From: Cytophagaceae bacterium
GTDB taxonomy: Bacteria; Bacteroidota; Bacteroidia; Cytophagales; Spirosomataceae
Assembly (NCBI GenBank): GCA_947450365.1
Contig: CANFVE010000015.1
Location: 1-63,772 of the forward strand
DNA length: 63,772 nt
Direction: 5' to 3'
The notes under the pieces are model-generated. The model saw only the letters and a program-made list of their open reading frames with translations. It was not told where the DNA came from and made no database searches. Shown here piece after piece: positions 1-63,772 of the stretch. The position numbers were made by a program, and so were the translations under genes. Positions within the stretch are counted from its first letter, which is position 1. Every line of letters begins with the position of its first letter.

Positions 1-510
1 AATACCTTACCAACATATTATGGTGGATTCAATAATACGTTCAAATACAAAGGATTTGACTTAGGATTGAACTTCACATTCTCAGGTGGTAATTACATTT
101 ATAATGGTTCTCAGGCAGGTTTGCGTGACCAACGGGTTTGGAATAACTCCGTGGATGTCCTGAATTCATGGTCTAAGCCAGGTCAAATTGCCGAAATTCC
201 TCGGCCTGTGTACGGAGATAACGTATCGAACGGTTCATCCTTCTTGATCGATGCGAACATTCAAAAAGGAGACTTTATTCGTTTACAAACAGCGACCTTA
301 GGGTATAAAATCCCTGCTGATTTGTCTAAATTGGGTATCAATTCAATTCGTGTTTATGCACAAGCAAATAACGCATTTCTTTGGACAGAATATTCAGGGG
401 TCGATCCTGAAATCTCAACGAATGGAGATACAAACTTAGCTTCAGGTATCGAGCGTAATTCGATTCCGCAAGCACGTTCATTTACATTTGGTCTTAACAT
501 AGGTTTATAA
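1..510 (+). CDS. SusC/RagA-type TonB-dependent outer-membrane receptor, C-terminal end only
   Basis: Open reading frame 1 is open from the first base, so the gene begins before the window and only its last 169 codons are present. The fragment reads as alternating amphipathic beta-strands and ends in the pattern usual for SusC C-termini: a TLGYKIP strand, IRVYAQANN, a GVDPE loop, a SIPQARSFTFGLNIGL last strand. SusC proteins are 22-strand barrels that import glycans or peptides with energy from TonB. The SusD gene starts 19 bases downstream, the standard arrangement of this transporter pair. The substrate cannot be read from this fragment. The family call is firm; the missing N-terminus (carboxypeptidase-like domain, TonB box, plug) is outside the window. 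Confidence 0.93.
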   Translation, partial: NTLPTYYGGFNNTFKYKGFDLGLNFTFSGGNYIYNGSQAGLRDQRVWNNSVDVLNSWSKPGQIAEIPRPVYGDNVSNGSSFLIDANIQKGDFIRLQTATLGYKIPADLSKLGINSIRVYAQANNAFLWTEYSGVDPEISTNGDTNLASGIERNSIPQARSFTFGLNIGL

Positions 511-529
511 TATTAAAGGATATACGAAC

Positions 530-1972
530 ATGAAATTATTCACAACAAAAATAGGAATGCTTGCTATCACAGTGGCTTTAAGTCTTTCCTCGTGCAATAA
601 AGAATTCTTGAACGCAGTTCCGGAATTAGATTTGTCTGACGCAACGGTATTTAATACACCCGCGCGTGTACTTTCTCAGGTGAACGGATTATACGGTTCA
701 GCGAAGTCAGGAAGTTTATTTGGAGGTCGGTATTTAATTTACAACGACATTCGTGGAGAAGATTGGGTTAACCGTACAACAAACTCAGTGACGGGATATT
801 CCACCTACCAAGGAAATCAGGATCCATCTGATTCGTATTTAGCAGGTTTCTGGAATGTGGGATATGGAACGATCAACCGTGCGAATTTATTTTTAGAAGG
901 CTTAGCGGCAAATCCAAACGTTGTTCCCGCTGCCACTGCCGCAAATTATCGTGGAGAAGCTAAATTCATTCGAGCGTTGACTTATTTCTCGCTCTTGCAA
1001 TATTTTGCAAAGCCCTACGTGTTAGACAAAGGCACGTCTCCAGGCTTGCCTTTGCGTTTGAAGGGTGAAACATCTTCAGCAAATAATGCCTTAGCGCGTA
1101 GTTCCGTGGCACAAGTATATGATCAAATCTTGAAGGATTTAAACGAGGCAGAAACAGAATTGCCTGATTCGTATTCTTCGGCTTTGTTGAACACAACCCG
1201 TGCACACAAAAACTCAGCGATTGCGTTAAAAACACGTGTGTTATTAGCAAAAAATGATTTTGCAGGAGTCATTACCGAAGCAAATAAAATCGTATCTGCG
1301 ACCGCTCCTTTTAAAGGAACCGCTCGCGTAGCTCATGCTTTACAAGCGGATGTATCCGCTGTATTCAAGGCGCCTTATACAACTTCGGAATCTATTTTCT
1401 CCTTTCCAATGGATGCGACAAATGCACCAGGAACACAAAACCAATTGGGTTATTATTTCAATGCTGGGAATGTCGAGTATTATTTAAATACAGGCGCGAC
1501 TGGAGTTTATAGTCAAGCACAATTTAGAGCCACAGATGATCGGAAAACAAAATTAACAGTGGCTACAACCGCGGTAGCGAAATTCCCTTCGTCAACCAAA
1601 TTCAGTGGTGTTTCGCCTTATATCGATTATGTGCCAAACATTCGGTATGCAGAAGTGCTTTTGAATTTGGCAGAAGCTGAGGCAGAGGTGGGAAGTCAGA
1701 CTCGTGCATTGGCCTTATTGTCGGCAGTACATCAACGTTCAGATGCTACCTATGATTTTGGCGCATTGGACAAAGCAGGTTTAATTAAAGCGATCTTGAT
1801 GGAGCGTCGGATTGAATTCTTGGCGGAAGGTTTCCGTGCAAATGATGTCTTGCGTCGTGGGGATCCTTTAAATTCCTATGGTGCCGGTGCCGTGATTCAA
1901 TCATCGGATCCTCGGTATATCTACGGGATTCCATTGGGAGAGGTTCAAACCAATCCAGCGATTGGAAAATAG
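530..1972 (+). CDS. SusD/RagB family nutrient-binding outer-membrane lipoprotein
   Basis: A 480-residue protein with a lipoprotein signal peptide ending at LSSC (Cys22), after which comes the usual SusD start NKEFLNAVPE. Helical TPR-like segments follow (RGEAKFIRALTYFSLLQYFA, then IRYAEVLLNLAEAEAE) and the C-terminal ILMERRIEFLAEGFRANDVLRRG block, which is highly typical of SusD homologues. SusD proteins sit as a lid over the SusC barrel and capture substrate at the cell surface. The length is slightly short for the family. The gene is 19 bases after the SusC gene and a strong terminator follows, so the two close an operon. No polysaccharide-degrading gene follows directly on this strand, so the substrate stays open. 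Confidence 0.95.
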   Translation: MKLFTTKIGMLAITVALSLSSCNKEFLNAVPELDLSDATVFNTPARVLSQVNGLYGSAKSGSLFGGRYLIYNDIRGEDWVNRTTNSVTGYSTYQGNQDPSDSYLAGFWNVGYGTINRANLFLEGLAANPNVVPAATAANYRGEAKFIRALTYFSLLQYFAKPYVLDKGTSPGLPLRLKGETSSANNALARSSVAQVYDQILKDLNEAETELPDSYSSALLNTTRAHKNSAIALKTRVLLAKNDFAGVITEANKIVSATAPFKGTARVAHALQADVSAVFKAPYTTSESIFSFPMDATNAPGTQNQLGYYFNAGNVEYYLNTGATGVYSQAQFRATDDRKTKLTVATTAVAKFPSSTKFSGVSPYIDYVPNIRYAEVLLNLAEAEAEVGSQTRALALLSAVHQRSDATYDFGALDKAGLIKAILMERRIEFLAEGFRANDVLRRGDPLNSYGAGAVIQSSDPRYIYGIPLGEVQTNPAIGK

Positions 1973-1991
1973 GTTTAGCCTTTATGTACAT

Positions 1992-2030
1992 AAAAAAAGG
2001 GTGACTCACGCGAGTCACCCTTTTTTGTTT
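1992..2030 (+). terminator. Rho-independent terminator after susC-susD
   Basis: A perfect 9-bp stem GGGTGACTC/GAGTCACCC with an ACGC loop is flanked by A7 on the left and T6 on the right, so the stem can extend by six A-T pairs. It lies 20 bases after the SusD stop. The symmetric A and T tracts mean it could also stop transcription of the convergent peptidase gene ending at 2083. Confidence 0.9.
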
Positions 2031-2082
2031 CAATCGTTTCCTGCATTTTTTAATTATAGGAGCCTTTTGAAAAATTTTATAG

Positions 2083-4119
2083 TTACCAGATTTTTAATCG
2101 GTCCTCGGGTTTTTTGTAGAGTTTATCTCCGGGTTTTATGTCAAAGGCTTTGTACCAAGCGTCCATATTGACCGGTGCGCCAATGGCCCGATATTGACCT
2201 GGGGAATGGGGATCGGTATATACTTGTTGGGCCGCCGCCTCTGGTAAGATGGAACCTCTCCAAACTTGGGCGAAAGAAAGGAAGAACCGTTGGTCAGGCG
2301 TGAATCCATCAATTTTCTTTTTGGATTGACCTTGTTTCGTCATTTTAAAGGCTTCATAGGCGATATTTAATCCGCCTAAATCACCGATGTTTTCGCCCAT
2401 CGTTAATTTTCCATTCACATGGATCGTATCTAAAATGGTGTAGGCGTCGAACTGAGCGCCTAAGATGGCCGTTTTGGCTTTGAATTTGGCCAAATCATCT
2501 TTCGTCCACCAGTTGCGCAACGTTCCGTCTTTATCATATTGACTTCCGGAATCATCAAAGCCGTGGGACATTTCGTGGCCGATTACCGCGCCAATCGCGC
2601 CATAATTAATGGCATCATCCGCTTCTGCCGCGAAGAATGGAAACTGCAGAATACCCGCAGGGAAAACGATTTCATTCATGACTGGGCTATAATAGGCATT
2701 CACGGTAGGAGGTGTCATGCCCCATTTGGTGCGGTCGATGGGCTTGTTTAATTGGGCTATATTTTCTTTATAGCTCCATGCGCCTGCGTTGCGCATGTTT
2801 TGATAGAAGGAATTTGCTGAGATTTCGAGGCCTTCATATTTTTTCCATATATCTGGATATCCGATTTTAGGGGTGAAGGCATGTAATTTATCCTTTGCTT
2901 TCTGTTTGGTCGCATCGCTCATCCAATCTAGATTATTGATACGGATTTCGAAAGCTTTGCGAAGATTGGCAACCAATTCCGCCATGCGCTCTTTGGCTTC
3001 GGGTTTAAAATAGCGCGCTACGTATAATTGACCTAATAATTCACCGATAACGCCGTCGGTGAGGGAGGACATACGTTGCCAACGAGGCGTCTGTACTTTT
3101 TGACCGCTCAATACTTGCGAATAAGCGAAACTCGCCTTGACAAATGGGCTACTTAAATACGTGGCGGAGCCCTTTAGGATGTTCCATTTCAAATATACTT
3201 TTAGGGATTCCACCGGTGTTTTGGCCAAAATATTCGATAATTCAGCGAAAAAGGCTGGTGCGGAAACTAAGATTGAATCTTGAGTAGGAACGCCAAGTGT
3301 TTTGAATTGTTCATTCCAGTTGATCTCTGGTGTTTTCGCTTGGAAATCAGACCAAAGCAATTTATTATAAGTCTTATATGGATCCCTCATTTCCACACGA
3401 CCCATTTGTGCGCTGGCTAAGGATTTTTCTAAGGCGTAAATCGTTTCGGCATGGGCTTTGGCATCCGTGGCGGATGTTCCGGATAGTTCAAAAAGAGTGG
3501 CGATATATTTTTTAAATGCCTCTTGGATTTTTACGCTACGCGCATCGGTTTTTAAATAATAATCCCGGTCGGGGAGGCTTGTGCCACCTTGCCCTAATTG
3601 TGGAACCATTTTTTCGACGTTTTTACGGTCTTGGCCGATGTAAAATCCGTATAAAGGAGAACCTAAGCCTTCCATTTTAAACCGGGAAATGGCATTAATC
3701 GCTTCCATTTTACTTTGAATGGCATCGATTTTGGCCAACTCGGGTTTAATGGGTTCATAGCCTAATTTTTCGATGCGAAGGCTATCCATGGCGGCGGTGT
3801 AAAATTCAGCGACGCGTCTTTCGGGTGAACCGGCGGGAAATTTGTTGATATTTTGTTGGGCATCTTCCAAAATGGTTTTAACGGCGTTGATGTTAAAATC
3901 ACGTAATTGGTTGAATGCACCCCAGCGAGTTTCTTTGGGTGGGATTGGATTGTTTTTGGTCCAAATTCCGTTTGAATATTCGACAAAATCATCGCCAGGC
4001 TTGACGGAGAAATTCATGTTGGCCCGATCGATGTATTTAAATGGTTTTTCTTGGGCGGATCCCAAGTGGCTTAGGAGCAAGGCTCCGCCCATGGCGAAGA
4101 GTAAGTAAATTTTATTCAT
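2083..4119 (-). CDS. Secreted M13 family zinc metallopeptidase (neprilysin/PepO type)
   Basis: A 678-residue protein with a signal peptide (cleavage near SAQ, residue 23). The zinc-binding motif HEMSH is at residues 515-519, in the context VIGHEMSHGFDD; the second motif ENIGD (Glu576, Asp580), supplying the third zinc ligand, lies about 60 residues later, as in M13 enzymes. Substrate-binding NAYYSP and the C-terminal DPHSPGQYRAIG and W segments are also typical. M13 endopeptidases cut peptides of up to about 40 residues; in Bacteroidota they are periplasmic or extracellular. The gene is divergent from an S9 peptidase gene across 56 bases, so the two secreted peptidases may be co-regulated and act together on peptides. 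No truncation or missing catalytic residue is seen. Confidence 0.95.
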   Translation of the reverse strand: MNKIYLLFAMGGALLLSHLGSAQEKPFKYIDRANMNFSVKPGDDFVEYSNGIWTKNNPIPPKETRWGAFNQLRDFNINAVKTILEDAQQNINKFPAGSPERRVAEFYTAAMDSLRIEKLGYEPIKPELAKIDAIQSKMEAINAISRFKMEGLGSPLYGFYIGQDRKNVEKMVPQLGQGGTSLPDRDYYLKTDARSVKIQEAFKKYIATLFELSGTSATDAKAHAETIYALEKSLASAQMGRVEMRDPYKTYNKLLWSDFQAKTPEINWNEQFKTLGVPTQDSILVSAPAFFAELSNILAKTPVESLKVYLKWNILKGSATYLSSPFVKASFAYSQVLSGQKVQTPRWQRMSSLTDGVIGELLGQLYVARYFKPEAKERMAELVANLRKAFEIRINNLDWMSDATKQKAKDKLHAFTPKIGYPDIWKKYEGLEISANSFYQNMRNAGAWSYKENIAQLNKPIDRTKWGMTPPTVNAYYSPVMNEIVFPAGILQFPFFAAEADDAINYGAIGAVIGHEMSHGFDDSGSQYDKDGTLRNWWTKDDLAKFKAKTAILGAQFDAYTILDTIHVNGKLTMGENIGDLGGLNIAYEAFKMTKQGQSKKKIDGFTPDQRFFLSFAQVWRGSILPEAAAQQVYTDPHSPGQYRAIGAPVNMDAWYKAFDIKPGDKLYKKPEDRLKIW

Positions 4120-4149
4120 GTTTTTAGTTTAGTTGAACCATTAAATTAA

Positions 4150-4157
4150 TAAGTTTG
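4150..4157 (+). promoter_or_regulatory. -7 box TAAGTTTG of the S9 peptidase gene
   Basis: A perfect match to the Bacteroidota -7 consensus TAnnTTTG, 19 bases before the ATG at 4176. A weak -33 (TTTA, 4128-4131) lies 18 bases upstream. The alternative TTG start at 4155 falls inside this box, which argues for translation from 4176. Confidence 0.5.
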
Positions 4158-4175
4158 AAAAATAAAACATCTCAA

Positions 4176-6221
4176 ATGAAGAAATTGTTATCAGTTTTTG
4201 CTTTTCTATTATTTTCTATGGGCGCGCTTGTCGCCCAAAACACTGTTTCGAAGCCTTTGACCCATGAAATCATGGTGAAATTAAAAAAGGTAGGCGCGCC
4301 TCAGATATCCCCGGATGGGAAATGGGTGATTTATTCTCAGGGAGAATCGTCGTATGTGGTGGAGGATAATTTGAGTGATTTATGGTTGGCCTCCACAGAT
4401 GGTCAGGTAGCCCCTCGAAAATTAACCAGTTCAAAGGGCGGTGAAGATGGCTATTTTTGGCATCCCAAAGGCGATAAAATCTATTTTTCTGCCAAGCGAG
4501 ATGGGGATGAAGTGCCTCAACTATATGTGTTGTCCTTGCAAGGAGGGGAGGCCCAACGTTTAACGACGCTGTCTACGGGTGTTTCAGGAGCCAAAATTTC
4601 GGATGATGGAAAATACATTGCGTTTACGTCGCGGGTCTTTCCAACGGCCTTTACGGATTCCTTAAGCAAGAAAATTGCCGAGGAAAAAAAGAAGATTAAA
4701 ACCAAAGCGCGGGTTTACACGACCTTCCCGATTCGCTATTGGGATGCGTGGTTGGACGACAAGCAGGGTCATATTTTTGTGATGGATGCCCTGAGTGGTG
4801 CTGCTCCCAAAAATATTTTCAAGGAGCTTTCAATCGTGGAATCGAAAGGATTTCGCTTAGGTAGTTTCTCCTTTGCCCCGGATAATCAATCGATTGTTTT
4901 TTCAGCGAGTTCAGATTTTCATACTTCGGCTTATCAGTCGCCTACGTTTAATCTGTATCAAGTATCGATTCAAGGCGGTAAAGAAAAGGCTTTGACATCG
5001 GATGGGATGGATTATACAGGTGTGGATTTTACGGGGGATGGGCGTTATTTGATTACTACGGCGAATGTGAATGGGAATAAACTGTATTATTTGCCACATG
5101 TGTATCGCTTTGCATGGCCGGCGATGACAGGCAAAACGGAATTGGCAGCGAAATTGGATCGACCCATGAATGATTATGTATTGGCGGGATCTGATATTGT
5201 GGCGAGCATTGAGGATCAAGGCGTGGACCGTTTGGTGAAAATATCAACGGAGACAGGTGCTGTTTCATCGCTTTTGGGTGGTGATATGGGTTCATATACG
5301 GGTGTTTCGGTGGCGGCTTCCGGGGCTATGGCGTATAATTTCCAACATTTAGGTGCAGCGCCGGAAGTGTTCTCGTACGTGGGTTCCAAGAAACTTGCGA
5401 TTTCGAAATGCAATGATGCCGTGTTGGCGGGTTTAGATATGCCGCGTCCGGAGGTGATTTGGACGACGACGAGCCGTGGCAAAAAGGTTCGGAGTATGGT
5501 GTTAAAGCCGGCGGGATTTGATCCGAATAAAAAATATCCATTGTTTGTGTTGATGCATGGAGGTCCGGCAATTTCGATAAAGGATAATTTTGGGTATCGT
5601 TGGAATGCTCATATTTTAGGTGCCCCGGGCTATGTGTTGGTCATGACGGATTATACCGGTTCGACGGGCTATGGGGAGAAATTTACTCAAGATATTCAAT
5701 ATGATCCGTTTCGGGGACCAGGGAATGAGATTTTAGAAGCCGCGGCGGATGCGGTGAAGCGCTTTTCTTATATTGACGGAACGCGGCAAGCGGCGGGGGG
5801 AGCTTCGTATGGGGGCCATTTTGCTAACTGGATGCAGGCGACTACATCGCATTTCAAATGTTTAATTGCGCATGCAGGTTTGGTGAATTCGGAGGCCCAA
5901 TGGGGAACTTCGGATGTCATTTGGGGGCGTGAATTGATGAATGGGGGTGCGCCTTGGGTACCGACAAAGACTTGGGCTGAACAAAATCCAATGCGTTATG
6001 CAGCGAATTTTAAGACACCGATGTTATTAACTGTGGGTGAAAATGATTTCCGGGTGCCGATTAATAATACGATTGAAAACTGGAGTATTCATCAGCGATT
6101 GAAGATACCAAGTAAGTTGATCGTCTTCCCCGGCGAAAACCACTGGATTTTAAATCCCGAAAATTCGAAATTTCATTATCAAGAAATTGCGGCTTGGTTG
6201 GCAACCTACCTTAAGCCATAG
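4176..6221 (+). CDS. Secreted S9 family prolyl-oligopeptidase-like serine peptidase
   Basis: From the ATG at 4176 the protein has 681 residues and opens with a classical signal peptide (MKKLLSVFAFLLFS, cleavage near LVAQ). An in-frame TTG at 4155 would add seven residues but overlaps a -7 promoter box. The N-terminal two thirds form a beta-propeller with TolB-like repeats (PQISPDGKWVIYSQ, FSFAPDNQSIVFSAS). The C-terminal alpha/beta-hydrolase domain has the nucleophile in GGASYGG (Ser544), Asp624 in GENDFRVP and His656 in GENHW, a complete triad. This is the S9C or dipeptidyl-peptidase/acylaminoacyl-peptidase type, which removes small N-terminal units from peptides in the periplasm. It pairs divergently with the M13 peptidase. 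Exact specificity cannot be read from the sequence. Confidence 0.94.
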   Translation: MKKLLSVFAFLLFSMGALVAQNTVSKPLTHEIMVKLKKVGAPQISPDGKWVIYSQGESSYVVEDNLSDLWLASTDGQVAPRKLTSSKGGEDGYFWHPKGDKIYFSAKRDGDEVPQLYVLSLQGGEAQRLTTLSTGVSGAKISDDGKYIAFTSRVFPTAFTDSLSKKIAEEKKKIKTKARVYTTFPIRYWDAWLDDKQGHIFVMDALSGAAPKNIFKELSIVESKGFRLGSFSFAPDNQSIVFSASSDFHTSAYQSPTFNLYQVSIQGGKEKALTSDGMDYTGVDFTGDGRYLITTANVNGNKLYYLPHVYRFAWPAMTGKTELAAKLDRPMNDYVLAGSDIVASIEDQGVDRLVKISTETGAVSSLLGGDMGSYTGVSVAASGAMAYNFQHLGAAPEVFSYVGSKKLAISKCNDAVLAGLDMPRPEVIWTTTSRGKKVRSMVLKPAGFDPNKKYPLFVLMHGGPAISIKDNFGYRWNAHILGAPGYVLVMTDYTGSTGYGEKFTQDIQYDPFRGPGNEILEAAADAVKRFSYIDGTRQAAGGASYGGHFANWMQATTSHFKCLIAHAGLVNSEAQWGTSDVIWGRELMNGGAPWVPTKTWAEQNPMRYAANFKTPMLLTVGENDFRVPINNTIENWSIHQRLKIPSKLIVFPGENHWILNPENSKFHYQEIAAWLATYLKP

Positions 6222-6234
6222 CTTTTCTCCCCTT

Positions 6235-6267
6235 ACCTTCGCCAATCCTTCCCGGTTTGGCGAAGGT
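6235..6267 (+). repeat. Interspersed hairpin element, copy A
   Basis: An 11-bp perfect stem (ACCTTCGCCAA, 6235-6245, with TTGGCGAAGGT, 6257-6267) around the 11-nt apex TCCTTCCCGGT. The outer flanks CCTT/AAGG can extend the stem with one bulge. It lies between two convergent genes. No T-tract follows on either strand, so it does not look like an ordinary intrinsic terminator. The same apex occurs in copies B, C, D (inverted) and E with stems that differ by compensated changes. Confidence 0.8.
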
Positions 6268-6300
6268 AAAGGAAAAAAAACATTAGTGAGCGTAAGAAAC

Positions 6301-7380
6301 TTATAAAATAACCATCTGCCCAGTACGTACCGAATCATCACAGGCAAAGGCGATTCGAAGACTATTGACGGCATCATCTAGGTGATCCGTTAAATCTAAA
6401 TCCTCCTGAATCGCTTGAAGAAAATAGGCCTGTTCTCGGTCGCAAAGTCCTTGGTGATCAGGCTCATCGGTGAGGTTTACCCATTCGTCAGGACGTGTAA
6501 ATTCATTTTTAGCATCGATGTCCGCCCAATGCACTCGAAGAGATTCCGTTTTGGTATGCGATTCCACGGAATCTGATTTTCCTTCTCCTCCGGCTTCTTT
6601 GGCGACAATGGAAACACAGCCTTTCGGCCCGAATACATCTTTAACAAAATAGGCTGTTTGCGAAATCATAGGACCCCAGCCGGCTTCGTACCAACCCACG
6701 GATCCGTCCTCAAAATGAATCTGTAATTGACCATAATTATAATTTCCTGCCGGAATATCTTCGGTCATTCGTGCCCCGATGGCCGACACACGAATCGGTT
6801 TGGAACGGGTCATTTGACACATCACATCGATGTAATGCACCCCACAATCCACAATCGGACTCAAACTTTTCATTAAATTCCGATGCACATCCCACATGTA
6901 GCCATGGCTTTGCTGGTTTAAATTCATCCGCATGACCAATGGCTTTCCAAGGTTTTTGGTAATCTCAATAAACTTAATCCATGACGGATGGTGACGTAAA
7001 ATATAGCCAACGACCAATTTTTTCCCTGACGCTCGCACCGCCGCCGCCACATGTTCTGCACCGGCCAACGTGTCTGCAATCGGCTTTTCCAAAAACACAT
7101 GACATCCCGACTCTAAGGCCATGATCGAATAAGCCTCATGGGTATCCGGATAGGTCGAAATACACACAGCGTCCGGCCGGGTCTCCTGAAGCGCCACCGC
7201 ATAATCCGAAAATAGCGTATATCCTCCGCCTAATGCTTGATTTAATTTCTCCTTACTTGCCCCCGTGGAAACCAGTCCACAAATATTAAAACCCGGTGAT
7301 GTGTGATAGGCCATCGCATGCGATGCACCCATATTTCCACAGCCTACAACTAAAACTCGAATAACGCTTGATTGACTCAT
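6301..7380 (-). CDS. Gfo/Idh/MocA family NAD(P)-dependent oxidoreductase
   Basis: A 359-residue protein. The N-terminal Rossmann motif VVGCGNMGASHA (residues 11-22) and the family hallmark EKPIAD, whose Lys is catalytic in this family, are both clear. The C-terminal beta-sheet domain carries DCGVHYIDVM, the usual substrate-site segment with a catalytic His. Members oxidise or reduce sugar or inositol hydroxyls with NAD(P). No signal peptide is present, so it is cytoplasmic. The gene is divergent from the esterase-pectinesterase gene at 7470 across a region with nested inverted repeats, which suggests shared control and a role in plant-sugar metabolism (inference). The substrate is not predictable from the sequence. 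Confidence 0.92.
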   Translation of the reverse strand: MSQSSVIRVLVVGCGNMGASHAMAYHTSPGFNICGLVSTGASKEKLNQALGGGYTLFSDYAVALQETRPDAVCISTYPDTHEAYSIMALESGCHVFLEKPIADTLAGAEHVAAAVRASGKKLVVGYILRHHPSWIKFIEITKNLGKPLVMRMNLNQQSHGYMWDVHRNLMKSLSPIVDCGVHYIDVMCQMTRSKPIRVSAIGARMTEDIPAGNYNYGQLQIHFEDGSVGWYEAGWGPMISQTAYFVKDVFGPKGCVSIVAKEAGGEGKSDSVESHTKTESLRVHWADIDAKNEFTRPDEWVNLTDEPDHQGLCDREQAYFLQAIQEDLDLTDHLDDAVNSLRIAFACDDSVRTGQMVIL

Positions 7381-7388
7381 ATTGAAAT

Positions 7389-7468
7389 AGGTTTAAAGCC
7401 CTGAAATTAAGAAAGAATGATTAGATTCGCCATCATTCTTGCTTTAATCATCAGATAAATTTAAACCT
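7389..7468. promoter_or_regulatory. Divergent control region with two nested inverted repeats
   Basis: The 89-bp gap between divergent genes holds an outer inverted repeat AGGTTTAAA (7389-7397) / TTTAAACCT (7460-7468) and an inner one AAGAATGAT (7413-7421) / ATCATTCTT (7432-7440). Both are perfect 9-bp arms. The inner pair has a 10-base spacer and could be an operator or a hairpin; the outer pair touches the start region of the gene at 7470. No regulator gene is adjacent. Confidence 0.45.
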
Positions 7469-7469
7469 A

Positions 7470-9410
7470 ATGACCTATCGCCTTCTTCTACTTCTCTTTT
7501 GTCCTTTTTGGGTGATGGCCCAACAAACAACTGGCATAATAGGTCAAATCGATACCTCATTTACTAATTATAAAGCATGGCAATGGGCTTTAAAAACTAA
7601 TCCTGATGCTAAATTAGCCAAGGCCGCCGCTGGATTGAAGTTTAAAAGCCAGCGAAATATTGTCTATAAAAAAATAGGCCAACGGAAATTAGTCATGGAC
7701 GAGTTTTCACCCATTCATCCGACAGGCCAAACGATTCTATTCATCCATGGGGGCGGATGGCGTTCCGGAAATCGAACCCAACATGAACCGCTCGCCAAAA
7801 CATTAGCCGCCAGAGGTTATCATGTTTTTTTAGTCGAATACCGACTTTCCACAGAAGCGCTCTATCCCGCCGCCATGCAGGATGTAAAGTCTGCGCTTTC
7901 TTGGTTAATCAGTCATGCCAGAGAAAAACACCTAAACCCTCATAAAATTGCCGTCGCAGGATTTTCAGCGGGGGGACAGATGGCAGCCTTACTCGGAACT
8001 ACACAGGACGAATCGCTTTTTGGTCCGAAAAACCCATCAGGTTCCATCGCCGCGGTCATTGACATTGACGGTATTTTGGCCTATATCCATCCTGAATCTG
8101 GGGAAGGGGACGACCGGGTGAGGACCTCTGCGGCGACCTATTATTTTGGCTATTCAAAAACTGAAAACCCAACGCTTTGGACTCAAGCATCTGCCCTAAA
8201 CCACGTTTCCGCCACCGATCCACCCTTTTTAATCCTAAATAGCCAAGAAAGCCGCATGCATGCCGGTCGAGACGATTTAGTCGCAAAAATGACACGGCTG
8301 GGTATTCAAACGCAAGTGCATACCTTTCCCAATGCCCCCCATACCTTTTGTATGATCGAGGAATGGTTTGAACCCACCGTTCATTTGATGGATTCTTTTT
8401 TACAAACTGTTTTTACACCTAAACCACGTCGCTGGGTGGTTGGACCCCATGAAAAATTGACAAGCATTCAGTCGGCAATCCAAATGGCAAAAAATTACCC
8501 GGGCCAAACCAACCAAATTTTCATCAAAAACGGCCTTTACAAGGAAAAAATCTTTTTGGATAGTACGTGTCGGAATATGCAACTCATCGGCGAAAGTCGG
8601 CAACAGGTTATCATTCAGTATGCAGAAGCGCGCGATAATTGGCGATGCAGCCAACCCGATGATTACGGGGCAGGGGTCGTCAATATCCAAGGATCTGACA
8701 TCAGCTTTGAAAATCTCACGGTCATTAATCCCTATGGCCTCGAAGCTACCAGCGATAAAACCATTCCCTGCCTCACGGAAGCCGGAAAAGATATTGTAAG
8801 TACGGTTCAAAAATATGCATTGCCCCGCGAGAAGGGGGAGGTGGAAGGCATGAAAATTGTGCGAAAAGATGGACATCAATTTGCCATTCGAAGTATGCCC
8901 GGCGCGACTCGATTGAAATTCATCCACTGTACTTTTCGGTCGGGTGGAGGAGATACGGTTAGTCCTTGGGACGTGGCCACAGGTTTATACTATTTCAAAG
9001 ATTGTGAAATCGAAGGTGGTGTCGACCTTTATTGTCCGCGTGGCTACGCCCTCGCCGAAAATTGTACATTTATTAGCCATAATTTGAGCGCGGCGATTTG
9101 GCATGATGGTTCCCAAGAAGAACAGGCCAAAACCGTACTTTCCCATTGTACTTTTAAAGGCGATCCAGGATTTAAATTAGGTCGCTATCATCGGGAGGCC
9201 CAAATGTTTTTGTTTGATTGTCAATTCGCCAACGAAATGGCCGACGCCCCGATTTATCAAGCGGGTGACCGAAAAATCACTTGGGGTCATCGTATTTTTT
9301 ATAACAATTGCCACCGCGAGGCAGGCGATTTTGCCTGGTTCCAAACCAACACACCCAAACCCGATAAGCAAAACCTGTTCCAATGGGTATTCGAAAATAA
9401 GTGGAAATAA
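7470..9410 (+). CDS. Secreted two-domain enzyme: BD-FAE-like esterase fused to CE8-type pectinesterase
   Basis: A 646-residue protein with a signal peptide (cleavage near MAQ). Residues about 70-315 are an alpha/beta hydrolase of the carbohydrate-esterase/carboxylesterase kind: oxyanion motif HGGGW (93-97), nucleophile GFSAGG (Ser166), probable acid Asp near 268 and His291 in APHTF. Residues about 325-640 are a right-handed beta-helix of the pectin methylesterase family CE8: GLYKEK (355-360), GGGDTV (Asp495, in place of QDT), VDLYCPRG (Asp519, in place of VDFIFG) and LGRYHRE (Arg572, in place of LGRPW). The catalytic Asp-Asp-Arg set is kept although the surrounding motifs differ. The fusion would remove acyl or methyl esters from pectin-like polymers outside the cytoplasm. 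Divergent oxidoreductase and downstream isomerase genes fit sugar catabolism. Confidence 0.88.
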   Translation: MTYRLLLLLFCPFWVMAQQTTGIIGQIDTSFTNYKAWQWALKTNPDAKLAKAAAGLKFKSQRNIVYKKIGQRKLVMDEFSPIHPTGQTILFIHGGGWRSGNRTQHEPLAKTLAARGYHVFLVEYRLSTEALYPAAMQDVKSALSWLISHAREKHLNPHKIAVAGFSAGGQMAALLGTTQDESLFGPKNPSGSIAAVIDIDGILAYIHPESGEGDDRVRTSAATYYFGYSKTENPTLWTQASALNHVSATDPPFLILNSQESRMHAGRDDLVAKMTRLGIQTQVHTFPNAPHTFCMIEEWFEPTVHLMDSFLQTVFTPKPRRWVVGPHEKLTSIQSAIQMAKNYPGQTNQIFIKNGLYKEKIFLDSTCRNMQLIGESRQQVIIQYAEARDNWRCSQPDDYGAGVVNIQGSDISFENLTVINPYGLEATSDKTIPCLTEAGKDIVSTVQKYALPREKGEVEGMKIVRKDGHQFAIRSMPGATRLKFIHCTFRSGGGDTVSPWDVATGLYYFKDCEIEGGVDLYCPRGYALAENCTFISHNLSAAIWHDGSQEEQAKTVLSHCTFKGDPGFKLGRYHREAQMFLFDCQFANEMADAPIYQAGDRKITWGHRIFYNNCHREAGDFAWFQTNTPKPDKQNLFQWVFENKWK

Positions 9411-9480
9411 ATGGCCGCTTTGTTTTATTGTATCAAATTTATACATTAAATTGGGTCATTATTTAGAAACCAATCCGTCG

Positions 9481-10368
9481 ATGAAGCGTAGTGAATTTTT
9501 ACAGAAATCAAGTGCTCTACTAGTAGGAAGTCTTTTCATGCCTTCTTTGCTTGCCAATCAAGCCTTTACGAAAAAGCCTTTAGGGGTTCAATTATTTACG
9601 CTTTTTGGTAAAATTGATCAAGACGTTAAGGGGAATTTACAAAAATTAGCGGATCTCGGATATACCGAAATCGAATCTGCTTTTGGGTTTAAGCCTGGAT
9701 TTTATGGATTAAGCGGTCCTGAATTCATGACGATGCAAAAGGATTTAGGATTGAAATGGGTGTCTCATCATGTGATAGGAGCGCCATTGAAACCTCGTCC
9801 GGGTTTTGATGCGTCTCGGATGCCGAAGATGTTGACACTTAAAAATGATGCGAATGAATTAGTGGATACGGTCGCGGCGGCAGGTGTGAAGTATTTGGTA
9901 TGTGCGAATATCCCGATTGAAAATAAGGCAGAGGTTGCTGAGGCGGTTGAATTATTAAGCAAAACGGGCCAAGCCGCCAAAAAAGCGGGTCTCACATTCT
10001 GTTACCATAACCATGATTCCGAATTTAAGGTGATCGATGGCCAGCGTGCTTTTGATGTTTTCTCCAAGGAAATTCCGGCTGATGTGATGAAGTTTGAACT
10101 CGATTTAGGTTGGGCTTCAAAAGCCGGAGAGGATCCAGTGGCTTTATTTGCCCAACAACCTGGCCGTTTCCCCCTTTGCCACCTAAAAGATTTTGATGCA
10201 GACTTTAAAAATATTGTTCCGGTAGGTACGGGAATTATTAATTACAAACGTATTCTAGACGCATCTACAAAAGGTGGCCTCGAACATTTCTTTGTAGAAC
10301 ATGATATGCCCAAAGACGCATTCGAGAGTTTAGGTCTTGCGAAAAAGAATCTCGACGCGATTTTATAA
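9481..10368 (+). CDS. Exported sugar phosphate isomerase/epimerase-like TIM-barrel protein
   Basis: From the ATG at 9481 the protein has 295 residues. The frame stays open upstream into the preceding gene, but the segment MKRSEFLQKSSALLVGSLFM is an export signal of the lipoprotein/Tat-substrate style common for this family in Bacteroidota, so 9481 is the likely start. The xylose-isomerase-like (AP endonuclease 2 superfamily) barrel shows GVQLFTL at the first strand, TFCYHNHDSEF (metal-binding His and Glu region), ELDLGWA and HLKD. Members isomerise or epimerise sugars or inosose, or act on 3-keto sugars; exported members remain mostly uncharacterised. The gene is 70 bases after the pectinesterase gene and ends at a bidirectional terminator. 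Family call firm, reaction unknown. Confidence 0.88.
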   Translation: MKRSEFLQKSSALLVGSLFMPSLLANQAFTKKPLGVQLFTLFGKIDQDVKGNLQKLADLGYTEIESAFGFKPGFYGLSGPEFMTMQKDLGLKWVSHHVIGAPLKPRPGFDASRMPKMLTLKNDANELVDTVAAAGVKYLVCANIPIENKAEVAEAVELLSKTGQAAKKAGLTFCYHNHDSEFKVIDGQRAFDVFSKEIPADVMKFELDLGWASKAGEDPVALFAQQPGRFPLCHLKDFDADFKNIVPVGTGIINYKRILDASTKGGLEHFFVEHDMPKDAFESLGLAKKNLDAIL

Positions 10369-10400
10369 GATTATTTTGATGAAGTAAATTGGTGATTACC

Positions 10401-10432
10401 AAAAAATCCTCGCCGCTTGGCAAGGATTTTTT
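10401..10432. terminator. Bidirectional terminator between convergent genes
   Basis: AAAAAATCCTCGCC (10401-10414) pairs with GGCAAGGATTTTTT (10419-10432) around GCTT, with a single C-A mismatch. T-tracts exist for both directions. It serves the isomerase gene (ends 10368) and the sucrose operon (ends 10433). Confidence 0.82.
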
Positions 10433-12361
10433 TTAGCTCAAAATAAAAAATTCATAGGGTCCACAGCTCAGATGTTCCTCATCCGAACCAACAGCAAAGC
10501 TTTTTCCTGACCAAGCATCTTTTAATTGGCTAGGTCTTTTGCCATTTCGTTCAAAAGCATACCAAGTCAAATCCTGCTCCTGCCCACTAAAATTAAAGAT
10601 AAAATAGACGCGCTTTTCGCCGATGAACCTTTCATATCCCACCACGGAACGATTATGACAGGCCATCCAGTCGATATTTTTTAGATCGGCTACCACGTCC
10701 AAGGATTTCCGAATGCGAATTAACCGTTGGGTCGCCGAAAAAACCCGATTTTCCACAGTTCCTACTTTATCCGCTTTTTTATTCTTTTTCCAATCGATGA
10801 CTGGTCGGTGCATCCAACGATTATCATAGGCCTTTCCTGGATCCTGTAAATAGCTATAATCATTCGTATAGCCCATTTCATCCCCATAGAATAAAACCGG
10901 AATTCCCCCTAAAAACATGCAATGTGCCTGCATCAGAATGATTTTTTGAATGGCCGTTTCGATGGCCGATTTCTTCTTGGAAGCCAAGGCCTTTTCCAAG
11001 CCACACAAGGACGCTAAAGAACCTGAAATCCGAGCATCCTGTGTTTTGGGATTAACCGCGAAGAGTGCCCCGGAGGCCGGTGAATCTTCCTGAACACCCC
11101 CGTAGTGGTTTTTCATATACATCCGATGCAGATAAGGGGTGTAGCCCGATTGCTCAATCATATGATCATCATACCCGAGGCCGATGTCGTCGTGGCAACG
11201 CGTATACGTAATCCAACTTGCCCCTAAGGGTTTCTTTGCTAATTCCGACTGAGCCGCTAACATCACCCGCGTGTCCGCTGTTGCCAACGCATCCCATTGG
11301 ACCGCCATGTGTGTCGCATTGTACGCAAAATCACATTCATGCGTCGCAAATCGACCCGTTCCAAAATACTCCATGATTTGGGCGGGTGCCACAATCGCCT
11401 CACCTAATAGCGCCATTCCCGGTGTGGCCACTTCCACACAAAGCTTAATCATTTGTAGCAATTTATGCGCTTCGGGTAGATTTTGACAGGTCGTTCCTAT
11501 TTGTTTCCAAATGAATGCCGGTGCATCGATTCGCAACACATCCACGCCTAAATTGGCATAATAGAAAATATTGGCCAACATCTCCACGAATACCTTCGGA
11601 TTCGTATAATTCAAATCCCATTGATACTGATGGAAAACCGTCATCACCCATTTGTCGATGCGCTCATCATAAATGAAACTGCCCGGCGAACTCTCCGGAA
11701 AAATCTCAGGCATATCCTTTTCCATTTCATCGGGGATCCGACGATCCTCAAACATGTAGAAATAGTCCTGAAATTCCTTATCGCCCGCTTGCGCCTTTTT
11801 TGCCCATTCGTGATGATGAGAGGTATGATTTAAGACGATGTCAATCATTAAATACATGCCTTTTTCTTGCATGCTCGCCTGTAAATCACTTAAATCATGG
11901 ATCGTTCCTAACTTTTCCTCGATAGCCCGAAAATCTTCCACCGCATATCCGCCGTCCGATTCCCCTTCTGGGCTTTTAAAAATGGGCATGAGGTGCAAAT
12001 AATTAACCCCTAAATCTTCGAAATAATCTAGTTTTTGGCGAAGCCCGGAAAGGGTACCCGCAAAACGGTCCACATATAGACTCATCCCAGCTAACTGATT
12101 ACTCAAAAACCAGGTTCCTGATTTTTCTTTCTCCGCATCTCGTTTTTTTAATTCTGCTTTCCGGTCAAGATGCGCGGTGCACATTTGATCTAAAAGCGTA
12201 TCAAATAATACCTGGGCTTGAGGATGTTTGCCGTATATGTATTGGAATATTTCCGCGATGTCGGAGATATTCGCGCCAAATCGTTGGGCAAAACCTGCAT
12301 CTTTAATTTTATAGGAGCCTAGGCGGCTATTTATTTTTTGTTGGTAAGTAGAATTATACAC
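10433..12361 (-). CDS. GH13 amylosucrase or sucrose hydrolase
   Basis: A 642-residue protein close in length and motif spacing to Neisseria amylosucrase. It has the helical N-terminal domain (1-90), then the GH13 barrel: ESDGGYA (Asp136, the -1 subsite Asp), DIVLNH, nucleophile VLRIDA (Asp279), acid/base LLGEAI (Glu321), CHDDIG (Asp391), and DNRWMHRP, whose Arg515 matches the Arg that forms the sucrose-pocket salt bridge. Such enzymes split sucrose and either build alpha-1,4-glucan with release of fructose or simply hydrolyse it. The fructokinase gene directly upstream would phosphorylate the fructose. No signal peptide, so cytoplasmic. The start is GTG at 12359-12361, 5 bases after the fructokinase stop; no better start is seen. 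Hydrolase versus glucan-forming activity cannot be settled here. Confidence 0.9.
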   Translation of the reverse strand: MYNSTYQQKINSRLGSYKIKDAGFAQRFGANISDIAEIFQYIYGKHPQAQVLFDTLLDQMCTAHLDRKAELKKRDAEKEKSGTWFLSNQLAGMSLYVDRFAGTLSGLRQKLDYFEDLGVNYLHLMPIFKSPEGESDGGYAVEDFRAIEEKLGTIHDLSDLQASMQEKGMYLMIDIVLNHTSHHHEWAKKAQAGDKEFQDYFYMFEDRRIPDEMEKDMPEIFPESSPGSFIYDERIDKWVMTVFHQYQWDLNYTNPKVFVEMLANIFYYANLGVDVLRIDAPAFIWKQIGTTCQNLPEAHKLLQMIKLCVEVATPGMALLGEAIVAPAQIMEYFGTGRFATHECDFAYNATHMAVQWDALATADTRVMLAAQSELAKKPLGASWITYTRCHDDIGLGYDDHMIEQSGYTPYLHRMYMKNHYGGVQEDSPASGALFAVNPKTQDARISGSLASLCGLEKALASKKKSAIETAIQKIILMQAHCMFLGGIPVLFYGDEMGYTNDYSYLQDPGKAYDNRWMHRPVIDWKKNKKADKVGTVENRVFSATQRLIRIRKSLDVVADLKNIDWMACHNRSVVGYERFIGEKRVYFIFNFSGQEQDLTWYAFERNGKRPSQLKDAWSGKSFAVGSDEEHLSCGPYEFFILS

Positions 12362-12366
12362 GTCGA

Positions 12367-13314
12367 CTAGCTAAAAATACGATTATTTAAATGTTTGAAC
12401 GCTTCCATGGCACCGAGGTATTCACACGTTCGAGCGCCGGCTTTATTCGCATTTTGAATGATTTTTTCCCAAGCTGGAAAATCCAATTGGGCCACATGGG
12501 TGTTTTGCTGGTCCAATTGATACAGGACCGCACCCACAAACGCATCTCCTGCGCCTGTGGTATCCACGGGTTTGATTGGAATACTTGGGATTACGTGGGT
12601 TTTTCCTTGAAGTCCTAGTAGCGTTCCTTCTTTGCCGAGGGTGATGGTAAAAACGCCTTTGCAAGCCTCGAGGAGTTTTTGGGCGGCGGCTTCTAGATTT
12701 GGCTCACCGGTAATTAAAATAGCTTCTTCATCACTTAATTTGATAAAATCAGCTTCTTTAAGGAAAATCCAGGATTGACGAATGAAGCTTTCTTGGAGAT
12801 GGCCAAATAATAAATGCCGATAATTGGGGTCAAAACTGATAATTTTTCCTTGGGCTTTGGCTTTGTCTTTGAGGTGGTAATAGGCATCGTTCAGCGGACC
12901 ATCCAAAAATGCTGTTGCAGAGCCGAAATGAAGGATGCTTAATTCGTCCACATTTATTTGTTCGATTTCAGCTTGGCTTAATTGGGCATCTGCGCCTCGA
13001 TTGAAGACAAAATCCCGCTCGCCATCCAGCATCAGCGAGACAAAAGCAAAGGTGGTAAAATAGCTAGGATCCAAGTGTAGATGCGTTGTGTCTACGTGGA
13101 AATCTTCCATGACTTGTTTGAGTTGACGACCAAACGGATCATCGCCTACCTTAGCCGAAAGACGTATATTTCCACCGAGGGCTCCAATAGCCGCGGCGAC
13201 ATTTGTGGGTGCTCCACCTGGTTTTTTAAGGAAATGTTGACCCTCGCTTAGACTTTGTCCTTTGTCAGTACAAATCATGTCGATTAGGGCCTCTCCAATA
13301 CACAATACACTCAT
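12367..13314 (-). CDS. PfkB family fructokinase
   Basis: A 315-residue sugar kinase of the ribokinase/PfkB family. It has the first signature GGAPTNVAAAIGALGGN (residues 33-49) and the second signature DTTGAGDAF with the catalytic base Asp257, plus FNRGADAQL, typical of fructokinases. It would make fructose 6-phosphate from ATP and fructose set free from sucrose by the adjacent GH13 enzyme. Its start codon overlaps the stop of the transporter gene (TAATG at 13316-13312 on the minus strand), which indicates translational coupling, and its own stop lies 5 bases before the GH13 start. Function as a fructokinase rests on motifs and operon context together. Confidence 0.9.
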   Translation of the reverse strand: MSVLCIGEALIDMICTDKGQSLSEGQHFLKKPGGAPTNVAAAIGALGGNIRLSAKVGDDPFGRQLKQVMEDFHVDTTHLHLDPSYFTTFAFVSLMLDGERDFVFNRGADAQLSQAEIEQINVDELSILHFGSATAFLDGPLNDAYYHLKDKAKAQGKIISFDPNYRHLLFGHLQESFIRQSWIFLKEADFIKLSDEEAILITGEPNLEAAAQKLLEACKGVFTITLGKEGTLLGLQGKTHVIPSIPIKPVDTTGAGDAFVGAVLYQLDQQNTHVAQLDFPAWEKIIQNANKAGARTCEYLGAMEAFKHLNNRIFS

Positions 13315-14624
13315 TAGGCGAATTTATCTGGGGATGTTTTAATCAATGAGGTTGCCAGCGCAGCGGTGGCAAGCAAACCTCCCGCAAAGGTAATGGCATT
13401 TCTTGGATCTGAACCCAAAAAATGCTCAAAAATATAGCCAAAACTCAAGGTTTGGATGATCATCGGAATGACAATCATCATATTGATAATACCCATGTAA
13501 ACACCATAGCGTTCTTTGGGTAGGTCATTTACGACCAATAAATAGGGAACACCCATCATACTGGCCCAAGCCACACCAAAACCGATCATGGGTGCAAAAA
13601 GCAAATATTTATCATGGATATTCGGTAAAATCATCAAAGAAACCGTAGCCCCAAGTAAACACACAATGTGCACAAATTTCGGCCCGAATTTTTTGGCCAA
13701 GGTCACAAGACCAAAGGCAGACATAAAGGTTACAATGTTGTAAAATCCATTCACCAAACCTGTCCATGCCGCTGCTTCTTCATAGAGTTTTAAGTTTTCC
13801 TCAGAGGAAGTATTCCACACTGAGCGGGCGATGCTCAAAGGCACATATTGCCAATAACAAAAAAGCGCGTACCATTGGAATAAATAGACGAGGGCTAATT
13901 GCCACAGAACCTTGGGCATATCCCCAATCGCCTCTATGATTTCCAAAAATGGTGTCAAAAATCCTCGATCACTGGCACGCAGGGCCGCTAATTCTTCCTC
14001 GGAAGGAGGAATTTCAGGGGTTTTACTGACCGACCACAGCACAGAACCGATCGAACAAGCACTACCCACGAAAAAAGAACCATACACCCAGTAGGGAATT
14101 CCTACACTGCTCGAACCTTTGATGGTCGACTGGAAAACGAATAAGGATACGTTCGCCAAGGTAATCCCCAAACCCGTAAAAAAACTTTGGGTGAGAAAGC
14201 CTTTGGCCAATTGATTTGTTGGTAATTTATCCGCAATAAACGCCCGATATGGCTCCATGGCCGTATTATTCGCCGCATCCAAAATCCACAATAAACCCGC
14301 GGCCATCCATAGGCTGGAACTGAATGGAAAGGCTAATAAACAAAGGCTGCATAGGATCGCGCCGATGAGAAAAAAGGGTTTTCTGCGGCCGTATTTGGGT
14401 GACCAGGTTTTATCGCTCATGGCCCCGATGATTGGTTGGATCAATAAGCCCGTCACAGGGCCCGCTAGAAATAAAAGAGGAAGTTCTCCTTCTTTGGCAC
14501 CTAAGAAACTGTAAAGTGGCCCGACGGCCGTTTGTTGCAAACCAAAACTATATTGAATGCCGAAAAATCCAACATTCATGTTAATGATCTGACTAAAACT
14601 TAATTGTGGTTTTGTTAAAGACAT
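13314..14624 (-). CDS. MFS sucrose-type permease (GPH/SLC45-like)
   Basis: A 436-residue polytopic membrane protein with about 12 predicted segments. It starts with NMNVGFFGIQYSFGLQQTAVGPLY and contains GPVTGLLIQPIIGAMSD and KYGRRKPFF, the loop 2-3 signature of the GPH/SLC45 branch of the major facilitator superfamily, which includes plant, animal and bacterial sucrose carriers. The next two genes encode a fructokinase and a sucrose-cleaving GH13 enzyme, so sucrose is the likely substrate and uptake the likely role. It is the first gene of the operon, with a promoter-like region directly upstream. The central loop between segments 6 and 7 (TPEIPPSEEELAALRASDRG) is charged, as usual for the family. 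Confidence 0.88.
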   Translation of the reverse strand: MSLTKPQLSFSQIINMNVGFFGIQYSFGLQQTAVGPLYSFLGAKEGELPLLFLAGPVTGLLIQPIIGAMSDKTWSPKYGRRKPFFLIGAILCSLCLLAFPFSSSLWMAAGLLWILDAANNTAMEPYRAFIADKLPTNQLAKGFLTQSFFTGLGITLANVSLFVFQSTIKGSSSVGIPYWVYGSFFVGSACSIGSVLWSVSKTPEIPPSEEELAALRASDRGFLTPFLEIIEAIGDMPKVLWQLALVYLFQWYALFCYWQYVPLSIARSVWNTSSEENLKLYEEAAAWTGLVNGFYNIVTFMSAFGLVTLAKKFGPKFVHIVCLLGATVSLMILPNIHDKYLLFAPMIGFGVAWASMMGVPYLLVVNDLPKERYGVYMGIINMMIVIPMIIQTLSFGYIFEHFLGSDPRNAITFAGGLLATAALATSLIKTSPDKFA

Positions 14625-14645
14625 GGGTTTAGGGTTATTCCATTT

Positions 14646-14692
14646 TAAATATAGATATTTCTAATGAAAATGCCCAAACTGTTCTATACAGT
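14646..14692 (-). promoter_or_regulatory. Promoter and possible operator of the sucrose operon
   Basis: Read on the minus strand, TTTG (14678-14675) is followed after 21 bases by TATATTTA (14653-14646), one mismatch from TAnnTTTG. The ATG lies 21 bases on. Just upstream and overlapping the -33 is an inverted repeat ACTGT-TCTAT-ACAGT (14678-14692), a possible repressor or activator site. No regulator gene is adjacent. Confidence 0.45.
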
Positions 14693-14696
14693 CGGT

Positions 14697-15413
14697 TTAA
14701 TATTCTTGCGAAAGAGGGTGAATCATGAGTTCATCGATGACAACATGTGCGGGCTGGTTCATCATAAAATAAATCGATTCTGCCATGTCTTCTGGGCTGA
14801 GCCAATTGGCATGTTCCGGTGATCCTTGTGGCAAAGCATGAAACATGGAATCCACCAAACCGGAATATACGGTGGATACTTTGATGCGGTCTTTGCGTAA
14901 TTCTTTTCTAAGTGCTTCGGTGAAGGCATGCTGGGCATATTTACTTGCACAATACAAGGAACCTCCGTCGAAAACGCGTTTGGCCACATCCGAGGCGATG
15001 GAAATGATATGTCCTTTTTGTGCCGATTTCATGTAGGGCGTTACGGCTTTTGAACAGAGAAAAGTACCTTTGACGTTCGTGGAAAATATCGAATCCCAGG
15101 TCTCGGCTGAATAGGATTCGGTTGGTCCAAAGGCACCAATTCCTGCATTATTTATCAGGAAATCTATTTTTTGAAAGGTATGAGCCGTTTTATCGATCGC
15201 CTCTTGGATAAATGATTCATCACCCACATCGCCGGCGAAGTACAAAGGGCGATGGCCGATTTCGGTAATTTCGGCAGCTAAATCTTTGAGGTCGCCGAGG
15301 CTGCGGGCGATAAGGCACAATTGGAAATTATGTTTCGCTAATAACAAGGCTAAGGCGCGGCCGATGCCTTTGGAGGCTCCGGTGATGATGGCGGTGGGGT
15401 AGGTGGAATTCAT
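14697..15413 (-). CDS. Short-chain dehydrogenase/reductase (SDR)
   Basis: A 238-residue classical SDR. It has the nucleotide-binding motif TGASKGIG (residues 11-18), NNAG (88-91) and the catalytic set Ser141, Tyr154 and Lys158 (YCASK). Arg37 after the second strand (IARS) suggests NADP(H) preference. Among SDRs it resembles the sepiapterin-reductase-like/3-ketoacyl reductase group, but the substrate cannot be named. It is on the same strand as the sucrose operon and 72 bases upstream of it; the gap contains a promoter candidate, so it is probably a separate unit. No signal peptide, so cytoplasmic. All catalytic residues are intact. Confidence 0.88.
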   Translation of the reverse strand: MNSTYPTAIITGASKGIGRALALLLAKHNFQLCLIARSLGDLKDLAAEITEIGHRPLYFAGDVGDESFIQEAIDKTAHTFQKIDFLINNAGIGAFGPTESYSAETWDSIFSTNVKGTFLCSKAVTPYMKSAQKGHIISIASDVAKRVFDGGSLYCASKYAQHAFTEALRKELRKDRIKVSTVYSGLVDSMFHALPQGSPEHANWLSPEDMAESIYFMMNQPAHVVIDELMIHPLSQEY

Positions 15414-15521
15414 AAGGTTAATTTTAATTTCATTGATGAACTTACAAAAAAAATATGGGTCAAAAAGGGCTCATGCTCAAAGATTTCATTTTAATTTCCT
15501 CTATGAACTGCAACTTAAGAA

Positions 15522-15554
15522 TTTGTTTATGAAACTATTTTTATAGTATTTTAG
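15522..15554 (+). promoter_or_regulatory. Promoter candidate for the lipid-kinase operon
   Basis: TTTG (15522-15525), a 21-base spacer, then TATTTTAG (15547-15554), one mismatch from TAnnTTTG, 18 bases before the TTG start at 15573. The 159-bp gap is otherwise AT-rich with no other signal seen. Confidence 0.4.
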
Positions 15555-15572
15555 ATAATTCTTATGTAAGCC

Positions 15573-16427
15573 TTGACTAAATCGATTGCATTTCTGGTAA
15601 ATCCACACAAGAAAACCCGTAAAATTGCCGAATACATTTCATGGGTTTTGGCTGAAATTGCGCAGGCAAAACCTTCATGGCAGGTTTACGTATATGCGGA
15701 TGTATGGCCATCGGACTTTGAGGGGATGGATGAAATTTGGGTCATGGGGGGCGATGGAACCTATCATTATTTTGTAAATCAATATCCAGATTGCGACTTG
15801 CCTATCGCCTTGTTTAAAGGGGGAACGGGCAATGATTTCTATTGGAAGGTTTTTGGTGATATAAGTCGGGAACAGCATTTGTCGTACATTATAGCTGGAA
15901 AAGTGGAAGCGTTGGATGCCGGGAAGGTGAATCATATGTTGTTTTTAAATGGGGTGGGGATTGGGATTGAGGGAGAGGTATTGCGGTCCATGGATGCGAT
16001 TCGGTATATTGGTGGGGCGATTGGCTATTATTTGGCGGCGATTCCAAATATTTTGCGATTTAAGGAATATGGTATTTGGTTTGGAAGAAAGACCTCTGAA
16101 GCAGCTAAATCGGTATTTCTTTGCATGGTGTTTAATTCGGCGCGCGCGGGGGGCGGATTTCATTTTTTTCCGATGGCCTCGATTCAAGATGGACAATTGG
16201 ACATGCTGCTCTGCGAACCATTGCCTGTCTTGAAACGGCTTTTTTACATGCCCAAAATCCAGCAAGGCAAACATGTGAATTATTCTTTTTTGGAATTTTC
16301 CCAAGTCACATCAAAAACCATTTATTGTAACCGTGTTCTTCGAGCCCAAGTTGATGGCGAAGTCTTGGAAGCGGAGGTATTTGATTTTACGGTTCTTCCT
16401 GCTAAATTTAAGTTTATTGTACCTTAA
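15573..16427 (+). CDS. Diacylglycerol/sphingosine kinase-like lipid kinase (DAGK catalytic domain)
   Basis: A 284-residue protein of the DAGK_cat/NAD-kinase-like superfamily. It shows the N-terminal FLVNP start, the ATP-loop GGDGTYHYF (59-67), and GGTGNDFYW (83-91), the GTxNDF signature of YegS/DgkB proteins, followed by VEALDAGKVN. Such enzymes phosphorylate lipid hydroxyls with ATP at the inner face of the membrane; in Bacteroidota they may act on diacylglycerol or sphingolipids. The start is TTG: no in-frame ATG exists between the preceding stop and the conserved N-terminus. The gene is followed after 7 bases by an M20 amidohydrolase gene, so the two are probably co-transcribed, although a functional link is not obvious. 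Confidence 0.87.
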   Translation: MTKSIAFLVNPHKKTRKIAEYISWVLAEIAQAKPSWQVYVYADVWPSDFEGMDEIWVMGGDGTYHYFVNQYPDCDLPIALFKGGTGNDFYWKVFGDISREQHLSYIIAGKVEALDAGKVNHMLFLNGVGIGIEGEVLRSMDAIRYIGGAIGYYLAAIPNILRFKEYGIWFGRKTSEAAKSVFLCMVFNSARAGGGFHFFPMASIQDGQLDMLLCEPLPVLKRLFYMPKIQQGKHVNYSFLEFSQVTSKTIYCNRVLRAQVDGEVLEAEVFDFTVLPAKFKFIVP

Positions 16428-16434
16428 CGAATGA

Positions 16435-17868
16435 ATGATGAAAAATAAGTATGCCTTTTTGGTTGGATTTGTATTGTTGTCGATTTCCTTGCTTGCTCAA
16501 GATGCGGAAAAGAAAAAAGTGTTGGGCCGATTGAGCAAATTGGAATCCACCTACAGCCAGATTGCCAATAAAATTTGGGGTTTTGCGGAAGTGGGCTACA
16601 AGGAAAAACAAAGTTCACAAGTATTGCAAGAAACCCTAAAACAAGCCGGATTTTCCATAGAATCTGGGGTGGCGGGGATTCCGACATCCTTTGTGGCGAC
16701 TTTTGGTCAGGGCAAACCGGTCATTGGTATAATGGCTGAATATGATGCTTTGCCGGGTATGTCCCAGGATTCGATCCCGACGAAACGATCCATTGGAATG
16801 ACCGCAGGACATGCCTGCGGACATCATTTATTTGGAACGGCTTCGGTGGCATCGGCCATTGCGGTTCGAGATTGGATGAAGGAGACGGGTCAAAAAGGGA
16901 CGATTAAATTATTCGGTTGTCCAGCGGAAGAAGGTGGTTCGGGAAAGGTTTACATGGTCCGAGATGGGGTTTTTGCTGGGGCGGATGTGATGTTACACTG
17001 GCATCCAAATGATGTGAATTCCGTTTCAAATACGTCCTCATTGGCGAATAAAACGGGCAAATTTAGATTTTATGGCTTGTCATCGCATGCGGCGGCTTCA
17101 CCGGATCGAGGAAGGTCGGCTTTAGATGCGGTGGAGGCGATGGATCATATGGCGAATATGATGCGGGAACATGTGCCTCAAACCACTCGAATTCATTATG
17201 TCATTACGAATGGGGGCAAGGCGCCTAATATCGTGCCAGATTATGCAGAGGTATATTATTATGTTCGATCGCCACAGCGGGATATCGTCGAAGATGTCTG
17301 GGGACGTTTGCAAAAAGCGGCTGAAGGAGCGGCCATGGGAACGGGAACTCGGTATGAAATGGAGTTGATTGGTGGGGTATATGAAGTGTTGCCCAATGAT
17401 GTCTTAGCAGGGCTTATGAGTTCAAATTTGCAACAGGTAGGCGGGTATACCTTGAATCCAACGGAATTGGCATTTGCCAAACAAATTCAACAAACAGAAG
17501 GGATGCGGCCGGTAGATTTGGCCAATACCCAATCGGTCAGTCCAGGTCGGCCGGATCCGTCGAGTGGGGGAAGTACGGATGTAGGAGATGTGAGTTGGGT
17601 CGTGCCAACGATCGGTTTGGGAGCTGCCACGTGGGTACCGGGGACGAGCGCGCATAGTTGGCAAGCCGTCGCCGCCGGTGGAACCAGCATAGGCAAAAAA
17701 GGTATGATGGTTGCTGCTAAAACCTTGACAAGTACCGCCATGGATTTATTTAAAAACCCAAAATTGATCGAAGATGCTACGGCAGAATTTAAGAAAAGAA
17801 CGGGTGAAACGTTTAAATATAAGGCCTTATTGGGGGATCGTAAACCGGCATTGAATTATCGGGATTAA
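16435..17868 (+). CDS. Exported M20 family amidohydrolase (AbgB-like)
   Basis: A 477-residue M20-family enzyme with a signal peptide (MMKNKYAFLVGFVLLSISLLAQ), so it is exported, unlike cytoplasmic E. coli AbgB. Metal-site motifs are AEYDALPG (101-108) and GHACGHH (125-131), then CPAEEGGSGK with the catalytic Glu pair, and a late metal ligand in the STDVGDVSW/GTSAHSW region. The AEYDALP and NKTGKFRFYGLSSHAAA motifs place it with p-aminobenzoyl-glutamate and indole-acetyl-amino-acid hydrolases. The probable reaction is cleavage of an amide bond in an acyl amino acid or similar small compound in the periplasm. A second ATG three bases downstream could be the true start. Confidence 0.88.
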   Translation: MMKNKYAFLVGFVLLSISLLAQDAEKKKVLGRLSKLESTYSQIANKIWGFAEVGYKEKQSSQVLQETLKQAGFSIESGVAGIPTSFVATFGQGKPVIGIMAEYDALPGMSQDSIPTKRSIGMTAGHACGHHLFGTASVASAIAVRDWMKETGQKGTIKLFGCPAEEGGSGKVYMVRDGVFAGADVMLHWHPNDVNSVSNTSSLANKTGKFRFYGLSSHAAASPDRGRSALDAVEAMDHMANMMREHVPQTTRIHYVITNGGKAPNIVPDYAEVYYYVRSPQRDIVEDVWGRLQKAAEGAAMGTGTRYEMELIGGVYEVLPNDVLAGLMSSNLQQVGGYTLNPTELAFAKQIQQTEGMRPVDLANTQSVSPGRPDPSSGGSTDVGDVSWVVPTIGLGAATWVPGTSAHSWQAVAAGGTSIGKKGMMVAAKTLTSTAMDLFKNPKLIEDATAEFKKRTGETFKYKALLGDRKPALNYRD

Positions 17869-17928
17869 AATTTGGTCTTCTGAATTGTTCATTTTATCGA
17901 TATTTATTTCATTAAGGACTTTTAGTCA

Positions 17929-17959
17929 TTTGTTAATTTAAGTATTTAGGGTAGTTTAG
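17929..17959 (+). promoter_or_regulatory. Promoter of the Rieske-ApbE-DUF3570 cluster
   Basis: TTTG (17929-17932), a 19-base spacer, then TAGTTTAG (17952-17959), one mismatch from TAnnTTTG, 23 bases before the ATG at 17983. The spacing is that of the Bacteroidota sigma-A promoter. It is the only promoter-like site seen before the five tightly packed genes that follow. Confidence 0.55.
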
Positions 17960-17982
17960 GGGCTGTTAGTCAACATGGGTAT

Positions 17983-18585
17983 ATGGAAAAAAAGGAACTA
18001 AGTAGGTATCAATTTTTGAAATCCATTGGATTTAAGGGTTCGGCCTTAATGGCGATTTTAGCATCCTGTACACAGAAGGAAGATTATGTGCTGGATTCCT
18101 TAATAGTGAATAAGAACGGTCAACCCGTTAAAACCTTAGATAGTACCCAAGCGACTGCTTTAACTCCTTCCGGAAGCACCACTTTACCTGGAACTACACC
18201 AGGAGGAAGCACAGGGGGTACGACGGCGGGATCAACTAATTTGTCCGGCAAAGTAACGACTGATGAATTAAATACGATTAAAAATTTTCTTTTAAAAATC
18301 GATTTAACTAGCAGCTCGGCTTCCGCTTTAATGACGGCGGGAGGTTATTTAATTTCTAATTCCATCGTGGTGGCTGCCTATAACCCAGGAGAATATGTTG
18401 CGGCACAAAACCTATGTACGCACCAGCCGCGTCAGCGGATTATTTTTAATCGATCAGAATTTTATTGCACGGATCATGGCGCTCGTTTTTCGATGACTGG
18501 CCAAGGCCTAAATTCATTAGGAAGTCGAGGATTGGTGGTGTATCGGACGGCCAACGATGGTAAAACCTTATTAATTTTTTCCTAA
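17983..18585 (+). CDS. Exported Rieske-type [2Fe-2S] lipoprotein
   Basis: A 200-residue protein. The N-terminus is an export signal ending at a lipobox-like ILASC (Cys29), preceded by SRYQFLKSIGFKG, which resembles a Tat signal without a clean twin Arg. Residues about 55-85 are a Ser/Thr/Gly/Pro linker. The C-terminal domain carries CTH (Cys145, His147) and CTDH (Cys162, His165), the CxH-x14-CxxH pattern of Rieske iron-sulfur centres, with GARFSMTGQ as in Rieske folds. It would carry one electron at the outer face of the inner membrane or in the periplasm. Its stop overlaps the start of the thioredoxin-like gene (TAATG), and the context is an ApbE flavinylation cluster. The partner redox protein is unknown. 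Confidence 0.85.
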   Translation: MEKKELSRYQFLKSIGFKGSALMAILASCTQKEDYVLDSLIVNKNGQPVKTLDSTQATALTPSGSTTLPGTTPGGSTGGTTAGSTNLSGKVTTDELNTIKNFLLKIDLTSSSASALMTAGGYLISNSIVVAAYNPGEYVAAQNLCTHQPRQRIIFNRSEFYCTDHGARFSMTGQGLNSLGSRGLVVYRTANDGKTLLIFS

Positions 18586-18995
18586 TGAAAATAGCATTTG
18601 TTTTGTGGATGATGTGGATAGGCTGGGGCAATGATTTATCGGTTGCCCAACAAGAAGCCAAGGGGCAAAATAAATTAATTTTGCTCAATTTTTCCGGCTC
18701 TGATTGGTGTGGACCCTGCATCAAATTAAAGAAAGATGTCTTTGAGTCTACTGAATTCCAAAGCTTTGCGGAAAGTAATTTGGTTTTGGTTCGGGCGGAT
18801 TTTCCTCGATTAAAAAAGAATCAATTGGCCAAAGACCAACAAGCAAAAAATGATGCCTTAGCGGAGCGCTATAATCATGATGGTAAATTTCCGTTGACTG
18901 TGTTACTTAATGAACAAGGAAAAGTGCTAAAAGAATGGGATGGTTACCAGCCGTCTACCTCTAAAATGCTTTCGGAAATCCAACATTTCAGGTAA
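18585..18995 (+). CDS. Exported thioredoxin-fold protein with WCGPC motif
   Basis: A 136-residue protein with a signal-like N-terminus (MKIAFVLWMMWIGWGNDLSVAQQ) and a thioredoxin fold: ILLNFSGSDWCGPC (Cys42, Cys45), then KKDVFES and the cis-Pro region KFPLTVLL. The GSDWCGPC form is typical of the thioredoxin_7/DUF255-like group that acts in the periplasm to reduce or shuffle disulfides. It overlaps the Rieske gene by one base and is 4 bases before the apbE start, so it is co-translated with redox partners. A plausible job is keeping cysteines reduced, for instance those of the cysteine-rich DUF4266 protein two genes on (inference). Confidence 0.88.
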   Translation: MKIAFVLWMMWIGWGNDLSVAQQEAKGQNKLILLNFSGSDWCGPCIKLKKDVFESTEFQSFAESNLVLVRADFPRLKKNQLAKDQQAKNDALAERYNHDGKFPLTVLLNEQGKVLKEWDGYQPSTSKMLSEIQHFR

Positions 18996-18999
18996 TTGC

Positions 19000-19935
19000 A
19001 TGAAGCTTTTCAAACGCACGGATTTATTGATGGGAAATCGTTTCGACCTCGGCGTGGTGGGGGAGGATGAGTCCTTGGCTTTGGATGCCTTGGAAAAAGC
19101 CGTTCAAGAAATTCGGCGAATAGAGCAATTGTTTACAACCTATCGCCCTGATTCTCAGGTGAATTTAGTGAATGCTAAAGCGGGTTTAGAGCCGCAAGTC
19201 GTGGATCTGGAAATTATTCAATTAATCGAGCGGGCACGGAAAATTTCCGAATTGACCCAAGGGGCATTTGATTTGACCTATGGATCGTTGGATAAACGCC
19301 TCTGGAATTTTGATCAGGAAATGACGGAATTGCCTTCGGCTGAATTGGCGAAAAGGTCGGTTCAATTGATTAATTATCAACATATTATCGTGAATTCTGC
19401 CGATTCTAGTGTATTTCTGTCCCAAAAAGGGATGCGCATTGGATTTGGAGGGATAGGAAAGGGATATGCGGCGGATCGGGCGAAAAAAGTGTTGCTTGAT
19501 TGCGGCTTTTCGAATGGCTTGGTGAATGCCTCTGGGGATATGTGTGCGTGGGGAAAGCGGGTGGATGGGAAGGATTGGACGATTGGTATTTCGAATCCGG
19601 ATCGGCCATCAGAGGTATTTTCGGAATTCTCTTTGCGGAATTCGGCGGTGGCGACCTCGGGGAATTATGAAAAATTTGTCATGATAGGGGGACGGAAATA
19701 TTCGCATACGATACATCCGAAAACGGGTTTCCCGATTCAGGGAATTAAAAGTGTGACGATTTTTGCGCCGATGGCGGAATTGGCCGATGCGCTGACTACG
19801 CCTGTGGCTGTGATGGGCGTGGAAGTAGGAATGGATTTAATTAATCAATTACGAGGTGTGGGGTGTTTGTTGATCGATGATGCCAATCGTATACATGCTT
19901 CGGATACAATTCGGTCGATGAGTTTAGCTAGCTAA
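19000..19935 (+). CDS. apbE: FAD:protein FMN transferase (ApbE family)
   Basis: From the ATG at 19000 the protein has 311 residues. The frame is open back to 18940 inside the previous gene, but 19000 starts right after that gene's stop and before the conserved TDLLMGNRFDLGV. Family motifs are YRPDSQVNLVN, GGIGKGYAADRA (150-161), LVNASGDMCAWG, and SHTIHPKTGFP. ApbE uses FAD to attach FMN by a phosphodiester bond to Thr/Ser of exported redox proteins. Unlike most ApbE proteins of this phylum no signal peptide or lipobox is visible, which is odd for an enzyme acting outside the cytoplasm. Its protein target is not evident; the next gene (DUF4266) is a candidate. Confidence 0.92.
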   Translation: MKLFKRTDLLMGNRFDLGVVGEDESLALDALEKAVQEIRRIEQLFTTYRPDSQVNLVNAKAGLEPQVVDLEIIQLIERARKISELTQGAFDLTYGSLDKRLWNFDQEMTELPSAELAKRSVQLINYQHIIVNSADSSVFLSQKGMRIGFGGIGKGYAADRAKKVLLDCGFSNGLVNASGDMCAWGKRVDGKDWTIGISNPDRPSEVFSEFSLRNSAVATSGNYEKFVMIGGRKYSHTIHPKTGFPIQGIKSVTIFAPMAELADALTTPVAVMGVEVGMDLINQLRGVGCLLIDDANRIHASDTIRSMSLAS

Positions 19936-19940
19936 TAGAT

Positions 19941-20156
19941 ATGAAAAAAATAATACTTGGATTTTTGGGAATAGGAATGCTGAGTTTTCAGTCGTGTACG
20001 GCGGTGAAGGAGTTCCAAAAAAGTCGGATTAATGACTCGGAAATGGAATTGTCCTCGCGCAAGAGCGAGAAATTTGAGCAAAGTTTTTATTTGTATCGCG
20101 AGGGGGCATCTGGTGCGAATGGAGGGAAAAGTGGCGGAGGTTGTGGCTGTAATTAA
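19941..20156 (+). CDS. DUF4266 small lipoprotein with GGGCGCN tail
   Basis: A 71-residue lipoprotein (lipobox FQSC, Cys19). The mature part is short: charged ESSRKSEKFEQ-type helix (SSRKSEKFEQSFYLYREGA) and then a Gly-rich tail SGANGGKSGGGCGCN with two cysteines at the very end. This is the DUF4266 pattern, known to me as a companion of DUF3570 and ApbE genes; its function is unknown. The SGAN piece resembles the SGAT core of ApbE flavinylation sites but has Asn in place of the acceptor Thr. The terminal CGC could bind a metal or be a site of modification. Spacing is 5 bases after apbE and 11 bases before DUF3570. Confidence 0.85.
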   Translation: MKKIILGFLGIGMLSFQSCTAVKEFQKSRINDSEMELSSRKSEKFEQSFYLYREGASGANGGKSGGGCGCN

Positions 20157-20167
20157 GAGATAGGATA

Positions 20168-21418
20168 ATGAAAAAGGTAATAGTAGCGATTGGATTGTAT
20201 TGTTCGTTTTTGCAGGGTGCAAAAGCTCAGGAGTTCTTGTTTTACAATCGGGGGCCTAAGGGAGGGAATACCTTGACGGATAATAGTTCGGATTTTGTGA
20301 AGAGACAATTGAAGTTCGAGGAGGTCAATTTGGTGACGGGATATTATTTGCAAGACGGCAATAATTCGGCGGTAACGGGGGGGATTGGAACGGAGAAATT
20401 AACGGATTTGGCAAATTCTTTTGAGATTCGTTTTTCGAAATTAGATCGATTTAATCGATCACATAGTTTTACGTTGGATTTTAACATAGATACATATACC
20501 TCTGCCAGTTCGGATAAAATAGATCCATTGACGGTTTCGTCTGCGTCAAAGTCGGATAAACATATTTATCCGAGTATTTCGTGGTCGGTGAACGATCCGG
20601 TGGTTGGATTTACCCAGGGATTAAGTTATTCCTATTCGACGGAATATGATTATAAATCCCATGGAATAAATGCCTTTATCACAAAACTTTCGAAGGACAA
20701 GAATACAGAAATCACGGTAAAAGCGGGTGCGTTTTTTGATACTTACATGTGTATTTTACCTTCGGAAATGCGTCCATATTTTTATCCGTCGGGGGCGGAG
20801 CGAGATCAGGAGGGGATTGATTATAAGCCGAGGAATTCTTTTAATGCCTCGCTATCTATTTCGCAGGTGATAAATCAGCGTTTGCAGGTGATGGCGATGA
20901 TTGAACCGAGTTTTCAGGAGGGTTTGTTGAGCACGCCTTTTCATCGGGTATTTTTCACGAATGGGAATTCGACGGTGGAGAAATTGCCGGGGACTCGTTA
21001 TAAATTACCGATTGGTTTGCGTTTAAGTTATTTTGCGGGGGATAAAACCGTTATTCGGGCATTTTATAGGGGTTATGTGGATGATTGGGGGATGACGGCA
21101 CATACGGCGAATTTGGAAGTTCCGTATAAGATTACGCCGTTTTTTTCTGTGAGTCCGTTTTATCGATTTAATGTGCAATCAGCGGTTCGCTACTTCAAAC
21201 CTTATGCCCAGCATACCACGACAGAGTCTTTTTATACCTCTGATTATGACATTTCAAGTTTTACGAGCCAGTTCATGGGTGTCGGCCTTCGAATCGCGAC
21301 TCCGGGTGGGATTTTGGGCTTGATTAATTGGAATTCTTTGGAGTTACGTTATGGCTATTATTCTCGTTCGAATGGGATGGTCGGCCATAGCATTTCTGCG
21401 CATATAAAAATCAAGTAG
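20168..21418 (+). CDS. DUF3570 outer-membrane beta-barrel protein
   Basis: A 416-residue protein with a signal peptide (cleavage near AKAQ) and a series of amphipathic strands rich in aromatic residues, ending in SISAHIKIK, consistent with an outer-membrane beta-barrel. The segment FDINTYTSASSDKIDP-like (residues about 104-119) with DKIDPLTVSSAS and SDKHIYPSISW is typical of DUF3570. In other Bacteroidota this family sits beside DUF4266, ApbE and thioredoxin genes, as here. Its role is unknown; it may anchor or export the DUF4266 partner, or form an electron conduit like other porin-cytochrome systems (inference). It closes the operon, and hairpin copy B follows. Confidence 0.85.
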   Translation: MKKVIVAIGLYCSFLQGAKAQEFLFYNRGPKGGNTLTDNSSDFVKRQLKFEEVNLVTGYYLQDGNNSAVTGGIGTEKLTDLANSFEIRFSKLDRFNRSHSFTLDFNIDTYTSASSDKIDPLTVSSASKSDKHIYPSISWSVNDPVVGFTQGLSYSYSTEYDYKSHGINAFITKLSKDKNTEITVKAGAFFDTYMCILPSEMRPYFYPSGAERDQEGIDYKPRNSFNASLSISQVINQRLQVMAMIEPSFQEGLLSTPFHRVFFTNGNSTVEKLPGTRYKLPIGLRLSYFAGDKTVIRAFYRGYVDDWGMTAHTANLEVPYKITPFFSVSPFYRFNVQSAVRYFKPYAQHTTTESFYTSDYDISSFTSQFMGVGLRIATPGGILGLINWNSLELRYGYYSRSNGMVGHSISAHIKIK

Positions 21419-21735
21419 TTGATCGGCCAAATTCCAGAAAATTCAGTTTTCTTTTTACCCATATTCTGGCTTTTCCTTAGCTTTGTCAATCCTTCCCGGT
21501 TTGACAAAGCTCAAGGGGAAACCCACTTATAAACTCTTCATCATCCTTCAGAACCTTTGTTAATTCACTAATTTTGAATTATGTATAAGTAATTGATTTT
21601 CAATTATTTGTATATTTTTTTGATATAATTTTGGACATATTGTTCATAAAAATGGACAAAAATTAAACCTTTTCGGTTTTATAAGAGGGCTTAAAAGATG
21701 TATTTGGGATATGATTCTCTATACCTTTTTTCCTA
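21419..21735. other. 317-bp intergenic region with hairpin B and an AT-rich leader
   Basis: The first third holds hairpin copy B. The rest is very AT-rich. Two exact TAATTTTG boxes (21568-21575 and 21626-21633) match TAnnTTTG. The second has a TTTG (21607-21610) only 15 bases upstream, shorter than usual. Either could start the signalling operon, whose GTG is at 21736. No open frame of note and no tRNA was seen. Confidence 0.5.
21479..21511 (+). repeat. Interspersed hairpin element, copy B
   Basis: Stem AGCTTTGTCAA (21479-21489) / TTGACAAAGCT (21501-21511) around apex TCCTTCCCGGT. Flanks CCTT and AAGG extend the stem with one bulged C. It lies 60 bases after the DUF3570 stop, without a T-tract. 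Confidence 0.85.
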
Positions 21736-24700
21736 GTGAAATCCTTTAAGCTAACTTACGCATTAACCTTATTATTTATAGGTGCATTCCTTCCGGATTC
21801 CTTGGCCACGGACAAGGTTCCAAGCAAGTCTGTTCGAAATGATTTGGAGCAGGGAAATTTTTTCATTAAACATTACAAGCGAGATTTTTTAAATTCGGTT
21901 TATGCGAACTGGACGCTTATTCAGGACCAGGATGGTATCATATATGTTGGGAACACCATAAAAGGTGTCATAGAATTTGATGGGCAACGTGTGAAACGGA
22001 TTATTAAGAATAAAGTTCCCATGAATGCCTTCGTTCGAGAAATGGGAATGGACTCTCGAAATACCATTTACGTAGGAACAGGTAACAATTTCGGGTATCT
22101 ACAAAAGAACAAATTCGGTGACCAGGAATATATCTCATTGTCAGATGAGCTACCGAAAAAAGATGAATTAACCTCTACTTTTTGGGGATTGTGTGTACAT
22201 CATGACACTACTTTCTTTCAAACGGAGGATGCGGTTTATCTATACCGCTATAAAAAATTTCTAAGGGTCTTTAAATTTAAGGAAACGGTCCACGTGTTAA
22301 ACGAAACGCCCAATGGAGTATTTTTACGTGTTTGGGGAAAGGGTTTGATGCGATTTAATAAGGACAAGGGATTTCAACTTATTCTTGGCACTGCGAAAAT
22401 TTTTGCCCAAAACCGTGTAGATGCATTGTATTTATTGCAATCAGGTGATCATTTATTGGTCTCTAGAAATGTAGGATTTTACCTGTTGAAAAAGAATGGA
22501 ACCGTCGAAAAAGTTCAAAACCCATTCATTAATCAATATGTGATCGAAGGCCATTCCTACATGGGTTCTTCCGTCATGAAAAATGGTAAAATACCAGTAA
22601 TTACTTCTGACCGAGGAATTTTATTTTTAAATCAAGATTTGAGTTTAAATGCTGAGATTGGAGTAAAAAGTGGATTACATGAAGAAGGATTTTCTTATTA
22701 CATTCAAGATCGTGCGGGGGACATCTGGGGGGCAAATTCGGGGATTACAAAAATCTCTTTTGATCCCTCATTGACAAATTTTTCATCCATCAATGGACTA
22801 AAAGGTGGTGTCTCTGATATTAAGCGCATAGGAGGTGTTTTGTATGTACGAACATCGGATGATTTATTTAGATTTAATCCCAAAAAATCAGTTGCTGACT
22901 TGTCGACATTTACCTCCATGGGTATTACCGAGTTAGGTGGGCGTTTCATTCCGTTTGGGGATCAAATTGTTAATACCAATAATTACACCATCAATGCGAT
23001 ATACAAAGGAAAAAAAATCCATGTCTCTTCGCTTTATCGATCGAATCATTCGATTCAGGCCAACTTAAACCCCAATTTACTTTATACAAGTAATTCAGCG
23101 TATGGGCTTTTGTTACATGAATTTAGAAATGGAAAATGGGATTCAGTCACTGTAAAAAATGGTGAGACCTATTCAGGAAATAATCTCAAAGAAATTTCAC
23201 CGGGAAAAATTTTGATTTCTACGCGAAAGGGTATGGTCGAATTTGCTTACACCAAATCTGGACAGGGCATTTTTACCCCATATAAGCCTGATAAATTATT
23301 TACACAAAAAAAGGATTTTACCTTTTTGGAAATTCGTGAAAATCTGACGGTTTGCCTGGATTCGGCTAACCGGGTATACTTGCCAGATGTACAGAAGCAC
23401 ATGCTACGCCATACTTCATTTAGTCTAGACAGTATGGTGGCTGGTGAAGTTTGGACTTATGAGTATAATCCGATGGCTGGATACGGCTGGCTATTATGTA
23501 AAAATGGATTATTTAAGACGAAATTTGATCTAAAAAAAGGTTTTTCATTTCAAAAATATCCTCTTTACAAAGTGGATTTATCTGAGCTCAGTTACCGGAT
23601 TATGGTGGAGGGAAAAGGTGAGCATGAGGTAATTTGGTTAGGTTCCCAGGAGAATAAAATTTATCGATATTTGCCTGAATTAGCCATTAAGGAAAAAATA
23701 CCTCAGTTTAAGGCTTTAATTCGACGTATTTCATCGGGAAATGAACCTGTTGAGCTAGAACCAGGTACCTTAGCTTTTGATAAAAACAACCTTGTTTTTG
23801 AGGTGGCATATCCGTTATTTGGTACGGAAAACAAAACTACGTTTAGTTATTGGTTAGAAAATCAAGATGAAACATGGTCTGATTTTGGTTCTGATTCAAA
23901 AAAGGAATATACGAATCTGCATGAGGGAACCTATACATTTCATGTGCGGGCAAAGGATGCGACTGGACATGTTAGCGAGGAAGCAAAGGTTAGCTTCCGA
24001 ATTTCTCCACCGTGGTACCGTACGATTGTTGCCTATATTATTTACTTAGCCATTCTCATTTATTTATTCATTTTATTTGGTCGCTACCAGGCTAAAAAAT
24101 CGAGGGGAAAGGCTGAAGATGAACGTCGAATGGCTGAATTAGAAGCAGCCAAAGATTTACAGAATCGGATGCTTCCTAAGCAATTGCCTCAAAACCTAGG
24201 ATTGGATATTGCGACCTATTTACAAACTTCCTCGGAGGTGGGGGGTGACTATTATGATTTCCATCCACAGCCAGATGGAACACTAATTGCGGTATGTGGA
24301 GATGCTACGGGCCATGGAACGGCTGCGGGCATGTTGGTCTCGATTACGAAAGCGGGCTTGATTGGCCTGCCTTTGGATGAACCCCAACATATGTTGTTTG
24401 ATTTAAATCGACTCGTTAAAAAGGTCGATTTAGGGATTTTACGTATGAGTTTGAATATTGTACATGTCAAAGGAGATAGCTTAGTTTTAAGTTCTGCGGC
24501 GATGCCTCCTTGTTATTTGTACTCGGCAAAATCGAATAGCGTGGAAGAAATTCAGTTGAGTGGATTGCCACTTGGAGGATTGTATGGGGCCACATTTGAC
24601 CAGGTGGAACGATCTTTTGAGGAAGGTGATTTGTTTGTGATCGTTTCGGATGGATTACCAGAAGCACCGAATTTGAAAGGGGTGCAGTTGGGATACCAAG

Positions 24701-24843
24701 CTGTCGAGGAATGCATATTACAACATGCGAATAAAACATCTAATGAGATTAAGGAAGCATTGGTTCAACTTGGACATACGTGGTTGGCCGGTCAAATTAC
24801 TCCAGATGATATTACAATTGTCATAATTAAAAAAACAAAATAA
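21736..24843 (+). CDS. Periplasmic two-component-type propeller sensor with cytoplasmic SpoIIE/PP2C phosphatase
   Basis: A 1035-residue membrane protein starting at GTG. After a signal-like segment (about 1-24) comes a long periplasmic beta-propeller region (about 30-650; repeats such as FSYYIQDRAGDIWGANSGITKISF are weak two-component-regulator propeller motifs), a Y_Y_Y domain (about 690-757, FSYWLENQDETWSDFGSDSK), one membrane helix (about 762-785), a short coiled coil (ERRMAELEAAKDLQNRML) and a SpoIIE phosphatase (about 800-1035). Metal-site Asp residues are in GGDYYD, CGDATGHG, VSDGLPEAP and PDDITIV. It would dephosphorylate a STAS anti-anti-sigma-type protein in response to an outside signal; the kinase and STAS genes follow within 4 bases. 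Propeller sensors in this phylum usually end in a histidine kinase; here the output is a phosphatase. Confidence 0.9.
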   Translation: MKSFKLTYALTLLFIGAFLPDSLATDKVPSKSVRNDLEQGNFFIKHYKRDFLNSVYANWTLIQDQDGIIYVGNTIKGVIEFDGQRVKRIIKNKVPMNAFVREMGMDSRNTIYVGTGNNFGYLQKNKFGDQEYISLSDELPKKDELTSTFWGLCVHHDTTFFQTEDAVYLYRYKKFLRVFKFKETVHVLNETPNGVFLRVWGKGLMRFNKDKGFQLILGTAKIFAQNRVDALYLLQSGDHLLVSRNVGFYLLKKNGTVEKVQNPFINQYVIEGHSYMGSSVMKNGKIPVITSDRGILFLNQDLSLNAEIGVKSGLHEEGFSYYIQDRAGDIWGANSGITKISFDPSLTNFSSINGLKGGVSDIKRIGGVLYVRTSDDLFRFNPKKSVADLSTFTSMGITELGGRFIPFGDQIVNTNNYTINAIYKGKKIHVSSLYRSNHSIQANLNPNLLYTSNSAYGLLLHEFRNGKWDSVTVKNGETYSGNNLKEISPGKILISTRKGMVEFAYTKSGQGIFTPYKPDKLFTQKKDFTFLEIRENLTVCLDSANRVYLPDVQKHMLRHTSFSLDSMVAGEVWTYEYNPMAGYGWLLCKNGLFKTKFDLKKGFSFQKYPLYKVDLSELSYRIMVEGKGEHEVIWLGSQENKIYRYLPELAIKEKIPQFKALIRRISSGNEPVELEPGTLAFDKNNLVFEVAYPLFGTENKTTFSYWLENQDETWSDFGSDSKKEYTNLHEGTYTFHVRAKDATGHVSEEAKVSFRISPPWYRTIVAYIIYLAILIYLFILFGRYQAKKSRGKAEDERRMAELEAAKDLQNRMLPKQLPQNLGLDIATYLQTSSEVGGDYYDFHPQPDGTLIAVCGDATGHGTAAGMLVSITKAGLIGLPLDEPQHMLFDLNRLVKKVDLGILRMSLNIVHVKGDSLVLSSAAMPPCYLYSAKSNSVEEIQLSGLPLGGLYGATFDQVERSFEEGDLFVIVSDGLPEAPNLKGVQLGYQAVEECILQHANKTSNEIKEALVQLGHTWLAGQITPDDITIVIIKKTK

Positions 24844-24846
24844 GCT

Positions 24847-25263
24847 ATGGGAAAACCAAAAATTGAATTGAAGCTACCCATCTTGCCAGACATGGAGTTG
24901 GTTGCAATTAATACCGCTGAGGTGGTAGCCAAACACATGGATTTGAGCGATGATAAGGCAGCTGAGATCAGCATGGCTCTTATTGAGGCCTGCATTAATG
25001 CTTTTGAACATTCGAGGGCAGAAAATAATATATTCATCCATTTTATTTTGGAGGATGATTCCTTGGTGATCAAGGTGATCGATCAAGGGATTGGATTTGA
25101 TAAATCCAATGTGGAGATTCCGAAAATTGAAAATAAAGTTGGAACCGATGAACGAAAAAGGGGTTGGGGCTTACAATTAATTCAAGAATTAATGGATACC
25201 GTTGAATTTGAATCGACGAAAGAGGGTACTACTGTAACAATGACAAAAAAGAAAGAATCATGA
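24847..25263 (+). CDS. RsbW/SpoIIAB-like ATP-binding serine kinase (anti-sigma-factor type)
   Basis: A 138-residue GHKL ATPase. It has the N-box ALIEACINAFEHS (Asn51, Glu47), the G1 box DQGIGFD (79-85) and the G2 box RGWGLQLIQEL (105-115). This is the HATPase_c_2 family that phosphorylates a serine of a STAS partner and binds its target in the unphosphorylated cycle. The STAS gene overlaps its stop (ATGA at 25260-25263), the standard pairing. No sigma factor gene is present nearby, so it may bind something else, such as the sensor phosphatases or the cyclase encoded downstream (inference). No membrane segment; cytoplasmic. Confidence 0.92.
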   Translation: MGKPKIELKLPILPDMELVAINTAEVVAKHMDLSDDKAAEISMALIEACINAFEHSRAENNIFIHFILEDDSLVIKVIDQGIGFDKSNVEIPKIENKVGTDERKRGWGLQLIQELMDTVEFESTKEGTTVTMTKKKES

Positions 25264-25601
25264 GCGAATTTAAAGTAAACGTATTAGAAGAAAATAATGT
25301 AATTATCCTTGAAACAGACGGGTATTTGAATAATGTAGGAGGTGAAATGATTTCCTCAGTATGTATGGAGCATATTTCAAACGGGAAAAATAAAATTCTC
25401 CTAAATTTGGCTAATACCAAAGTAGTAAATAGTATAGGTGTTTCCATTCTCATTGAAATCATCGAAAAACTCCAAGAAACGGATGGTAAACTGGGCTATT
25501 ATAATTTAGCTCCGATCGTAGACAAAACCTTTAAAATTATGGGATTAACAAAATATTCCACCGTTTTTGCTGATAAGGAAGATGCCTTGACTAATTTTTA
25601 A
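25260..25601 (+). CDS. STAS domain anti-sigma-factor antagonist
   Basis: A 113-residue single-domain STAS protein. The fold reads as strand-helix repeats, with the phosphoacceptor segment VVNSIGVSILIE: Ser58 sits at the place of the regulatory Ser of SpoIIAA/RsbV, at the start of the conserved helix. The kinase gene directly upstream would phosphorylate it and the SpoIIE phosphatases encoded on both sides would reverse this. It overlaps the kinase by four bases and is 9 bases before the second phosphatase gene. In classical systems the unphosphorylated form frees a sigma factor from the kinase; here the final target is not known. Confidence 0.93.
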   Translation: MSEFKVNVLEENNVIILETDGYLNNVGGEMISSVCMEHISNGKNKILLNLANTKVVNSIGVSILIEIIEKLQETDGKLGYYNLAPIVDKTFKIMGLTKYSTVFADKEDALTNF

Positions 25602-25610
25602 TACCTTTTT

Positions 25611-28600
25611 ATGAATTTTAGAATTTTAGGGCTTGCCTGCGCATGCATCATGTTCTTTTTTGTAGGACAAGCGCAGAAAAGTGAAAATATTCGGTTTGAA
25701 AATTTGTCGATCCAACAAGGCTTGTCCCAAAGTTCCGTGTTCGATATTCATCAGGATCGTTTAGGCTATTTATGGGTCGGTACCATGGATGGTGTAGATC
25801 GCTATGATGGCTATACGTTTAAGAAATATACCCATTTTTTAGATGATTCGACAACCTTGTCCAGGGGTTGGGTGATGAGTTTAACGGAGAAAAAGAATGG
25901 AGATATAATCGTGGGGACTTCTTTGGGAAGTATTTCGAGCCTAAATAAGAAAACGGGAAAATTTCAAAATTACGAGAATACGTTTCGAGAAATTTTAAGG
26001 AAAAGGTTAAAGTTGCCAAGCCTCCCGAGTGCCTATGGGGCTGTTTTGTCCTTATATTTAGAAACTAATCAAAAAATACTGTGGTGCGCGACGAATGGGC
26101 TTGGTTTATTGCGGGTCGATTTATCGACCGGCGAACAACGCGCCATGGCTCCCCTCACACTCATTCGAAATGCAAAACTCGAATTAGCAGATCAAATAAT
26201 TTTTTCGATCAGTCCTTTGGATGAACAAACATTGCTCTTGTCGACAGGGAATGGACTAAAGGTATTCGATATACGAACAGAAAAAATCGTTTTTCAATCC
26301 CTCAGAACAAATCTGCCAGCAGAGCAAAATATGTGTTATGAAGCAATTCCAGTTGGCCAAGGCAGGTTCTGGTTAGGTACCCAGCAAGGTATATTTGAAT
26401 TTAAAAAAACAAATCAATCGTTTCAGGTGAATAAAGTCCAATTGCCCGGATTGGATTTGTCAAAGGTGACGATTCCAAGTTTGATGTTGGATAAAAAATC
26501 AGGAGAAGTATGGTTTTCAGCGATAGGAGTCGGGATTTATGTCTATCAATTGGCTAATCAGCAATGGAAATTATTGAGGAATACCAACGAGATCCGCTTA
26601 GACAAATGTCGATTTGATCGTATTTTACAAGATAAAAATGGGGTTATTTGGATCGGAACGGATACCTATGGCCTGCTTGCTTATGACCCTGGGAAAAATA
26701 AATTTGGTCTCTTTGCGAAAGAGGCCACCAAAAATGTAGGATTAGGTTTTTATAGTACTTGGGGCAGTTTCATCGATAAGGATCAAAACCTATGGATCGG
26801 AAATGCGGATGCGGGTCAAAGTTCCGTGGCATTTATTGACCGAAAAACAGGTCAAAAAACATTGGTTCCCGTGATGCGGGGGGATGCGGATTTAAACCCA
26901 TTATATCATATTCGAGGTGATTTAGGAGGAAATATTTGGCTTTATGTGACCACAAAGGAAGGGCGTAAATTATTCATTAAAAAACCCAAGGATAAGGTAT
27001 TTTCCCCTTTTAAATTGCCGATACCCGATAGTGTATATATGAAAAAATATGCCGGATCGCTTTCCCATTATTTGACCCGCTCAGGGGATTTAATTAAAGG
27101 AGGATATCGCGTGCAATGGCTTTCTGATGCCCATGGGAAACCCATATTTCGAGATTATGTAGAGAAAGTGAGTCAAATGCCTGATTCGATTCGGGTGTTT
27201 TGTCGGGACAAAGATTTCACCTATTTATATTCGTTGAACCACCTCTATCGTTGGAATGAGCGGTCTAATGAAATTCAACGGATTAGCCAAAAGCCAATAG
27301 GTTTGGTAGGGAAAACCATGGTCAGTTCATTTGCCGTGCATCAAGGACGTTTCTTTTATTTTCCTACCTATGGAAGCGGAATTTTAAAATATGATGTTAC
27401 GACGCAAAAAGTAAGCTATTTGAATCAGCGGAATGGTTTATCCACATCTGCATTTTATGATATTTACAAGGACAAGTCAGGGATGATGTGGCTAAGTTCT
27501 AATTATGGAATTGTTCGCCTGAATCCTGCCACTGATGATATTCGTGTATTTACTCCTTCCGATGGGGTGCAGGGATTTGAATTTAATTCAAATAGTTCTT
27601 TTCAACATGAATCGGGAGAAATCATTTTTGCCGGAGTAAATGGGGTAAATGTGTTTAATCCTTTGGAAATCAAAGATAATTCTGTCGCACCTCGGGTGTT
27701 GATTCAAAGCCTAAAGACGAATCTACAGAATTGGATTATTGATGATGATCAATTTGATACGCAAATTATCCTTAATGCTGAGGAAAAGGCTGTTTCGTTG
27801 GATTTTATTGCGCTGAATTTTAGGAATGCAACTCAGAATCGCTATGCCTATCGGCTGGTTGGCTACGATAAGGATTGGGTATATTGTGGAGATCGACGCT
27901 TTACGACCTATACCAATTTACCGGCAGGGGAGTATGTGTTTCAGGTCAAGGGATCGAATAATGATGGGGTTTGGAACGAGCAAGGGGCAAGTATTCGCAT
28001 CAAGGTTTTGCCTCCTTGGTATTTGACATGGTGGGCTTTGGTAATTTATGTTATCCTATTGACTATGGGTATCCGGTATTTAGTCGCTTACCGGGAACAA
28101 ATTCAGCGGAAAAAAATGGAAGAGCGCAGGAAAAACTCCGAGCTTAAGGCAGCGCAGGATTTACAAAAAAGTATGTTGCCCAAAGAATACCCCAAACGTA
28201 AAGATTTAGCTATTCATGCTTTTATTCGTGCCTCTACCGAGGTGGGGGGTGATTATTATGATTTTTTTGAACAGGAAGATGGGACTTTATTTGTCGTGTG
28301 TGGGGATGCAACGGGCCATGGAACGACCTCGGGCATGATGGTCTCAATTACGAAAGCCGGGTTGAATGGAATTGAGCCTAAGATGCCTAATTTGATTTTA
28401 GAGCAACTGAATCAAGTAATCAAACGCGTGGATCTAGGTGTTTTACGGATGAGTTTAAACATGGTCAAATTTGATGCGGACCATATGTATTTAGCTTCCG
28501 CAGCGATGCCACCGATGTATCATTTTGTGGCGAAGACGGGTTTGGTTGAAGAAATCCAGCAAATAAATTTGCCCTTAGGCGGTTTAAAAAAAGAGACCTT

Positions 28601-28844
28601 TGACCTAGTTACTCGACCTTTTGAACAGGGAGATGTATTGGTTCAATTATCTGATGGAATTCCTGAGGCGCCGAATCCACAAGGGGAGATGTTTGATTAT
28701 GACACCTTGGCTGAATTAATCCAGCAGCATGGTCGTTCTTCAATACAAGAGATACATGCAGCCATCATGGAAGCGGTGGATGCCTGGTTGGGAGGTCAAC
28801 ACAATCCAGACGATATCACCTTGGTGATTACAAAGAAGCAATGA
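25611..28844 (+). CDS. Second propeller/Y_Y_Y sensor with SpoIIE/PP2C phosphatase
   Basis: A 1077-residue paralogue of the protein encoded at 21736. It has a signal peptide (cleavage near GQAQ), a periplasmic two-component-regulator propeller with much clearer repeats than its paralogue (SSVFDIHQDRLGYLWVGTMDGVDRYDG, IYKDKSGMMWLSSNYGIVRL, ILQDKNGVIWIGTDTYGL), a Y_Y_Y domain (YRLVGYDKDWVYCGD), one membrane helix (WWALVIYVILLTMGIRYLV), a coiled coil and a SpoIIE domain with GGDYYD, CGDATGHG, LSDGIPEAP and PDDITLV. It could feed a second signal into the same kinase/STAS pair. It overlaps the cyclase gene by four bases (ATGA), so translation is coupled. Confidence 0.92.
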   Translation: MNFRILGLACACIMFFFVGQAQKSENIRFENLSIQQGLSQSSVFDIHQDRLGYLWVGTMDGVDRYDGYTFKKYTHFLDDSTTLSRGWVMSLTEKKNGDIIVGTSLGSISSLNKKTGKFQNYENTFREILRKRLKLPSLPSAYGAVLSLYLETNQKILWCATNGLGLLRVDLSTGEQRAMAPLTLIRNAKLELADQIIFSISPLDEQTLLLSTGNGLKVFDIRTEKIVFQSLRTNLPAEQNMCYEAIPVGQGRFWLGTQQGIFEFKKTNQSFQVNKVQLPGLDLSKVTIPSLMLDKKSGEVWFSAIGVGIYVYQLANQQWKLLRNTNEIRLDKCRFDRILQDKNGVIWIGTDTYGLLAYDPGKNKFGLFAKEATKNVGLGFYSTWGSFIDKDQNLWIGNADAGQSSVAFIDRKTGQKTLVPVMRGDADLNPLYHIRGDLGGNIWLYVTTKEGRKLFIKKPKDKVFSPFKLPIPDSVYMKKYAGSLSHYLTRSGDLIKGGYRVQWLSDAHGKPIFRDYVEKVSQMPDSIRVFCRDKDFTYLYSLNHLYRWNERSNEIQRISQKPIGLVGKTMVSSFAVHQGRFFYFPTYGSGILKYDVTTQKVSYLNQRNGLSTSAFYDIYKDKSGMMWLSSNYGIVRLNPATDDIRVFTPSDGVQGFEFNSNSSFQHESGEIIFAGVNGVNVFNPLEIKDNSVAPRVLIQSLKTNLQNWIIDDDQFDTQIILNAEEKAVSLDFIALNFRNATQNRYAYRLVGYDKDWVYCGDRRFTTYTNLPAGEYVFQVKGSNNDGVWNEQGASIRIKVLPPWYLTWWALVIYVILLTMGIRYLVAYREQIQRKKMEERRKNSELKAAQDLQKSMLPKEYPKRKDLAIHAFIRASTEVGGDYYDFFEQEDGTLFVVCGDATGHGTTSGMMVSITKAGLNGIEPKMPNLILEQLNQVIKRVDLGVLRMSLNMVKFDADHMYLASAAMPPMYHFVAKTGLVEEIQQINLPLGGLKKETFDLVTRPFEQGDVLVQLSDGIPEAPNPQGEMFDYDTLAELIQQHGRSSIQEIHAAIMEAVDAWLGGQHNPDDITLVITKKQ

Positions 28845-30940
28845 AGAATTTAGCGTTTAAACAGTTAGAGCTGGAAACTTTATTGGAGATTACCAATACC
28901 TTGATCGAGCATGAGAATGTCAATGATTTATTACAGGATATTCTGATTAGGACTTGCGGGATTTTGGATGCGTCTTCGGGATTTGTGCTTATTGAGGAAA
29001 AAAATTCTGATTTATTTATCCCAAAGGCGGTATTTAATTTTGATGAGGAGGTATTGCAAAGGATAATTTTCAATAAGAAAAAGGGTTTTTTGCAGAAGTT
29101 GGCTCTCCAGAAAAAACGTCATGGATGTATTCCGATGGATGATTTGGTCATGGAGAAATTGGGTCGGACCTTTTCGTTGGTGGCACCGATTACCGGAAAA
29201 AATCAGTTATTGGGTTGTTTGGTGATTTTGGATAAGGAAATGCGCAATGGTTTGTCGGATTTCACTCGGGACGATGTCGAAATGTTTTCAGCGATTTCGG
29301 TACAGGCCAGTGTTGCTTATAATAACACGTTTTTGTTGGATACCTTGCTTGAGTCCAAGCGATTCAACGAAAACATTATGGAGTCAATTCATACAGGGGT
29401 GATTACGACGAATTTATTCGGGGAGATTGATTATGTAAATAAAACGGCGGTTAAGATTTTACAGATATCGCCTGAATTATGTTTGGGGAATCATTATCAA
29501 ATTGTATTTGAAAGAGATGCGGAATTAGTACGGATGTTGGAGCAAGTGGAACTGGACGTGCGGGTTAGTTCCGAACAAAATTTTTTAATTCAAGTAGGTC
29601 CGGAGCCGAGGCATGTGAATTTGACTATTTCTCCTTTAATTGATGATTTGGGGGATCAAATAGGTACGGTCATTGCGATTGAAGATATTTCATATTTAGA
29701 TAAGATTAAGAGTACGTTTAAGAAATATGTATCCAAACAGATTGTGGATAAAATTTTGGAAAACGAAGACCTATTGAATTTAGGCGGACAGGAATTGACC
29801 TTGACGACCTTGTTTTCAGATATTCGTGGTTTTACGAGTATGAGTGAGCGGATGGTGCCGATTGAGGTGGTAAAAACCTTGAATGAGTATTTTGATTTAA
29901 TGATTGATGTGGTTTTTCAGCATAACGGGACACTCGATAAAATCATTGGTGATGCTCTAATGGTCATTTATGGGGCACCCATTCCTGGGCATGATGATAC
30001 CCATCGTGCCCTATTGACGGCCTTGGAAATGCAGAATTTATTGATTGATTTTAATTCGGTTAGGAAGGAAAAGGGTTTAGCACCCGTTGAAATAGGCATA
30101 GGGCTGAATCGTGGAAAGGCGATTGCGGGGAATATCGGTTCGAAAGACCAAATGAATTATACGGTCATTGGGGATGCGGTGAATGTTTCTGCGAGATTAT
30201 GCTCACATGCAGAGGCAGGACAAATTTTGGTTTCGGAATCGGTTGTGAAGGAGGTGGAACTATCAGGTTTATACCTATTTGAGGGTTTAGATCCTATAAA
30301 AGTAAAAGGAAAAGCACAAGCACTTCCAATATTTGCCTTGCGGGGATGCATTGCGAGTAAGCGGGTGATCGGGGTATATGATCGAGTGGTAGGTGGTTTG
30401 TTACGAGACTTGTCTAAGGATTTGTTATACCATTGTTTGGGGCATACGTTGGATGTTTTTCGACAGGCCTATCGATTAGCCCTAGCTGAAAAGTGTTCTC
30501 CAACGGAGGTTGAATTAGTATTAGTCGCAGCGTTATTTCATGATACTGGATTTTTAGTAAACGCAGAGGGGCATGAAGAGGAATCATGTCGATTAGCAAC
30601 TCAGTATTTGCCCGAATTAGGATTCAATTCGGACGAGCTAAATCAAGTAAAGGGAATGATCCGTGCCACAAAGATTCCTCAAAAACCTTTGACTCGTTTG
30701 GAGGAAATTTTGGCAGATGCAGATTTGGATTATTTGGGAAGATCGGATTTTGATGCTATTTCAATGACTTTGTTTGAAGAACTAAAAATCCGTGGAATTG
30801 TACATGATTTGCAAAAATGGGATCAAATTCAATTGACATTTTTGGGGCAACATCAGTATTTTACAGATACAGCCCAAAAGGAGCGAAGCGAACAAAAAAT
30901 GAAACATATTGAACGAATTAAACAACGAAATATAAAATGA
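28841..30940 (+). CDS. GAF-PAS-class III adenylate cyclase-HD domain protein
   Basis: A 699-residue cytoplasmic protein. In order: GAF (about 10-165), coiled linker, PAS (about 180-285), cyclase homology domain (about 315-500) and HD-type phosphohydrolase domain (about 520-690). The cyclase has both metal Asp residues (Asp327 in FSDIRGF, Asp371 in IIGDAL), the transition-state pair Asn448 and Arg452 (NVSAR), and purine-selecting Lys367 with Thr441, the K/T type of bacterial adenylate cyclases rather than the E/C of guanylate cyclases. The HD part has HTLD, FHD (His567-Asp568) and a later Asp near 630. It thus seems able to make cAMP; the HD part might degrade a nucleotide. It overlaps both neighbours by four bases and is the only obvious output in the operon. 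Confidence 0.9.
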   Translation: MKNLAFKQLELETLLEITNTLIEHENVNDLLQDILIRTCGILDASSGFVLIEEKNSDLFIPKAVFNFDEEVLQRIIFNKKKGFLQKLALQKKRHGCIPMDDLVMEKLGRTFSLVAPITGKNQLLGCLVILDKEMRNGLSDFTRDDVEMFSAISVQASVAYNNTFLLDTLLESKRFNENIMESIHTGVITTNLFGEIDYVNKTAVKILQISPELCLGNHYQIVFERDAELVRMLEQVELDVRVSSEQNFLIQVGPEPRHVNLTISPLIDDLGDQIGTVIAIEDISYLDKIKSTFKKYVSKQIVDKILENEDLLNLGGQELTLTTLFSDIRGFTSMSERMVPIEVVKTLNEYFDLMIDVVFQHNGTLDKIIGDALMVIYGAPIPGHDDTHRALLTALEMQNLLIDFNSVRKEKGLAPVEIGIGLNRGKAIAGNIGSKDQMNYTVIGDAVNVSARLCSHAEAGQILVSESVVKEVELSGLYLFEGLDPIKVKGKAQALPIFALRGCIASKRVIGVYDRVVGGLLRDLSKDLLYHCLGHTLDVFRQAYRLALAEKCSPTEVELVLVAALFHDTGFLVNAEGHEEESCRLATQYLPELGFNSDELNQVKGMIRATKIPQKPLTRLEEILADADLDYLGRSDFDAISMTLFEELKIRGIVHDLQKWDQIQLTFLGQHQYFTDTAQKERSEQKMKHIERIKQRNIK

Positions 30941-31809
30941 GTACACATTCTACCAAGCATTACATAGGGGATTTTTTATACGCTACCTCGGGTATATTAT
31001 TTGCTGGATTTGCCTTGAAAAGTTTTTTAGTTCCTAATCATTTTTTAGATGGGGGAGTAACGGGTGTAGCCTTGTTAATTCACGAGACCTATCATATACC
31101 GATTGCATGGCTCATCATTCTTTGTAATATTCCATTTGTTGTCATGGGAGGTTATCTAATCAATAAAGCCTTTGCATGGAAAACCTTAGCAGCAGTGGTG
31201 GGCTTGGCTCTGGCCTTGACTGTGATTCCATATCCAATCGTTACGTCTGATAAATTATTGATTTCGTTGTTTGGAGGACTATTTTTGGGTTTAGGAATTG
31301 GTTTAGGTATGCGTGGAGGATGTGCGATTGATGGGATTGAGGTGTTAGCTTTATATACGTTGAAACGTTCAGGATTTACAATAACAGAGATCATCTTGGG
31401 CATTAACGTGATTTTATTTTTGATTGCGGCTTTAGGGTTAGGGCTGCCTACGGCTTTGTATGCGATGCTAACCTATTTTGTTGCCACGAGAAGTATCGAT
31501 TATGTGATAGAAGGGCTTGAGGAATATACGGGTGTGACGATCATTTCCAAAAACCATGATGCCATCAAAAAAGGATTGGTGATGAAAATGGGCAAGGGTA
31601 TTTCAGTTTACAAGGGCGAGCGAGGATTTATGAAGGAAAGTTTTGATGTAAGTCACCCGACAGACATTATTTTTACAGTGGTAACTCGATTTGAAGTACG
31701 TCATTTGCGTAGCTTGGTGTTAGCCTTAGATCCCAATGCCTTTATTTTTACGAATACAATTAAAGAGGCAGCAGGTGGCGTATTATTAAAACGAAAAGGA
31801 GAGCATTGA
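30937..31809 (+). CDS. YitT family membrane protein (DUF161 plus DUF2179)
   Basis: A 290-residue protein with five to six hydrophobic segments in residues 1-190 (first YATSGILFAGFALKSFLVPN, with GGVTGVALL, GLGIGLGMRGGCAIDGIEVLAL) and a soluble C-terminal DUF2179 domain (about 215-285, GKGISVYKGERGFM, IFTVVTRFEVRHL). YitT proteins are widespread inner-membrane proteins of unclear function, with transport suggested. The start overlaps the cyclase stop (ATGA), so it belongs to the signalling operon and may be a controlled transporter or a further output (inference). It is the last gene of the operon; hairpin copy C follows without a terminator. Confidence 0.88.
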   Translation: MSTHSTKHYIGDFLYATSGILFAGFALKSFLVPNHFLDGGVTGVALLIHETYHIPIAWLIILCNIPFVVMGGYLINKAFAWKTLAAVVGLALALTVIPYPIVTSDKLLISLFGGLFLGLGIGLGMRGGCAIDGIEVLALYTLKRSGFTITEIILGINVILFLIAALGLGLPTALYAMLTYFVATRSIDYVIEGLEEYTGVTIISKNHDAIKKGLVMKMGKGISVYKGERGFMKESFDVSHPTDIIFTVVTRFEVRHLRSLVLALDPNAFIFTNTIKEAAGGVLLKRKGEH

Positions 31810-31811
31810 AA

Positions 31812-31884
31812 ATTATCAGTTTTTAATCAAATTAAATCATTTCTACCCTTTAGCTTTGTCAATCCTTGCCGGTTTGACAAAGCT
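31812..31884 (+). repeat. Repeat unit with hairpin copy C
   Basis: The unit begins with ATTATCAGTTTTTA (31812-31825) and, 26 bases later, carries the hairpin AGCTTTGTCAA (31852-31862) / TTGACAAAGCT (31874-31884) around apex TCCTTGCCGGT. The same 14-mer at the same distance precedes copy D at 32817, so a unit of about 73 bp occurs on both sides of arsR-arsI. Confidence 0.8.
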
Positions 31885-31908
31885 AGAAGAGCTCAAAGCT
31901 ATTCTCAT

Positions 31909-31946
31909 TTTGAAATCAAGAATATTCATCGTAATATTGCGATGAA
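31909..31946 (+). promoter_or_regulatory. arsR promoter with overlapping ArsR operator
   Basis: TTTG (31909-31912), 19-base spacer, TAATATTG (31932-31939; one mismatch to TAnnTTTG). The -7 box is the exact centre of a palindrome TTCATCG (31925-31931) / CGATGAA (31940-31946). This matches the general look of ArsR-family operators and would block RNA polymerase when bound, releasing on arsenite. The TTG start follows 11 bases after the palindrome. Confidence 0.72.
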
Positions 31947-31957
31947 ATAAAAAAACC

Positions 31958-32293
31958 TTGGGCGCTTCAAAATCCGATTTATTTTCTGAGTCACAAAATG
32001 AAATTGCTTTGCTAGCCAAAGCGATTGGGCATCCGGCCAGGGTGGCTATTTTGCACTATTTACACGCTTCAAATACCTGTATTAACAGTGATTTAGTCCA
32101 GGAATTAGGCTTGGCACAAGCCACCATTTCTCAACATTTGAAAGCATTGAAGGACATCGGAATCATCCAGGGGAGTATTGAGGGCACTTCCATTTGCTAT
32201 TGTATAAATCCTGAAAAATGGGCCTTAATGGGCCAATTATTCGGAAATTTTTTTGGTGAATATTCAAATTTTCAAAAAACTAACTGTTGTTAA
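31958..32293 (+). CDS. arsR: ArsR family metalloregulator
   Basis: A 111-residue winged-helix repressor. The core ALLAKAIGHPARVAILHYL and the recognition helix region LGLAQATISQHLKALKDIGII are standard for ArsR/SmtB proteins. Cysteines are at residue 37 (NTCINSD, in the DNA-binding half), near 79-81 (ICYCI) and a C-terminal pair (NCC), a likely arsenite site though not the classic CVCDLC motif. The start is TTG: it is the first start in frame after the operator/-7 box, and no in-frame ATG exists before the conserved core. It is followed after one base by arsI. It would repress its own operon and respond to arsenite or an organoarsenical. Confidence 0.9.
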   Translation: MGASKSDLFSESQNEIALLAKAIGHPARVAILHYLHASNTCINSDLVQELGLAQATISQHLKALKDIGIIQGSIEGTSICYCINPEKWALMGQLFGNFFGEYSNFQKTNCC

Positions 32294-32294
32294 T

Positions 32295-32813
32295 ATGGAA
32301 AATCAATCTCCATTTCCCCGCATGCACGTCTCGCTTTATGTGAGCAATCTGGCGGCGTCTGTCAATTTTTACACGACTTTTTTTGGTCAGGCGGCAAACA
32401 AAATAAAACCAGGTTATGCCAAATATGTTCTTGATTCACCTTCTTTGATCATTTCATTCATTGAAAACCCTGAGCGGGTGCAGGCTAATTTCGGACATCT
32501 AGGGTTCCAAGTTGCCACTTTCGAGGAAATGTCAAAGCGCTTGACTCTTGCACGAAATCAGGGAATAGTTTCCAAAGAGGAAATAGGTACTGCCTGCTGT
32601 TATGCCGTTCAGGATAAATTTTGGGCCACGGATCCAGATGGCGTTCAATGGGAGGTGTATTATTTTCATGAGGACGCGGAGTTCAATGACCCTCATTATG
32701 CGATGGAAGATACCTCTGCCTGCTGTATGCCATCTGTTGCTGAAAAACCAAAGGTGAGAATTGCCGAAATTTCCTCTGCCGTGGGCTGTGCTCCTGGCTC
32801 TGGCTGTTGTTAA
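32295..32813 (+). CDS. arsI: ArsI/CadI family glyoxalase-fold metalloenzyme (organoarsenical lyase type)
   Basis: From the ATG at 32295, one base after the arsR stop, the protein has 172 residues (the frame is open back into arsR, but that part is not conserved-looking). It is a vicinal-oxygen-chelate protein: HVSLYVSNLAASVNFY start with metal ligand His11, then His68 (FGHLGF) and Glu120 (VQWEVYYF). The thiol pair Cys101-Cys102 in TACCYAVQDKFWATDPDG is the ArsI signature that binds trivalent methylarsenite for cleavage of the C-As bond. The C-terminus is Cys-rich (SACC; GCAPGSGCC), as in many ArsI proteins. CadI-like metal sequestration is an alternative reading. Confidence 0.88.
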   Translation: MENQSPFPRMHVSLYVSNLAASVNFYTTFFGQAANKIKPGYAKYVLDSPSLIISFIENPERVQANFGHLGFQVATFEEMSKRLTLARNQGIVSKEEIGTACCYAVQDKFWATDPDGVQWEVYYFHEDAEFNDPHYAMEDTSACCMPSVAEKPKVRIAEISSAVGCAPGSGCC

Positions 32814-32816
32814 TCG

Positions 32817-32889
32817 ATTATCAGTTTTTACCAGCTAATTTTCCTGATTTCCCCTTAGCTTTGTCAAACCGGCAAGGATTGACAAAGCT
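32817..32889 (-). repeat. Repeat unit with hairpin copy D (inverted apex)
   Basis: The left flank ATTATCAGTTTTTA (32817-32830) and the stem AGCTTTGTCAA (32857-32867) / TTGACAAAGCT (32879-32889) lie as in copy C, but the apex reads ACCGGCAAGGA, the reverse complement of the copy C apex TCCTTGCCGGT. The stem is symmetric, so only the apex shows the flip. Confidence 0.8.
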
Positions 32890-32933
32890 AGGTTAGAAAA
32901 AAAGCAAGGGTAAAATGCCAATTAAAAGTTACC

Positions 32934-33542
32934 ATGAACGAAAAATTAAACCTACAAATCGAAGCTGCTTTATCCCTCGAAATTAGTGATGAGCGAAAAG
33001 CAATCTTACAAGTACTCATCGATTACATCAAAAGCAAACGAAAAGCCGAAACCCCAATTCGACTGAATTTCATTTGCACCCATAATTCCAGAAGGTCCCA
33101 ATTTTCGCATATTTGGGCACAAACGGCCGCCGATTATTTTCAAATTCCCGCCCAATGCTACTCCGGTGGGGTCGAAGTGACGGCTTGTAATGAACGTGCC
33201 ATTGCATCTTTGGAACGCTTTGGTTTCCTGATTTCCAAACGAGGCCACTCAAATCCCGTTTACATGATCTTTCATACCCAGGATGCACGCCCAATCCTCG
33301 TTTTTTCTAAATTATTCGATGACCCCGTCAATCCCCACAGCTCTTTTGCAGCCGTCATGACCTGTGATCATGCCGACGAAAACTGTCCCTTCATCCCCGG
33401 CGCAGAAGCCCGGATTCCCGTACGATATGAGGATCCGAAAATGTTTGATGACAGCCCACGAGAGACAGAAAAATATGACGAACGCTCCCTACAAATTGCT
33501 AGCGAAATGTTTTATGTATTTTCAAGAATTGGCTTGAAATAG
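32934..33542 (+). CDS. Low-molecular-weight phosphatase-like arsenate reductase (ArsC/PTP family)
   Basis: A 202-residue protein. After a helical N-terminal stretch of 40 residues not found in the shortest family members comes the P-loop FICTHNSRRSQ (Cys48, Arg54; CX5R), then a long domain with YSGGVEVTACNERA and VMTCDHADENCPFIPGAEARI (Cys residues near 155 and 161). This is the protein-tyrosine-phosphatase-like family often found beside arsR, arsI and acr3 in Bacteroidota and annotated as arsenate reductase or phosphatase. It would reduce arsenate to arsenite using the P-loop Cys and a second thiol. It is separated from arsI by hairpin D. An arsenite efflux gene is not next to it, which is unusual. 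Confidence 0.82.
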   Translation: MNEKLNLQIEAALSLEISDERKAILQVLIDYIKSKRKAETPIRLNFICTHNSRRSQFSHIWAQTAADYFQIPAQCYSGGVEVTACNERAIASLERFGFLISKRGHSNPVYMIFHTQDARPILVFSKLFDDPVNPHSSFAAVMTCDHADENCPFIPGAEARIPVRYEDPKMFDDSPRETEKYDERSLQIASEMFYVFSRIGLK

Positions 33543-33684
33543 GTCTCTATGAATGGTTTTCTGATAGTGGCTCAGTCACTTCCGCAAATTTCCGAGCTTC
33601 GTTATAAACTTAAAATCGAATATTTCGTCCCAACTACATTAGGCTATCATTCGCCTTCATGTGTTTAAATTCCTCAATTTTCCC

Positions 33685-34110
33685 TCAGGACGTATGATCC
33701 CGAGTGATTAACCAACGTCCTTTTATTTTCTTTAAGACCAACGTAAAATAACCCCCCACATCTCCCACGGCCGGTCGAGTCAAATGCCATTTCCCTAACA
33801 CCCACGCACTTTGGCCCGCCGTCACATCGATTTCCAATATATCAAATTGCAAGGTCCCCATCGCATCCCGATTCGGATAGGTTCGTAAATACCGATCCAA
33901 GGTCGCCTTCCAGCCCTTCGTCACTCCCGCCTTTCCAATAAATTTTAGATTCTCTGATTTTTCATAATACTCCATAAACGCTGGAATATCCCCTCGATTC
34001 CAATGCCCAATCTGCGTTTGCAAAATCCCTTGTATCGCCACCGAATCCTTCGATTTTTGACCAAAAAATGTAAATGAATTCAATAAAAAAAAGATAAATA
34101 CGTATTTCAT
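33685..34110 (-). CDS. Secreted NTF2-like (DUF4440/SnoaL-type) protein
   Basis: From the second ATG (34110) the protein has 141 residues and a clean signal peptide (MKYVFIFFLLNSFTFFGQ); an ATG three codons upstream (34119) is possible. The mature part is a single cone-shaped NTF2-like domain: helix VAIQGILQTQIGHWNRGDIPAFMEYYEKS, then LKFIGKAGVTKGWKATLDRYLRTYP and a beta-sheet with SAWVLGKWHLTRP, GGYFTLVLKKIKGRWLITRDHTS. This is the usual DUF4440 layout; functions range from ketosteroid isomerase-like catalysis to ligand binding, and none can be assigned. It stands alone, divergent from the sugar dehydrogenase gene, across a region with two palindromes. Confidence 0.82.
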   Translation of the reverse strand: MKYVFIFFLLNSFTFFGQKSKDSVAIQGILQTQIGHWNRGDIPAFMEYYEKSENLKFIGKAGVTKGWKATLDRYLRTYPNRDAMGTLQFDILEIDVTAGQSAWVLGKWHLTRPAVGDVGGYFTLVLKKIKGRWLITRDHTS

Positions 34111-34136
34111 ACCCTGCAATATTTTGTTGGTCGTAA

Positions 34137-34187
34137 ATTTGTCGACAAATCCCCAAATTTGGTAGCATTATCCTCGATATAATTTTT
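34137..34187 (+). promoter_or_regulatory. Promoter with two palindromes before the sugar dehydrogenase gene
   Basis: ATTTGTCGACAAAT (34137-34150) is a perfect 14-bp palindrome and CCAAATTTGG (34153-34162) a perfect 10-bp one. TTTG at 34158-34161 inside the second can act as -33, followed after 18 bases by TAATTTTT (34180-34187; one mismatch to TAnnTTTG). The palindromes are good operator candidates in this divergent gap. Confidence 0.4.
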
Positions 34188-34235
34188 ATTCTTCGATTAT
34201 TGTATCATTTTTGTAAAATATATTTAAATCTTACT

Positions 34236-37055
34236 ATGAAGAAAACTTACCTTTTATTCCTTTGCCTACTTAGTTTCTTTTCGGCATTTGCACAAGCACC
34301 CGATGAAAATCGATTTGTCAAAACGGTTTTAGTCGAAAAATTAGACGAGCCTATGGTGATGGCCTATTTGCCAGACGGGAAAATTTTAATGATTGAGCGA
34401 AAGGGAGATATCAAACAGTTTGATCCTGCAACAAAAGAATTAAAAACGGTCGCTCACGTAAACGTGAACACGAAATATACGAATCGCGTCGGTGTTGTTC
34501 GTGAGGCAGAAGAGGGTTTAATGGGACTGGCTTTGGATCCGAAATTCAAAGAAAATCATTGGTTGTATTTGTATTACGCGCATCCTACTGAGCACAAACA
34601 CATATTAGTTCGTGCCGAAATGAAAGGAGATCAGATTTTGTTGGACCAACAAAAAGTTGTGCTCGAAGTTCCTGTTCAACGGGAAGAATGCTGCCACACC
34701 GGCGGCGGTATGACCTTCGATAAAGCGGGTAATTTATTCCTTACCGTTGGAAATAATACAAGTAACAGCAACAATGACGGATATTCTCCCATCGACGAAC
34801 GTCCTGGTCAGGCCTATTGGGATGACCAACGGGGTGCCGCAAGTACCAACGACCTACGTGGTAAAATCCTTCGCATTCATCCAGAAAAAGATGGTTCTTA
34901 TTCCATTCCAAAAGGTAATTTATTCCCCGTAGGAACACCAAAAACAAAACCTGAAATCTATACCATGGGCCATCGCAATCCTTGGCGTGTAAGTATCGAT
35001 TCAAAAACAGGTTTTATCTACTGGGGTGAAGTGGGTCCAGATGCCTCGGTGGACGGTCCTCGTGGGCCACGTGGATACGATGAATTTAACCAAGCCAAAG
35101 GCCCAGGATTTTTTGGCTGGCCTTATTTCATCGGAAATAATATTCCTTACACAGATGTGAATTTTGCAACTCTAGAAATCGGACCTAAATTTAATCCAGC
35201 AAATCCAATCAATGATTCCCCAAATAATACAGGTTTACGGGAATTGCCAGCGGCACAAAAAGCTTTTATTTGGTATCCATATGCCGTTTCGGAAGAATTT
35301 CCTTTAGTAGGTGCCTCCGGACGTAGCGCCACGGGAGGACCGGTCTATCATCGCTCAGATTTCCCAAATGCCAAACGCCCTTTCCCAGCCTATTATGAAA
35401 ATAAATGGCTTATCGTCGAATTCATGCGGGGCTGGATTATGTCCGTGACGATGGACGAACAAGGAAATTATAAATCCATGGAACGTTTCTTGCCAAATCA
35501 ATCCTTTGGTAGCGCCATCGACATGAGCTTTAGTCCGGATGGCGATTTGTACGTGTTAGAATACGGCTCGGCTTGGTTTAAGGGAAATGACAATGCCCGT
35601 TTGGTGAAAATCGAATACCAAGGAGGAAATCGGAAACCTCAAGTAGAGGCCTCCGCAACAAAATTAAAAGGAGCCGTTCCATTCAATACAACTCTTTCAG
35701 CGAAAGGGACGAAAGATTTTGACGGTGACGCCATGACCTATTCTTGGACGATTAAAAAATCAGGCAAATTGGTTAAAACCTTGAAAGGCGAAAGTCCGGC
35801 ATTAGCCTTATCGGCTCCGGGAACGTATGAGGTGACCTTGAAGGCCACTGATTCCAAAGGTGCTTCGAATACAAATACACTCGAATTATTAGTGGGTAAC
35901 GAGGCTCCCGTGGTGGATGTGAATTTAGAATCTGCCAACAAATCCTTTTATTTCGCGGATCAAAAAATCAAATATGCGGTGGCCGTAAAAGACAAAGAAG
36001 ATGGTTCATTAGGCATGGGCATCGCACCGGAATCCGTGGCTGCGACCATTGATTACATCGCCTCTGGCTATGACCCAATCGAAATGTCACAAAGTCACCG
36101 GAAAGCAGATAGCGATTTATTTGCATCGGCAGGTTTGCGATTGATTAATAAAAGTGATTGTCGGTCATGCCACATCAACAATGTACGTTCCGTAGGACCT
36201 AGCTACCAAGAAGTGGCTTTGAAATACAAAGGACAAAACATGTTAGATCATTTAGCGGATAAAGTAATCGCTGGGGGTGGAGGCGTTTGGGGAGATCATG
36301 CCATGGCTGCTCACCCACAAATCTCAAAGGCTGATGCGAAAACAATGGTTTCCTATATCCTTAGTTTAGGCGACGCCAAAGCATCGAATGCCTTAGCTTT
36401 ACAAGGTGAAATTTCACCAGCCATTCCAAAAGAACATGCAAATACGAAAGGTGTTTTCGTAGTTCGTGCTTCTTATTTAGACAAAGGCGCGAAGAAAACG
36501 GCTCCGGTGATGTCAGAGAAATGGGTGATTTTACGTAACCCTTGGTTAGATCCTGAAAAGGCAGATGCTACTTATGGAATTGAGCAATTAATCACACCAT
36601 CTCGTTCTACGAACATGAAAGGAAAAAATCCGTACATCGCCTACAAAGGAATTGATTTGACGGGAATTAAATCCTTTGATGTGACAGCATCAGCTCCGGG
36701 TAGATCAGGTGCTACGGGTGGTATCATTGAAATTCACGTAGGATCCCCAAGCGGTCCTGTGATTGGAAAAACAAGCCCAATTGCAGTTTCGAATCAAAGT
36801 TTTGGTCCGCCACCAGCAGCAGCTAATGCCGCACAAAAAGGAGCACCACTAGGAACTCCTGTGACACCTGCTGCCGCTCCTTCCGGAGGAGGCCAAGGAG
36901 GTGGAGGCGGCATGCGTCGGCCTACCATGCCAGCGATGAAGGTTGATATTCAGCCCACATCAGGCATCCAAGATCTTTATTTTGTCGCTGTCAATCCAGA
37001 GGTGAAAGAACAACAAATCGTAGTTCAAATCATCGGAATCGAAGCCAAATTATAA
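34236..37055 (+). CDS. Secreted PQQ-type sugar dehydrogenase-like protein with PKD and cytochrome c domains
   Basis: From the ATG at 34236 the protein has 939 residues with a signal peptide (cleavage near AFAQ); a TTG at 34200 is less likely. Residues about 25-465 form a six-bladed propeller of the glucose/sorbosone dehydrogenase family (LPDGKILMIERKGDI, EEGLMGLALDPKF, GHRNPWRV, SFGSAIDMSFSPDGDLYVLEYGSAW). Residues about 475-557 are a PKD domain (DFDGDAMTYSWTI). A class I cytochrome c follows with haem site CRSCH (642-646) and possible axial Met near 688. The C-terminal 200 residues form a carbohydrate-binding-like sheet domain interrupted by a Pro/Ala/Gly-rich stretch. It would oxidise a sugar or alcohol outside the cytoplasm and pass electrons to its own haem. 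The acyl-CoA synthetase gene starts one base after its stop. Confidence 0.88.
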   Translation: MKKTYLLFLCLLSFFSAFAQAPDENRFVKTVLVEKLDEPMVMAYLPDGKILMIERKGDIKQFDPATKELKTVAHVNVNTKYTNRVGVVREAEEGLMGLALDPKFKENHWLYLYYAHPTEHKHILVRAEMKGDQILLDQQKVVLEVPVQREECCHTGGGMTFDKAGNLFLTVGNNTSNSNNDGYSPIDERPGQAYWDDQRGAASTNDLRGKILRIHPEKDGSYSIPKGNLFPVGTPKTKPEIYTMGHRNPWRVSIDSKTGFIYWGEVGPDASVDGPRGPRGYDEFNQAKGPGFFGWPYFIGNNIPYTDVNFATLEIGPKFNPANPINDSPNNTGLRELPAAQKAFIWYPYAVSEEFPLVGASGRSATGGPVYHRSDFPNAKRPFPAYYENKWLIVEFMRGWIMSVTMDEQGNYKSMERFLPNQSFGSAIDMSFSPDGDLYVLEYGSAWFKGNDNARLVKIEYQGGNRKPQVEASATKLKGAVPFNTTLSAKGTKDFDGDAMTYSWTIKKSGKLVKTLKGESPALALSAPGTYEVTLKATDSKGASNTNTLELLVGNEAPVVDVNLESANKSFYFADQKIKYAVAVKDKEDGSLGMGIAPESVAATIDYIASGYDPIEMSQSHRKADSDLFASAGLRLINKSDCRSCHINNVRSVGPSYQEVALKYKGQNMLDHLADKVIAGGGGVWGDHAMAAHPQISKADAKTMVSYILSLGDAKASNALALQGEISPAIPKEHANTKGVFVVRASYLDKGAKKTAPVMSEKWVILRNPWLDPEKADATYGIEQLITPSRSTNMKGKNPYIAYKGIDLTGIKSFDVTASAPGRSGATGGIIEIHVGSPSGPVIGKTSPIAVSNQSFGPPPAAANAAQKGAPLGTPVTPAAAPSGGGQGGGGGMRRPTMPAMKVDIQPTSGIQDLYFVAVNPEVKEQQIVVQIIGIEAKL

Positions 37056-37056
37056 G

Positions 37057-38538
37057 ATGCCCCTGATTACACAAAAGGCCTTAGCTTTTGCAGGCAAGAC
37101 TGCCATTATTGATCCGAAAGGGGAATTTACATACCAACAAATCATCGATGCGACCAGTCTCTGGGCGCATCGTTTTTTGAATGGACAGGCCGATTTAAAT
37201 GGTGCTCGTATCGCCTTCATGGTTAATCCTGGATTCGATTACGTGGCTGTTCAATGGGGCATCTGGAAAGCGGGAGGCGTAGCGGTTCCTTTGTGTGTAA
37301 CCTATCCTTTGGCTTCTTTAGCCTATGTGTTGGATGACACGGCGGCCGACCAAGTTGTCATCGATGCGGAATTTGAATCCGTTTTATTGGATCATGTTTC
37401 CGCGCAAGGATTAATTGTTCATTTAATTTCAAAGCCAGGTAATCCGGAAATAGGGGCATTACCAAGCGTTTCCGCAGATCGGCCCGCCATGATTTTATAT
37501 ACCTCGGGAACAACCTCTTTGCCCAAAGGTGTCGTAAGTACCCATGCCAATATCGATTTCCAAATGGAATGTCTCATTCAAGCGTGGGAGTGGAAGGAAT
37601 CCGATCGAACAATTTGTATGTTGCCATTGCATCATATCCACGGCATTATTAATGTGGTGGGATGTAGTTTGTCCGTCGGGGGGATTTGTGAATTTTTGCC
37701 CAAATTCAGCGAATCAGCCGTATTTGATCGGTTGCTTTCGGGGGAATTGACGGTATTTATGGCCGTCCCAACGATCTATTTTAAACTCATTTCACACTGG
37801 GATTCTTTTTCAGAAGACCATAAAAAATTCGTATTCGATCAATTAAAAGCCTTTCGTTTGATGGTTTCAGGCTCCGCGGCCTTACCTGTTTCCGTAATGG
37901 AAAAATGGCATGTGATCAGCGGACATTGGTTGCTCGAACGCTATGGCATGACTGAAATCGGAATGGCCATCAGTAATCCATTCCATGGGGAACGAAAACC
38001 AGGTCATGTGGGTATTCCATTGCCCGGGGTGCAAGTTCGTTTGATGGGCGATGAGTCAGAGATCAAAGAAGATTTGGCACCTGGCGAAATTCAAATTAAG
38101 GGACCGAACGTATTTCAATCCTATTGGAATAAAGCTGAAGCAACCGCTGAGACCTTTACAGAGGATGGCTGGTTTAAAACGGGCGATGTTGCACACGTAG
38201 AAAACGGGTATTTAAAAATTTTAGGTCGGAGTTCCGTGGATATCATTAAATCCGGTGGTTATAAATTATCGGCTTTGGAAATTGAAGAAGTTATACGCCA
38301 ACATCCGAACGTGGCAGATTGTGGCGTCGTCGGATTAGCGGATGAGGAATGGGGCGAAATCGTGGCGGTCGTAGTCGTGTTAACCTCTGAAATAGAAGTT
38401 AATGCATTAAATACCTGGTTGCGCGAACGTTTACCTGGCTACAAAGTGCCCCGAAAATACCTGATCAAAGAAGAACTTCCCCGCAATGCGATGGGAAAAG
38501 TCACTAAAAATGACTTGAAAGCGATGTTTACACAGTAG
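37057..38538 (+). CDS. Acyl-CoA synthetase (ANL superfamily, malonyl-CoA synthetase/ACSF3-like)
   Basis: A 493-residue adenylate-forming enzyme. The AMP-binding P-loop is LYTSGTTSLPKG, then LPLHHIHG, the ERYGMTEIGM motif, GWFKTGDVA, and the C-terminal hinge and lysine motif LPRNAMGKVTK. The segment RYGMTEIGMAISNPFHGERK with PGHVGIPLPGV resembles MatB/ACSF3-type malonyl-CoA synthetases more than long-chain enzymes. Reaction: carboxylate + ATP + CoA to acyl-CoA. It lies one base after the dehydrogenase gene and so is co-transcribed; a metabolic link between an exported sugar oxidase and a cytoplasmic ligase is not clear. All core motifs are present. The exact acid is uncertain. Confidence 0.87.
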   Translation: MPLITQKALAFAGKTAIIDPKGEFTYQQIIDATSLWAHRFLNGQADLNGARIAFMVNPGFDYVAVQWGIWKAGGVAVPLCVTYPLASLAYVLDDTAADQVVIDAEFESVLLDHVSAQGLIVHLISKPGNPEIGALPSVSADRPAMILYTSGTTSLPKGVVSTHANIDFQMECLIQAWEWKESDRTICMLPLHHIHGIINVVGCSLSVGGICEFLPKFSESAVFDRLLSGELTVFMAVPTIYFKLISHWDSFSEDHKKFVFDQLKAFRLMVSGSAALPVSVMEKWHVISGHWLLERYGMTEIGMAISNPFHGERKPGHVGIPLPGVQVRLMGDESEIKEDLAPGEIQIKGPNVFQSYWNKAEATAETFTEDGWFKTGDVAHVENGYLKILGRSSVDIIKSGGYKLSALEIEEVIRQHPNVADCGVVGLADEEWGEIVAVVVVLTSEIEVNALNTWLRERLPGYKVPRKYLIKEELPRNAMGKVTKNDLKAMFTQ

Positions 38539-38608
38539 AAATGTAGCGAATGTCTCTTTTCTTGCTAAATCGAATTTCACTAGGCTAGGCTTTAAATGAC
38601 ATGTTCGG

Positions 38609-39937
38609 ATGATGAAAAAACTAATTTTCCTATTGTTGCCATGTGCGGCTATTTTTGGGCAAAAAAATATTACGACCGCCTCAGATGCGACGGCACCTTT
38701 GCACGCGCTTCAGCCGGATTATCCAACAACCTATGGAGTTCCTACCCCAATCCAGATTCAGGAAACCCTGGACCGTGTTTTTGTTTATTTAGATAAGGCC
38801 ACCCCAAGTTCATTTATTGATAAATCCTCTAATCTTCCCACGAATGAGTATTCGGGAACGACGGCCTTTGCCAAAGGTGATTTTCGTCCCATTTCCTATG
38901 AATGGGGTGTGACCTATTCGGGGATGTTGGCCTTGCATGCATTGACCAAACAAGAAAAATACCGCGACTATGTTTTTCGCCGCATGGATGCCATTCAAGA
39001 ATTTTTGCCAAAAGCCCGTGCGTATGAGGCACAAAATCCACAAAGTCCCCATGTGTTAAAAGGCTTGATTTCGCCGAAGGCTTTAGATGATATCGGCGCA
39101 ATGGCGATGGCTGTAATTAAGGCCAAAGGTGCCGGATATGCAAAAGATGTTTCATTTATTACGCAACGTGCGTCTGATTTTATTTTAAACGAGGAACATC
39201 GATTGCCTGATCGGACCTTGGTACGAATTCGGCCTTTGAAAAACACGATGTGGTTGGATGATGTCTATATGGCGATTCCGGCTTTGTTGCAATTAGGCAA
39301 ATCCACCGGAAATCAGGCTTATTTCGATGAGGCGGTTTTTCAATTTAATTCATATCGAAAACGAATGTTTAATGCGCAATTAGGCATTTTTATGCATGGA
39401 TATTTGGAAGGAGCGGAGGCGCATCCGGAATTTCATTGGGCACGGGCGAATGGATGGGCTTTGTTGACCACGGTGGAGATGTTGGAATACCTTCCGGCAA
39501 ATCATCCGGGCCGCGCGGAGGTGTTGGTGCAATTAAAAAATCACCTGCGAGGATTGATGTCTTATCAGGATGGTACGGGATTTTGGCATCAATTGTTGGA
39601 CAAAAACGATTCCTATTTAGAGACTTCGGCCACCGCGATTTATACGTATGTGATAGCCAAATCTGTGAATATGGGATGGTTGGACGCACGAATATATGGG
39701 CCGGCGGCTTTATTGGGCTGGAATGCGGTGGCTTCCAAAGTGAATGCGGCGGGTCAGGTGGAAGGAACGTGTGTGGGGACGGGTTTGGCTTGGGATCCGG
39801 CATTTTATTATTATCGACCTATTTCGCCTTTTGCGGCTCATGGCTATGGTCCGGTGTTATTGGCAGGTTCGGCGGTGATGCAATTAGTTGCTGAGAAGGG
39901 ATTCAAAATCAATGATTCGGCAATGCATGTAAATTAA
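38609..39937 (+). CDS. Secreted GH88/GH105 family unsaturated rhamnogalacturonyl/uronyl hydrolase
   Basis: A 442-residue protein with a signal peptide (MMKKLIFLLLPCAAIFGQ). The alpha/alpha-barrel of GH105 is recognisable: YEWGVTYSGMLAL, RPLKNTMWLDDVYMAIPALLQLG with the conserved Asp residues, FHWARANGWALLTTVEMLEYLP, DGTGFWHQLLDKNDSYLETSATA and a final GTGLAWDPAFYYYRP. GH105 enzymes hydrate the double bond of unsaturated galacturonyl residues left by pectate or rhamnogalacturonan lyases. The next genes are kduD and a GH88 hydrolase, so this is an uronate-catabolism cluster. A terminator-like hairpin follows, so it may be transcribed alone. Start at the first of two adjacent ATG codons; either is possible. 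Confidence 0.9.
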   Translation: MMKKLIFLLLPCAAIFGQKNITTASDATAPLHALQPDYPTTYGVPTPIQIQETLDRVFVYLDKATPSSFIDKSSNLPTNEYSGTTAFAKGDFRPISYEWGVTYSGMLALHALTKQEKYRDYVFRRMDAIQEFLPKARAYEAQNPQSPHVLKGLISPKALDDIGAMAMAVIKAKGAGYAKDVSFITQRASDFILNEEHRLPDRTLVRIRPLKNTMWLDDVYMAIPALLQLGKSTGNQAYFDEAVFQFNSYRKRMFNAQLGIFMHGYLEGAEAHPEFHWARANGWALLTTVEMLEYLPANHPGRAEVLVQLKNHLRGLMSYQDGTGFWHQLLDKNDSYLETSATAIYTYVIAKSVNMGWLDARIYGPAALLGWNAVASKVNAAGQVEGTCVGTGLAWDPAFYYYRPISPFAAHGYGPVLLAGSAVMQLVAEKGFKINDSAMHVN

Positions 39938-39957
39938 TTATTTTTCGGTATTTCCGC

Positions 39958-39995
39958 GAGAGGGGCTTCTGAAAAGAGGCCTCTCTTTTCTTTTT
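39958..39995 (+). terminator. Terminator-like hairpin after the GH105 gene
   Basis: GAGAGG (39958-39963) pairs with CCTCTC (39980-39985), with weaker inner CTT/AAG pairing, followed by a T-rich run (TTTTCTTTTT). It lies 20 bases after the stop. Confidence 0.55.
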
Positions 39996-40105
39996 GGGCT
40001 TTTATGTTGATTTTTTGCGCGGGACATCTGGCGATAAATAGGTATATCAAGGAGAGGCTTTTGAGTAAAAGTTTGTTCTTCCTCACTTTTTAAATAAATT
40101 TAAGG

Positions 40106-40870
40106 ATGCAACAAACATTTGATTTAACGGGTAAGATTGCCTTGGTGACAGGCTGTAAAAAGGGGATTGGGATGGCGATGGCGATTGGATTGGCAGAGGC
40201 AGGAGCGGATATTATTGGAGTTTCGGCGAGTTTGGAGTTGGATAATTCGGCGGTCCAACAAGCCGTGGAGGCCTGCGGAAGGAAATTCAAAGCGTATCAG
40301 GCTGATTTTTCGGATCGGGAATCGTTGTATGATTTCATTAAACGATTGTTGCACGATTTTCCTCGAATTGATATTTTGGTCAATAATGCAGGTACGATAT
40401 TACGCGATCCGGCGGCGGACCATTCGGATGAATATTGGGATGAGGTCTTGGAAGTGAATTTGAGTTCGCAATTTATTTTAAGTCGGGAAATAGGCCGACG
40501 GATGTTAGTCGAAGGCGCTGGAAAAATTATTTTCACCGCTTCCTTGTTAAGTTTCCAAGGCGGCATTCATGTGCCAGGATATGCGGCGAGCAAAGGGGGC
40601 ATTGCCCGGTTGACGATGGCCTTGGCGAATGAATGGGCAAGTAAGGGAATTAATGTAAATGCGATTGCTCCGGGATATATTTCGACGGATAATACGGCAG
40701 CCTTGCGCGAAGATAAGGATCGAAGTGCATCTATATTGGGTCGAATTCCGGCGGGTCGATGGGGTGAACCGAATGATTTTAAGGGACCTGTGGTCTTTTT
40801 GGCGTCGGAGGCGTCTAACTATGTACATGGAACCATATTGACCGTGGATGGCGGTTGGATGGGCAGATAA
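40106..40870 (+). CDS. kduD: 2-deoxy-D-gluconate 3-dehydrogenase (KduD-type SDR)
   Basis: A 254-residue classical SDR starting FDLTGKIALVTGCKKGIGMAMA; nucleotide site TGCKKGIG (15-22), NNAG (93-96), catalytic Ser146, Tyr159 and Lys163 (YAASKGG). The C-terminal GRIPAGRWGEPNDFKGPVVFLASEASNYVHG with VDGGWMGR is characteristic of KduD, which reduces 5-keto-4-deoxyuronate-derived 2,5-diketo-3-deoxygluconate (or oxidises 2-deoxygluconate) with NAD(H). This is the second step after the ketol isomerase KduI in unsaturated uronate catabolism. It lies between genes for two unsaturated-uronyl hydrolases that supply the sugar. KduI itself is not in the window. Cytoplasmic; no anomalies. Confidence 0.92.
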   Translation: MQQTFDLTGKIALVTGCKKGIGMAMAIGLAEAGADIIGVSASLELDNSAVQQAVEACGRKFKAYQADFSDRESLYDFIKRLLHDFPRIDILVNNAGTILRDPAADHSDEYWDEVLEVNLSSQFILSREIGRRMLVEGAGKIIFTASLLSFQGGIHVPGYAASKGGIARLTMALANEWASKGINVNAIAPGYISTDNTAALREDKDRSASILGRIPAGRWGEPNDFKGPVVFLASEASNYVHGTILTVDGGWMGR

Positions 40871-40895
40871 TTTGAAAATAAAACCTATAAAAACG

Positions 40896-42059
40896 ATGAA
40901 AAAACTAATGATGGTGTTGTCCTTGATGAGTTTCGGGGCCATGGCACAGAAAATTGATGTGAACAAGCAGTTCGCGTTGGCAGGTCAGCAATACATGCGG
41001 ATGTTGGCAGATCACCCAGATACCTCCAAAACCATACATTCGGCAAAGCCAGATGGCACCTATCGTGATTTGCCGTCGAGCTGGTGGTGTTCAGGATTTT
41101 TTCCGGGGAGTCTTTGGTATTTGTATGAAAAAACTAAGGATGTGAAATGGGAGAAATCGGCGCGTTTGTGGACGGCGGCGGTGGAAAAGGAGCAGTACAA
41201 CAAAGGCACGCATGATTTAGGATTTATGATGTTTGATTCCTTTGGAAATGAATTGCGTTTGACGAAGGATCCCCATGCGAAAAAGGTGTTGATTCAGTCG
41301 GCGAAATCGCTGGCCTCGCGCTTTGACCCTAAAGTGGGATTAATTAAATCCTGGAATAGCTTTAAGGGGGGCTTTACATATCCGGTGATCATAGATAATA
41401 TGATGAATTTGGAGTTGTTGTTCTGGGCATCTCGTGAGACGGGCGATCAGACTTTTCATGACATTGCGATTACCCATGCGGATAATACGATCAAAAATCA
41501 TTTTCGATCGGATTATTCATCTTATCATGTGATTTGCTATGATGAAAATGGAAAGGTATTGGTTAAAAAACAGCATCAAGGCTATCAGGACGAGTCGACG
41601 TGGTCACGGGGGCATGCCTGGGCGATTTATGGATATGTGACGATGTATCGGGAGACGAAGGATAAGAAGTATTTGGATTTTGCCCAAAAGATTACTGATT
41701 TTTACTTGAATCATCCGAATTTGCCGGCGGACAAAATTCCATATTGGGATTTCAGTGCACCGAATATTCCGAATGAGGAGCGTGATGCATCGGCTGGTGC
41801 GATTACGGCATCGGCATTATTGGAATTAAGTACCTATTCGGGTGCGAAGGGCAAAAGATATTATGCGGATGCGGTGAAGATGTTGGAATCCTTATCGGGT
41901 CCGGCCTATCGCGCGGCATTGGGTGAAAATAACAATTTCTTGATTAAACACTGCGTGGGCGCGAAGGGCTTGAATTCAGAGATTGATGTGCCATTGGTTT
42001 ATGCGGATTATTACTATTTGGAGGGTTTGTTGAGATACCAACGCCACAATAAAAAATAA
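40896..42059 (+). CDS. Secreted GH88 unsaturated glucuronyl hydrolase
   Basis: From the ATG at 40896 the protein has 387 residues with a signal peptide (MKKLMMVLSLMSFGAMAQ); the frame is open 48 bases further back into the kduD gene, without a signal-like start. GH88 features are SSWWCSGFFPGSLWYLYE, THDLGFMMFDSFGN (catalytic-Asp region), VIIDNMMNLELLFWAS (second Asp), STWSRGHAWAIYGYVTMY and DFSAPNIPNEERDASAGAI. Such enzymes release 4,5-unsaturated glucuronic acid from lyase products of polyuronates such as xanthan, ulvan or glycosaminoglycans. It is 25 bases after kduD, so probably co-transcribed, and ends at hairpin E. With the GH105 enzyme it covers two kinds of unsaturated uronides. Confidence 0.91.
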   Translation: MKKLMMVLSLMSFGAMAQKIDVNKQFALAGQQYMRMLADHPDTSKTIHSAKPDGTYRDLPSSWWCSGFFPGSLWYLYEKTKDVKWEKSARLWTAAVEKEQYNKGTHDLGFMMFDSFGNELRLTKDPHAKKVLIQSAKSLASRFDPKVGLIKSWNSFKGGFTYPVIIDNMMNLELLFWASRETGDQTFHDIAITHADNTIKNHFRSDYSSYHVICYDENGKVLVKKQHQGYQDESTWSRGHAWAIYGYVTMYRETKDKKYLDFAQKITDFYLNHPNLPADKIPYWDFSAPNIPNEERDASAGAITASALLELSTYSGAKGKRYYADAVKMLESLSGPAYRAALGENNNFLIKHCVGAKGLNSEIDVPLVYADYYYLEGLLRYQRHNKK

Positions 42060-42071
42060 TTCCATCCGTTT

Positions 42072-42104
42072 AGCTTCGGCAATCCTTCCCGGTTTGCCGA
42101 AGCT
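42072..42104 (+). repeat. Interspersed hairpin element, copy E
   Basis: Stem AGCTTCGGCAA (42072-42082) / TTGCCGAAGCT (42094-42104) around apex TCCTTCCCGGT; TTA/TAA flanks lengthen the stem. The right arm overlaps the -33 box of purH. Confidence 0.85.
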
Positions 42105-42124
42105 AAGCAAATTTCGTACCTTTG
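42093..42124 (+). promoter_or_regulatory. purH promoter
   Basis: TTTG (42093-42096), 20-base spacer, TACCTTTG (42117-42124), a perfect match to the Bacteroidota consensus, 23 bases before the ATG. The -33 TTTG belongs to the right part of hairpin E. The same -7 octamer and spacing occur before tRNA-Leu. Confidence 0.75.
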
Positions 42125-42147
42125 GGGCTTAAATTTCATTCAAGCCC

Positions 42148-43668
42148 ATGTCAGTAAAAAAAATCCAATCTGCCCTTATTTCAGTTTATTATAAAGACGG
42201 TTTAGCGCCAATCATTCAACAATTACATCAAGCCGGAGTGACCCTTTATTCCACCGGTGGCACGCAAACATTCATCGAAGAATTAGGCATTCCCGTGATC
42301 CGGGTAGAGGATTTGACAGGTTATCCCTCCATTTTCGGAGGTCGGGTAAAAACATTGCATCCGAAGGTTTTTGGTGGCATTCTGTATCGCCGGGATTTGC
42401 CTGAAGATGTAGCCGTGGCCCAACAATACGAAATCCCCGCACTCGATTTAGTGATGGTGGATTTATATCCTTTTGAAGAAACTGTGGCCTCGGGTGCCTC
42501 AGACGAAGATATTATCGAGAAAATCGATATCGGTGGTATTTCGCTCATCCGCGGAGCTGCCAAAAATTTCCAAGACGTGCTAATCGTTTCTTCTCGGGAT
42601 CAATACCAAGAAGTGATTGACATATTCAATCAAAATGGTGCTGGAACGACATTGGAAAAACGACGTTCCTTTGCCCAAAAAGCATTTCACGTTTCCTCGC
42701 ATTATGATGGTGCTATTCAGCGCTATTTCGCTGGAGAGGCGGCGGATTTGACTCAATTCAAAAGCTTGCCGGAACATGGATTGCGTTATGGCGAGAATCC
42801 ACATCAAAAAGGTACATTCTACGGCGATTTAAACGCCCTGTTTGATAAATTACACGGAAAGGAATTGTCGTATAATAATTTAGTTGATGTCGACGCCTGT
42901 CTGTCTTTATTAGACGAGTTCGAAGAAACGGCTTTCGTGATCATTAAACATATGAATGCTTGTGGCGTGGCGACGGGACAAAGTGTCAAAGAAGCCTACG
43001 ATAAAGCACTTTCTTGCGACCCGATTTCAGCTTTTGGTGGTGTTTTAGCGACCAATGGAATCGTGGATCAAGTAGCTGCCGAATCGATCAATCCATTGTT
43101 TTGCGAAATCTTAATTGCGCCTTCGTTTACGGAAGAGGCATTGGAGATTTTGAAAACGAAGAAAAATCGAATTTTATTGAAACGAAATGCCCAAGAGTTT
43201 CCCAAGGTGATGTTTAAGACCTTGTTGAACGGCGTATTGGAACAAGACAAAGATTTGGCGATGGAAGGCGTAGCCGATTTCAAAACGGTGACGAAGCGCG
43301 TTCCGACCGACGAGCAAAAGCGTGCCCTCGCCTTTGCCCTAAAAATTTGTAAGCATACGAAATCCAATACGATTATTTTGGCCAATGACGGTCAATTATT
43401 AGCCTCTGGCGTGGGACAAACCTCCCGCGTAGATGCCCTGAAACAAGCGATTGATAAAGCCAAGGAATTTGGCTTTGATTTACAAGGCTCGGTGATGGCA
43501 TCGGACGCATTTTTTCCATTCCCTGACTGCGTAGAAATCGCCGGAAATGCCGGAATTGTGGCCGTAACACAGCCTGGCGGCTCGATCAAAGATCAGGATT
43601 CAATCGATTATTGCGATGCGCATGATTTGGCCATGGTGATGACCGGAATTCGCCATTTTAAACACTAA
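42148..43668 (+). CDS. purH: Bifunctional AICAR transformylase/IMP cyclohydrolase
   Basis: A 506-residue enzyme for the last two steps of IMP synthesis. The N-terminal IMP cyclohydrolase (MGS-like) domain covers about 1-195 (STGGTQTFIEELGIPVIRVEDLTGYPSIFGGRVKTLHPK). The C-terminal transformylase domain follows, with LRYGENPHQKG, KHMNACGVATG (catalytic Lys-His region) and the C-terminal GSIKDQDSIDYCDAHDLAMVMTGIRHFKH end, which is nearly invariant in PurH. Length fits the family. It has its own promoter upstream and stands alone before gyrB. Cytoplasmic. No anomaly. Confidence 0.98.
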   Translation: MSVKKIQSALISVYYKDGLAPIIQQLHQAGVTLYSTGGTQTFIEELGIPVIRVEDLTGYPSIFGGRVKTLHPKVFGGILYRRDLPEDVAVAQQYEIPALDLVMVDLYPFEETVASGASDEDIIEKIDIGGISLIRGAAKNFQDVLIVSSRDQYQEVIDIFNQNGAGTTLEKRRSFAQKAFHVSSHYDGAIQRYFAGEAADLTQFKSLPEHGLRYGENPHQKGTFYGDLNALFDKLHGKELSYNNLVDVDACLSLLDEFEETAFVIIKHMNACGVATGQSVKEAYDKALSCDPISAFGGVLATNGIVDQVAAESINPLFCEILIAPSFTEEALEILKTKKNRILLKRNAQEFPKVMFKTLLNGVLEQDKDLAMEGVADFKTVTKRVPTDEQKRALAFALKICKHTKSNTIILANDGQLLASGVGQTSRVDALKQAIDKAKEFGFDLQGSVMASDAFFPFPDCVEIAGNAGIVAVTQPGGSIKDQDSIDYCDAHDLAMVMTGIRHFKH

Positions 43669-43793
43669 AATTTTTACCAAAAATTGTTAGCGTTTGCGCG
43701 GAAAAATCCTTATTTTTAAACATTAAATTCAAAAATTTTAACGGAGGAATTTTTCAAAGAGAATAATCGTCCAATTAACTTATTTTCAAATAA

Positions 43794-45767
<1,974 letters not shown>

Positions 45768-45770
45768 CGT

Positions 45771-45989
45771 ATGGTTTTTGATTTTAAATCCTATCACCTG
45801 CGGGGCATTCACGCAGAAACGGAGGAAGAAAAACGCCACATAAATCAGGAATTGAAGAATCTTTATGATTCCTTAACGCCTGAGGAAAAACAACGATTTA
45901 ATTTGGAACTTCAAACCTTCCTAATGACCGAAGTGGGCCGATTAGGCTCTGATTATGAGGCCATTAAGAATCAAATTCCAAACGAATAA
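45771..45989 (+). CDS. Small conserved-looking cytoplasmic protein of unknown function
   Basis: A 72-residue acidic/basic mixed protein with no signal peptide or membrane segment. It reads as two or three helices (EEEKRHINQELKNLYDSL, PEEKQRFNLELQTFLMTEV, LGSDYEAIKNQ). It sits 3 bases after gyrB and 3 bases before ppk1, so it is almost surely translated and co-transcribed with both. I do not recognise a family. The tight placement between two large, well-known genes and regular codon use favour a real gene; a role in gyrase or polyphosphate biology is only guesswork. Confidence 0.75.
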   Translation: MVFDFKSYHLRGIHAETEEEKRHINQELKNLYDSLTPEEKQRFNLELQTFLMTEVGRLGSDYEAIKNQIPNE

Positions 45990-45992
45990 ATA

Positions 45993-48278
45993 ATGAGTGA
46001 TTCGCACAAACCTTCGAATTCTTCCCATGACAAAGATTCTCACACTGGGAATCTTTTGTCATTCCTAAAGCCCAAAAATTGGAAAATTAATTTGGTGGCT
46101 CCGCGTGACTCTGCCCGGAAAATGGAAAAGTCCATGCAGAAATCGCAGGATATTATTTCCAAAGCTAAATTCATTTCCCGGGATTTATCATGGTTGAAAT
46201 TCGATGAGCGTGTACTCGATCAAGCCCGCGACCAATCCCGCAGCTTGTTCGATCGACTTAAATTTTTAGCGATTACCGCCTCGAACCTCGATGAGTTTTT
46301 TACGATTCGTATTGGTTCTTTGTACAATTACATTGATTTTGGAAAAGAGCGGACTGACTATTCTGGCTTGCGGGAGGTACCTTTTAAACAGACCTTAATC
46401 TCGTCTGCCCAGGAATTTAGTAAGGAGAAGCACCGCTTGTTTGTGGACGAAATTCTTCCTCAATTCCCAGAAAATGGACTTCAATTAGCCAAATTGTCTG
46501 ATTTAAGTGCGGAAGAATTGTCGGATGTCGAAACCTATTTTAACCGGACGATTTACCCGATGTTAACCCCAATGGTGTTTGACCATACGCATACGTTCCC
46601 AAGTTTATTGGCCAAAACATTGATTTTTGGGGTGGTAACGGTAGGGCATTCTGATAAAAAAGGTCATAAGGGCAAAACAGAAAAAGATCATAAAATTTCG
46701 TTTGTTCAAATTCCGCTGAATTTAGCTCGGTTTTATGTAATTGAGCGGGAAGATTTGGTGGTCTTTTTGCCGATCGAGGAACTCATTCGCCATTCCTTGC
46801 AAGTGCTGTATCGAAATGTCGAAATTGAATCGACCACCTTGTTCCGGATTACGCGCAATGGAGATTTTGATGTTGTGGAACATGAGGATACGGAAACGGA
46901 TTTTGTAGATGAGATTAAGAAAAAAATCAAGGATCGTCGGCTAGGTCGTGTCACGCGGGTGGAGGTAGAGCAGGAGCATTCCGAATTTTTATTGGGTGAA
47001 ATGCTGAAACGTTGGTCGCTTGAAAAGTCGGATATTTTCGTCAAACAATCCATTTTGGATTTTACTTGTTTCTGGCAAATCTTAAAGCATTCTGATTTTA
47101 AAGGTAAAATGGCGGTAAATCCGCCGGTAGTACCTCCGTTGGGATTGAAATCTGTGCATATTGGGGATATTTTTGAGACGATGAAGCGGGGTGATATTTT
47201 GTTGCACCATCCCTATAATAATTTTGAGCCGGTGATTCAGTTGCTCGAACAAGCGGCCGACGACCCGAATGTCCTGGCGATTAAAATTACTTTATACCGA
47301 ATTTCGAAGAATTCTCGGATTTCCAATGCCCTTTTTCGGGCGGCGGAACAAGGAAAACACGTCTCGGTTTTATTTGAGGTAAAGGCGCGGTTTGATGAAG
47401 AAAATAACATCAAAGAGGCAACTCGCCTGCAAAAAGCGGGATGTTTTGTGATTTATGGAATTCCAGGTCTGAAGACGCATACGAAATTATTGCAGGTGAT
47501 TCGAAATGAAGGTTCACATGTGATGAGTTATGCGCATTTATCTTCGGGAAATTACAATGAAGACACGGCGAAATTATATACGGATTTGGGGCTTTTGACC
47601 ACCGATACGCGGATTACACAAGATATTGCGGAGTTTTTTAATGTAATTACGGGGCATTCGATGCCGACTCACTACGAGCATTTGATTACCGCCCCGCGTG
47701 ACATGCGGAATCGACTGATTGACATGATTCAAACTGAAATGGATAATCATAAGTCGGGAAAAACGGCGGGGATTTGTTGGAAAATCAACTCGCTCCAAGA
47801 TACCCTGACCATGGAAGCCTTGTATCGGGCGTCACAGGCAGGTGTGCCGGTGCTTTTGATAATCCGAGGGATTTGTTGCTTACGGCCTCAGCGCAAAGGA
47901 TTGTCGGAAAATATTTACATCAAATCGATCGTCGGAAATTATTTAGAGCATACCCGAATTTATTATTTCCACAATGAAGGGGATCCGAAGGTTTATGGCG
48001 GTTCGGCAGATGTGATGGTGCGGAGTTTTGACCGACGGATAGAATCCTTATTTGAACTCGTGAATTCACGAGCAAAAAATTTGGCCATTACAATTTTAAA
48101 TTGGAATTTGCGGGATACGGTAAATTCCTACGAAATGCAAGAGGATGGAAATTATTGGAAAGTAGAAAGCGATGAGCCTTTTGATATTCATCAGGAATTT
48201 TACCACATCAAAGAAGAAGATTTGGTCGAAGAAATTCCGTTTGATCAATATACGTTTACCTTGGAGACAAGAAATTAA
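45993..48278 (+). CDS. ppk1: Polyphosphate kinase 1
   Basis: A 761-residue enzyme. A charged N-terminal extension of about 55 residues (Ser/His/Lys-rich) precedes the N domain FISRDLSWLKFDERVLDQA, then TASNLDEFFTIRIGSL. The catalytic region has KARFDEENNIKEA, the autophosphorylated His in GLKTHTKLLQV, SSGNYNEDTAKLYTD and LEHTRIYYFHNEG (second conserved His). PPK1 makes polyphosphate from ATP reversibly. It is 3 bases after the small gene at 45771, in a run gyrB, small gene, ppk1, transporter, dnaG. The length is above the usual 690-720 because of the N-terminal extension; an internal start would shorten it, but no stronger one is apparent. Confidence 0.97.
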   Translation: MSDSHKPSNSSHDKDSHTGNLLSFLKPKNWKINLVAPRDSARKMEKSMQKSQDIISKAKFISRDLSWLKFDERVLDQARDQSRSLFDRLKFLAITASNLDEFFTIRIGSLYNYIDFGKERTDYSGLREVPFKQTLISSAQEFSKEKHRLFVDEILPQFPENGLQLAKLSDLSAEELSDVETYFNRTIYPMLTPMVFDHTHTFPSLLAKTLIFGVVTVGHSDKKGHKGKTEKDHKISFVQIPLNLARFYVIEREDLVVFLPIEELIRHSLQVLYRNVEIESTTLFRITRNGDFDVVEHEDTETDFVDEIKKKIKDRRLGRVTRVEVEQEHSEFLLGEMLKRWSLEKSDIFVKQSILDFTCFWQILKHSDFKGKMAVNPPVVPPLGLKSVHIGDIFETMKRGDILLHHPYNNFEPVIQLLEQAADDPNVLAIKITLYRISKNSRISNALFRAAEQGKHVSVLFEVKARFDEENNIKEATRLQKAGCFVIYGIPGLKTHTKLLQVIRNEGSHVMSYAHLSSGNYNEDTAKLYTDLGLLTTDTRITQDIAEFFNVITGHSMPTHYEHLITAPRDMRNRLIDMIQTEMDNHKSGKTAGICWKINSLQDTLTMEALYRASQAGVPVLLIIRGICCLRPQRKGLSENIYIKSIVGNYLEHTRIYYFHNEGDPKVYGGSADVMVRSFDRRIESLFELVNSRAKNLAITILNWNLRDTVNSYEMQEDGNYWKVESDEPFDIHQEFYHIKEEDLVEEIPFDQYTFTLETRN

Positions 48279-48299
48279 GTTTTACACCAACAACCCAAC

Positions 48300-49538
48300 A
48301 TGGAAAGATTTACTGGTTTATTAGGCATTATACTCATTTTAGGCGTTTCATTTATCATGTCGAATAACCGAAAAGCGATTAATTACCGTACCGTGGGCGT
48401 CGGTTTATTACTCCAAGTTTCCCTCGCCGTCTTTATTTTGAAGACGGATTTAGGCCAACAAATCTTCCAATGGCTCGGTGATTCCATCAATACGCTCTTA
48501 GGTCAAGCCGATAAAGGCGCCCAATTTGTCTTCGGTTCCCTCGTGGATCGTCCGCTCATGGCCAAGGCCTTTGGACCCGGAAACGAATATATTTTCTTTT
48601 TCAAAGTCGTTCCCACCATCATTTTTGTGGCTGTGTTAGTCAACATGTTTTATCATTTGGGGGTATTGCAACGGGTAGTTTCAGGCCTTGGGAAAGGCGT
48701 TCACTGGCTCATGGGCGTGAGTGGGGCGGAGGCATTGTCGAATGTGGCGTCCACCTTTGTGGGCCAAGTAGAGGCACAGATCATGATCAAACCCTACCTA
48801 AAAAATATGACCAACTCTGAGTTGATGGCTTCCATGACGGGTTCATTTGCCTGTATCGCAGGCGGGGTGATGGCGGTTTATATTTCCTTGGGTGTACCGG
48901 CGGCCTATTTATTGGCTGCGAGTTTGATGGCGGCACCTGGGGCTTTGGTGATTTCCAAAATCATGTTTCCGGAAACGGAGAAGTCGGAAACGGAAGGTGT
49001 GGTTAAAATGGAAGTGACCAAAACGCATGCCAATTTAGTGGATGCGATTGCTGCGGGTGCAAGTGAGGGATTGAAAGTAGGGTTAAATGTGATCGCGATG
49101 TTGATCGGATTTATTGCCCTAATCGCCTTGGTGGATTTAGGTTTGGGCCATATCGGTTCCTGGGTCAATATGCCTAGTTTATCGATGAATTTGATTCTGG
49201 GTAAATTATTTTCAGTGTTTGCTTTTGCTATGGGGGTTCCTGCGGTGGATGTGGAAGTGGCAGGTGCGTTGATGGGCAAGAAAATGGTCGTGAATGAGTT
49301 TGTGGCCTATTTAGACATGGTGAAATTGAAAGGTACATTGAGCCCCAAAACGATTGCCATTACGAGTTTTGCTTTATGTGGTTTTGCGAATTTTTCATCG
49401 GTGGCGATTCAAATCGGTGGCATTGGGGAATTGGCACCGTCACGTCGCTCAGATTTAGCGAAATTAGGTTTTAAGGCATTAATTGCCGGAACCTTGGCCA
49501 GTTATTTATCAGCAACTTTAGCTGGATTATTATTGTAA
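48300..49538 (+). CDS. Concentrative nucleoside transporter (NupC/CNT family)
   Basis: A 412-residue membrane protein with about ten hydrophobic segments. The CNT signature GVSGAEALSNVASTFVGQVEAQIMIKPYL (nucleoside- and sodium/proton-binding residues), SMTGSFACIAGGVMAVYISLGVP and the late TSFALCGFANFSSVAIQIGGIGELAP motif are clear. These proteins bring in nucleosides with sodium or protons. The gene is 21 bases after ppk1 and ends one base before the dnaG start, so it is part of the same transcription unit. A nucleoside importer beside primase and purH-gyrB fits nucleotide supply, although the grouping may be incidental. Confidence 0.95.
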   Translation: MERFTGLLGIILILGVSFIMSNNRKAINYRTVGVGLLLQVSLAVFILKTDLGQQIFQWLGDSINTLLGQADKGAQFVFGSLVDRPLMAKAFGPGNEYIFFFKVVPTIIFVAVLVNMFYHLGVLQRVVSGLGKGVHWLMGVSGAEALSNVASTFVGQVEAQIMIKPYLKNMTNSELMASMTGSFACIAGGVMAVYISLGVPAAYLLAASLMAAPGALVISKIMFPETEKSETEGVVKMEVTKTHANLVDAIAAGASEGLKVGLNVIAMLIGFIALIALVDLGLGHIGSWVNMPSLSMNLILGKLFSVFAFAMGVPAVDVEVAGALMGKKMVVNEFVAYLDMVKLKGTLSPKTIAITSFALCGFANFSSVAIQIGGIGELAPSRRSDLAKLGFKALIAGTLASYLSATLAGLLL

Positions 49539-49539
49539 T

Positions 49540-51504
49540 ATGCGCATAGATCCCGAAACCGTCGAGCGAATCAAGCAAACGGCTGCGGTGGCAGACGTGA
49601 TCGGGGATTATGTAAGTGTTAAGAAAAAAGGGGCTAATTTTTGGGCTTGTTGTCCTTTCCATGGCGAAAAAACACCTTCCTTTTCCATTTCCCCGAGTAA
49701 AGGGATTTACAAATGTTTTGGTTGCGGCAAAGCCGGCGATTCCGTCCGTTTTATCATGGACATCGAAGGCCTCGGGTACGGAGAAGCGCTTCGCCATTTA
49801 GCGAAAAAATACGGCATCGACATCCAGGAGGAGGAAATGACAGATGATCAGCTACTTCGTCAAAACGAACGGGAAAGTCTTTTGATCATTTTGGAATACG
49901 CCAAAACTTATTTCAAAGGCCAATTACACGACTCCGAAGAAGGAAAATCCATTGCTTGGCCTTATTTTAAAGAACGCGGTTTTTCTGAAGCCACCTTACA
50001 AGCCTTTGATTTAGGTTATAGCCCGGAAGCATGGGATGCCTTTTTGAAAGCAGCGCTCAAACAAGGTTTTTCGCAAGAAATCATCGAAAAGGCGGGCCTT
50101 GTCACCCAAAAAAATGACGAGGGAAAAGTATATGACCGTTTTCGAAATCGGGTTATTTTTCCGATTCACAATGTGTCGGGTAAAACAATCGCATTCGGTG
50201 CGCGGATTTTACGCAATGACCCAAAGTCCAATCAGGCCAAATACCTAAATTCCCCTGAAACCGAAGTTTACCATAAATCATCCAGTCTTTACGGCATTTT
50301 TCAAGCGAAAAATGAAATCCGAAAATTGGATGTTTGCTATTTGGTGGAAGGCTATACGGATGTGATTTCCTTGCATCAAGCGGGAATTCACAATGTAGTA
50401 GCCTCGTCGGGAACGTCTTTGACCGTCGAACAAATTCGCCTCATCGGCCGATTCACCCAACACGTCACCGTCCTCTATGATGGCGATTCTGCCGGGATTA
50501 AAGCCGCCTTGAGGGGAATGGACTTGATTTTGGAAGAAGGTTTACAGGTGAATTTGGTGGTTTTCCCCGAGGGACAGGATCCTGATAGTTATGTTCGGAA
50601 GATCGGCAGCGAGGCTTTTATCGAATACATTAAGGAGCATGCGAAAGATGTGATTTCCTTTCAGGCCAATTTGTTTTTAAAAGAAGCGGGCGATGATCCG
50701 TTTAAACGGGCGGAGTTGATAAAAGAGATGGTGCAAAGTATTTCGAAGATTCCGGATGCGATTCAGCGAAGTCTGTTTATTCAAAAAACAGCATCCATGA
50801 TGCGCTTGGAGGAAGAGGTGTTGTTGGCCGAAATGAACAAAATTCACCTCAAAAATCTGAAACAGAAAGGTGGATCTGTTCAAATACCTGGGCAGGTAAG
50901 TCCGCAGGATTATCAAGAAATTCGGCAGTTGATCGAGCCGACGGCCCAACCGGAAACGCCAACTCAGCAAAATTTAGCCTATTACCAAGAATCGGAATGC
51001 ATACGTTTGTTGATTAATTTTGGTCATTTGGAAATCAATCCCGAAAAGGCGCCTGGGGTGACGTTGACCCATTATTTAATTGATGAGTTGGATGGCGTAC
51101 ATTTCCAGGTTCCCTTGTTTAATCAAATCATGGCGATTTGTAAAGAGGTATTCCAACAAGGCAATAATCCGAAATCCGATTTTTACTTGCATCATGCCAA
51201 TGAAGAAATTCAGCGCTTTGCCATTGATTGTTCCTCCGATAAACATAATTTGTCGAGCACTTGGAAGGATAAACATGACATTCGGGTGACGATGGAACAT
51301 GATATGCTGGAGGATTTGGCATTCAAAAATGTACTACGCCTGCGTAAGGTGTATAATGACCAAAAACTGCAAGAGTCCTTGGATTTGATGGCGAATTTTC
51401 AAGGAGATGCGTCTGAAATGAATGAATTGTTGTTGAATTTCATCCATTTAAAAGAAGTTCAAAAAAATATTTCCCAAGAATTAGGTACCGTAATTGAAAA
51501 ATGA
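49540..51504 (+). CDS. dnaG: DNA primase
   Basis: A 654-residue primase. The N-terminal CHC2 zinc-binding domain is CCPFHGEKTPSFSISPSKGIYKCFGCGKAGD (residues about 38-68), followed by the RNA-polymerase domain with KAGLVTQKNDEGKVYDRFRNRVIFPIHN, the TOPRIM motifs CYLVEGYTDVISLHQAG and VLYDGDSAGIKAALRG, and FPEGQDPDSYV. The C-terminal 250 residues are a helical helicase-binding-type domain of lower conservation. It makes RNA primers for DNA replication. Start is ATG one base after the transporter stop; no other choice needed. No truncation. Confidence 0.97.
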   Translation: MRIDPETVERIKQTAAVADVIGDYVSVKKKGANFWACCPFHGEKTPSFSISPSKGIYKCFGCGKAGDSVRFIMDIEGLGYGEALRHLAKKYGIDIQEEEMTDDQLLRQNERESLLIILEYAKTYFKGQLHDSEEGKSIAWPYFKERGFSEATLQAFDLGYSPEAWDAFLKAALKQGFSQEIIEKAGLVTQKNDEGKVYDRFRNRVIFPIHNVSGKTIAFGARILRNDPKSNQAKYLNSPETEVYHKSSSLYGIFQAKNEIRKLDVCYLVEGYTDVISLHQAGIHNVVASSGTSLTVEQIRLIGRFTQHVTVLYDGDSAGIKAALRGMDLILEEGLQVNLVVFPEGQDPDSYVRKIGSEAFIEYIKEHAKDVISFQANLFLKEAGDDPFKRAELIKEMVQSISKIPDAIQRSLFIQKTASMMRLEEEVLLAEMNKIHLKNLKQKGGSVQIPGQVSPQDYQEIRQLIEPTAQPETPTQQNLAYYQESECIRLLINFGHLEINPEKAPGVTLTHYLIDELDGVHFQVPLFNQIMAICKEVFQQGNNPKSDFYLHHANEEIQRFAIDCSSDKHNLSSTWKDKHDIRVTMEHDMLEDLAFKNVLRLRKVYNDQKLQESLDLMANFQGDASEMNELLLNFIHLKEVQKNISQELGTVIEK

Positions 51505-51506
51505 CC

Positions 51507-51514
51507 TAATTTTG
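51507..51514 (+). promoter_or_regulatory. -7 box TAATTTTG before the small secreted-protein gene
   Basis: Perfect TAnnTTTG match directly after the dnaG stop, 16 bases before the ATG at 51531. No clear -33 at the normal distance. Confidence 0.35.
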
Positions 51515-51530
51515 TGTCATTCGAATTTTA

Positions 51531-52052
51531 ATGAAAAAGATTCTATCCATATTGCTATTCTTTATTCTCCTGTATCAGGCGGGAGGGTTTGCGTTGCAAT
51601 ATTTGGCTCCTATGGAATCTGAAGCTATTCCGATGGATGGAAATGCGGAAACGATGGTTGTTAAAATTCCGATTTCATTACCTTATCAAACGGATTGGGA
51701 GACACCGCGTGAGGCAGAAGGAGAGTTGAGAAAAGGGGATGAGTTCTACCAAATGGTGGACCAAAAGATGGAAAATGATACGCTCTATACGACGATCGTA
51801 GCGGATCAAAATGCTCGTGATCGATTTTTTGATTTGGCGAATCAGGTGTCTGAGCACTTATCGGATCAACCAGAAAAAGCGCCTGCCAAATCAAAATTAA
51901 TTCAATCGCTCGTGAAGGAATATTGTTCCTCGAAGGATGTTTGGTTTTTTTATATTGTCGAATGGCCTGGTAAATCCATTTTAACGGACCATCCTGTTCT
52001 AGCTCCGATTTCCTTTTCGGGTGCTTTAGATTCCCCTCCCCAGCATAGTTAA
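51531..52052 (+). CDS. Membrane-anchored or secreted protein of unknown function
   Basis: A 173-residue protein beginning with a hydrophobic segment MKKILSILLFFILLYQAGGFALQYL that can be a signal anchor or signal peptide. The rest is hydrophilic and mixed alpha/beta: MVVKIPISLPYQTDWETPREAEGELRKGDEFYQMVDQKMENDTLYTTIV, a charged middle, and KSKLIQSLVKEYCSSKD near the end. I recognise no family or catalytic motif. The gene lies between dnaG and a beta-barrel operon, with its own -7-like box. The single Cys and lack of a lipobox give no further hint. A real gene by length, signal sequence and placement; function unknown. Confidence 0.75.
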   Translation: MKKILSILLFFILLYQAGGFALQYLAPMESEAIPMDGNAETMVVKIPISLPYQTDWETPREAEGELRKGDEFYQMVDQKMENDTLYTTIVADQNARDRFFDLANQVSEHLSDQPEKAPAKSKLIQSLVKEYCSSKDVWFFYIVEWPGKSILTDHPVLAPISFSGALDSPPQHS

Positions 52053-52127
52053 TTTTTACGGATTCAATTGTAATGCATATCGCTTGGCGATGATGCGTTT
52101 ATTTGTTGTATTTAAAAATTAACTTCC

Positions 52128-53228
52128 ATGAAAAATTTCATATTAACATTCCTATTTTTAGGAACATTTTCTTCTTTCGTTTACAGTCAAGGTTGTGTGG
52201 CCGTTCGCCATATGTCCTGTTCCGTAGGTACTGGCGCGAATGCCAATTCCATGATGCACCCTGGCCAATGGCAAGTATCCATGGGCTTTCGTTCCTTACA
52301 TTCCTTTAAACATTATATCGGTGCGGATTACCAACCCGCACGTGAAGCCGCTGGAAACAATGTTATCAATGATACGCAGGGTTTTGATTTAGGGGTGACC
52401 TATTCGGTCACAGATCGATTTTCCATCAGTGCAAATATTCCCTTCACATTCAATGATCGTTCATCTATGTATGAGCACTACGGCAATGCGGTGGCTGGAA
52501 ATCCGCTGCAATTGCGGTTTTCCACAAAAGCCAATGGATTTGGGGATGCACGTTTAACAGCTTCTTATTGGATGTTAGACCCAATCAAACACATGAAAGG
52601 AAATTTTTCCGTGGGTTTAGGGATTAAATTGCCAACGGGAGATTGGAATGTCCAAGATCAATTTCATCGTCGGAAATCCGATGGGACCGATTATACGATT
52701 CCCAAAGCGGTGGATCAATCGATTCAATTGGGTGATGGGGGAGTAGGAATTAATTTGGAAATTCAGGGGTATCAACAATTGTTCTCACGAACTTCTTTAT
52801 ACTACAATGGATTCTATATGTCCAATCCGAAAAATGTGAATTCGGCTTCTAATGTTGCATCAGATAAAGCTGTAACTGATGAAATGGTTCATTACATGTC
52901 CGTTGCTGATCAATATGCCGGCCGCGTGGGATTGAATTATGCCTTAGCTCCGAAAGCGGGAATAGGTGCAACCTTGGGTGCGCGGATTGAGGGCATTCCC
53001 GCTTACGATTTACTTGGGGATAGCGATGGGTTCCGTCGGCCAGGTTTTATCTTTTCCATCGAACCAGGGATCAGTTATTCCACCGCTAAAAATACATTTT
53101 TTGTTTCGGTGCCTGTGGCGACTCAGCGGAATCGAATCAAATCCGCCAATGACTGGGTAACTGGAAAACATGGCGATGCGGCGTTTTCTGATTACTTCAT
53201 TTCGGCGACGGTGACACACCGGTTTTAA
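52128..53228 (+). CDS. Putative outer-membrane beta-barrel (meta-pathway/transporter-like)
   Basis: A 366-residue protein with a signal peptide (cleavage near VYSQ) and repeated amphipathic strands ending in FISATVTHRF; the terminal Phe is typical of outer-membrane barrels. Strands such as GFDLGVTYSVTDRFSISANIPFTFNDRSS, FGDARLTASYWML, FSVGLGIKLPTGDWN resemble the phenol-meta-pathway/transporter-like barrel families (MetA_deg-type). The mature N-terminus has two cysteines (GCVAVRHMSCS) that could bind metal or form a disulfide. It starts an apparent operon with another barrel gene 22 bases downstream and a PAP2 phosphatase/haloperoxidase-like gene. A near-perfect inverted repeat lies 32-53 bases upstream. 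The transported compound is unknown. Confidence 0.78.
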   Translation: MKNFILTFLFLGTFSSFVYSQGCVAVRHMSCSVGTGANANSMMHPGQWQVSMGFRSLHSFKHYIGADYQPAREAAGNNVINDTQGFDLGVTYSVTDRFSISANIPFTFNDRSSMYEHYGNAVAGNPLQLRFSTKANGFGDARLTASYWMLDPIKHMKGNFSVGLGIKLPTGDWNVQDQFHRRKSDGTDYTIPKAVDQSIQLGDGGVGINLEIQGYQQLFSRTSLYYNGFYMSNPKNVNSASNVASDKAVTDEMVHYMSVADQYAGRVGLNYALAPKAGIGATLGARIEGIPAYDLLGDSDGFRRPGFIFSIEPGISYSTAKNTFFVSVPVATQRNRIKSANDWVTGKHGDAAFSDYFISATVTHRF

Positions 53229-53250
53229 TTCAATTTAACTGGAAAATCCG

Positions 53251-54135
53251 ATGAAATATGTCATAAGCTTAGCGCTAGCTATGGTATTTTTTATTCATTC
53301 ATCTAAGGCACAAATGCCACATGATGGGATTTATATGAATAAAAAATTAGCCTGTGGAGCCTTGATTTATAGTCATTCGTCTTGGACGAATTATTGGGAG
53401 AATCGATTGTTTCGCGAAAATTTGAATATTGGCCGTTTGACCACAGAGTCGATGATGGCTATGGTAGCCTACGGAATAACTAAAAAAATAAATGCGATTG
53501 CGGTTTTTCCATATGTTCAGACGAATGCCTCCCAAGGGAATTTAATGGGTCAAAAAGGATTCCAAGATCTTTCTTTCTGGTTAAAAGCAAAAGCCTTTTC
53601 CAAGCAAGGGATATCCATACACGGAGCTATTGGATATAGTACACCTCTATCGAATTATGTTCCTGATTTCATGCCCATGTCCATCGGAATGGGGGCTAAC
53701 TCCTTGATAACGCGAGGGATTATTACCTATGATATGGCTAAACACCTGTATCTGAATGGGTCTATTGCCTATCAAATGCGCAGTCAAGTGAAGGTAGATC
53801 GGGATGCATATTTACATGGAGGAAAATTATACCAAACCAATGAGGTCCCTGTTCCCGATGCTTTTGATGCGGCTTTTCGGTTTGGTTACCTGAAAAAAGA
53901 TAATCAGTTGGAACTGTTTGCCGAAACCTTTTCTTGTACGAAAGGAGATGATATTCGGCGAAATGATATGCCTTTTTTAACGAATGACATGTCCATGACC
54001 ACCGTAGGTATATATGGAAAATATCAACCCAAACATCTTGGCGTGAATGCGAAGGTGAGCTATGTGGTAGATGGTCAAAATGTAGGTCAAAGCCTAAATG
54101 TATCACTGGGAATCTTGTACATAATTAAGTTATAA
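53251..54135 (+). CDS. Putative outer-membrane beta-barrel protein
   Basis: A 294-residue protein with a signal peptide (cleavage near SKAQ). The mature part has alternating amphipathic strands (FQDLSFWLKAKAFSK, ISIHGAIGYSTPLSNYV, LYLNGSIAYQMRSQVKV, LELFAETFSCTKG, LGVNAKVSYVVDGQNVGQSLNVSLGILYIIKL), so it is likely a small beta-barrel in the outer membrane. I do not assign a family. It is 22 bases after the barrel gene at 52128 and ends 4 bases before the PAP2-type lipoprotein gene, so all three are probably one operon. It may share the substrate or metal of its neighbours (inference). Confidence 0.72.
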   Translation: MKYVISLALAMVFFIHSSKAQMPHDGIYMNKKLACGALIYSHSSWTNYWENRLFRENLNIGRLTTESMMAMVAYGITKKINAIAVFPYVQTNASQGNLMGQKGFQDLSFWLKAKAFSKQGISIHGAIGYSTPLSNYVPDFMPMSIGMGANSLITRGIITYDMAKHLYLNGSIAYQMRSQVKVDRDAYLHGGKLYQTNEVPVPDAFDAAFRFGYLKKDNQLELFAETFSCTKGDDIRRNDMPFLTNDMSMTTVGIYGKYQPKHLGVNAKVSYVVDGQNVGQSLNVSLGILYIIKL

Positions 54136-54139
54136 TTCG

Positions 54140-55663
54140 ATGAAATATCTATCTATATGTATTTTTTGTATTTCATTGATTTCCTGTAGTAAGGAAGTAG
54201 ATGAAACCTTATACAAAGCCTATTCTCCTTCAAAAGTTGATGAAAGCGGCGGAACTTGGAAGACTTTTATTTTAGCTTCTACCACTGATGTGGCCATTTC
54301 AGTACCTAAATTGGTCACAGATGCAGCGTATTTAAAGGAGATTGATTCCTTAAAAACAATTGTCATTCCTGGATTAACAGCCACCCAAAAAAAGGCCGTT
54401 GAATTCTGGGGTGCCGGTGCGGTTTTACGATGGAATGAAATAGGGCGTGAATTGGCTGCTCGCTATAATATTCCTCCTGCATCCAATGCAGCAGGTATTT
54501 ATCCTGTTCCCAATGCCGCAGATCCTTTGGCCGATCCGAAATTTCCTTTTGCCAATCCTCCGTATACGGCCCGGGCATTAGCCTATTTGAGCATAGCGCA
54601 ATATGACGCGTTGGTTGCAGCTTGGAGATTTAAATTTCTATATAATCGGAAGGCTCCTTTTGAAATTGACGCTACGATCAAACCCCTTTTGCCCACAACA
54701 AATGTTCCTGCCTATCCCTCGGAGGAGGTGGTTGTGGCGCAGGCGAGCTACGTTATTTTATTGGCAATGTTTCCAGGGGAAGGTCCATTTTTAAAGGAAA
54801 AATTGACGGAAGCTAAGAATGCAGTGATTTGGGCTGCCAAAAATGTGGGCAGTGATGTAGAGGCTGGAGCATCATTAGGTGCAGGAGTGGCAGCCAACGT
54901 GATGGCACGCGCAAAAACGGATGGAATGAGTGATGCGAACAATCAAACGATTGTACCGAATTTGATTGCGCGCTCAACCTCTTTGGGATTTATAAACCCA
55001 TGGAAAAGTCAAGAATCGCCAGCCCGTCCTCCAATGCTGCCTAATTATGGTGCTGTAAGTACGATTAATTTGGATCGTAAGACCTTGGAAAGTATTCGTC
55101 CGGCGATTCCCTATTTAGAAAATTCATCAGAATTCAAGAAAGAGTTGGCGGAGCTTCAGGATATTCAAAAAAATCAAACTCGAGAGCAGGCAGCTATTGC
55201 AAATTATTGGGCGGATGGTCAGGGTTCCTATACGCCTCCAGGTCATTGGCATCGCTATGCCTGCGATGCAGGAGTAGCTGCAAAATATTCAGAATTGCGC
55301 ATGGCTAGGCTCTTAGCCTATGTGGGATCTGCTTTGATGGATGCCGGAATTTCTTGTTGGGAGACAAAATATTATTATTTCAGTCCCCGTCCGCAGCAAT
55401 TTGGATTAAAAACATCCGTTGGTCTACCTAATTTCCCAAGTTATACCTCGGGTCATTCTACTTTTTCATTCGCGGCGGCAACGGTTTTAAGCTCATTCTT
55501 TCCTGAGAATTCGACTAAATTTTTAAATTTGGCGCAAGAAGCTTCTGATTCAAGGGTTTATGGAATGATTCACTTTCGGGTAGATTGCACTATGGGTGCC
55601 AAACATGGTCGGTTGATAGGGGACTATGCGGTGAATCGGGCGCAGGCTGATGGGGCGCAATAA
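54140..55663 (+). CDS. PAP2 superfamily lipoprotein, vanadium-dependent haloperoxidase-like
   Basis: A 507-residue lipoprotein (lipobox LISC, Cys16). The vanadate/phosphate-binding motifs of the PAP2/vanadium chloroperoxidase superfamily are all C-terminal: KYYYFSPRP (about 408-416, KxxxxxRP), PSYTSGHSTFS (about 433-443, PSGHS-like with an extra T) and SRVYGMIHFRVD (about 471-482, SRxxxxxHxxxD). The N-terminal 300 residues are helical, as in haloperoxidase-like proteins of Bacteroidota. It could halogenate or brominate with peroxide, or act as an acid phosphatase; the sequence alone does not decide. Being a lipoprotein it works in the periplasm or at the surface. It closes the operon with two barrel genes and has a terminator 28 bases on. 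Confidence 0.85.
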   Translation: MKYLSICIFCISLISCSKEVDETLYKAYSPSKVDESGGTWKTFILASTTDVAISVPKLVTDAAYLKEIDSLKTIVIPGLTATQKKAVEFWGAGAVLRWNEIGRELAARYNIPPASNAAGIYPVPNAADPLADPKFPFANPPYTARALAYLSIAQYDALVAAWRFKFLYNRKAPFEIDATIKPLLPTTNVPAYPSEEVVVAQASYVILLAMFPGEGPFLKEKLTEAKNAVIWAAKNVGSDVEAGASLGAGVAANVMARAKTDGMSDANNQTIVPNLIARSTSLGFINPWKSQESPARPPMLPNYGAVSTINLDRKTLESIRPAIPYLENSSEFKKELAELQDIQKNQTREQAAIANYWADGQGSYTPPGHWHRYACDAGVAAKYSELRMARLLAYVGSALMDAGISCWETKYYYFSPRPQQFGLKTSVGLPNFPSYTSGHSTFSFAAATVLSSFFPENSTKFLNLAQEASDSRVYGMIHFRVDCTMGAKHGRLIGDYAVNRAQADGAQ

Positions 55664-55690
55664 ATGGATGTTGCCTATTAATTTATAAAC

Positions 55691-55720
55691 AAAATGGCCA
55701 CTATTTCTAGAGGCCATTTT
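55691..55720. terminator. Bidirectional terminator between convergent genes
   Basis: Perfect 9-bp stem AAAATGGCC (55691-55699) / GGCCATTTT (55712-55720) with a 12-base loop, between the PAP2 gene (ends 55663) and the NTF2-like gene on the other strand (ends 55741). Short A and T runs on each side. Confidence 0.7.
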
Positions 55721-55740
55721 AATTTAAAAGCGATTAAAGG

Positions 55741-56268
55741 CTATTCCCCTTTCGATAATGTTCGATCAGCAATGTACATTTTTTGAATTTTGCCATTCAC
55801 AATATTCGCATCAAAATATCTGTTTACTTTCGTTACTTTACCGTTAACGGTATGTGTAACCGTTCCAGAAGAAGTTACCCATTCGCTTACTTTACCATTT
55901 TTGTCTATTGACTTATTGGCCAAAGCAAAGTTTAATTTCCACTTGGGGTTCATATTCGTAAAGTACTTAGACATGTAATTTTTATAGTCGTCTCCAGCAG
56001 TTAATACATCACCACCCGGTGTATAAATCTTTAGACTATCACTGGCTTCTAAACTACGTAATGTAGCTGTGTCCCGATCATTGAGTGCTTTAATCCAATT
56101 TTCAAAGAGGGTAACGTTGGTTGTGTCACCTCCGTAAAGGGTCGTTCTTTCAGTGCCTCCAGCCATATCGAATCCGATGGATTGTTTTTCGTTTGTCGCA
56201 CTTTGGCTTTGTTCCTTACAAGCTGTAAATAAGGCAGATGCAGCTAAAATTAAAAATAGTTTTTTCAT
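55741..56268 (-). CDS. NTF2-like (DUF4440/SnoaL-type) lipoprotein
   Basis: A 175-residue lipoprotein (lipobox FTAC, Cys17). The mature domain is NTF2-like: helix TTNVTLFENWIKALNDRDTATLRSLEASDSLKIYTPGG, DDYKNYMSKYFTNMNPKWKLNFALANKS and sheet strands WVTSSGTVTHTVNGKVTKVNRYFDANIVNGKIQKMYIADRTL. No catalytic residues can be assigned. It is the last gene of a four-gene minus-strand operon with a sugar isomerase-like and two Gfo/Idh/MocA genes (17 bases after the isomerase stop). NTF2-like proteins are common partners in sugar-modifying clusters of this phylum. Function unknown. Confidence 0.82.
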   Translation of the reverse strand: MKKLFLILAASALFTACKEQSQSATNEKQSIGFDMAGGTERTTLYGGDTTNVTLFENWIKALNDRDTATLRSLEASDSLKIYTPGGDVLTAGDDYKNYMSKYFTNMNPKWKLNFALANKSIDKNGKVSEWVTSSGTVTHTVNGKVTKVNRYFDANIVNGKIQKMYIADRTLSKGE

Positions 56269-56285
56269 ATAGATTGTTTTTTAAA

Positions 56286-57338
56286 TTATAAGCCTAAAAT
56301 CTTATTATTAAATGCTTCATCTGCACCTGTTCCGGCAAAATCATCAAATACTTTTTCTGTTGCCTTAATGATGTGGCTAGCAATGAACGGAGCACCTTCC
56401 GTAGCACCTTGCACCGGATCTTTGATGCAGCATTCCCATTCTAACACCGCCCAGCCGTCATAGCCATATTGTGTTAATTTGGAGAAAATACTTTTGAAAT
56501 CCACCTGGCCATCCCCTAAGGAACGGAAACGTCCAGCCCGATTGATCCAGGATTGATATCCCCCATAGACGCCTTGCTTGCCCGTCGGGTTAAACTCCGC
56601 ATCCTTCACATGGAACATCTTGATTCGCTCATGGTAAAAATCAATGTATTGTTTATAATCCAAGGCCTGTAATACAAAATGCGACGGGTCATACAATAAA
56701 TTTGCGCGTTTATGTCCTTTTACCTCATCTAAAAACATTTCAAAGGTCACGCCATCATGCAAATCTTCCCCAGGGTGAATTTCATAGCATAAATCGACAC
56801 CCACTTCATCGAAGGCATTGAGAATCGGAAGCCAACGACGACCTAATTCCTTAAATCCTTGTTCCACCAATCCCGCAGGTCTTTGTGGCCATGGATAAAC
56901 CGTATGCCACATCAGAGCCCCTGAAAACGTAGCGTGCGCGTTCAAACCTAAGTTTTGAGAGGCTTTGGCTGCATATTTTAATTGTTGGACCGCCCATTCT
57001 GTTCTCGCCTTCGGATTTCCTTTCACCGCATCGGGTGCAAAAGAATCAAAACCTAAATCGTAAGCTGGATTAACCGCCACTAATTGACCTTGTAAATGCG
57101 TCGATAATTCGGTGATTTGCAAGCCTTTGGCGGCTAACATACCAGTTAACTCATCGCAATAGGTTTTGGATTCGGCAGCTTTTTGTAAATCGATGCAACG
57201 GCCATCCCAAGAAGGAATTTGAACCCCTTTGTAACCCAACGAAGCGGCCCAGGTCGTGATGCTATCTAAGCTATTAAACGGGGCTTCATCCCCCATGAAT
57301 TGTGCCAAAAATATCGCTGGCCCTTTAATTGTCTGCAT
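56286..57338 (-). CDS. Sugar phosphate isomerase/epimerase family TIM-barrel enzyme
   Basis: A 350-residue xylose-isomerase-like barrel. Metal ligands expected for the family can be picked out: YEIHPGED (Glu near 190), YDPSHFVLQ (Asp near 223), MFHVKDAEF (His near 248) and VLEWECC (Glu near 298). The N-terminus GPAIFLAQFMGD and LGYKGVQIPSWDGR are also typical of the cytoplasmic group paired with Gfo/Idh/MocA dehydrogenases. There is no signal peptide. It lies 11 bases after an oxidoreductase gene and 17 before an NTF2-like gene. In characterised relatives such enzymes isomerise, epimerise or cleave (keto-)sugars formed by the dehydrogenase partner; the exact step here is unknown. Confidence 0.9.
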   Translation of the reverse strand: MQTIKGPAIFLAQFMGDEAPFNSLDSITTWAASLGYKGVQIPSWDGRCIDLQKAAESKTYCDELTGMLAAKGLQITELSTHLQGQLVAVNPAYDLGFDSFAPDAVKGNPKARTEWAVQQLKYAAKASQNLGLNAHATFSGALMWHTVYPWPQRPAGLVEQGFKELGRRWLPILNAFDEVGVDLCYEIHPGEDLHDGVTFEMFLDEVKGHKRANLLYDPSHFVLQALDYKQYIDFYHERIKMFHVKDAEFNPTGKQGVYGGYQSWINRAGRFRSLGDGQVDFKSIFSKLTQYGYDGWAVLEWECCIKDPVQGATEGAPFIASHIIKATEKVFDDFAGTGADEAFNNKILGL

Positions 57339-57349
57339 AGTTCAATGAT

Positions 57350-58495
57350 TTATATTTTCACCCAAGCTTGCTTGCGTGTACTTTCTAAAATTCTCTCACA
57401 AATTAGTAATTCACGATATCCATCGGCGAAGGTTGGATATTTCGGTTCAGCTGGCTGCGCTCCCGCCTCAATCGCCGCATAAACCTCTTTGAATAATTGT
57501 TTGGATGTATCTGAAAATCCTTCATTATGTCCACCTGGGAAGGTCATTAAGGCCGTTGCTTCTGGATAGGCTAAGGATGGATCCCGCATCAATACCTGAT
57601 TCGCTTGATCCCGATTTCCAATCCAAATCTCATTTGGCCGCTCGGAATTAAATGCAAATGTTTTATGGGAACCTGAAATTTCTAATTTCAACTGATTTTT
57701 TCGTCCCGCCGAAACCTGTGAAACAGTTACCGAACCGCGATTGCCATTATCAAAACGCAACAACACATTCGCATGATCTTCTGTATTTATCGGCACATCC
57801 GCATAATCTTCCGGGGTCAACATTTTACCCGAATAGGTCTCCACTGGTTTCAATGGCTTTTTACGCACCTTGTGTACCGTGTTAAAATCAGCCATTACCT
57901 CCACGGTTTTTAAGCCCGTAATGTATTCAATGATATCCAATAAATGAGATCCGATATCCGCGATAGCCCGAGAATCCCCGGATTTATCCGGTTCCAAACG
58001 CCAGTTGTAATCCGTCGCATAAAACAACCAATCCTGTAAATAGGATCCGATAATCGAATAAATTTCACCTAAATCGCCTTTTTCACGCATGGTTTTCATT
58101 TGACGAACCAAAGGATAATAGCGTAAATTAAAATGTACCGCATTTACCAAACCAGATTTTGCCGCGATTTCCACCAATTCCTCCGCCTCATGCAAATCTT
58201 TCGCCAAGGGTTTTTCACAAACTACATGTTTTCCGGCCAATAAAGCCGCCTTCGATTGGGAATAATGCAAGAAATTAGGCGTACAAATATGTACACTTTG
58301 AATGTCGTCTTGTTTTAATAAATCTTCGAAGGTATACCAACGGCCAATGCCCAATTGTTTTGCCTTCGCCTCGGCTAATTCAATCGTTACCTCACACAAG
58401 GCAGCCACCTCCACATTCGGTAAGCGACGCAAGGCCTCAATATGCGCGGGTCCAATAAAGCCTGTCCCCACGATTCCAATTTTAATTTTTGTCAT
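57350..58495 (-). CDS. Gfo/Idh/MocA family oxidoreductase
   Basis: A 381-residue enzyme. Rossmann motif GIVGTGFIGPAHIEAL (8-23), EKPLAKDL with the catalytic Lys, VHFNLRYYPL, and the C-terminal segment SRAIADIGSHLLDIIEYITG with the DIGSH motif (catalytic His). Likely NAD(P)-dependent oxidation of a sugar or sugar derivative in the cytoplasm. It is the second gene of the operon, 18 bases after a paralogue (58514-59710) and 11 before the isomerase. The insert LKPVETYSGKMLTPEDYADVPINTEDHANVLLRF is the usual loop of this subgroup. Substrate not predictable. Confidence 0.92.
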   Translation of the reverse strand: MTKIKIGIVGTGFIGPAHIEALRRLPNVEVAALCEVTIELAEAKAKQLGIGRWYTFEDLLKQDDIQSVHICTPNFLHYSQSKAALLAGKHVVCEKPLAKDLHEAEELVEIAAKSGLVNAVHFNLRYYPLVRQMKTMREKGDLGEIYSIIGSYLQDWLFYATDYNWRLEPDKSGDSRAIADIGSHLLDIIEYITGLKTVEVMADFNTVHKVRKKPLKPVETYSGKMLTPEDYADVPINTEDHANVLLRFDNGNRGSVTVSQVSAGRKNQLKLEISGSHKTFAFNSERPNEIWIGNRDQANQVLMRDPSLAYPEATALMTFPGGHNEGFSDTSKQLFKEVYAAIEAGAQPAEPKYPTFADGYRELLICERILESTRKQAWVKI

Positions 58496-58513
58496 GATCT
58501 ATCTTATGGTTAA

Positions 58514-59710
58514 TTAAATTTCAAATTTGGTCCACTTATTTTTTGAGTCCTGGGCCGAACGAACAACGTTCGAAATAAAGGCCATGCCCTTAATTCCTTC
58601 CTCAATTCCCGGGAAGTCATACAAAGGATTCTGGGCTTTTCCTTCCCATCGTGCGCGAAGCGCAAAGGCGAAATTGCGGTAAATATTTGCAAATGTTTCA
58701 ACATAGCCTTCTGGGTGACCTGCCGGTTGACGTGAATGTACATTCGCCGCCTCATACAATTGGCCCACGGCTGTGCGAATATTCCGACTACCTCCATCTC
58801 GTGATTTGACAACCAAGGTATTCGGTTCCATTTGATGCCAAACTAAACCGGCCTTCGAGCCATAAATTCGAATATTCAAATCATTCTCCTCCCCATTGCA
58901 TATTTGTGAACAATGAAGGACTCCGCGTGCCCCATTGTTGTAATGAATCAGGATATTTCCATCATCGTCCAATAAACGTCCTTCAACAAATATGGTCAAA
59001 TCCGCACAAAGCTCATCTATTTGCAATCCAGTGATGTATTCCACTAAATTCTCCGCATGCGTACCGATATCTCCAATCGCTCCCGCAGCTCCACAGCGCT
59101 CAGGATCCGTTCGCCAAGCCGCTTGTTTTTGACCCGTCGCTTCCACCAAATCGATTAGCCAACCCTGTGGATATTCCACAATGACCTTTCTAATTTCTCC
59201 TAATTCACCCGCCTCGACCATGGCTTTGGCCTGTTTGATCATCGGGTAGCCCGTATAATTATGTGTCAAAGCATATATTAGGCCTGAATCATCAATCACT
59301 TTTTTCAAGGCCTTCGCCTCGGCTAAATTCAACGTCGCAGGTTTGTCAGATACAACATGAAATCCATGTTCTAAGGCCATTTTGGCCGCCGGAAAATGTA
59401 CGTGGTTGGGTGTAACAATTGTCACAAAATCCATGCGCTCGCCTTCAGGCAATTCTTTTTCCTTTAAAATCATCTCCTCATAACTACCATAAACCCTCGA
59501 TGGATTTAGGTATAGCGCATTTCCTGTTTCAGCGGATTTCGCTGGACTGGAACTAAAGGCGCCACAAACCAGTTCGATTTCTCCGTCTAATTGGGCTCCT
59601 CTGCGATGAACCGCTCCAATGAATGCCTCTAAACTCCCCCCGATCATGCCCATTTTGATTTTTCTTCCTTGCCGACTTTCCACCTGTGTCGACGAACCCC
59701 CTTGAATCAT
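58514..59710 (-). CDS. Gfo/Idh/MocA family oxidoreductase (first gene of the operon)
   Basis: A 398-residue enzyme. After a short N-terminal extension (MIQGGSSTQVESRQGRK) come the Rossmann motif MGMIGGSLEAFIGAVHRRGA, the motif SDKPATLNL (DKP in place of EKP, Lys kept), LTHNYTGYPMIKQA, and GAIGDIGTHAENLVEYITG (DIGTH). The subgroup with GGSLEAFIGAVHR is common beside sugar isomerase genes. Its partner gene 18 bases downstream encodes a second oxidoreductase, so the two may act in sequence on one sugar, one oxidising and one reducing (inference). The upstream gap carries a perfect -7 box and an inverted repeat. Start: the ATG at 59710; a later Met (residue 20-22) is also possible. Confidence 0.91.
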   Translation of the reverse strand: MIQGGSSTQVESRQGRKIKMGMIGGSLEAFIGAVHRRGAQLDGEIELVCGAFSSSPAKSAETGNALYLNPSRVYGSYEEMILKEKELPEGERMDFVTIVTPNHVHFPAAKMALEHGFHVVSDKPATLNLAEAKALKKVIDDSGLIYALTHNYTGYPMIKQAKAMVEAGELGEIRKVIVEYPQGWLIDLVEATGQKQAAWRTDPERCGAAGAIGDIGTHAENLVEYITGLQIDELCADLTIFVEGRLLDDDGNILIHYNNGARGVLHCSQICNGEENDLNIRIYGSKAGLVWHQMEPNTLVVKSRDGGSRNIRTAVGQLYEAANVHSRQPAGHPEGYVETFANIYRNFAFALRARWEGKAQNPLYDFPGIEEGIKGMAFISNVVRSAQDSKNKWTKFEI

Positions 59711-59732
59711 ATCTAATAGATTTATAATGGCA

Positions 59733-59764
59733 CAAAAATAGGGCTTAAATTGTTTAATAAGCCC
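59733..59764 (-). promoter_or_regulatory. Promoter and putative operator of the sugar-oxidoreductase operon
   Basis: On the minus strand TATTTTTG (59740-59733) is a perfect TAnnTTTG box, 22 bases before the ATG. Directly upstream is an inverted repeat GGGCTTA (59741-59747) / TAAGCCC (59758-59764) with a 10-base spacer, covering the -33 to -10 region. The rest of the 213-bp gap to the divergent transporter gene is very AT-rich with no further clear signal. Confidence 0.5.
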
Positions 59765-59923
59765 ATAAATAACTTTTCAATTTACAAAAAATCTAAAAAT
59801 AAATCCAATTTTATTGTCAACTTTGAATTTCTTTTTGTTTTTTTGATATGATTTTTTTTATTTCTAAATTAATTTTTTTAAGATTACCCTCGAAAACTAT
59901 TATTTAACTAAATCCAAACAACT

Positions 59924-61138
59924 ATGAGTCAACCTATTAATGCAAATCGCCTGTTCTTGGCAAGTTGCTTCGCGCTTATCACAACTGCCTTTTCATTTAG
60001 CATCCGGGCAGGTATTTTAACCCAATTAGGGACTGAATTAAACTTAGATACGGTTCAATTGGGCCATATCAATCAAATGTGGTTTTTAGGTTTCCCTATC
60101 TCCATGATTTTAGGTGGGGTATTTTACTCAGCCATCGGACCTAAATTGATTATGCAAATCGCCTTAGTTGCGCATGCCATCGGTATTTTGATGACAATTT
60201 ATGCAGTAGATTACAATACCTTATTGATTTCTACGCTTTTAATTGGTTTAGGTAACGGTTGTACCGAAGCCGCTTGTAATCCGATGATCGCGGATTCGTA
60301 TTCAGGATTAGATTTCAACTCGAAATTAAATCGTTTTCACATGTGGTTCCCAGGCGGTATCGTTTTGGGTTCTTTAATCTCAAAATTCATGACGGACGGT
60401 GGCTTTGCTTGGCAAACACAAGTGTGGGTAATCATTATCCCAACCGTTATTTATGCCTATTTATTCGCCGGACAAACATTTCCTAAGCCAAGAATCGTTG
60501 AAAATACAACCTTGGACAACTTCAAAGCGATGTTAAATCCTTTGTATTTGTTCATGGCTGCTTGTATGGCTTTAACAGCGATTTCTGAGTTCGGTCCTCA
60601 ACAATGGGTAGGTCCAATCTTAGCCAAAGCCGGTGCTTCTCCTATGTTAATCTTAGCTTTGGTAACTGGTTTAATGGCCGTAGGTCGCTATTTCGCTGGA
60701 CCACTCATTAAGCAATTAAACACAGTAGGTGTATTATTAGGTTCTGCGGTATTTGGCGTCATCGGTATCTACATGATGAGTACGATGGACGGATCTATGT
60801 TATACGTTGCCGCTGTTTTCTATGCCTTAGGTATCTGTTATTTCTGGCCAAATATGCTTGGTTTTGTGGGCGAAACGATGCCTCAAACAGGTGCATTAGG
60901 ACTTTCAATCTTGGGTGGTATTGGTATGTTTTCTTCATCGATGTTCCAACCGATCATTGGTGGATGGATTCAAGACAATAAGACCGTTGCTCTTTCCCAA
61001 GGTTTAGTGGGCGATGCCGCTGATTTAGCTGCGGGTCAAGCTACCTTATCAAATATGTTAATTTTCCCAGCAATCTTAATCGTTGCATTCATCGGTTTAT
61101 ATTTCTTGGGCAAAAAAGTAAATCATTCAGCTGCCTAG
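59924..61138 (+). CDS. MFS transporter, probable sugar permease
   Basis: A 404-residue polytopic protein with about 12 hydrophobic segments. It starts NANRLFLASCFALITTAFSFSIRAGIL and has NQMWFLGFPISMILGG, LIGLGNGCTEAACNPMIAD and FHMWFPGGIVLG, features of the FucP/FHS-like or AGZA-independent sugar-permease branch of the major facilitator superfamily. It is divergent from the Gfo/Gfo/isomerase/NTF2 operon, so it most likely imports the sugar used there (inference). It stands alone and ends at a strong terminator. Substrate not known; sugar or sugar acid is the best guess. Confidence 0.88.
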   Translation: MSQPINANRLFLASCFALITTAFSFSIRAGILTQLGTELNLDTVQLGHINQMWFLGFPISMILGGVFYSAIGPKLIMQIALVAHAIGILMTIYAVDYNTLLISTLLIGLGNGCTEAACNPMIADSYSGLDFNSKLNRFHMWFPGGIVLGSLISKFMTDGGFAWQTQVWVIIIPTVIYAYLFAGQTFPKPRIVENTTLDNFKAMLNPLYLFMAACMALTAISEFGPQQWVGPILAKAGASPMLILALVTGLMAVGRYFAGPLIKQLNTVGVLLGSAVFGVIGIYMMSTMDGSMLYVAAVFYALGICYFWPNMLGFVGETMPQTGALGLSILGGIGMFSSSMFQPIIGGWIQDNKTVALSQGLVGDAADLAAGQATLSNMLIFPAILIVAFIGLYFLGKKVNHSAA

Positions 61139-61155
61139 TCAGTTTTGTTTTGATC

Positions 61156-61185
61156 AAAAAAAGGGAACTTCGGTTCCCTTTTTTT
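61156..61185 (+). terminator. Rho-independent terminator after the MFS gene
   Basis: A-run, stem AGGGAAC / GTTCCCT closed by the stable TTCG tetraloop (61169-61172), then T8. It lies 17 bases after the stop. Confidence 0.92.
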
Positions 61186-61205
61186 ATGTTTGTAAAAAAT
61201 TAAAT

Positions 61206-61787
61206 ATGCGGTATTTTGCTTTTTTGATGGTCATTGGTCTTTTGGCATGTCAAGCCCAATGGAAGTTAGACCCCGAAAACGTGGCTGCTCAATTAGCCCA
61301 AGTCGCCCCCGAACATCCCGAATCTCGCATAAAAATCGAAACCCGTCTGGGTGACATCTTCATTCAATTGGACTCCCGGACACCTATGCACCGCGTGAAT
61401 TTTATCCGTTTGGTTAAATTAGGCTATTTCACCGATCGATTGTTTTACCGCAATATTTATGAATCGGGCATTCAAGGAGGCGGAGAATACCTAGATCGCC
61501 TGAATTACCTCGTTCCAGCCGAATACATCGATGATTTAAAACCTGTCCGAGGAACCATCGCCATGGCACGCTACGACGAAGGAAATCCGAAGAAATCCTC
61601 CTCACCGACCGAATTTTTCATCATCACCGATACCGAACAAGCGATTCCCTATTATAAAAATTACGTAGTGTTCGGAAAGGTGACGGCCGGAATGGCTGTC
61701 GTGGATTCCATTAAACATGAACGGTCTTTTGATGAAAAGCCAGTCGTTCCGGTTCGATTTACGATTTCAATCGATGAAGGCCATTAA
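61206..61787 (+). CDS. Cyclophilin-type peptidyl-prolyl isomerase, lipoprotein
   Basis: A 193-residue protein with a lipobox (LLAC, Cys15). The cyclophilin fold is recognisable: IKIETRLGDIFIQLDSRTPMHRVNFIRLVKLGYFTDRLFYRNI, GGGEYLDR, RGTIAMARYDEGNPKKSSSPTEFFIIT, YYKNYVVFGKVTAGMAVVDSIKHE. Compared with active cyclophilins the QGGD motif reads QGGGEY and the SQFFI motif reads PTEFFI, while the Phe of FFI and the VFG are kept; activity may be low or changed. As a lipoprotein it would assist folding in the periplasm. Its last 29 bases overlap the end of the convergent symporter gene. Confidence 0.88.
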   Translation: MRYFAFLMVIGLLACQAQWKLDPENVAAQLAQVAPEHPESRIKIETRLGDIFIQLDSRTPMHRVNFIRLVKLGYFTDRLFYRNIYESGIQGGGEYLDRLNYLVPAEYIDDLKPVRGTIAMARYDEGNPKKSSSPTEFFIITDTEQAIPYYKNYVVFGKVTAGMAVVDSIKHERSFDEKPVVPVRFTISIDEGH

Positions 61788-63441
61788 ATACAATCGCTAA
61801 CGTCATCACCATCAAACAACCCAATACATTCAGCCATAAAAATGCCATTAGGTCTATTTTCCACGCATAAATGACCAATGCTTCCGTGATGATGGCCGCC
61901 CAAAATACTTGGGTTCCTGTGGTTTTAGGTAAATAAAATGCGCATAAAAAGATGCCCAAAATGGTGCCATAAAACCAAGAACCGAGGATATTAACCACCT
62001 CGATTAAGCTACCCATATTCACGGCGAATTGCGCGACTATCAAACATAAGATACCCCAGCCGAGCGTAATGCCTTTGGAAACCCACCAATAATGCAGGTT
62101 GGTCGACTCCGTATTGAAAAACCGCTGGTAGATATCTACCATACTAATGGAGGTAAGTGAACCAAATGCCGAGGCCATCGAACCCATGGAGGCCAATAAA
62201 ATCATAGCAATTAAAAAACCGACAACGCCGATCGGCAAGTGGTCAATGATGTAGCGCAAAAATATATAATTCGTGTCCTGGGGTTCGATTTGCGTACTTT
62301 TTGCGTTAATCGAGGCTACGGCTTTTTCTCTGAGGGCTGCTTGTTTGACATTCAAATTCCCAATTTCCTCCTTCAAATTATTCACGGAGGCTTGATCTTC
62401 TTTTTTGATGGCCGCGATTAGGGCAAATTCTTTTTGTTTTTTCGCTTCGAAAATCTCTTTTTTAGATTTATCGAAGGATTCATGCCCGGGATGCTGTTGC
62501 CATTTTTCTTCCGAAAGCTTATTGAAGAACATGGGCGGTTCATGAAACTGATAAAATACAAACACCAGAATTCCAACGAGCAAAATGAAAAACTGCATGG
62601 GGATTTTCAAAAATCCATTTAATAATAGCCCTTTTTTGCTTTCAGAGGCCGATTGCCCACTTAGGTAGCGCCCAACTTGGCTTTGGTCCGTTCCGAAATA
62701 CGACAATTGCAAAAAGAATCCCCCAATGATTCCGGACCAGATATTATAGCGATTATTGACATCGAATTTCCAATCAATCAAATTGATTTTCCCCATTTTA
62801 CCTGCCAAATGCATCGATTCGCCCAAGCCGATTTCCGCGGGTAATTGGTACACAACAAGGACCCCCACCATCACCATGCCCGCAAGAACGACGGACATTT
62901 GTAACATTTGCGTATAGGAGATCGCTTTTGACCCCCCTAACATACAATAGGTTGTCACGATCAAGGCCGTCACCGCATTCGTCCAAGCCAAATCCCAGCC
63001 TAATAAGGTAGATAAGATAATCGAAGGTGCTGCGATGGTTACGCCTGTGGAGAGGGCACGAGGAATTAAAAACAATAAACTGGTTAACACACGTGTTTTT
63101 GAATCGAATCGTTTTTCTAAAAACTGATAGGCGGTGTATACTTTTAATTGGTAATAACGTGGAATAAACGTGACCGACAAAATGATCATCGCGATGGGCA
63201 ATCCCAAATAAAACTGGACAAATCGCATACCATCCGTATAAGCTTGTCCGGGTGCCGACAAAAAAGTGATCGCCGAAGCCTGGGTGGCCATGACGGATAA
63301 GAGGATGTGATACCAGGGTAATTCGCGGTCCGCGAGAAGGAAACCTTTCAACGAATGTTTGGCTTGGTTGCCTTTCCAGCTCCCGTAAGCGACAATGCCG
63401 CCAATCGTTCCAATTAATACAATCCAATCGATGGCCTTCAT
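61759..63441 (-). CDS. Sodium:solute symporter (SSS family, SGLT-like)
   Basis: A 560-residue membrane protein with about 13 hydrophobic segments. The start DWIVLIGTIGGIVAYGSWKGNQAKHSLKGFLLADRELPWYHILLSVMATQASAITFLSAPGQAYTDGM is typical of SSS transporters; later SYFGTDQSQVGRYLSG is the conserved SGLT motif. A large soluble insert of about 100 residues (roughly 300-400) is Lys/Glu-rich and coiled-coil-like (KKEIFEAKKQKEFALIAAIKKEDQASVNNLKEE). It imports sugars, sialic acid or other solutes with sodium. A 36-residue membrane mini-protein gene ends one base before its start. Its end overlaps the convergent cyclophilin gene by 29 bases. Confidence 0.93.
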   Translation of the reverse strand: MKAIDWIVLIGTIGGIVAYGSWKGNQAKHSLKGFLLADRELPWYHILLSVMATQASAITFLSAPGQAYTDGMRFVQFYLGLPIAMIILSVTFIPRYYQLKVYTAYQFLEKRFDSKTRVLTSLLFLIPRALSTGVTIAAPSIILSTLLGWDLAWTNAVTALIVTTYCMLGGSKAISYTQMLQMSVVLAGMVMVGVLVVYQLPAEIGLGESMHLAGKMGKINLIDWKFDVNNRYNIWSGIIGGFFLQLSYFGTDQSQVGRYLSGQSASESKKGLLLNGFLKIPMQFFILLVGILVFVFYQFHEPPMFFNKLSEEKWQQHPGHESFDKSKKEIFEAKKQKEFALIAAIKKEDQASVNNLKEEIGNLNVKQAALREKAVASINAKSTQIEPQDTNYIFLRYIIDHLPIGVVGFLIAMILLASMGSMASAFGSLTSISMVDIYQRFFNTESTNLHYWWVSKGITLGWGILCLIVAQFAVNMGSLIEVVNILGSWFYGTILGIFLCAFYLPKTTGTQVFWAAIITEALVIYAWKIDLMAFLWLNVLGCLMVMTLAIVFNGLHRLKS

Positions 63442-63442
63442 A

Positions 63443-63553
63443 TTATTGGAATTGAGCGCTGAACAGGATGAAAAAAAGGATGATGGCGATTAAAAATCCG
63501 ACAAGGGAAATATACCAATTTTTCCAGTTGGGCTGTTTAACTTCGGGTTCCAT
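63443..63553 (-). CDS. 36-residue single-span membrane mini-protein, candidate symporter subunit
   Basis: Read on the minus strand from ATG at 63553 to TAA at 63443: a hydrophilic N-terminus MEPEVKQPNWKNWY and then one membrane helix, about residues 15-31 (SLVGFLIAIILFFILF), ending SAQFQ. The stop is separated from the symporter ATG by one base (TAATATG), which indicates coupled translation. A perfect -7 box TATATTTG lies 18 bases before its ATG, so it opens the transcript. Small partner subunits are known for other SSS carriers (for example DUF485 with ActP, YhdT with PanF). No similarity is recognised; the case rests on its position, promoter and clean helix. Confidence 0.7.
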   Translation of the reverse strand: MEPEVKQPNWKNWYISLVGFLIAIILFFILFSAQFQ

Positions 63554-63571
63554 CGATTTTGTTTAGAGAAT

Positions 63572-63579
63572 CAAATATA
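63572..63579 (-). promoter_or_regulatory. -7 box TATATTTG of the mini-protein/symporter operon
   Basis: A perfect TAnnTTTG match on the minus strand (63579-63572), 18 bases before the ATG at 63553. A weak TTTA stands near the -33 distance. Confidence 0.5.
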
Positions 63580-63616
63580 ATTCGCTTTTGGCTTTAATCA
63601 TAAATTTATCTCAGCT

Positions 63617-63648
63617 TTTGGATTAGTAATAATTGCTAATTACCTTTG
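63617..63648 (+). promoter_or_regulatory. Promoter of tRNA-Leu
   Basis: TTTG (63617-63620), 20-base spacer, TACCTTTG (63641-63648): a full match to the Bacteroidota promoter, 13 bases before the tRNA 5-prime end. It is identical in -7 sequence and spacing to the purH promoter. Confidence 0.82.
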
Positions 63649-63661
63649 CACTCCAAATTAC

Positions 63662-63746
63662 GCGGGCGTGGTGGAATTGGTAGACATACCAGACTTAGGA
63701 TCTGGCGCCGCGAGGCATGGGGGTTCGAGTCCCTTCGCCCGTACCA
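63662..63746 (+). tRNA. tRNA-Leu, anticodon UAG
   Basis: An 85-nt class II tRNA. Acceptor GCGGGCG (63662-63668) pairs with CGCCCGT (63736-63742; one G-T pair at the end). The anticodon stem CCAGA/TCTGG encloses loop CTTAGGA, giving anticodon TAG. A long variable arm follows, as required for leucine, then the T-loop TTCGAGT. A and the encoded CCA end at 63746. It reads CUN leucine codons. Confidence 0.95.
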
Positions 63747-63772
63747 ATGGCAAGCCCTCAACACCAGAAAGG

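Follow-up and report, generated by a model that had tools for sequence, protein, structure and literature searches.

A conserved kinase, STAS and cyclase gene trio as a candidate partner switch with adenylate cyclase output in Bacteroidota

A family of loci in Bacteroidota and Ca. Marinimicrobia probably encodes a partner-switching pathway in which a soluble class III adenylate cyclase serves as the output. Judged from sequence comparison, the conserved core of these loci is a gene trio consisting of an RsbW-type kinase, a STAS protein and a GAF-PAS-class III cyclase, rather than the six-gene order present in the DNA analysed here. In textbook cases, partner switches control sigma factors; a few are known to drive diguanylate cyclases.

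The window, meaning the whole 63,772-nt stretch of DNA that was analysed, contains six plus-strand ORFs spanning positions 21736-31809 (Table 1), which follow one another with spacings of +3, -4, +9, -4 and -4. A first-pass annotation had described these as a densely packed six-gene operon, and the ORF calls and Pfam assignments bear this out with respect to coordinates, strand and the short gaps or overlaps. The operon lies between 2 copies of a palindrome that occurs 8 times in the genome at ≤2 mismatches (the backwards control gave 0); the hairpin region at 31845-31900 has a folding energy of -22.6 kcal/mol (z -5.3). At E ≤0.001, the SpoIIE domains, the HATPase_c_2 domain and the class III cyclase of the operon are the only ones in the window genome, a 2.66 Mb draft that is 93.6% complete. 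A second STAS gene is present elsewhere in this genome, beside purC as judged by eye.

Table 1. Features of the operon and its flanks (positions in the window)
Feature	Coordinates	Strand	Basis or remark
Palindrome copy 1 (34 bases, perfect, hairpin)	21478..21511	+	before operon
Sensor phosphatase A (1035 aa)	21736..24843	+	Pfam Y_Y_Y and SpoIIE; start codon unsure
RsbW/SpoIIAB-type serine kinase (138 aa)	24847..25263	+	Pfam HATPase_c_2, no HisKA
STAS protein, N-S-I-G motif (113 aa)	25260..25601	+	Pfam STAS; Ser58 aligned with SpoIIAA serine
Sensor phosphatase B (1077 aa)	25611..28844	+	Pfam Reg_prop, Y_Y_Y and SpoIIE
GAF-PAS-class III adenylate cyclase-HD protein (699 aa)	28841..30940	+	Pfam GAF, PAS, Guanylate_cyc and HD
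YitT-family membrane protein, C-terminal DUF2179 (290 aa)	30937..31809	+	Pfam YitT_membrane and DUF2179
Palindrome copy 2, strong hairpin	31851..31884	+	after operon

A kinase-only search of genome contigs found 204 kinase relatives, of which we surveyed the 80 best. Presence was counted over the 80 loci by tblastn, and 70 with ≥2,600 bases following the kinase gene were considered judgeable; since the loci are related to one another, these counts are not independent. The ORF maps came from a greedy caller, and antisense ORFs hide the kinase in L115 and L148 and the STAS gene in L224, L225 and L230. The STAS gene adjoins the kinase gene in 69/70 judgeable loci; in the remaining one (L098) the start of the STAS gene breaks off, perhaps as a result of misassembly. 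Likewise, the cyclase lies in the same gene run as the kinase in 69/70, 67 of them ≤3.5 kb downstream by tblastn and 2 (L073 and L083) by ORF map. The hosts belong to several Bacteroidota families and to Ca. Marinimicrobia. The first-pass annotation had called for a neighbourhood survey of the exact six-gene order, and this order proved not to be conserved: it recurs in only one of the 80 loci (L073), where alone a propeller gene again separates STAS and cyclase. Where the contig left enough room on either side (43 loci), a SpoIIE gene is present in 40, and its position varies among loci while the arrangement of the trio does not.

The window genome and each of six f8 genomes examined contain one class III cyclase. 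The seventh f8 genome (G137, 63% complete) is absent from the cyclase matches, and the single same-genus genome examined yielded neither a class III cyclase nor a kinase match. Of 185 Pfam families in 99 of 102 neighbour groups, 25 were listed, and none of these is a sigma factor; families with a single member fell mostly outside those listed. Together with the trio counts, this strongly supports the earlier suggestion of a STAS switch that would end in a cyclase rather than a sigma factor.

The phosphatases, kinase and STAS protein all have the sequence characteristics of RsbU/RsbW/RsbV-type partner-switching components. The kinase is predicted to be a HATPase_c_2 serine kinase (PF13581, E 1.4e-24; HisKA not listed), and its residues Glu47, Asn51 and Asp79 occur at a frequency of 1.0 in an alignment of 95. 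The STAS protein is a single-domain protein (PF01740) that matches RsfB/SpoIIAA chains. Its Ser58, whose counterpart in SpoIIAA is the phospho-acceptor serine, is invariant in 92/92 rows.

Both sensors possess SpoIIE domains that score above the Pfam cut-off and contain the motifs GDYYD, GDATGHG and SDG. Sensor A consists of an N-terminal sensor region, Y_Y_Y, one hydrophobic segment (residues 760-786) and a SpoIIE (PP2C) domain. Sensor B comprises an N-terminal hydrophobic segment, a propeller (Reg_prop), Y_Y_Y, a second hydrophobic segment (799-817) and a SpoIIE domain, and several of its stretches match solved Bacteroides-type propeller sensors (4a2l, E 1.8e-74). The 2 sensors had been described as sharing one architecture. 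This description holds for Y_Y_Y and SpoIIE, but a propeller is visible in sensor B only: for sensor A, Pfam lists no propeller repeat, and matches to solved structures are limited to the Y_Y_Y and SpoIIE parts. Since the BLAST alignment of the 2 proteins is confined to the stretch running from Y_Y_Y to the C terminus (47% over 340 positions), a propeller in sensor A is presumptive. The start of sensor A (GTG at 21736) is likewise unsure, as the ORF of its nearest relative (L073) begins differently.

The cyclase-HD protein has no hydrophobic segment along its chain, and its cyclase domain is PF00211, with no GGDEF listed by Pfam. Lys367, Asp371, Thr441, Asn448 and Arg452 are invariant in 78/78 rows, as is Asp327 in the 77/77 rows having a letter at that position; these residues presumably represent the metal aspartates, the transition-state Asn/Arg and the adenine-type Lys and Thr/Asp. 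Lysine and threonine at the base-recognition sites are the adenine-type pair in class III cyclases, and the best-matching solved chains are those of adenylate cyclases (6fht and 2w01). Taken together, these features identify a putative class III adenylate cyclase with its predicted catalytic residues intact. An AlphaFold model of the whole protein (20 sequences) was confident in the HD part and poor in the catalytic cyclase part. With this model, Foldseek matched the phosphodiesterases PDE2A and PDE6 at TM-scores near 0.2 over the whole chain, so that a phosphodiesterase-like fold for HD is tentative; 4mcw (HD-GYP) and 2pq7 (HD hydrolase) were matched as well. A plasmid search with the cyclase matched 658 records, none of them covering >80% of the query.

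We propose that the periplasmic sensor domains would set the activity of the membrane-bound SpoIIE phosphatases. Family knowledge and the conserved residues suggest that the RsbW-type kinase would phosphorylate Ser58 of the STAS protein and that the phosphatases would remove the phosphate. Unphosphorylated STAS would then bind the cyclase, most likely through its N-terminal helix-GAF-PAS part, and alter cAMP synthesis. We favor this binding step because the trio is conserved and because SiaC is described as binding and activating the cyclase SiaD in the SiaABCD system of Pseudomonas aeruginosa (PMC8457831; also PMC7647112, PMC9239204). The fused HD domain may hydrolyse or bind the product. The weakest step of the model is that the membrane protein co-transcribed with these genes (YitT in the window, TMEM175 or PycTM in other loci), rather than a CRP, would probably act as the local effector.

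By analogy with SpoIIAB, which holds sigma-F, the kinase instead of the STAS protein might bind and inhibit the cyclase, with unphosphorylated STAS setting the cyclase free. This arrangement would use the same gene set, and the kinase both matches the RsbW and SpoIIAB solved structures and is the best conserved member of the trio: the kinases of the window and f8 are 66-68% identical, the STAS proteins 48-50% and the cyclases 46-49%. The sequence data accord with either topology; we consider this one unlikely, as SiaC is the reported cyclase binder in SiaABCD (PMC8457831). Alternatively, the cyclase could merely be co-transcribed with a kinase and STAS protein that act elsewhere, for instance on an anti-sigma factor or regulator encoded at an unlinked site. 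In the next kinase tier (37-42% identity), SpoIIE is the next core gene and no cyclase was matched in 17 of the 20 loci fetched; the kinase-STAS family is thus not tied to cyclases in general. However, the contiguity of the trio in 69/70 loci, across several families and Ca. Marinimicrobia and despite changing flanks, together with the lack of a sigma factor among the neighbour families listed (25 of 185; 99 neighbours), makes simple co-transcription quite improbable.

Among known systems, RsbU-RsbW-RsbV and SpoIIE-SpoIIAB-SpoIIAA employ the same three protein classes, whereas the loci described here have a cyclase instead, with no sigma factor seen alongside among the neighbour families listed. 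In HsbA-HsbD of Pseudomonas aeruginosa, an anti-anti-sigma-type protein is reportedly linked to a cyclase. That enzyme is described as a diguanylate cyclase with a link to the HptB cascade (PMC5085249). SiaABCD is the closest known system, as it is described as uniting a PP2C phosphatase (SiaA), a kinase (SiaB), a STAS-type protein (SiaC) and a nucleotide cyclase (SiaD) with a second-messenger output; SiaD, however, is a diguanylate cyclase producing c-di-GMP, whereas the loci described here encode a class III adenylate cyclase together with propeller or TPR sensors and membrane proteins as end pieces. Sets of a periplasmic PP2C, a STAS-kinase and a c-di-GMP enzyme, predicted from co-occurrence in Campylobacterota, follow a similar logic, but with c-di-GMP enzymes, and adenylate cyclases are placed there in separate CHASE2-type clusters (PMC9239204). 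Among the open-access matches listed, titles and abstract openings describe no adenylate cyclase under the control of a STAS protein or partner switch (subscription papers and preprints lie outside this set), and by term search the word cyclase is absent from the main text of a 2021 review of STAS-only proteins (PMC8256260).

The membrane-protein end piece of the trio loci is exchangeable. Among the 80 loci, YitT is found in 12, a TMEM175 channel homologue in 21 and PycTM nearby in 23; the TMEM175 homologue occupies the YitT slot in Chitinophagaceae loci, and the end-piece types cluster on a cyclase tree (quick method, midpoint-rooted, long branches flagged). The idea that YitT is the controlled protein is possible but weaker, as two other membrane families can take its place as end piece; in its favor, YitT recurs beside HD in two-component-driven modules. 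Of 20 HD homologues outside the trio, 7 lie ≤1.5 kb from a response-regulator cyclase, 6 from YitT and 11 from either. An AlphaFold model of YitT (7 sequences) was set aside at pLDDT 53. PycTM was found in 25/55 trio genomes compared to 57/148 in the order, a frequency that is hardly higher and does not make for a clear enrichment.

Pycsar resembles the trio loci in pairing a class III-motif cyclase with a membrane effector, PycTM, and differs in that the loci described here have adenine-type residues, environmental-type sensors and kinase-STAS genes; two pyrimidine cyclases are described with Tyr/Asp/Arg or Phe/Arg/Gln at the base (PMC11224242). Although PADLOC models for PycC hit the cyclase domain (best E 2.6e-24) and those for PycTM a neighbour in L113 (1.1e-24), the invariant Lys367 and Thr441, the identity of the best-matching solved chains as adenylate cyclases, the resemblance of the inputs to periplasmic sensors and the lack of a PycTM (PF18967) match in the window genome make an anti-phage system of pyrimidine cyclase and membrane effector very improbable.

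As for the receiver of a STAS-controlled cyclic nucleotide signal, cNMP_binding domains were not matched in 6/6 f8 genomes examined and 14/48 other trio genomes, many of them incomplete, which makes a general role of CRP as receiver unlikely; at least one cNMP_binding protein is present in the other 34/48. The usual Arg-Ser phosphate-binding motif of these domains was seen by eye in none of the four cNMP_binding proteins of the window genome, where a CRP-like receiver is possible. A more speculative reading, with the balance of probability against it, is a CRP-free cAMP pathway of largely aquatic Bacteroidota and Marinimicrobia (habitat assigned from record titles), leading from extracellular sensing through a STAS phospho-switch and adenylate cyclase to reception at the membrane via HD and an exchangeable effector (YitT, a TMEM175-type channel or PycTM).

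If the partner switch does drive an adenylate cyclase, this widespread arrangement would add a second-messenger branch to the kinase family, suggest a role for the cyclase in small genomes that yielded no CRP-type domain, and connect YitT, bacterial TMEM175 and PycTM, three membrane families, through one signal. Should the CRP-free reading also be true, the pathway could be regarded as the environmental counterpart to Pycsar, and YitT as a membrane protein governed by a cyclic nucleotide.

All six open reading frames of the operon lie at the positions given in the first-pass annotation and on a single strand; three neighbouring pairs overlap by ATGA and the other two are separated by 3 and 9 bases, bearing out the tight packing described there. 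A search of the 2.66-Mb draft assembly (93.6% complete) found its sole two SpoIIE domains, sole HATPase_c_2 domain and sole class III cyclase in this operon; the genome has two STAS genes. Two propeller sensors carrying SpoIIE phosphatases had been proposed. This description stood for sensor B, which was clearly related to solved propeller sensors in a structure-match search, while comparison of sensor A with Pfam and solved structures recognized only Y_Y_Y and SpoIIE. Since a simple hydropathy scan placed a hydrophobic segment directly before the phosphatase domain of both sensors, the natural reading would be that signals are detected outside, and dephosphorylation takes place inside, the cell. 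The palindrome flanking the operon occurs 8 times genome-wide when ≤2 mismatches are allowed. Paired changes among the copies preserve the stem, and the element resembles a REP-type or terminator hairpin.

Features of the operon and its flanking DNA
Feature	Position	Strand	Domains or remarks
DUF3570 protein	20168-21418		Pfam; just upstream of the operon, palindrome in between
Palindrome, perfect, 34 bases	21478-21511	+	Before operon
Sensor A			Y_Y_Y-SpoIIE (Pfam)
Kinase			HATPase_c_2 (Pfam)
STAS protein			STAS (Pfam)
Sensor B			Reg_prop-Y_Y_Y-SpoIIE (Pfam)
Cyclase protein			GAF-PAS-Guanylate_cyc-HD (Pfam)
Membrane protein			YitT-DUF2179 (Pfam)
Palindrome, perfect, 34 bases	31851-31884	+	After operon
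ArsR-type regulator, glyoxalase-like protein, low-molecular-weight-phosphatase-like ORF	31958-33542		Downstream of operon; first by Pfam, other two named by eye; Cys pairs at C-terminal end of glyoxalase-like protein
Palindrome, perfect, 34 bases	32857-32890	-	1 kb further on

We searched 148 genomes of the order with the cyclase. Six genomes of another family yielded GAF-PAS-cyclases of 520-526 aa, without HD and 47-49% identical to that of the window; in a seventh (63% complete) the cyclase was not found. The same STAS gene preceded the cyclase in 6/6 of these loci and the same kinase in 5/6, the contig of the remaining locus (L038) stopping short of the kinase position. A search with the kinase alignment only, covering 84,980 species at one genome per species, gave 204 relatives, the best 80 of which were kept, nearly all from metagenome or single-cell assembly records. 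Core genes were located by tblastn, and the 70 loci that extend ≥2,600 bases past the kinase could be judged. STAS lay directly 3' of the kinase in 69/70 and the cyclase ≤3.5 kb downstream in 67/70. In L073, the closest relative (cyclase 91% identical), an inserted second sensor precedes the cyclase, and in L083 the cyclase lies upstream of the kinase; with these two, the cyclase belonged to the same gene run in 69/70 loci. L098 had a broken STAS gene and no cyclase by tblastn. SpoIIE, present by tblastn in 40 of the 43 loci that extend far enough to either side, was upstream, downstream and convergent, or out of view, and its sensors were propellers or TPR proteins (7TMR-DISM in the distant locus L231). 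Because SpoIIE position and sensor type differ between loci while the trio is kept, the inputs are variable and the kinase-STAS-cyclase trio is constant.

L083 also carries two kinase-STAS pairs in succession, each preceded by a separate SpoIIE gene, and only one cyclase-HD-YitT set, which lies upstream. Many loci in which HD is not fused have a TPR protein gene linked to the convergent SpoIIE gene (L117:14903-16483, L113:14680-16269). The trio also occurs in three records named Porticoccaceae (Pseudomonadota; L141, L144, L151), possibly through inter-phylum transfer, or else misbinning.

Alignments showed cyclase residues Lys367, Asp371, Thr441, Asn448 and Arg452 to be invariant (78/78), as were Asp327 (77/77 rows having a letter there), the N-S-I-G motif of the STAS proteins (92/92) and the HD metal residues (35 rows); kinase Glu47, Asn51 and Asp79 had a frequency of 1.0 among 95. 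We take the invariant cyclase, STAS and kinase residues to have the roles known from their families. The STAS serine aligned with that of SpoIIAA in the structure match, and the best solved matches of the cyclase were the adenylate cyclases 6fht and 2w01; its likely product is cAMP.

The first-pass annotation had proposed that the output of the STAS switch may be cAMP level rather than a sigma factor. The 80 loci contributed 194 nearest non-core ORFs, which formed 102 groups, and Pfam scanning of 99 representatives revealed no sigma-factor family among the 25 of 185 families listed, a set mostly without single-member families, so that a rare one is possible. As far as the listed families go, no conserved sigma-factor partner was seen beside the switch, and both this and the cyclase shared by nearly every judgeable locus agree with the proposed output.

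A phylum-wide kinase search of 395 genomes added 22 relatives, 20 loci of which were fetched. Two held the trio (61% and 41% kinase identity) and one had a stop within the kinase frame; in 17/20 (37-42%) the next core gene encoded a SpoIIE protein of 417-540 aa, with no cyclase match. Thus, the kinase-STAS pair is more widespread than the trio, the cyclase having been gained or lost. The STAS motif was unchanged in these distant loci. The loci of this SpoIIE type (L215-L230, L232), many with a propeller-SpoIIE protein of ~1,250 aa, are a sister module.

Among full-length cases, 33 had HD fused to the cyclase; together with the window, these occupy one part of the cyclase tree. In 32/33 the next gene encoded either YitT (12) or a homologue of TMEM175 (20; L084 checked with Pfam, the others by similarity to it), the contig of L102 ending there. 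YitT loci are a single clade nested within the TMEM175 loci, as one exchange of the membrane end piece would give. A PycTM homologue was close by instead in 23/80 loci (tblastn), and in 4/6 loci of the other family it stood between the kinase and a separate HD gene one gene away. PycTM occurs once per genome in 25/55 trio genomes, not clearly enriched over 57/148 in the order, so the evidence lies in where it sits rather than in whether it is present. Outside the trio, the same HD subfamily lay ≤1.5 kb from a response-regulator-cyclase in 7/20 loci, from YitT in 6/20 and from either in 11/20 (domains checked on three), and in 11 of the 12 PycTM loci scoring best in the order it was part of the same open frame (406-457 aa) as PycTM. 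Hence, cyclase, HD and membrane protein recur together under two types of input, two-component and partner switch.

At least one cNMP_binding match was found in 34/48 further trio genomes, and none in the other 14 (completeness not given) or in the six genomes examined from the other family (72-93% complete). The window's genome has four such proteins; read by eye, none has the Arg-Ser pair usual in these domains. CRP therefore seems unlikely as a general cAMP receiver, and the membrane protein encoded alongside, or else the HD domain, would be the best candidate.

According to an excerpt of PMC8457831, a phosphatase, kinase and STAS-type protein govern a cyclase in SiaABCD of Pseudomonas aeruginosa. 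Compared with that account, the trio module differs in cyclase class, messenger, sensors and end pieces and is not a SiaABCD member, but, judged from its genes, would work alike. The same logic has been proposed, in an excerpt of PMC9239204, for Campylobacterota sets involving c-di-GMP enzymes. We infer all functional steps of the switch-cyclase pathway; taken together, the operon is real, and a STAS switch ending in a cyclase is well supported.
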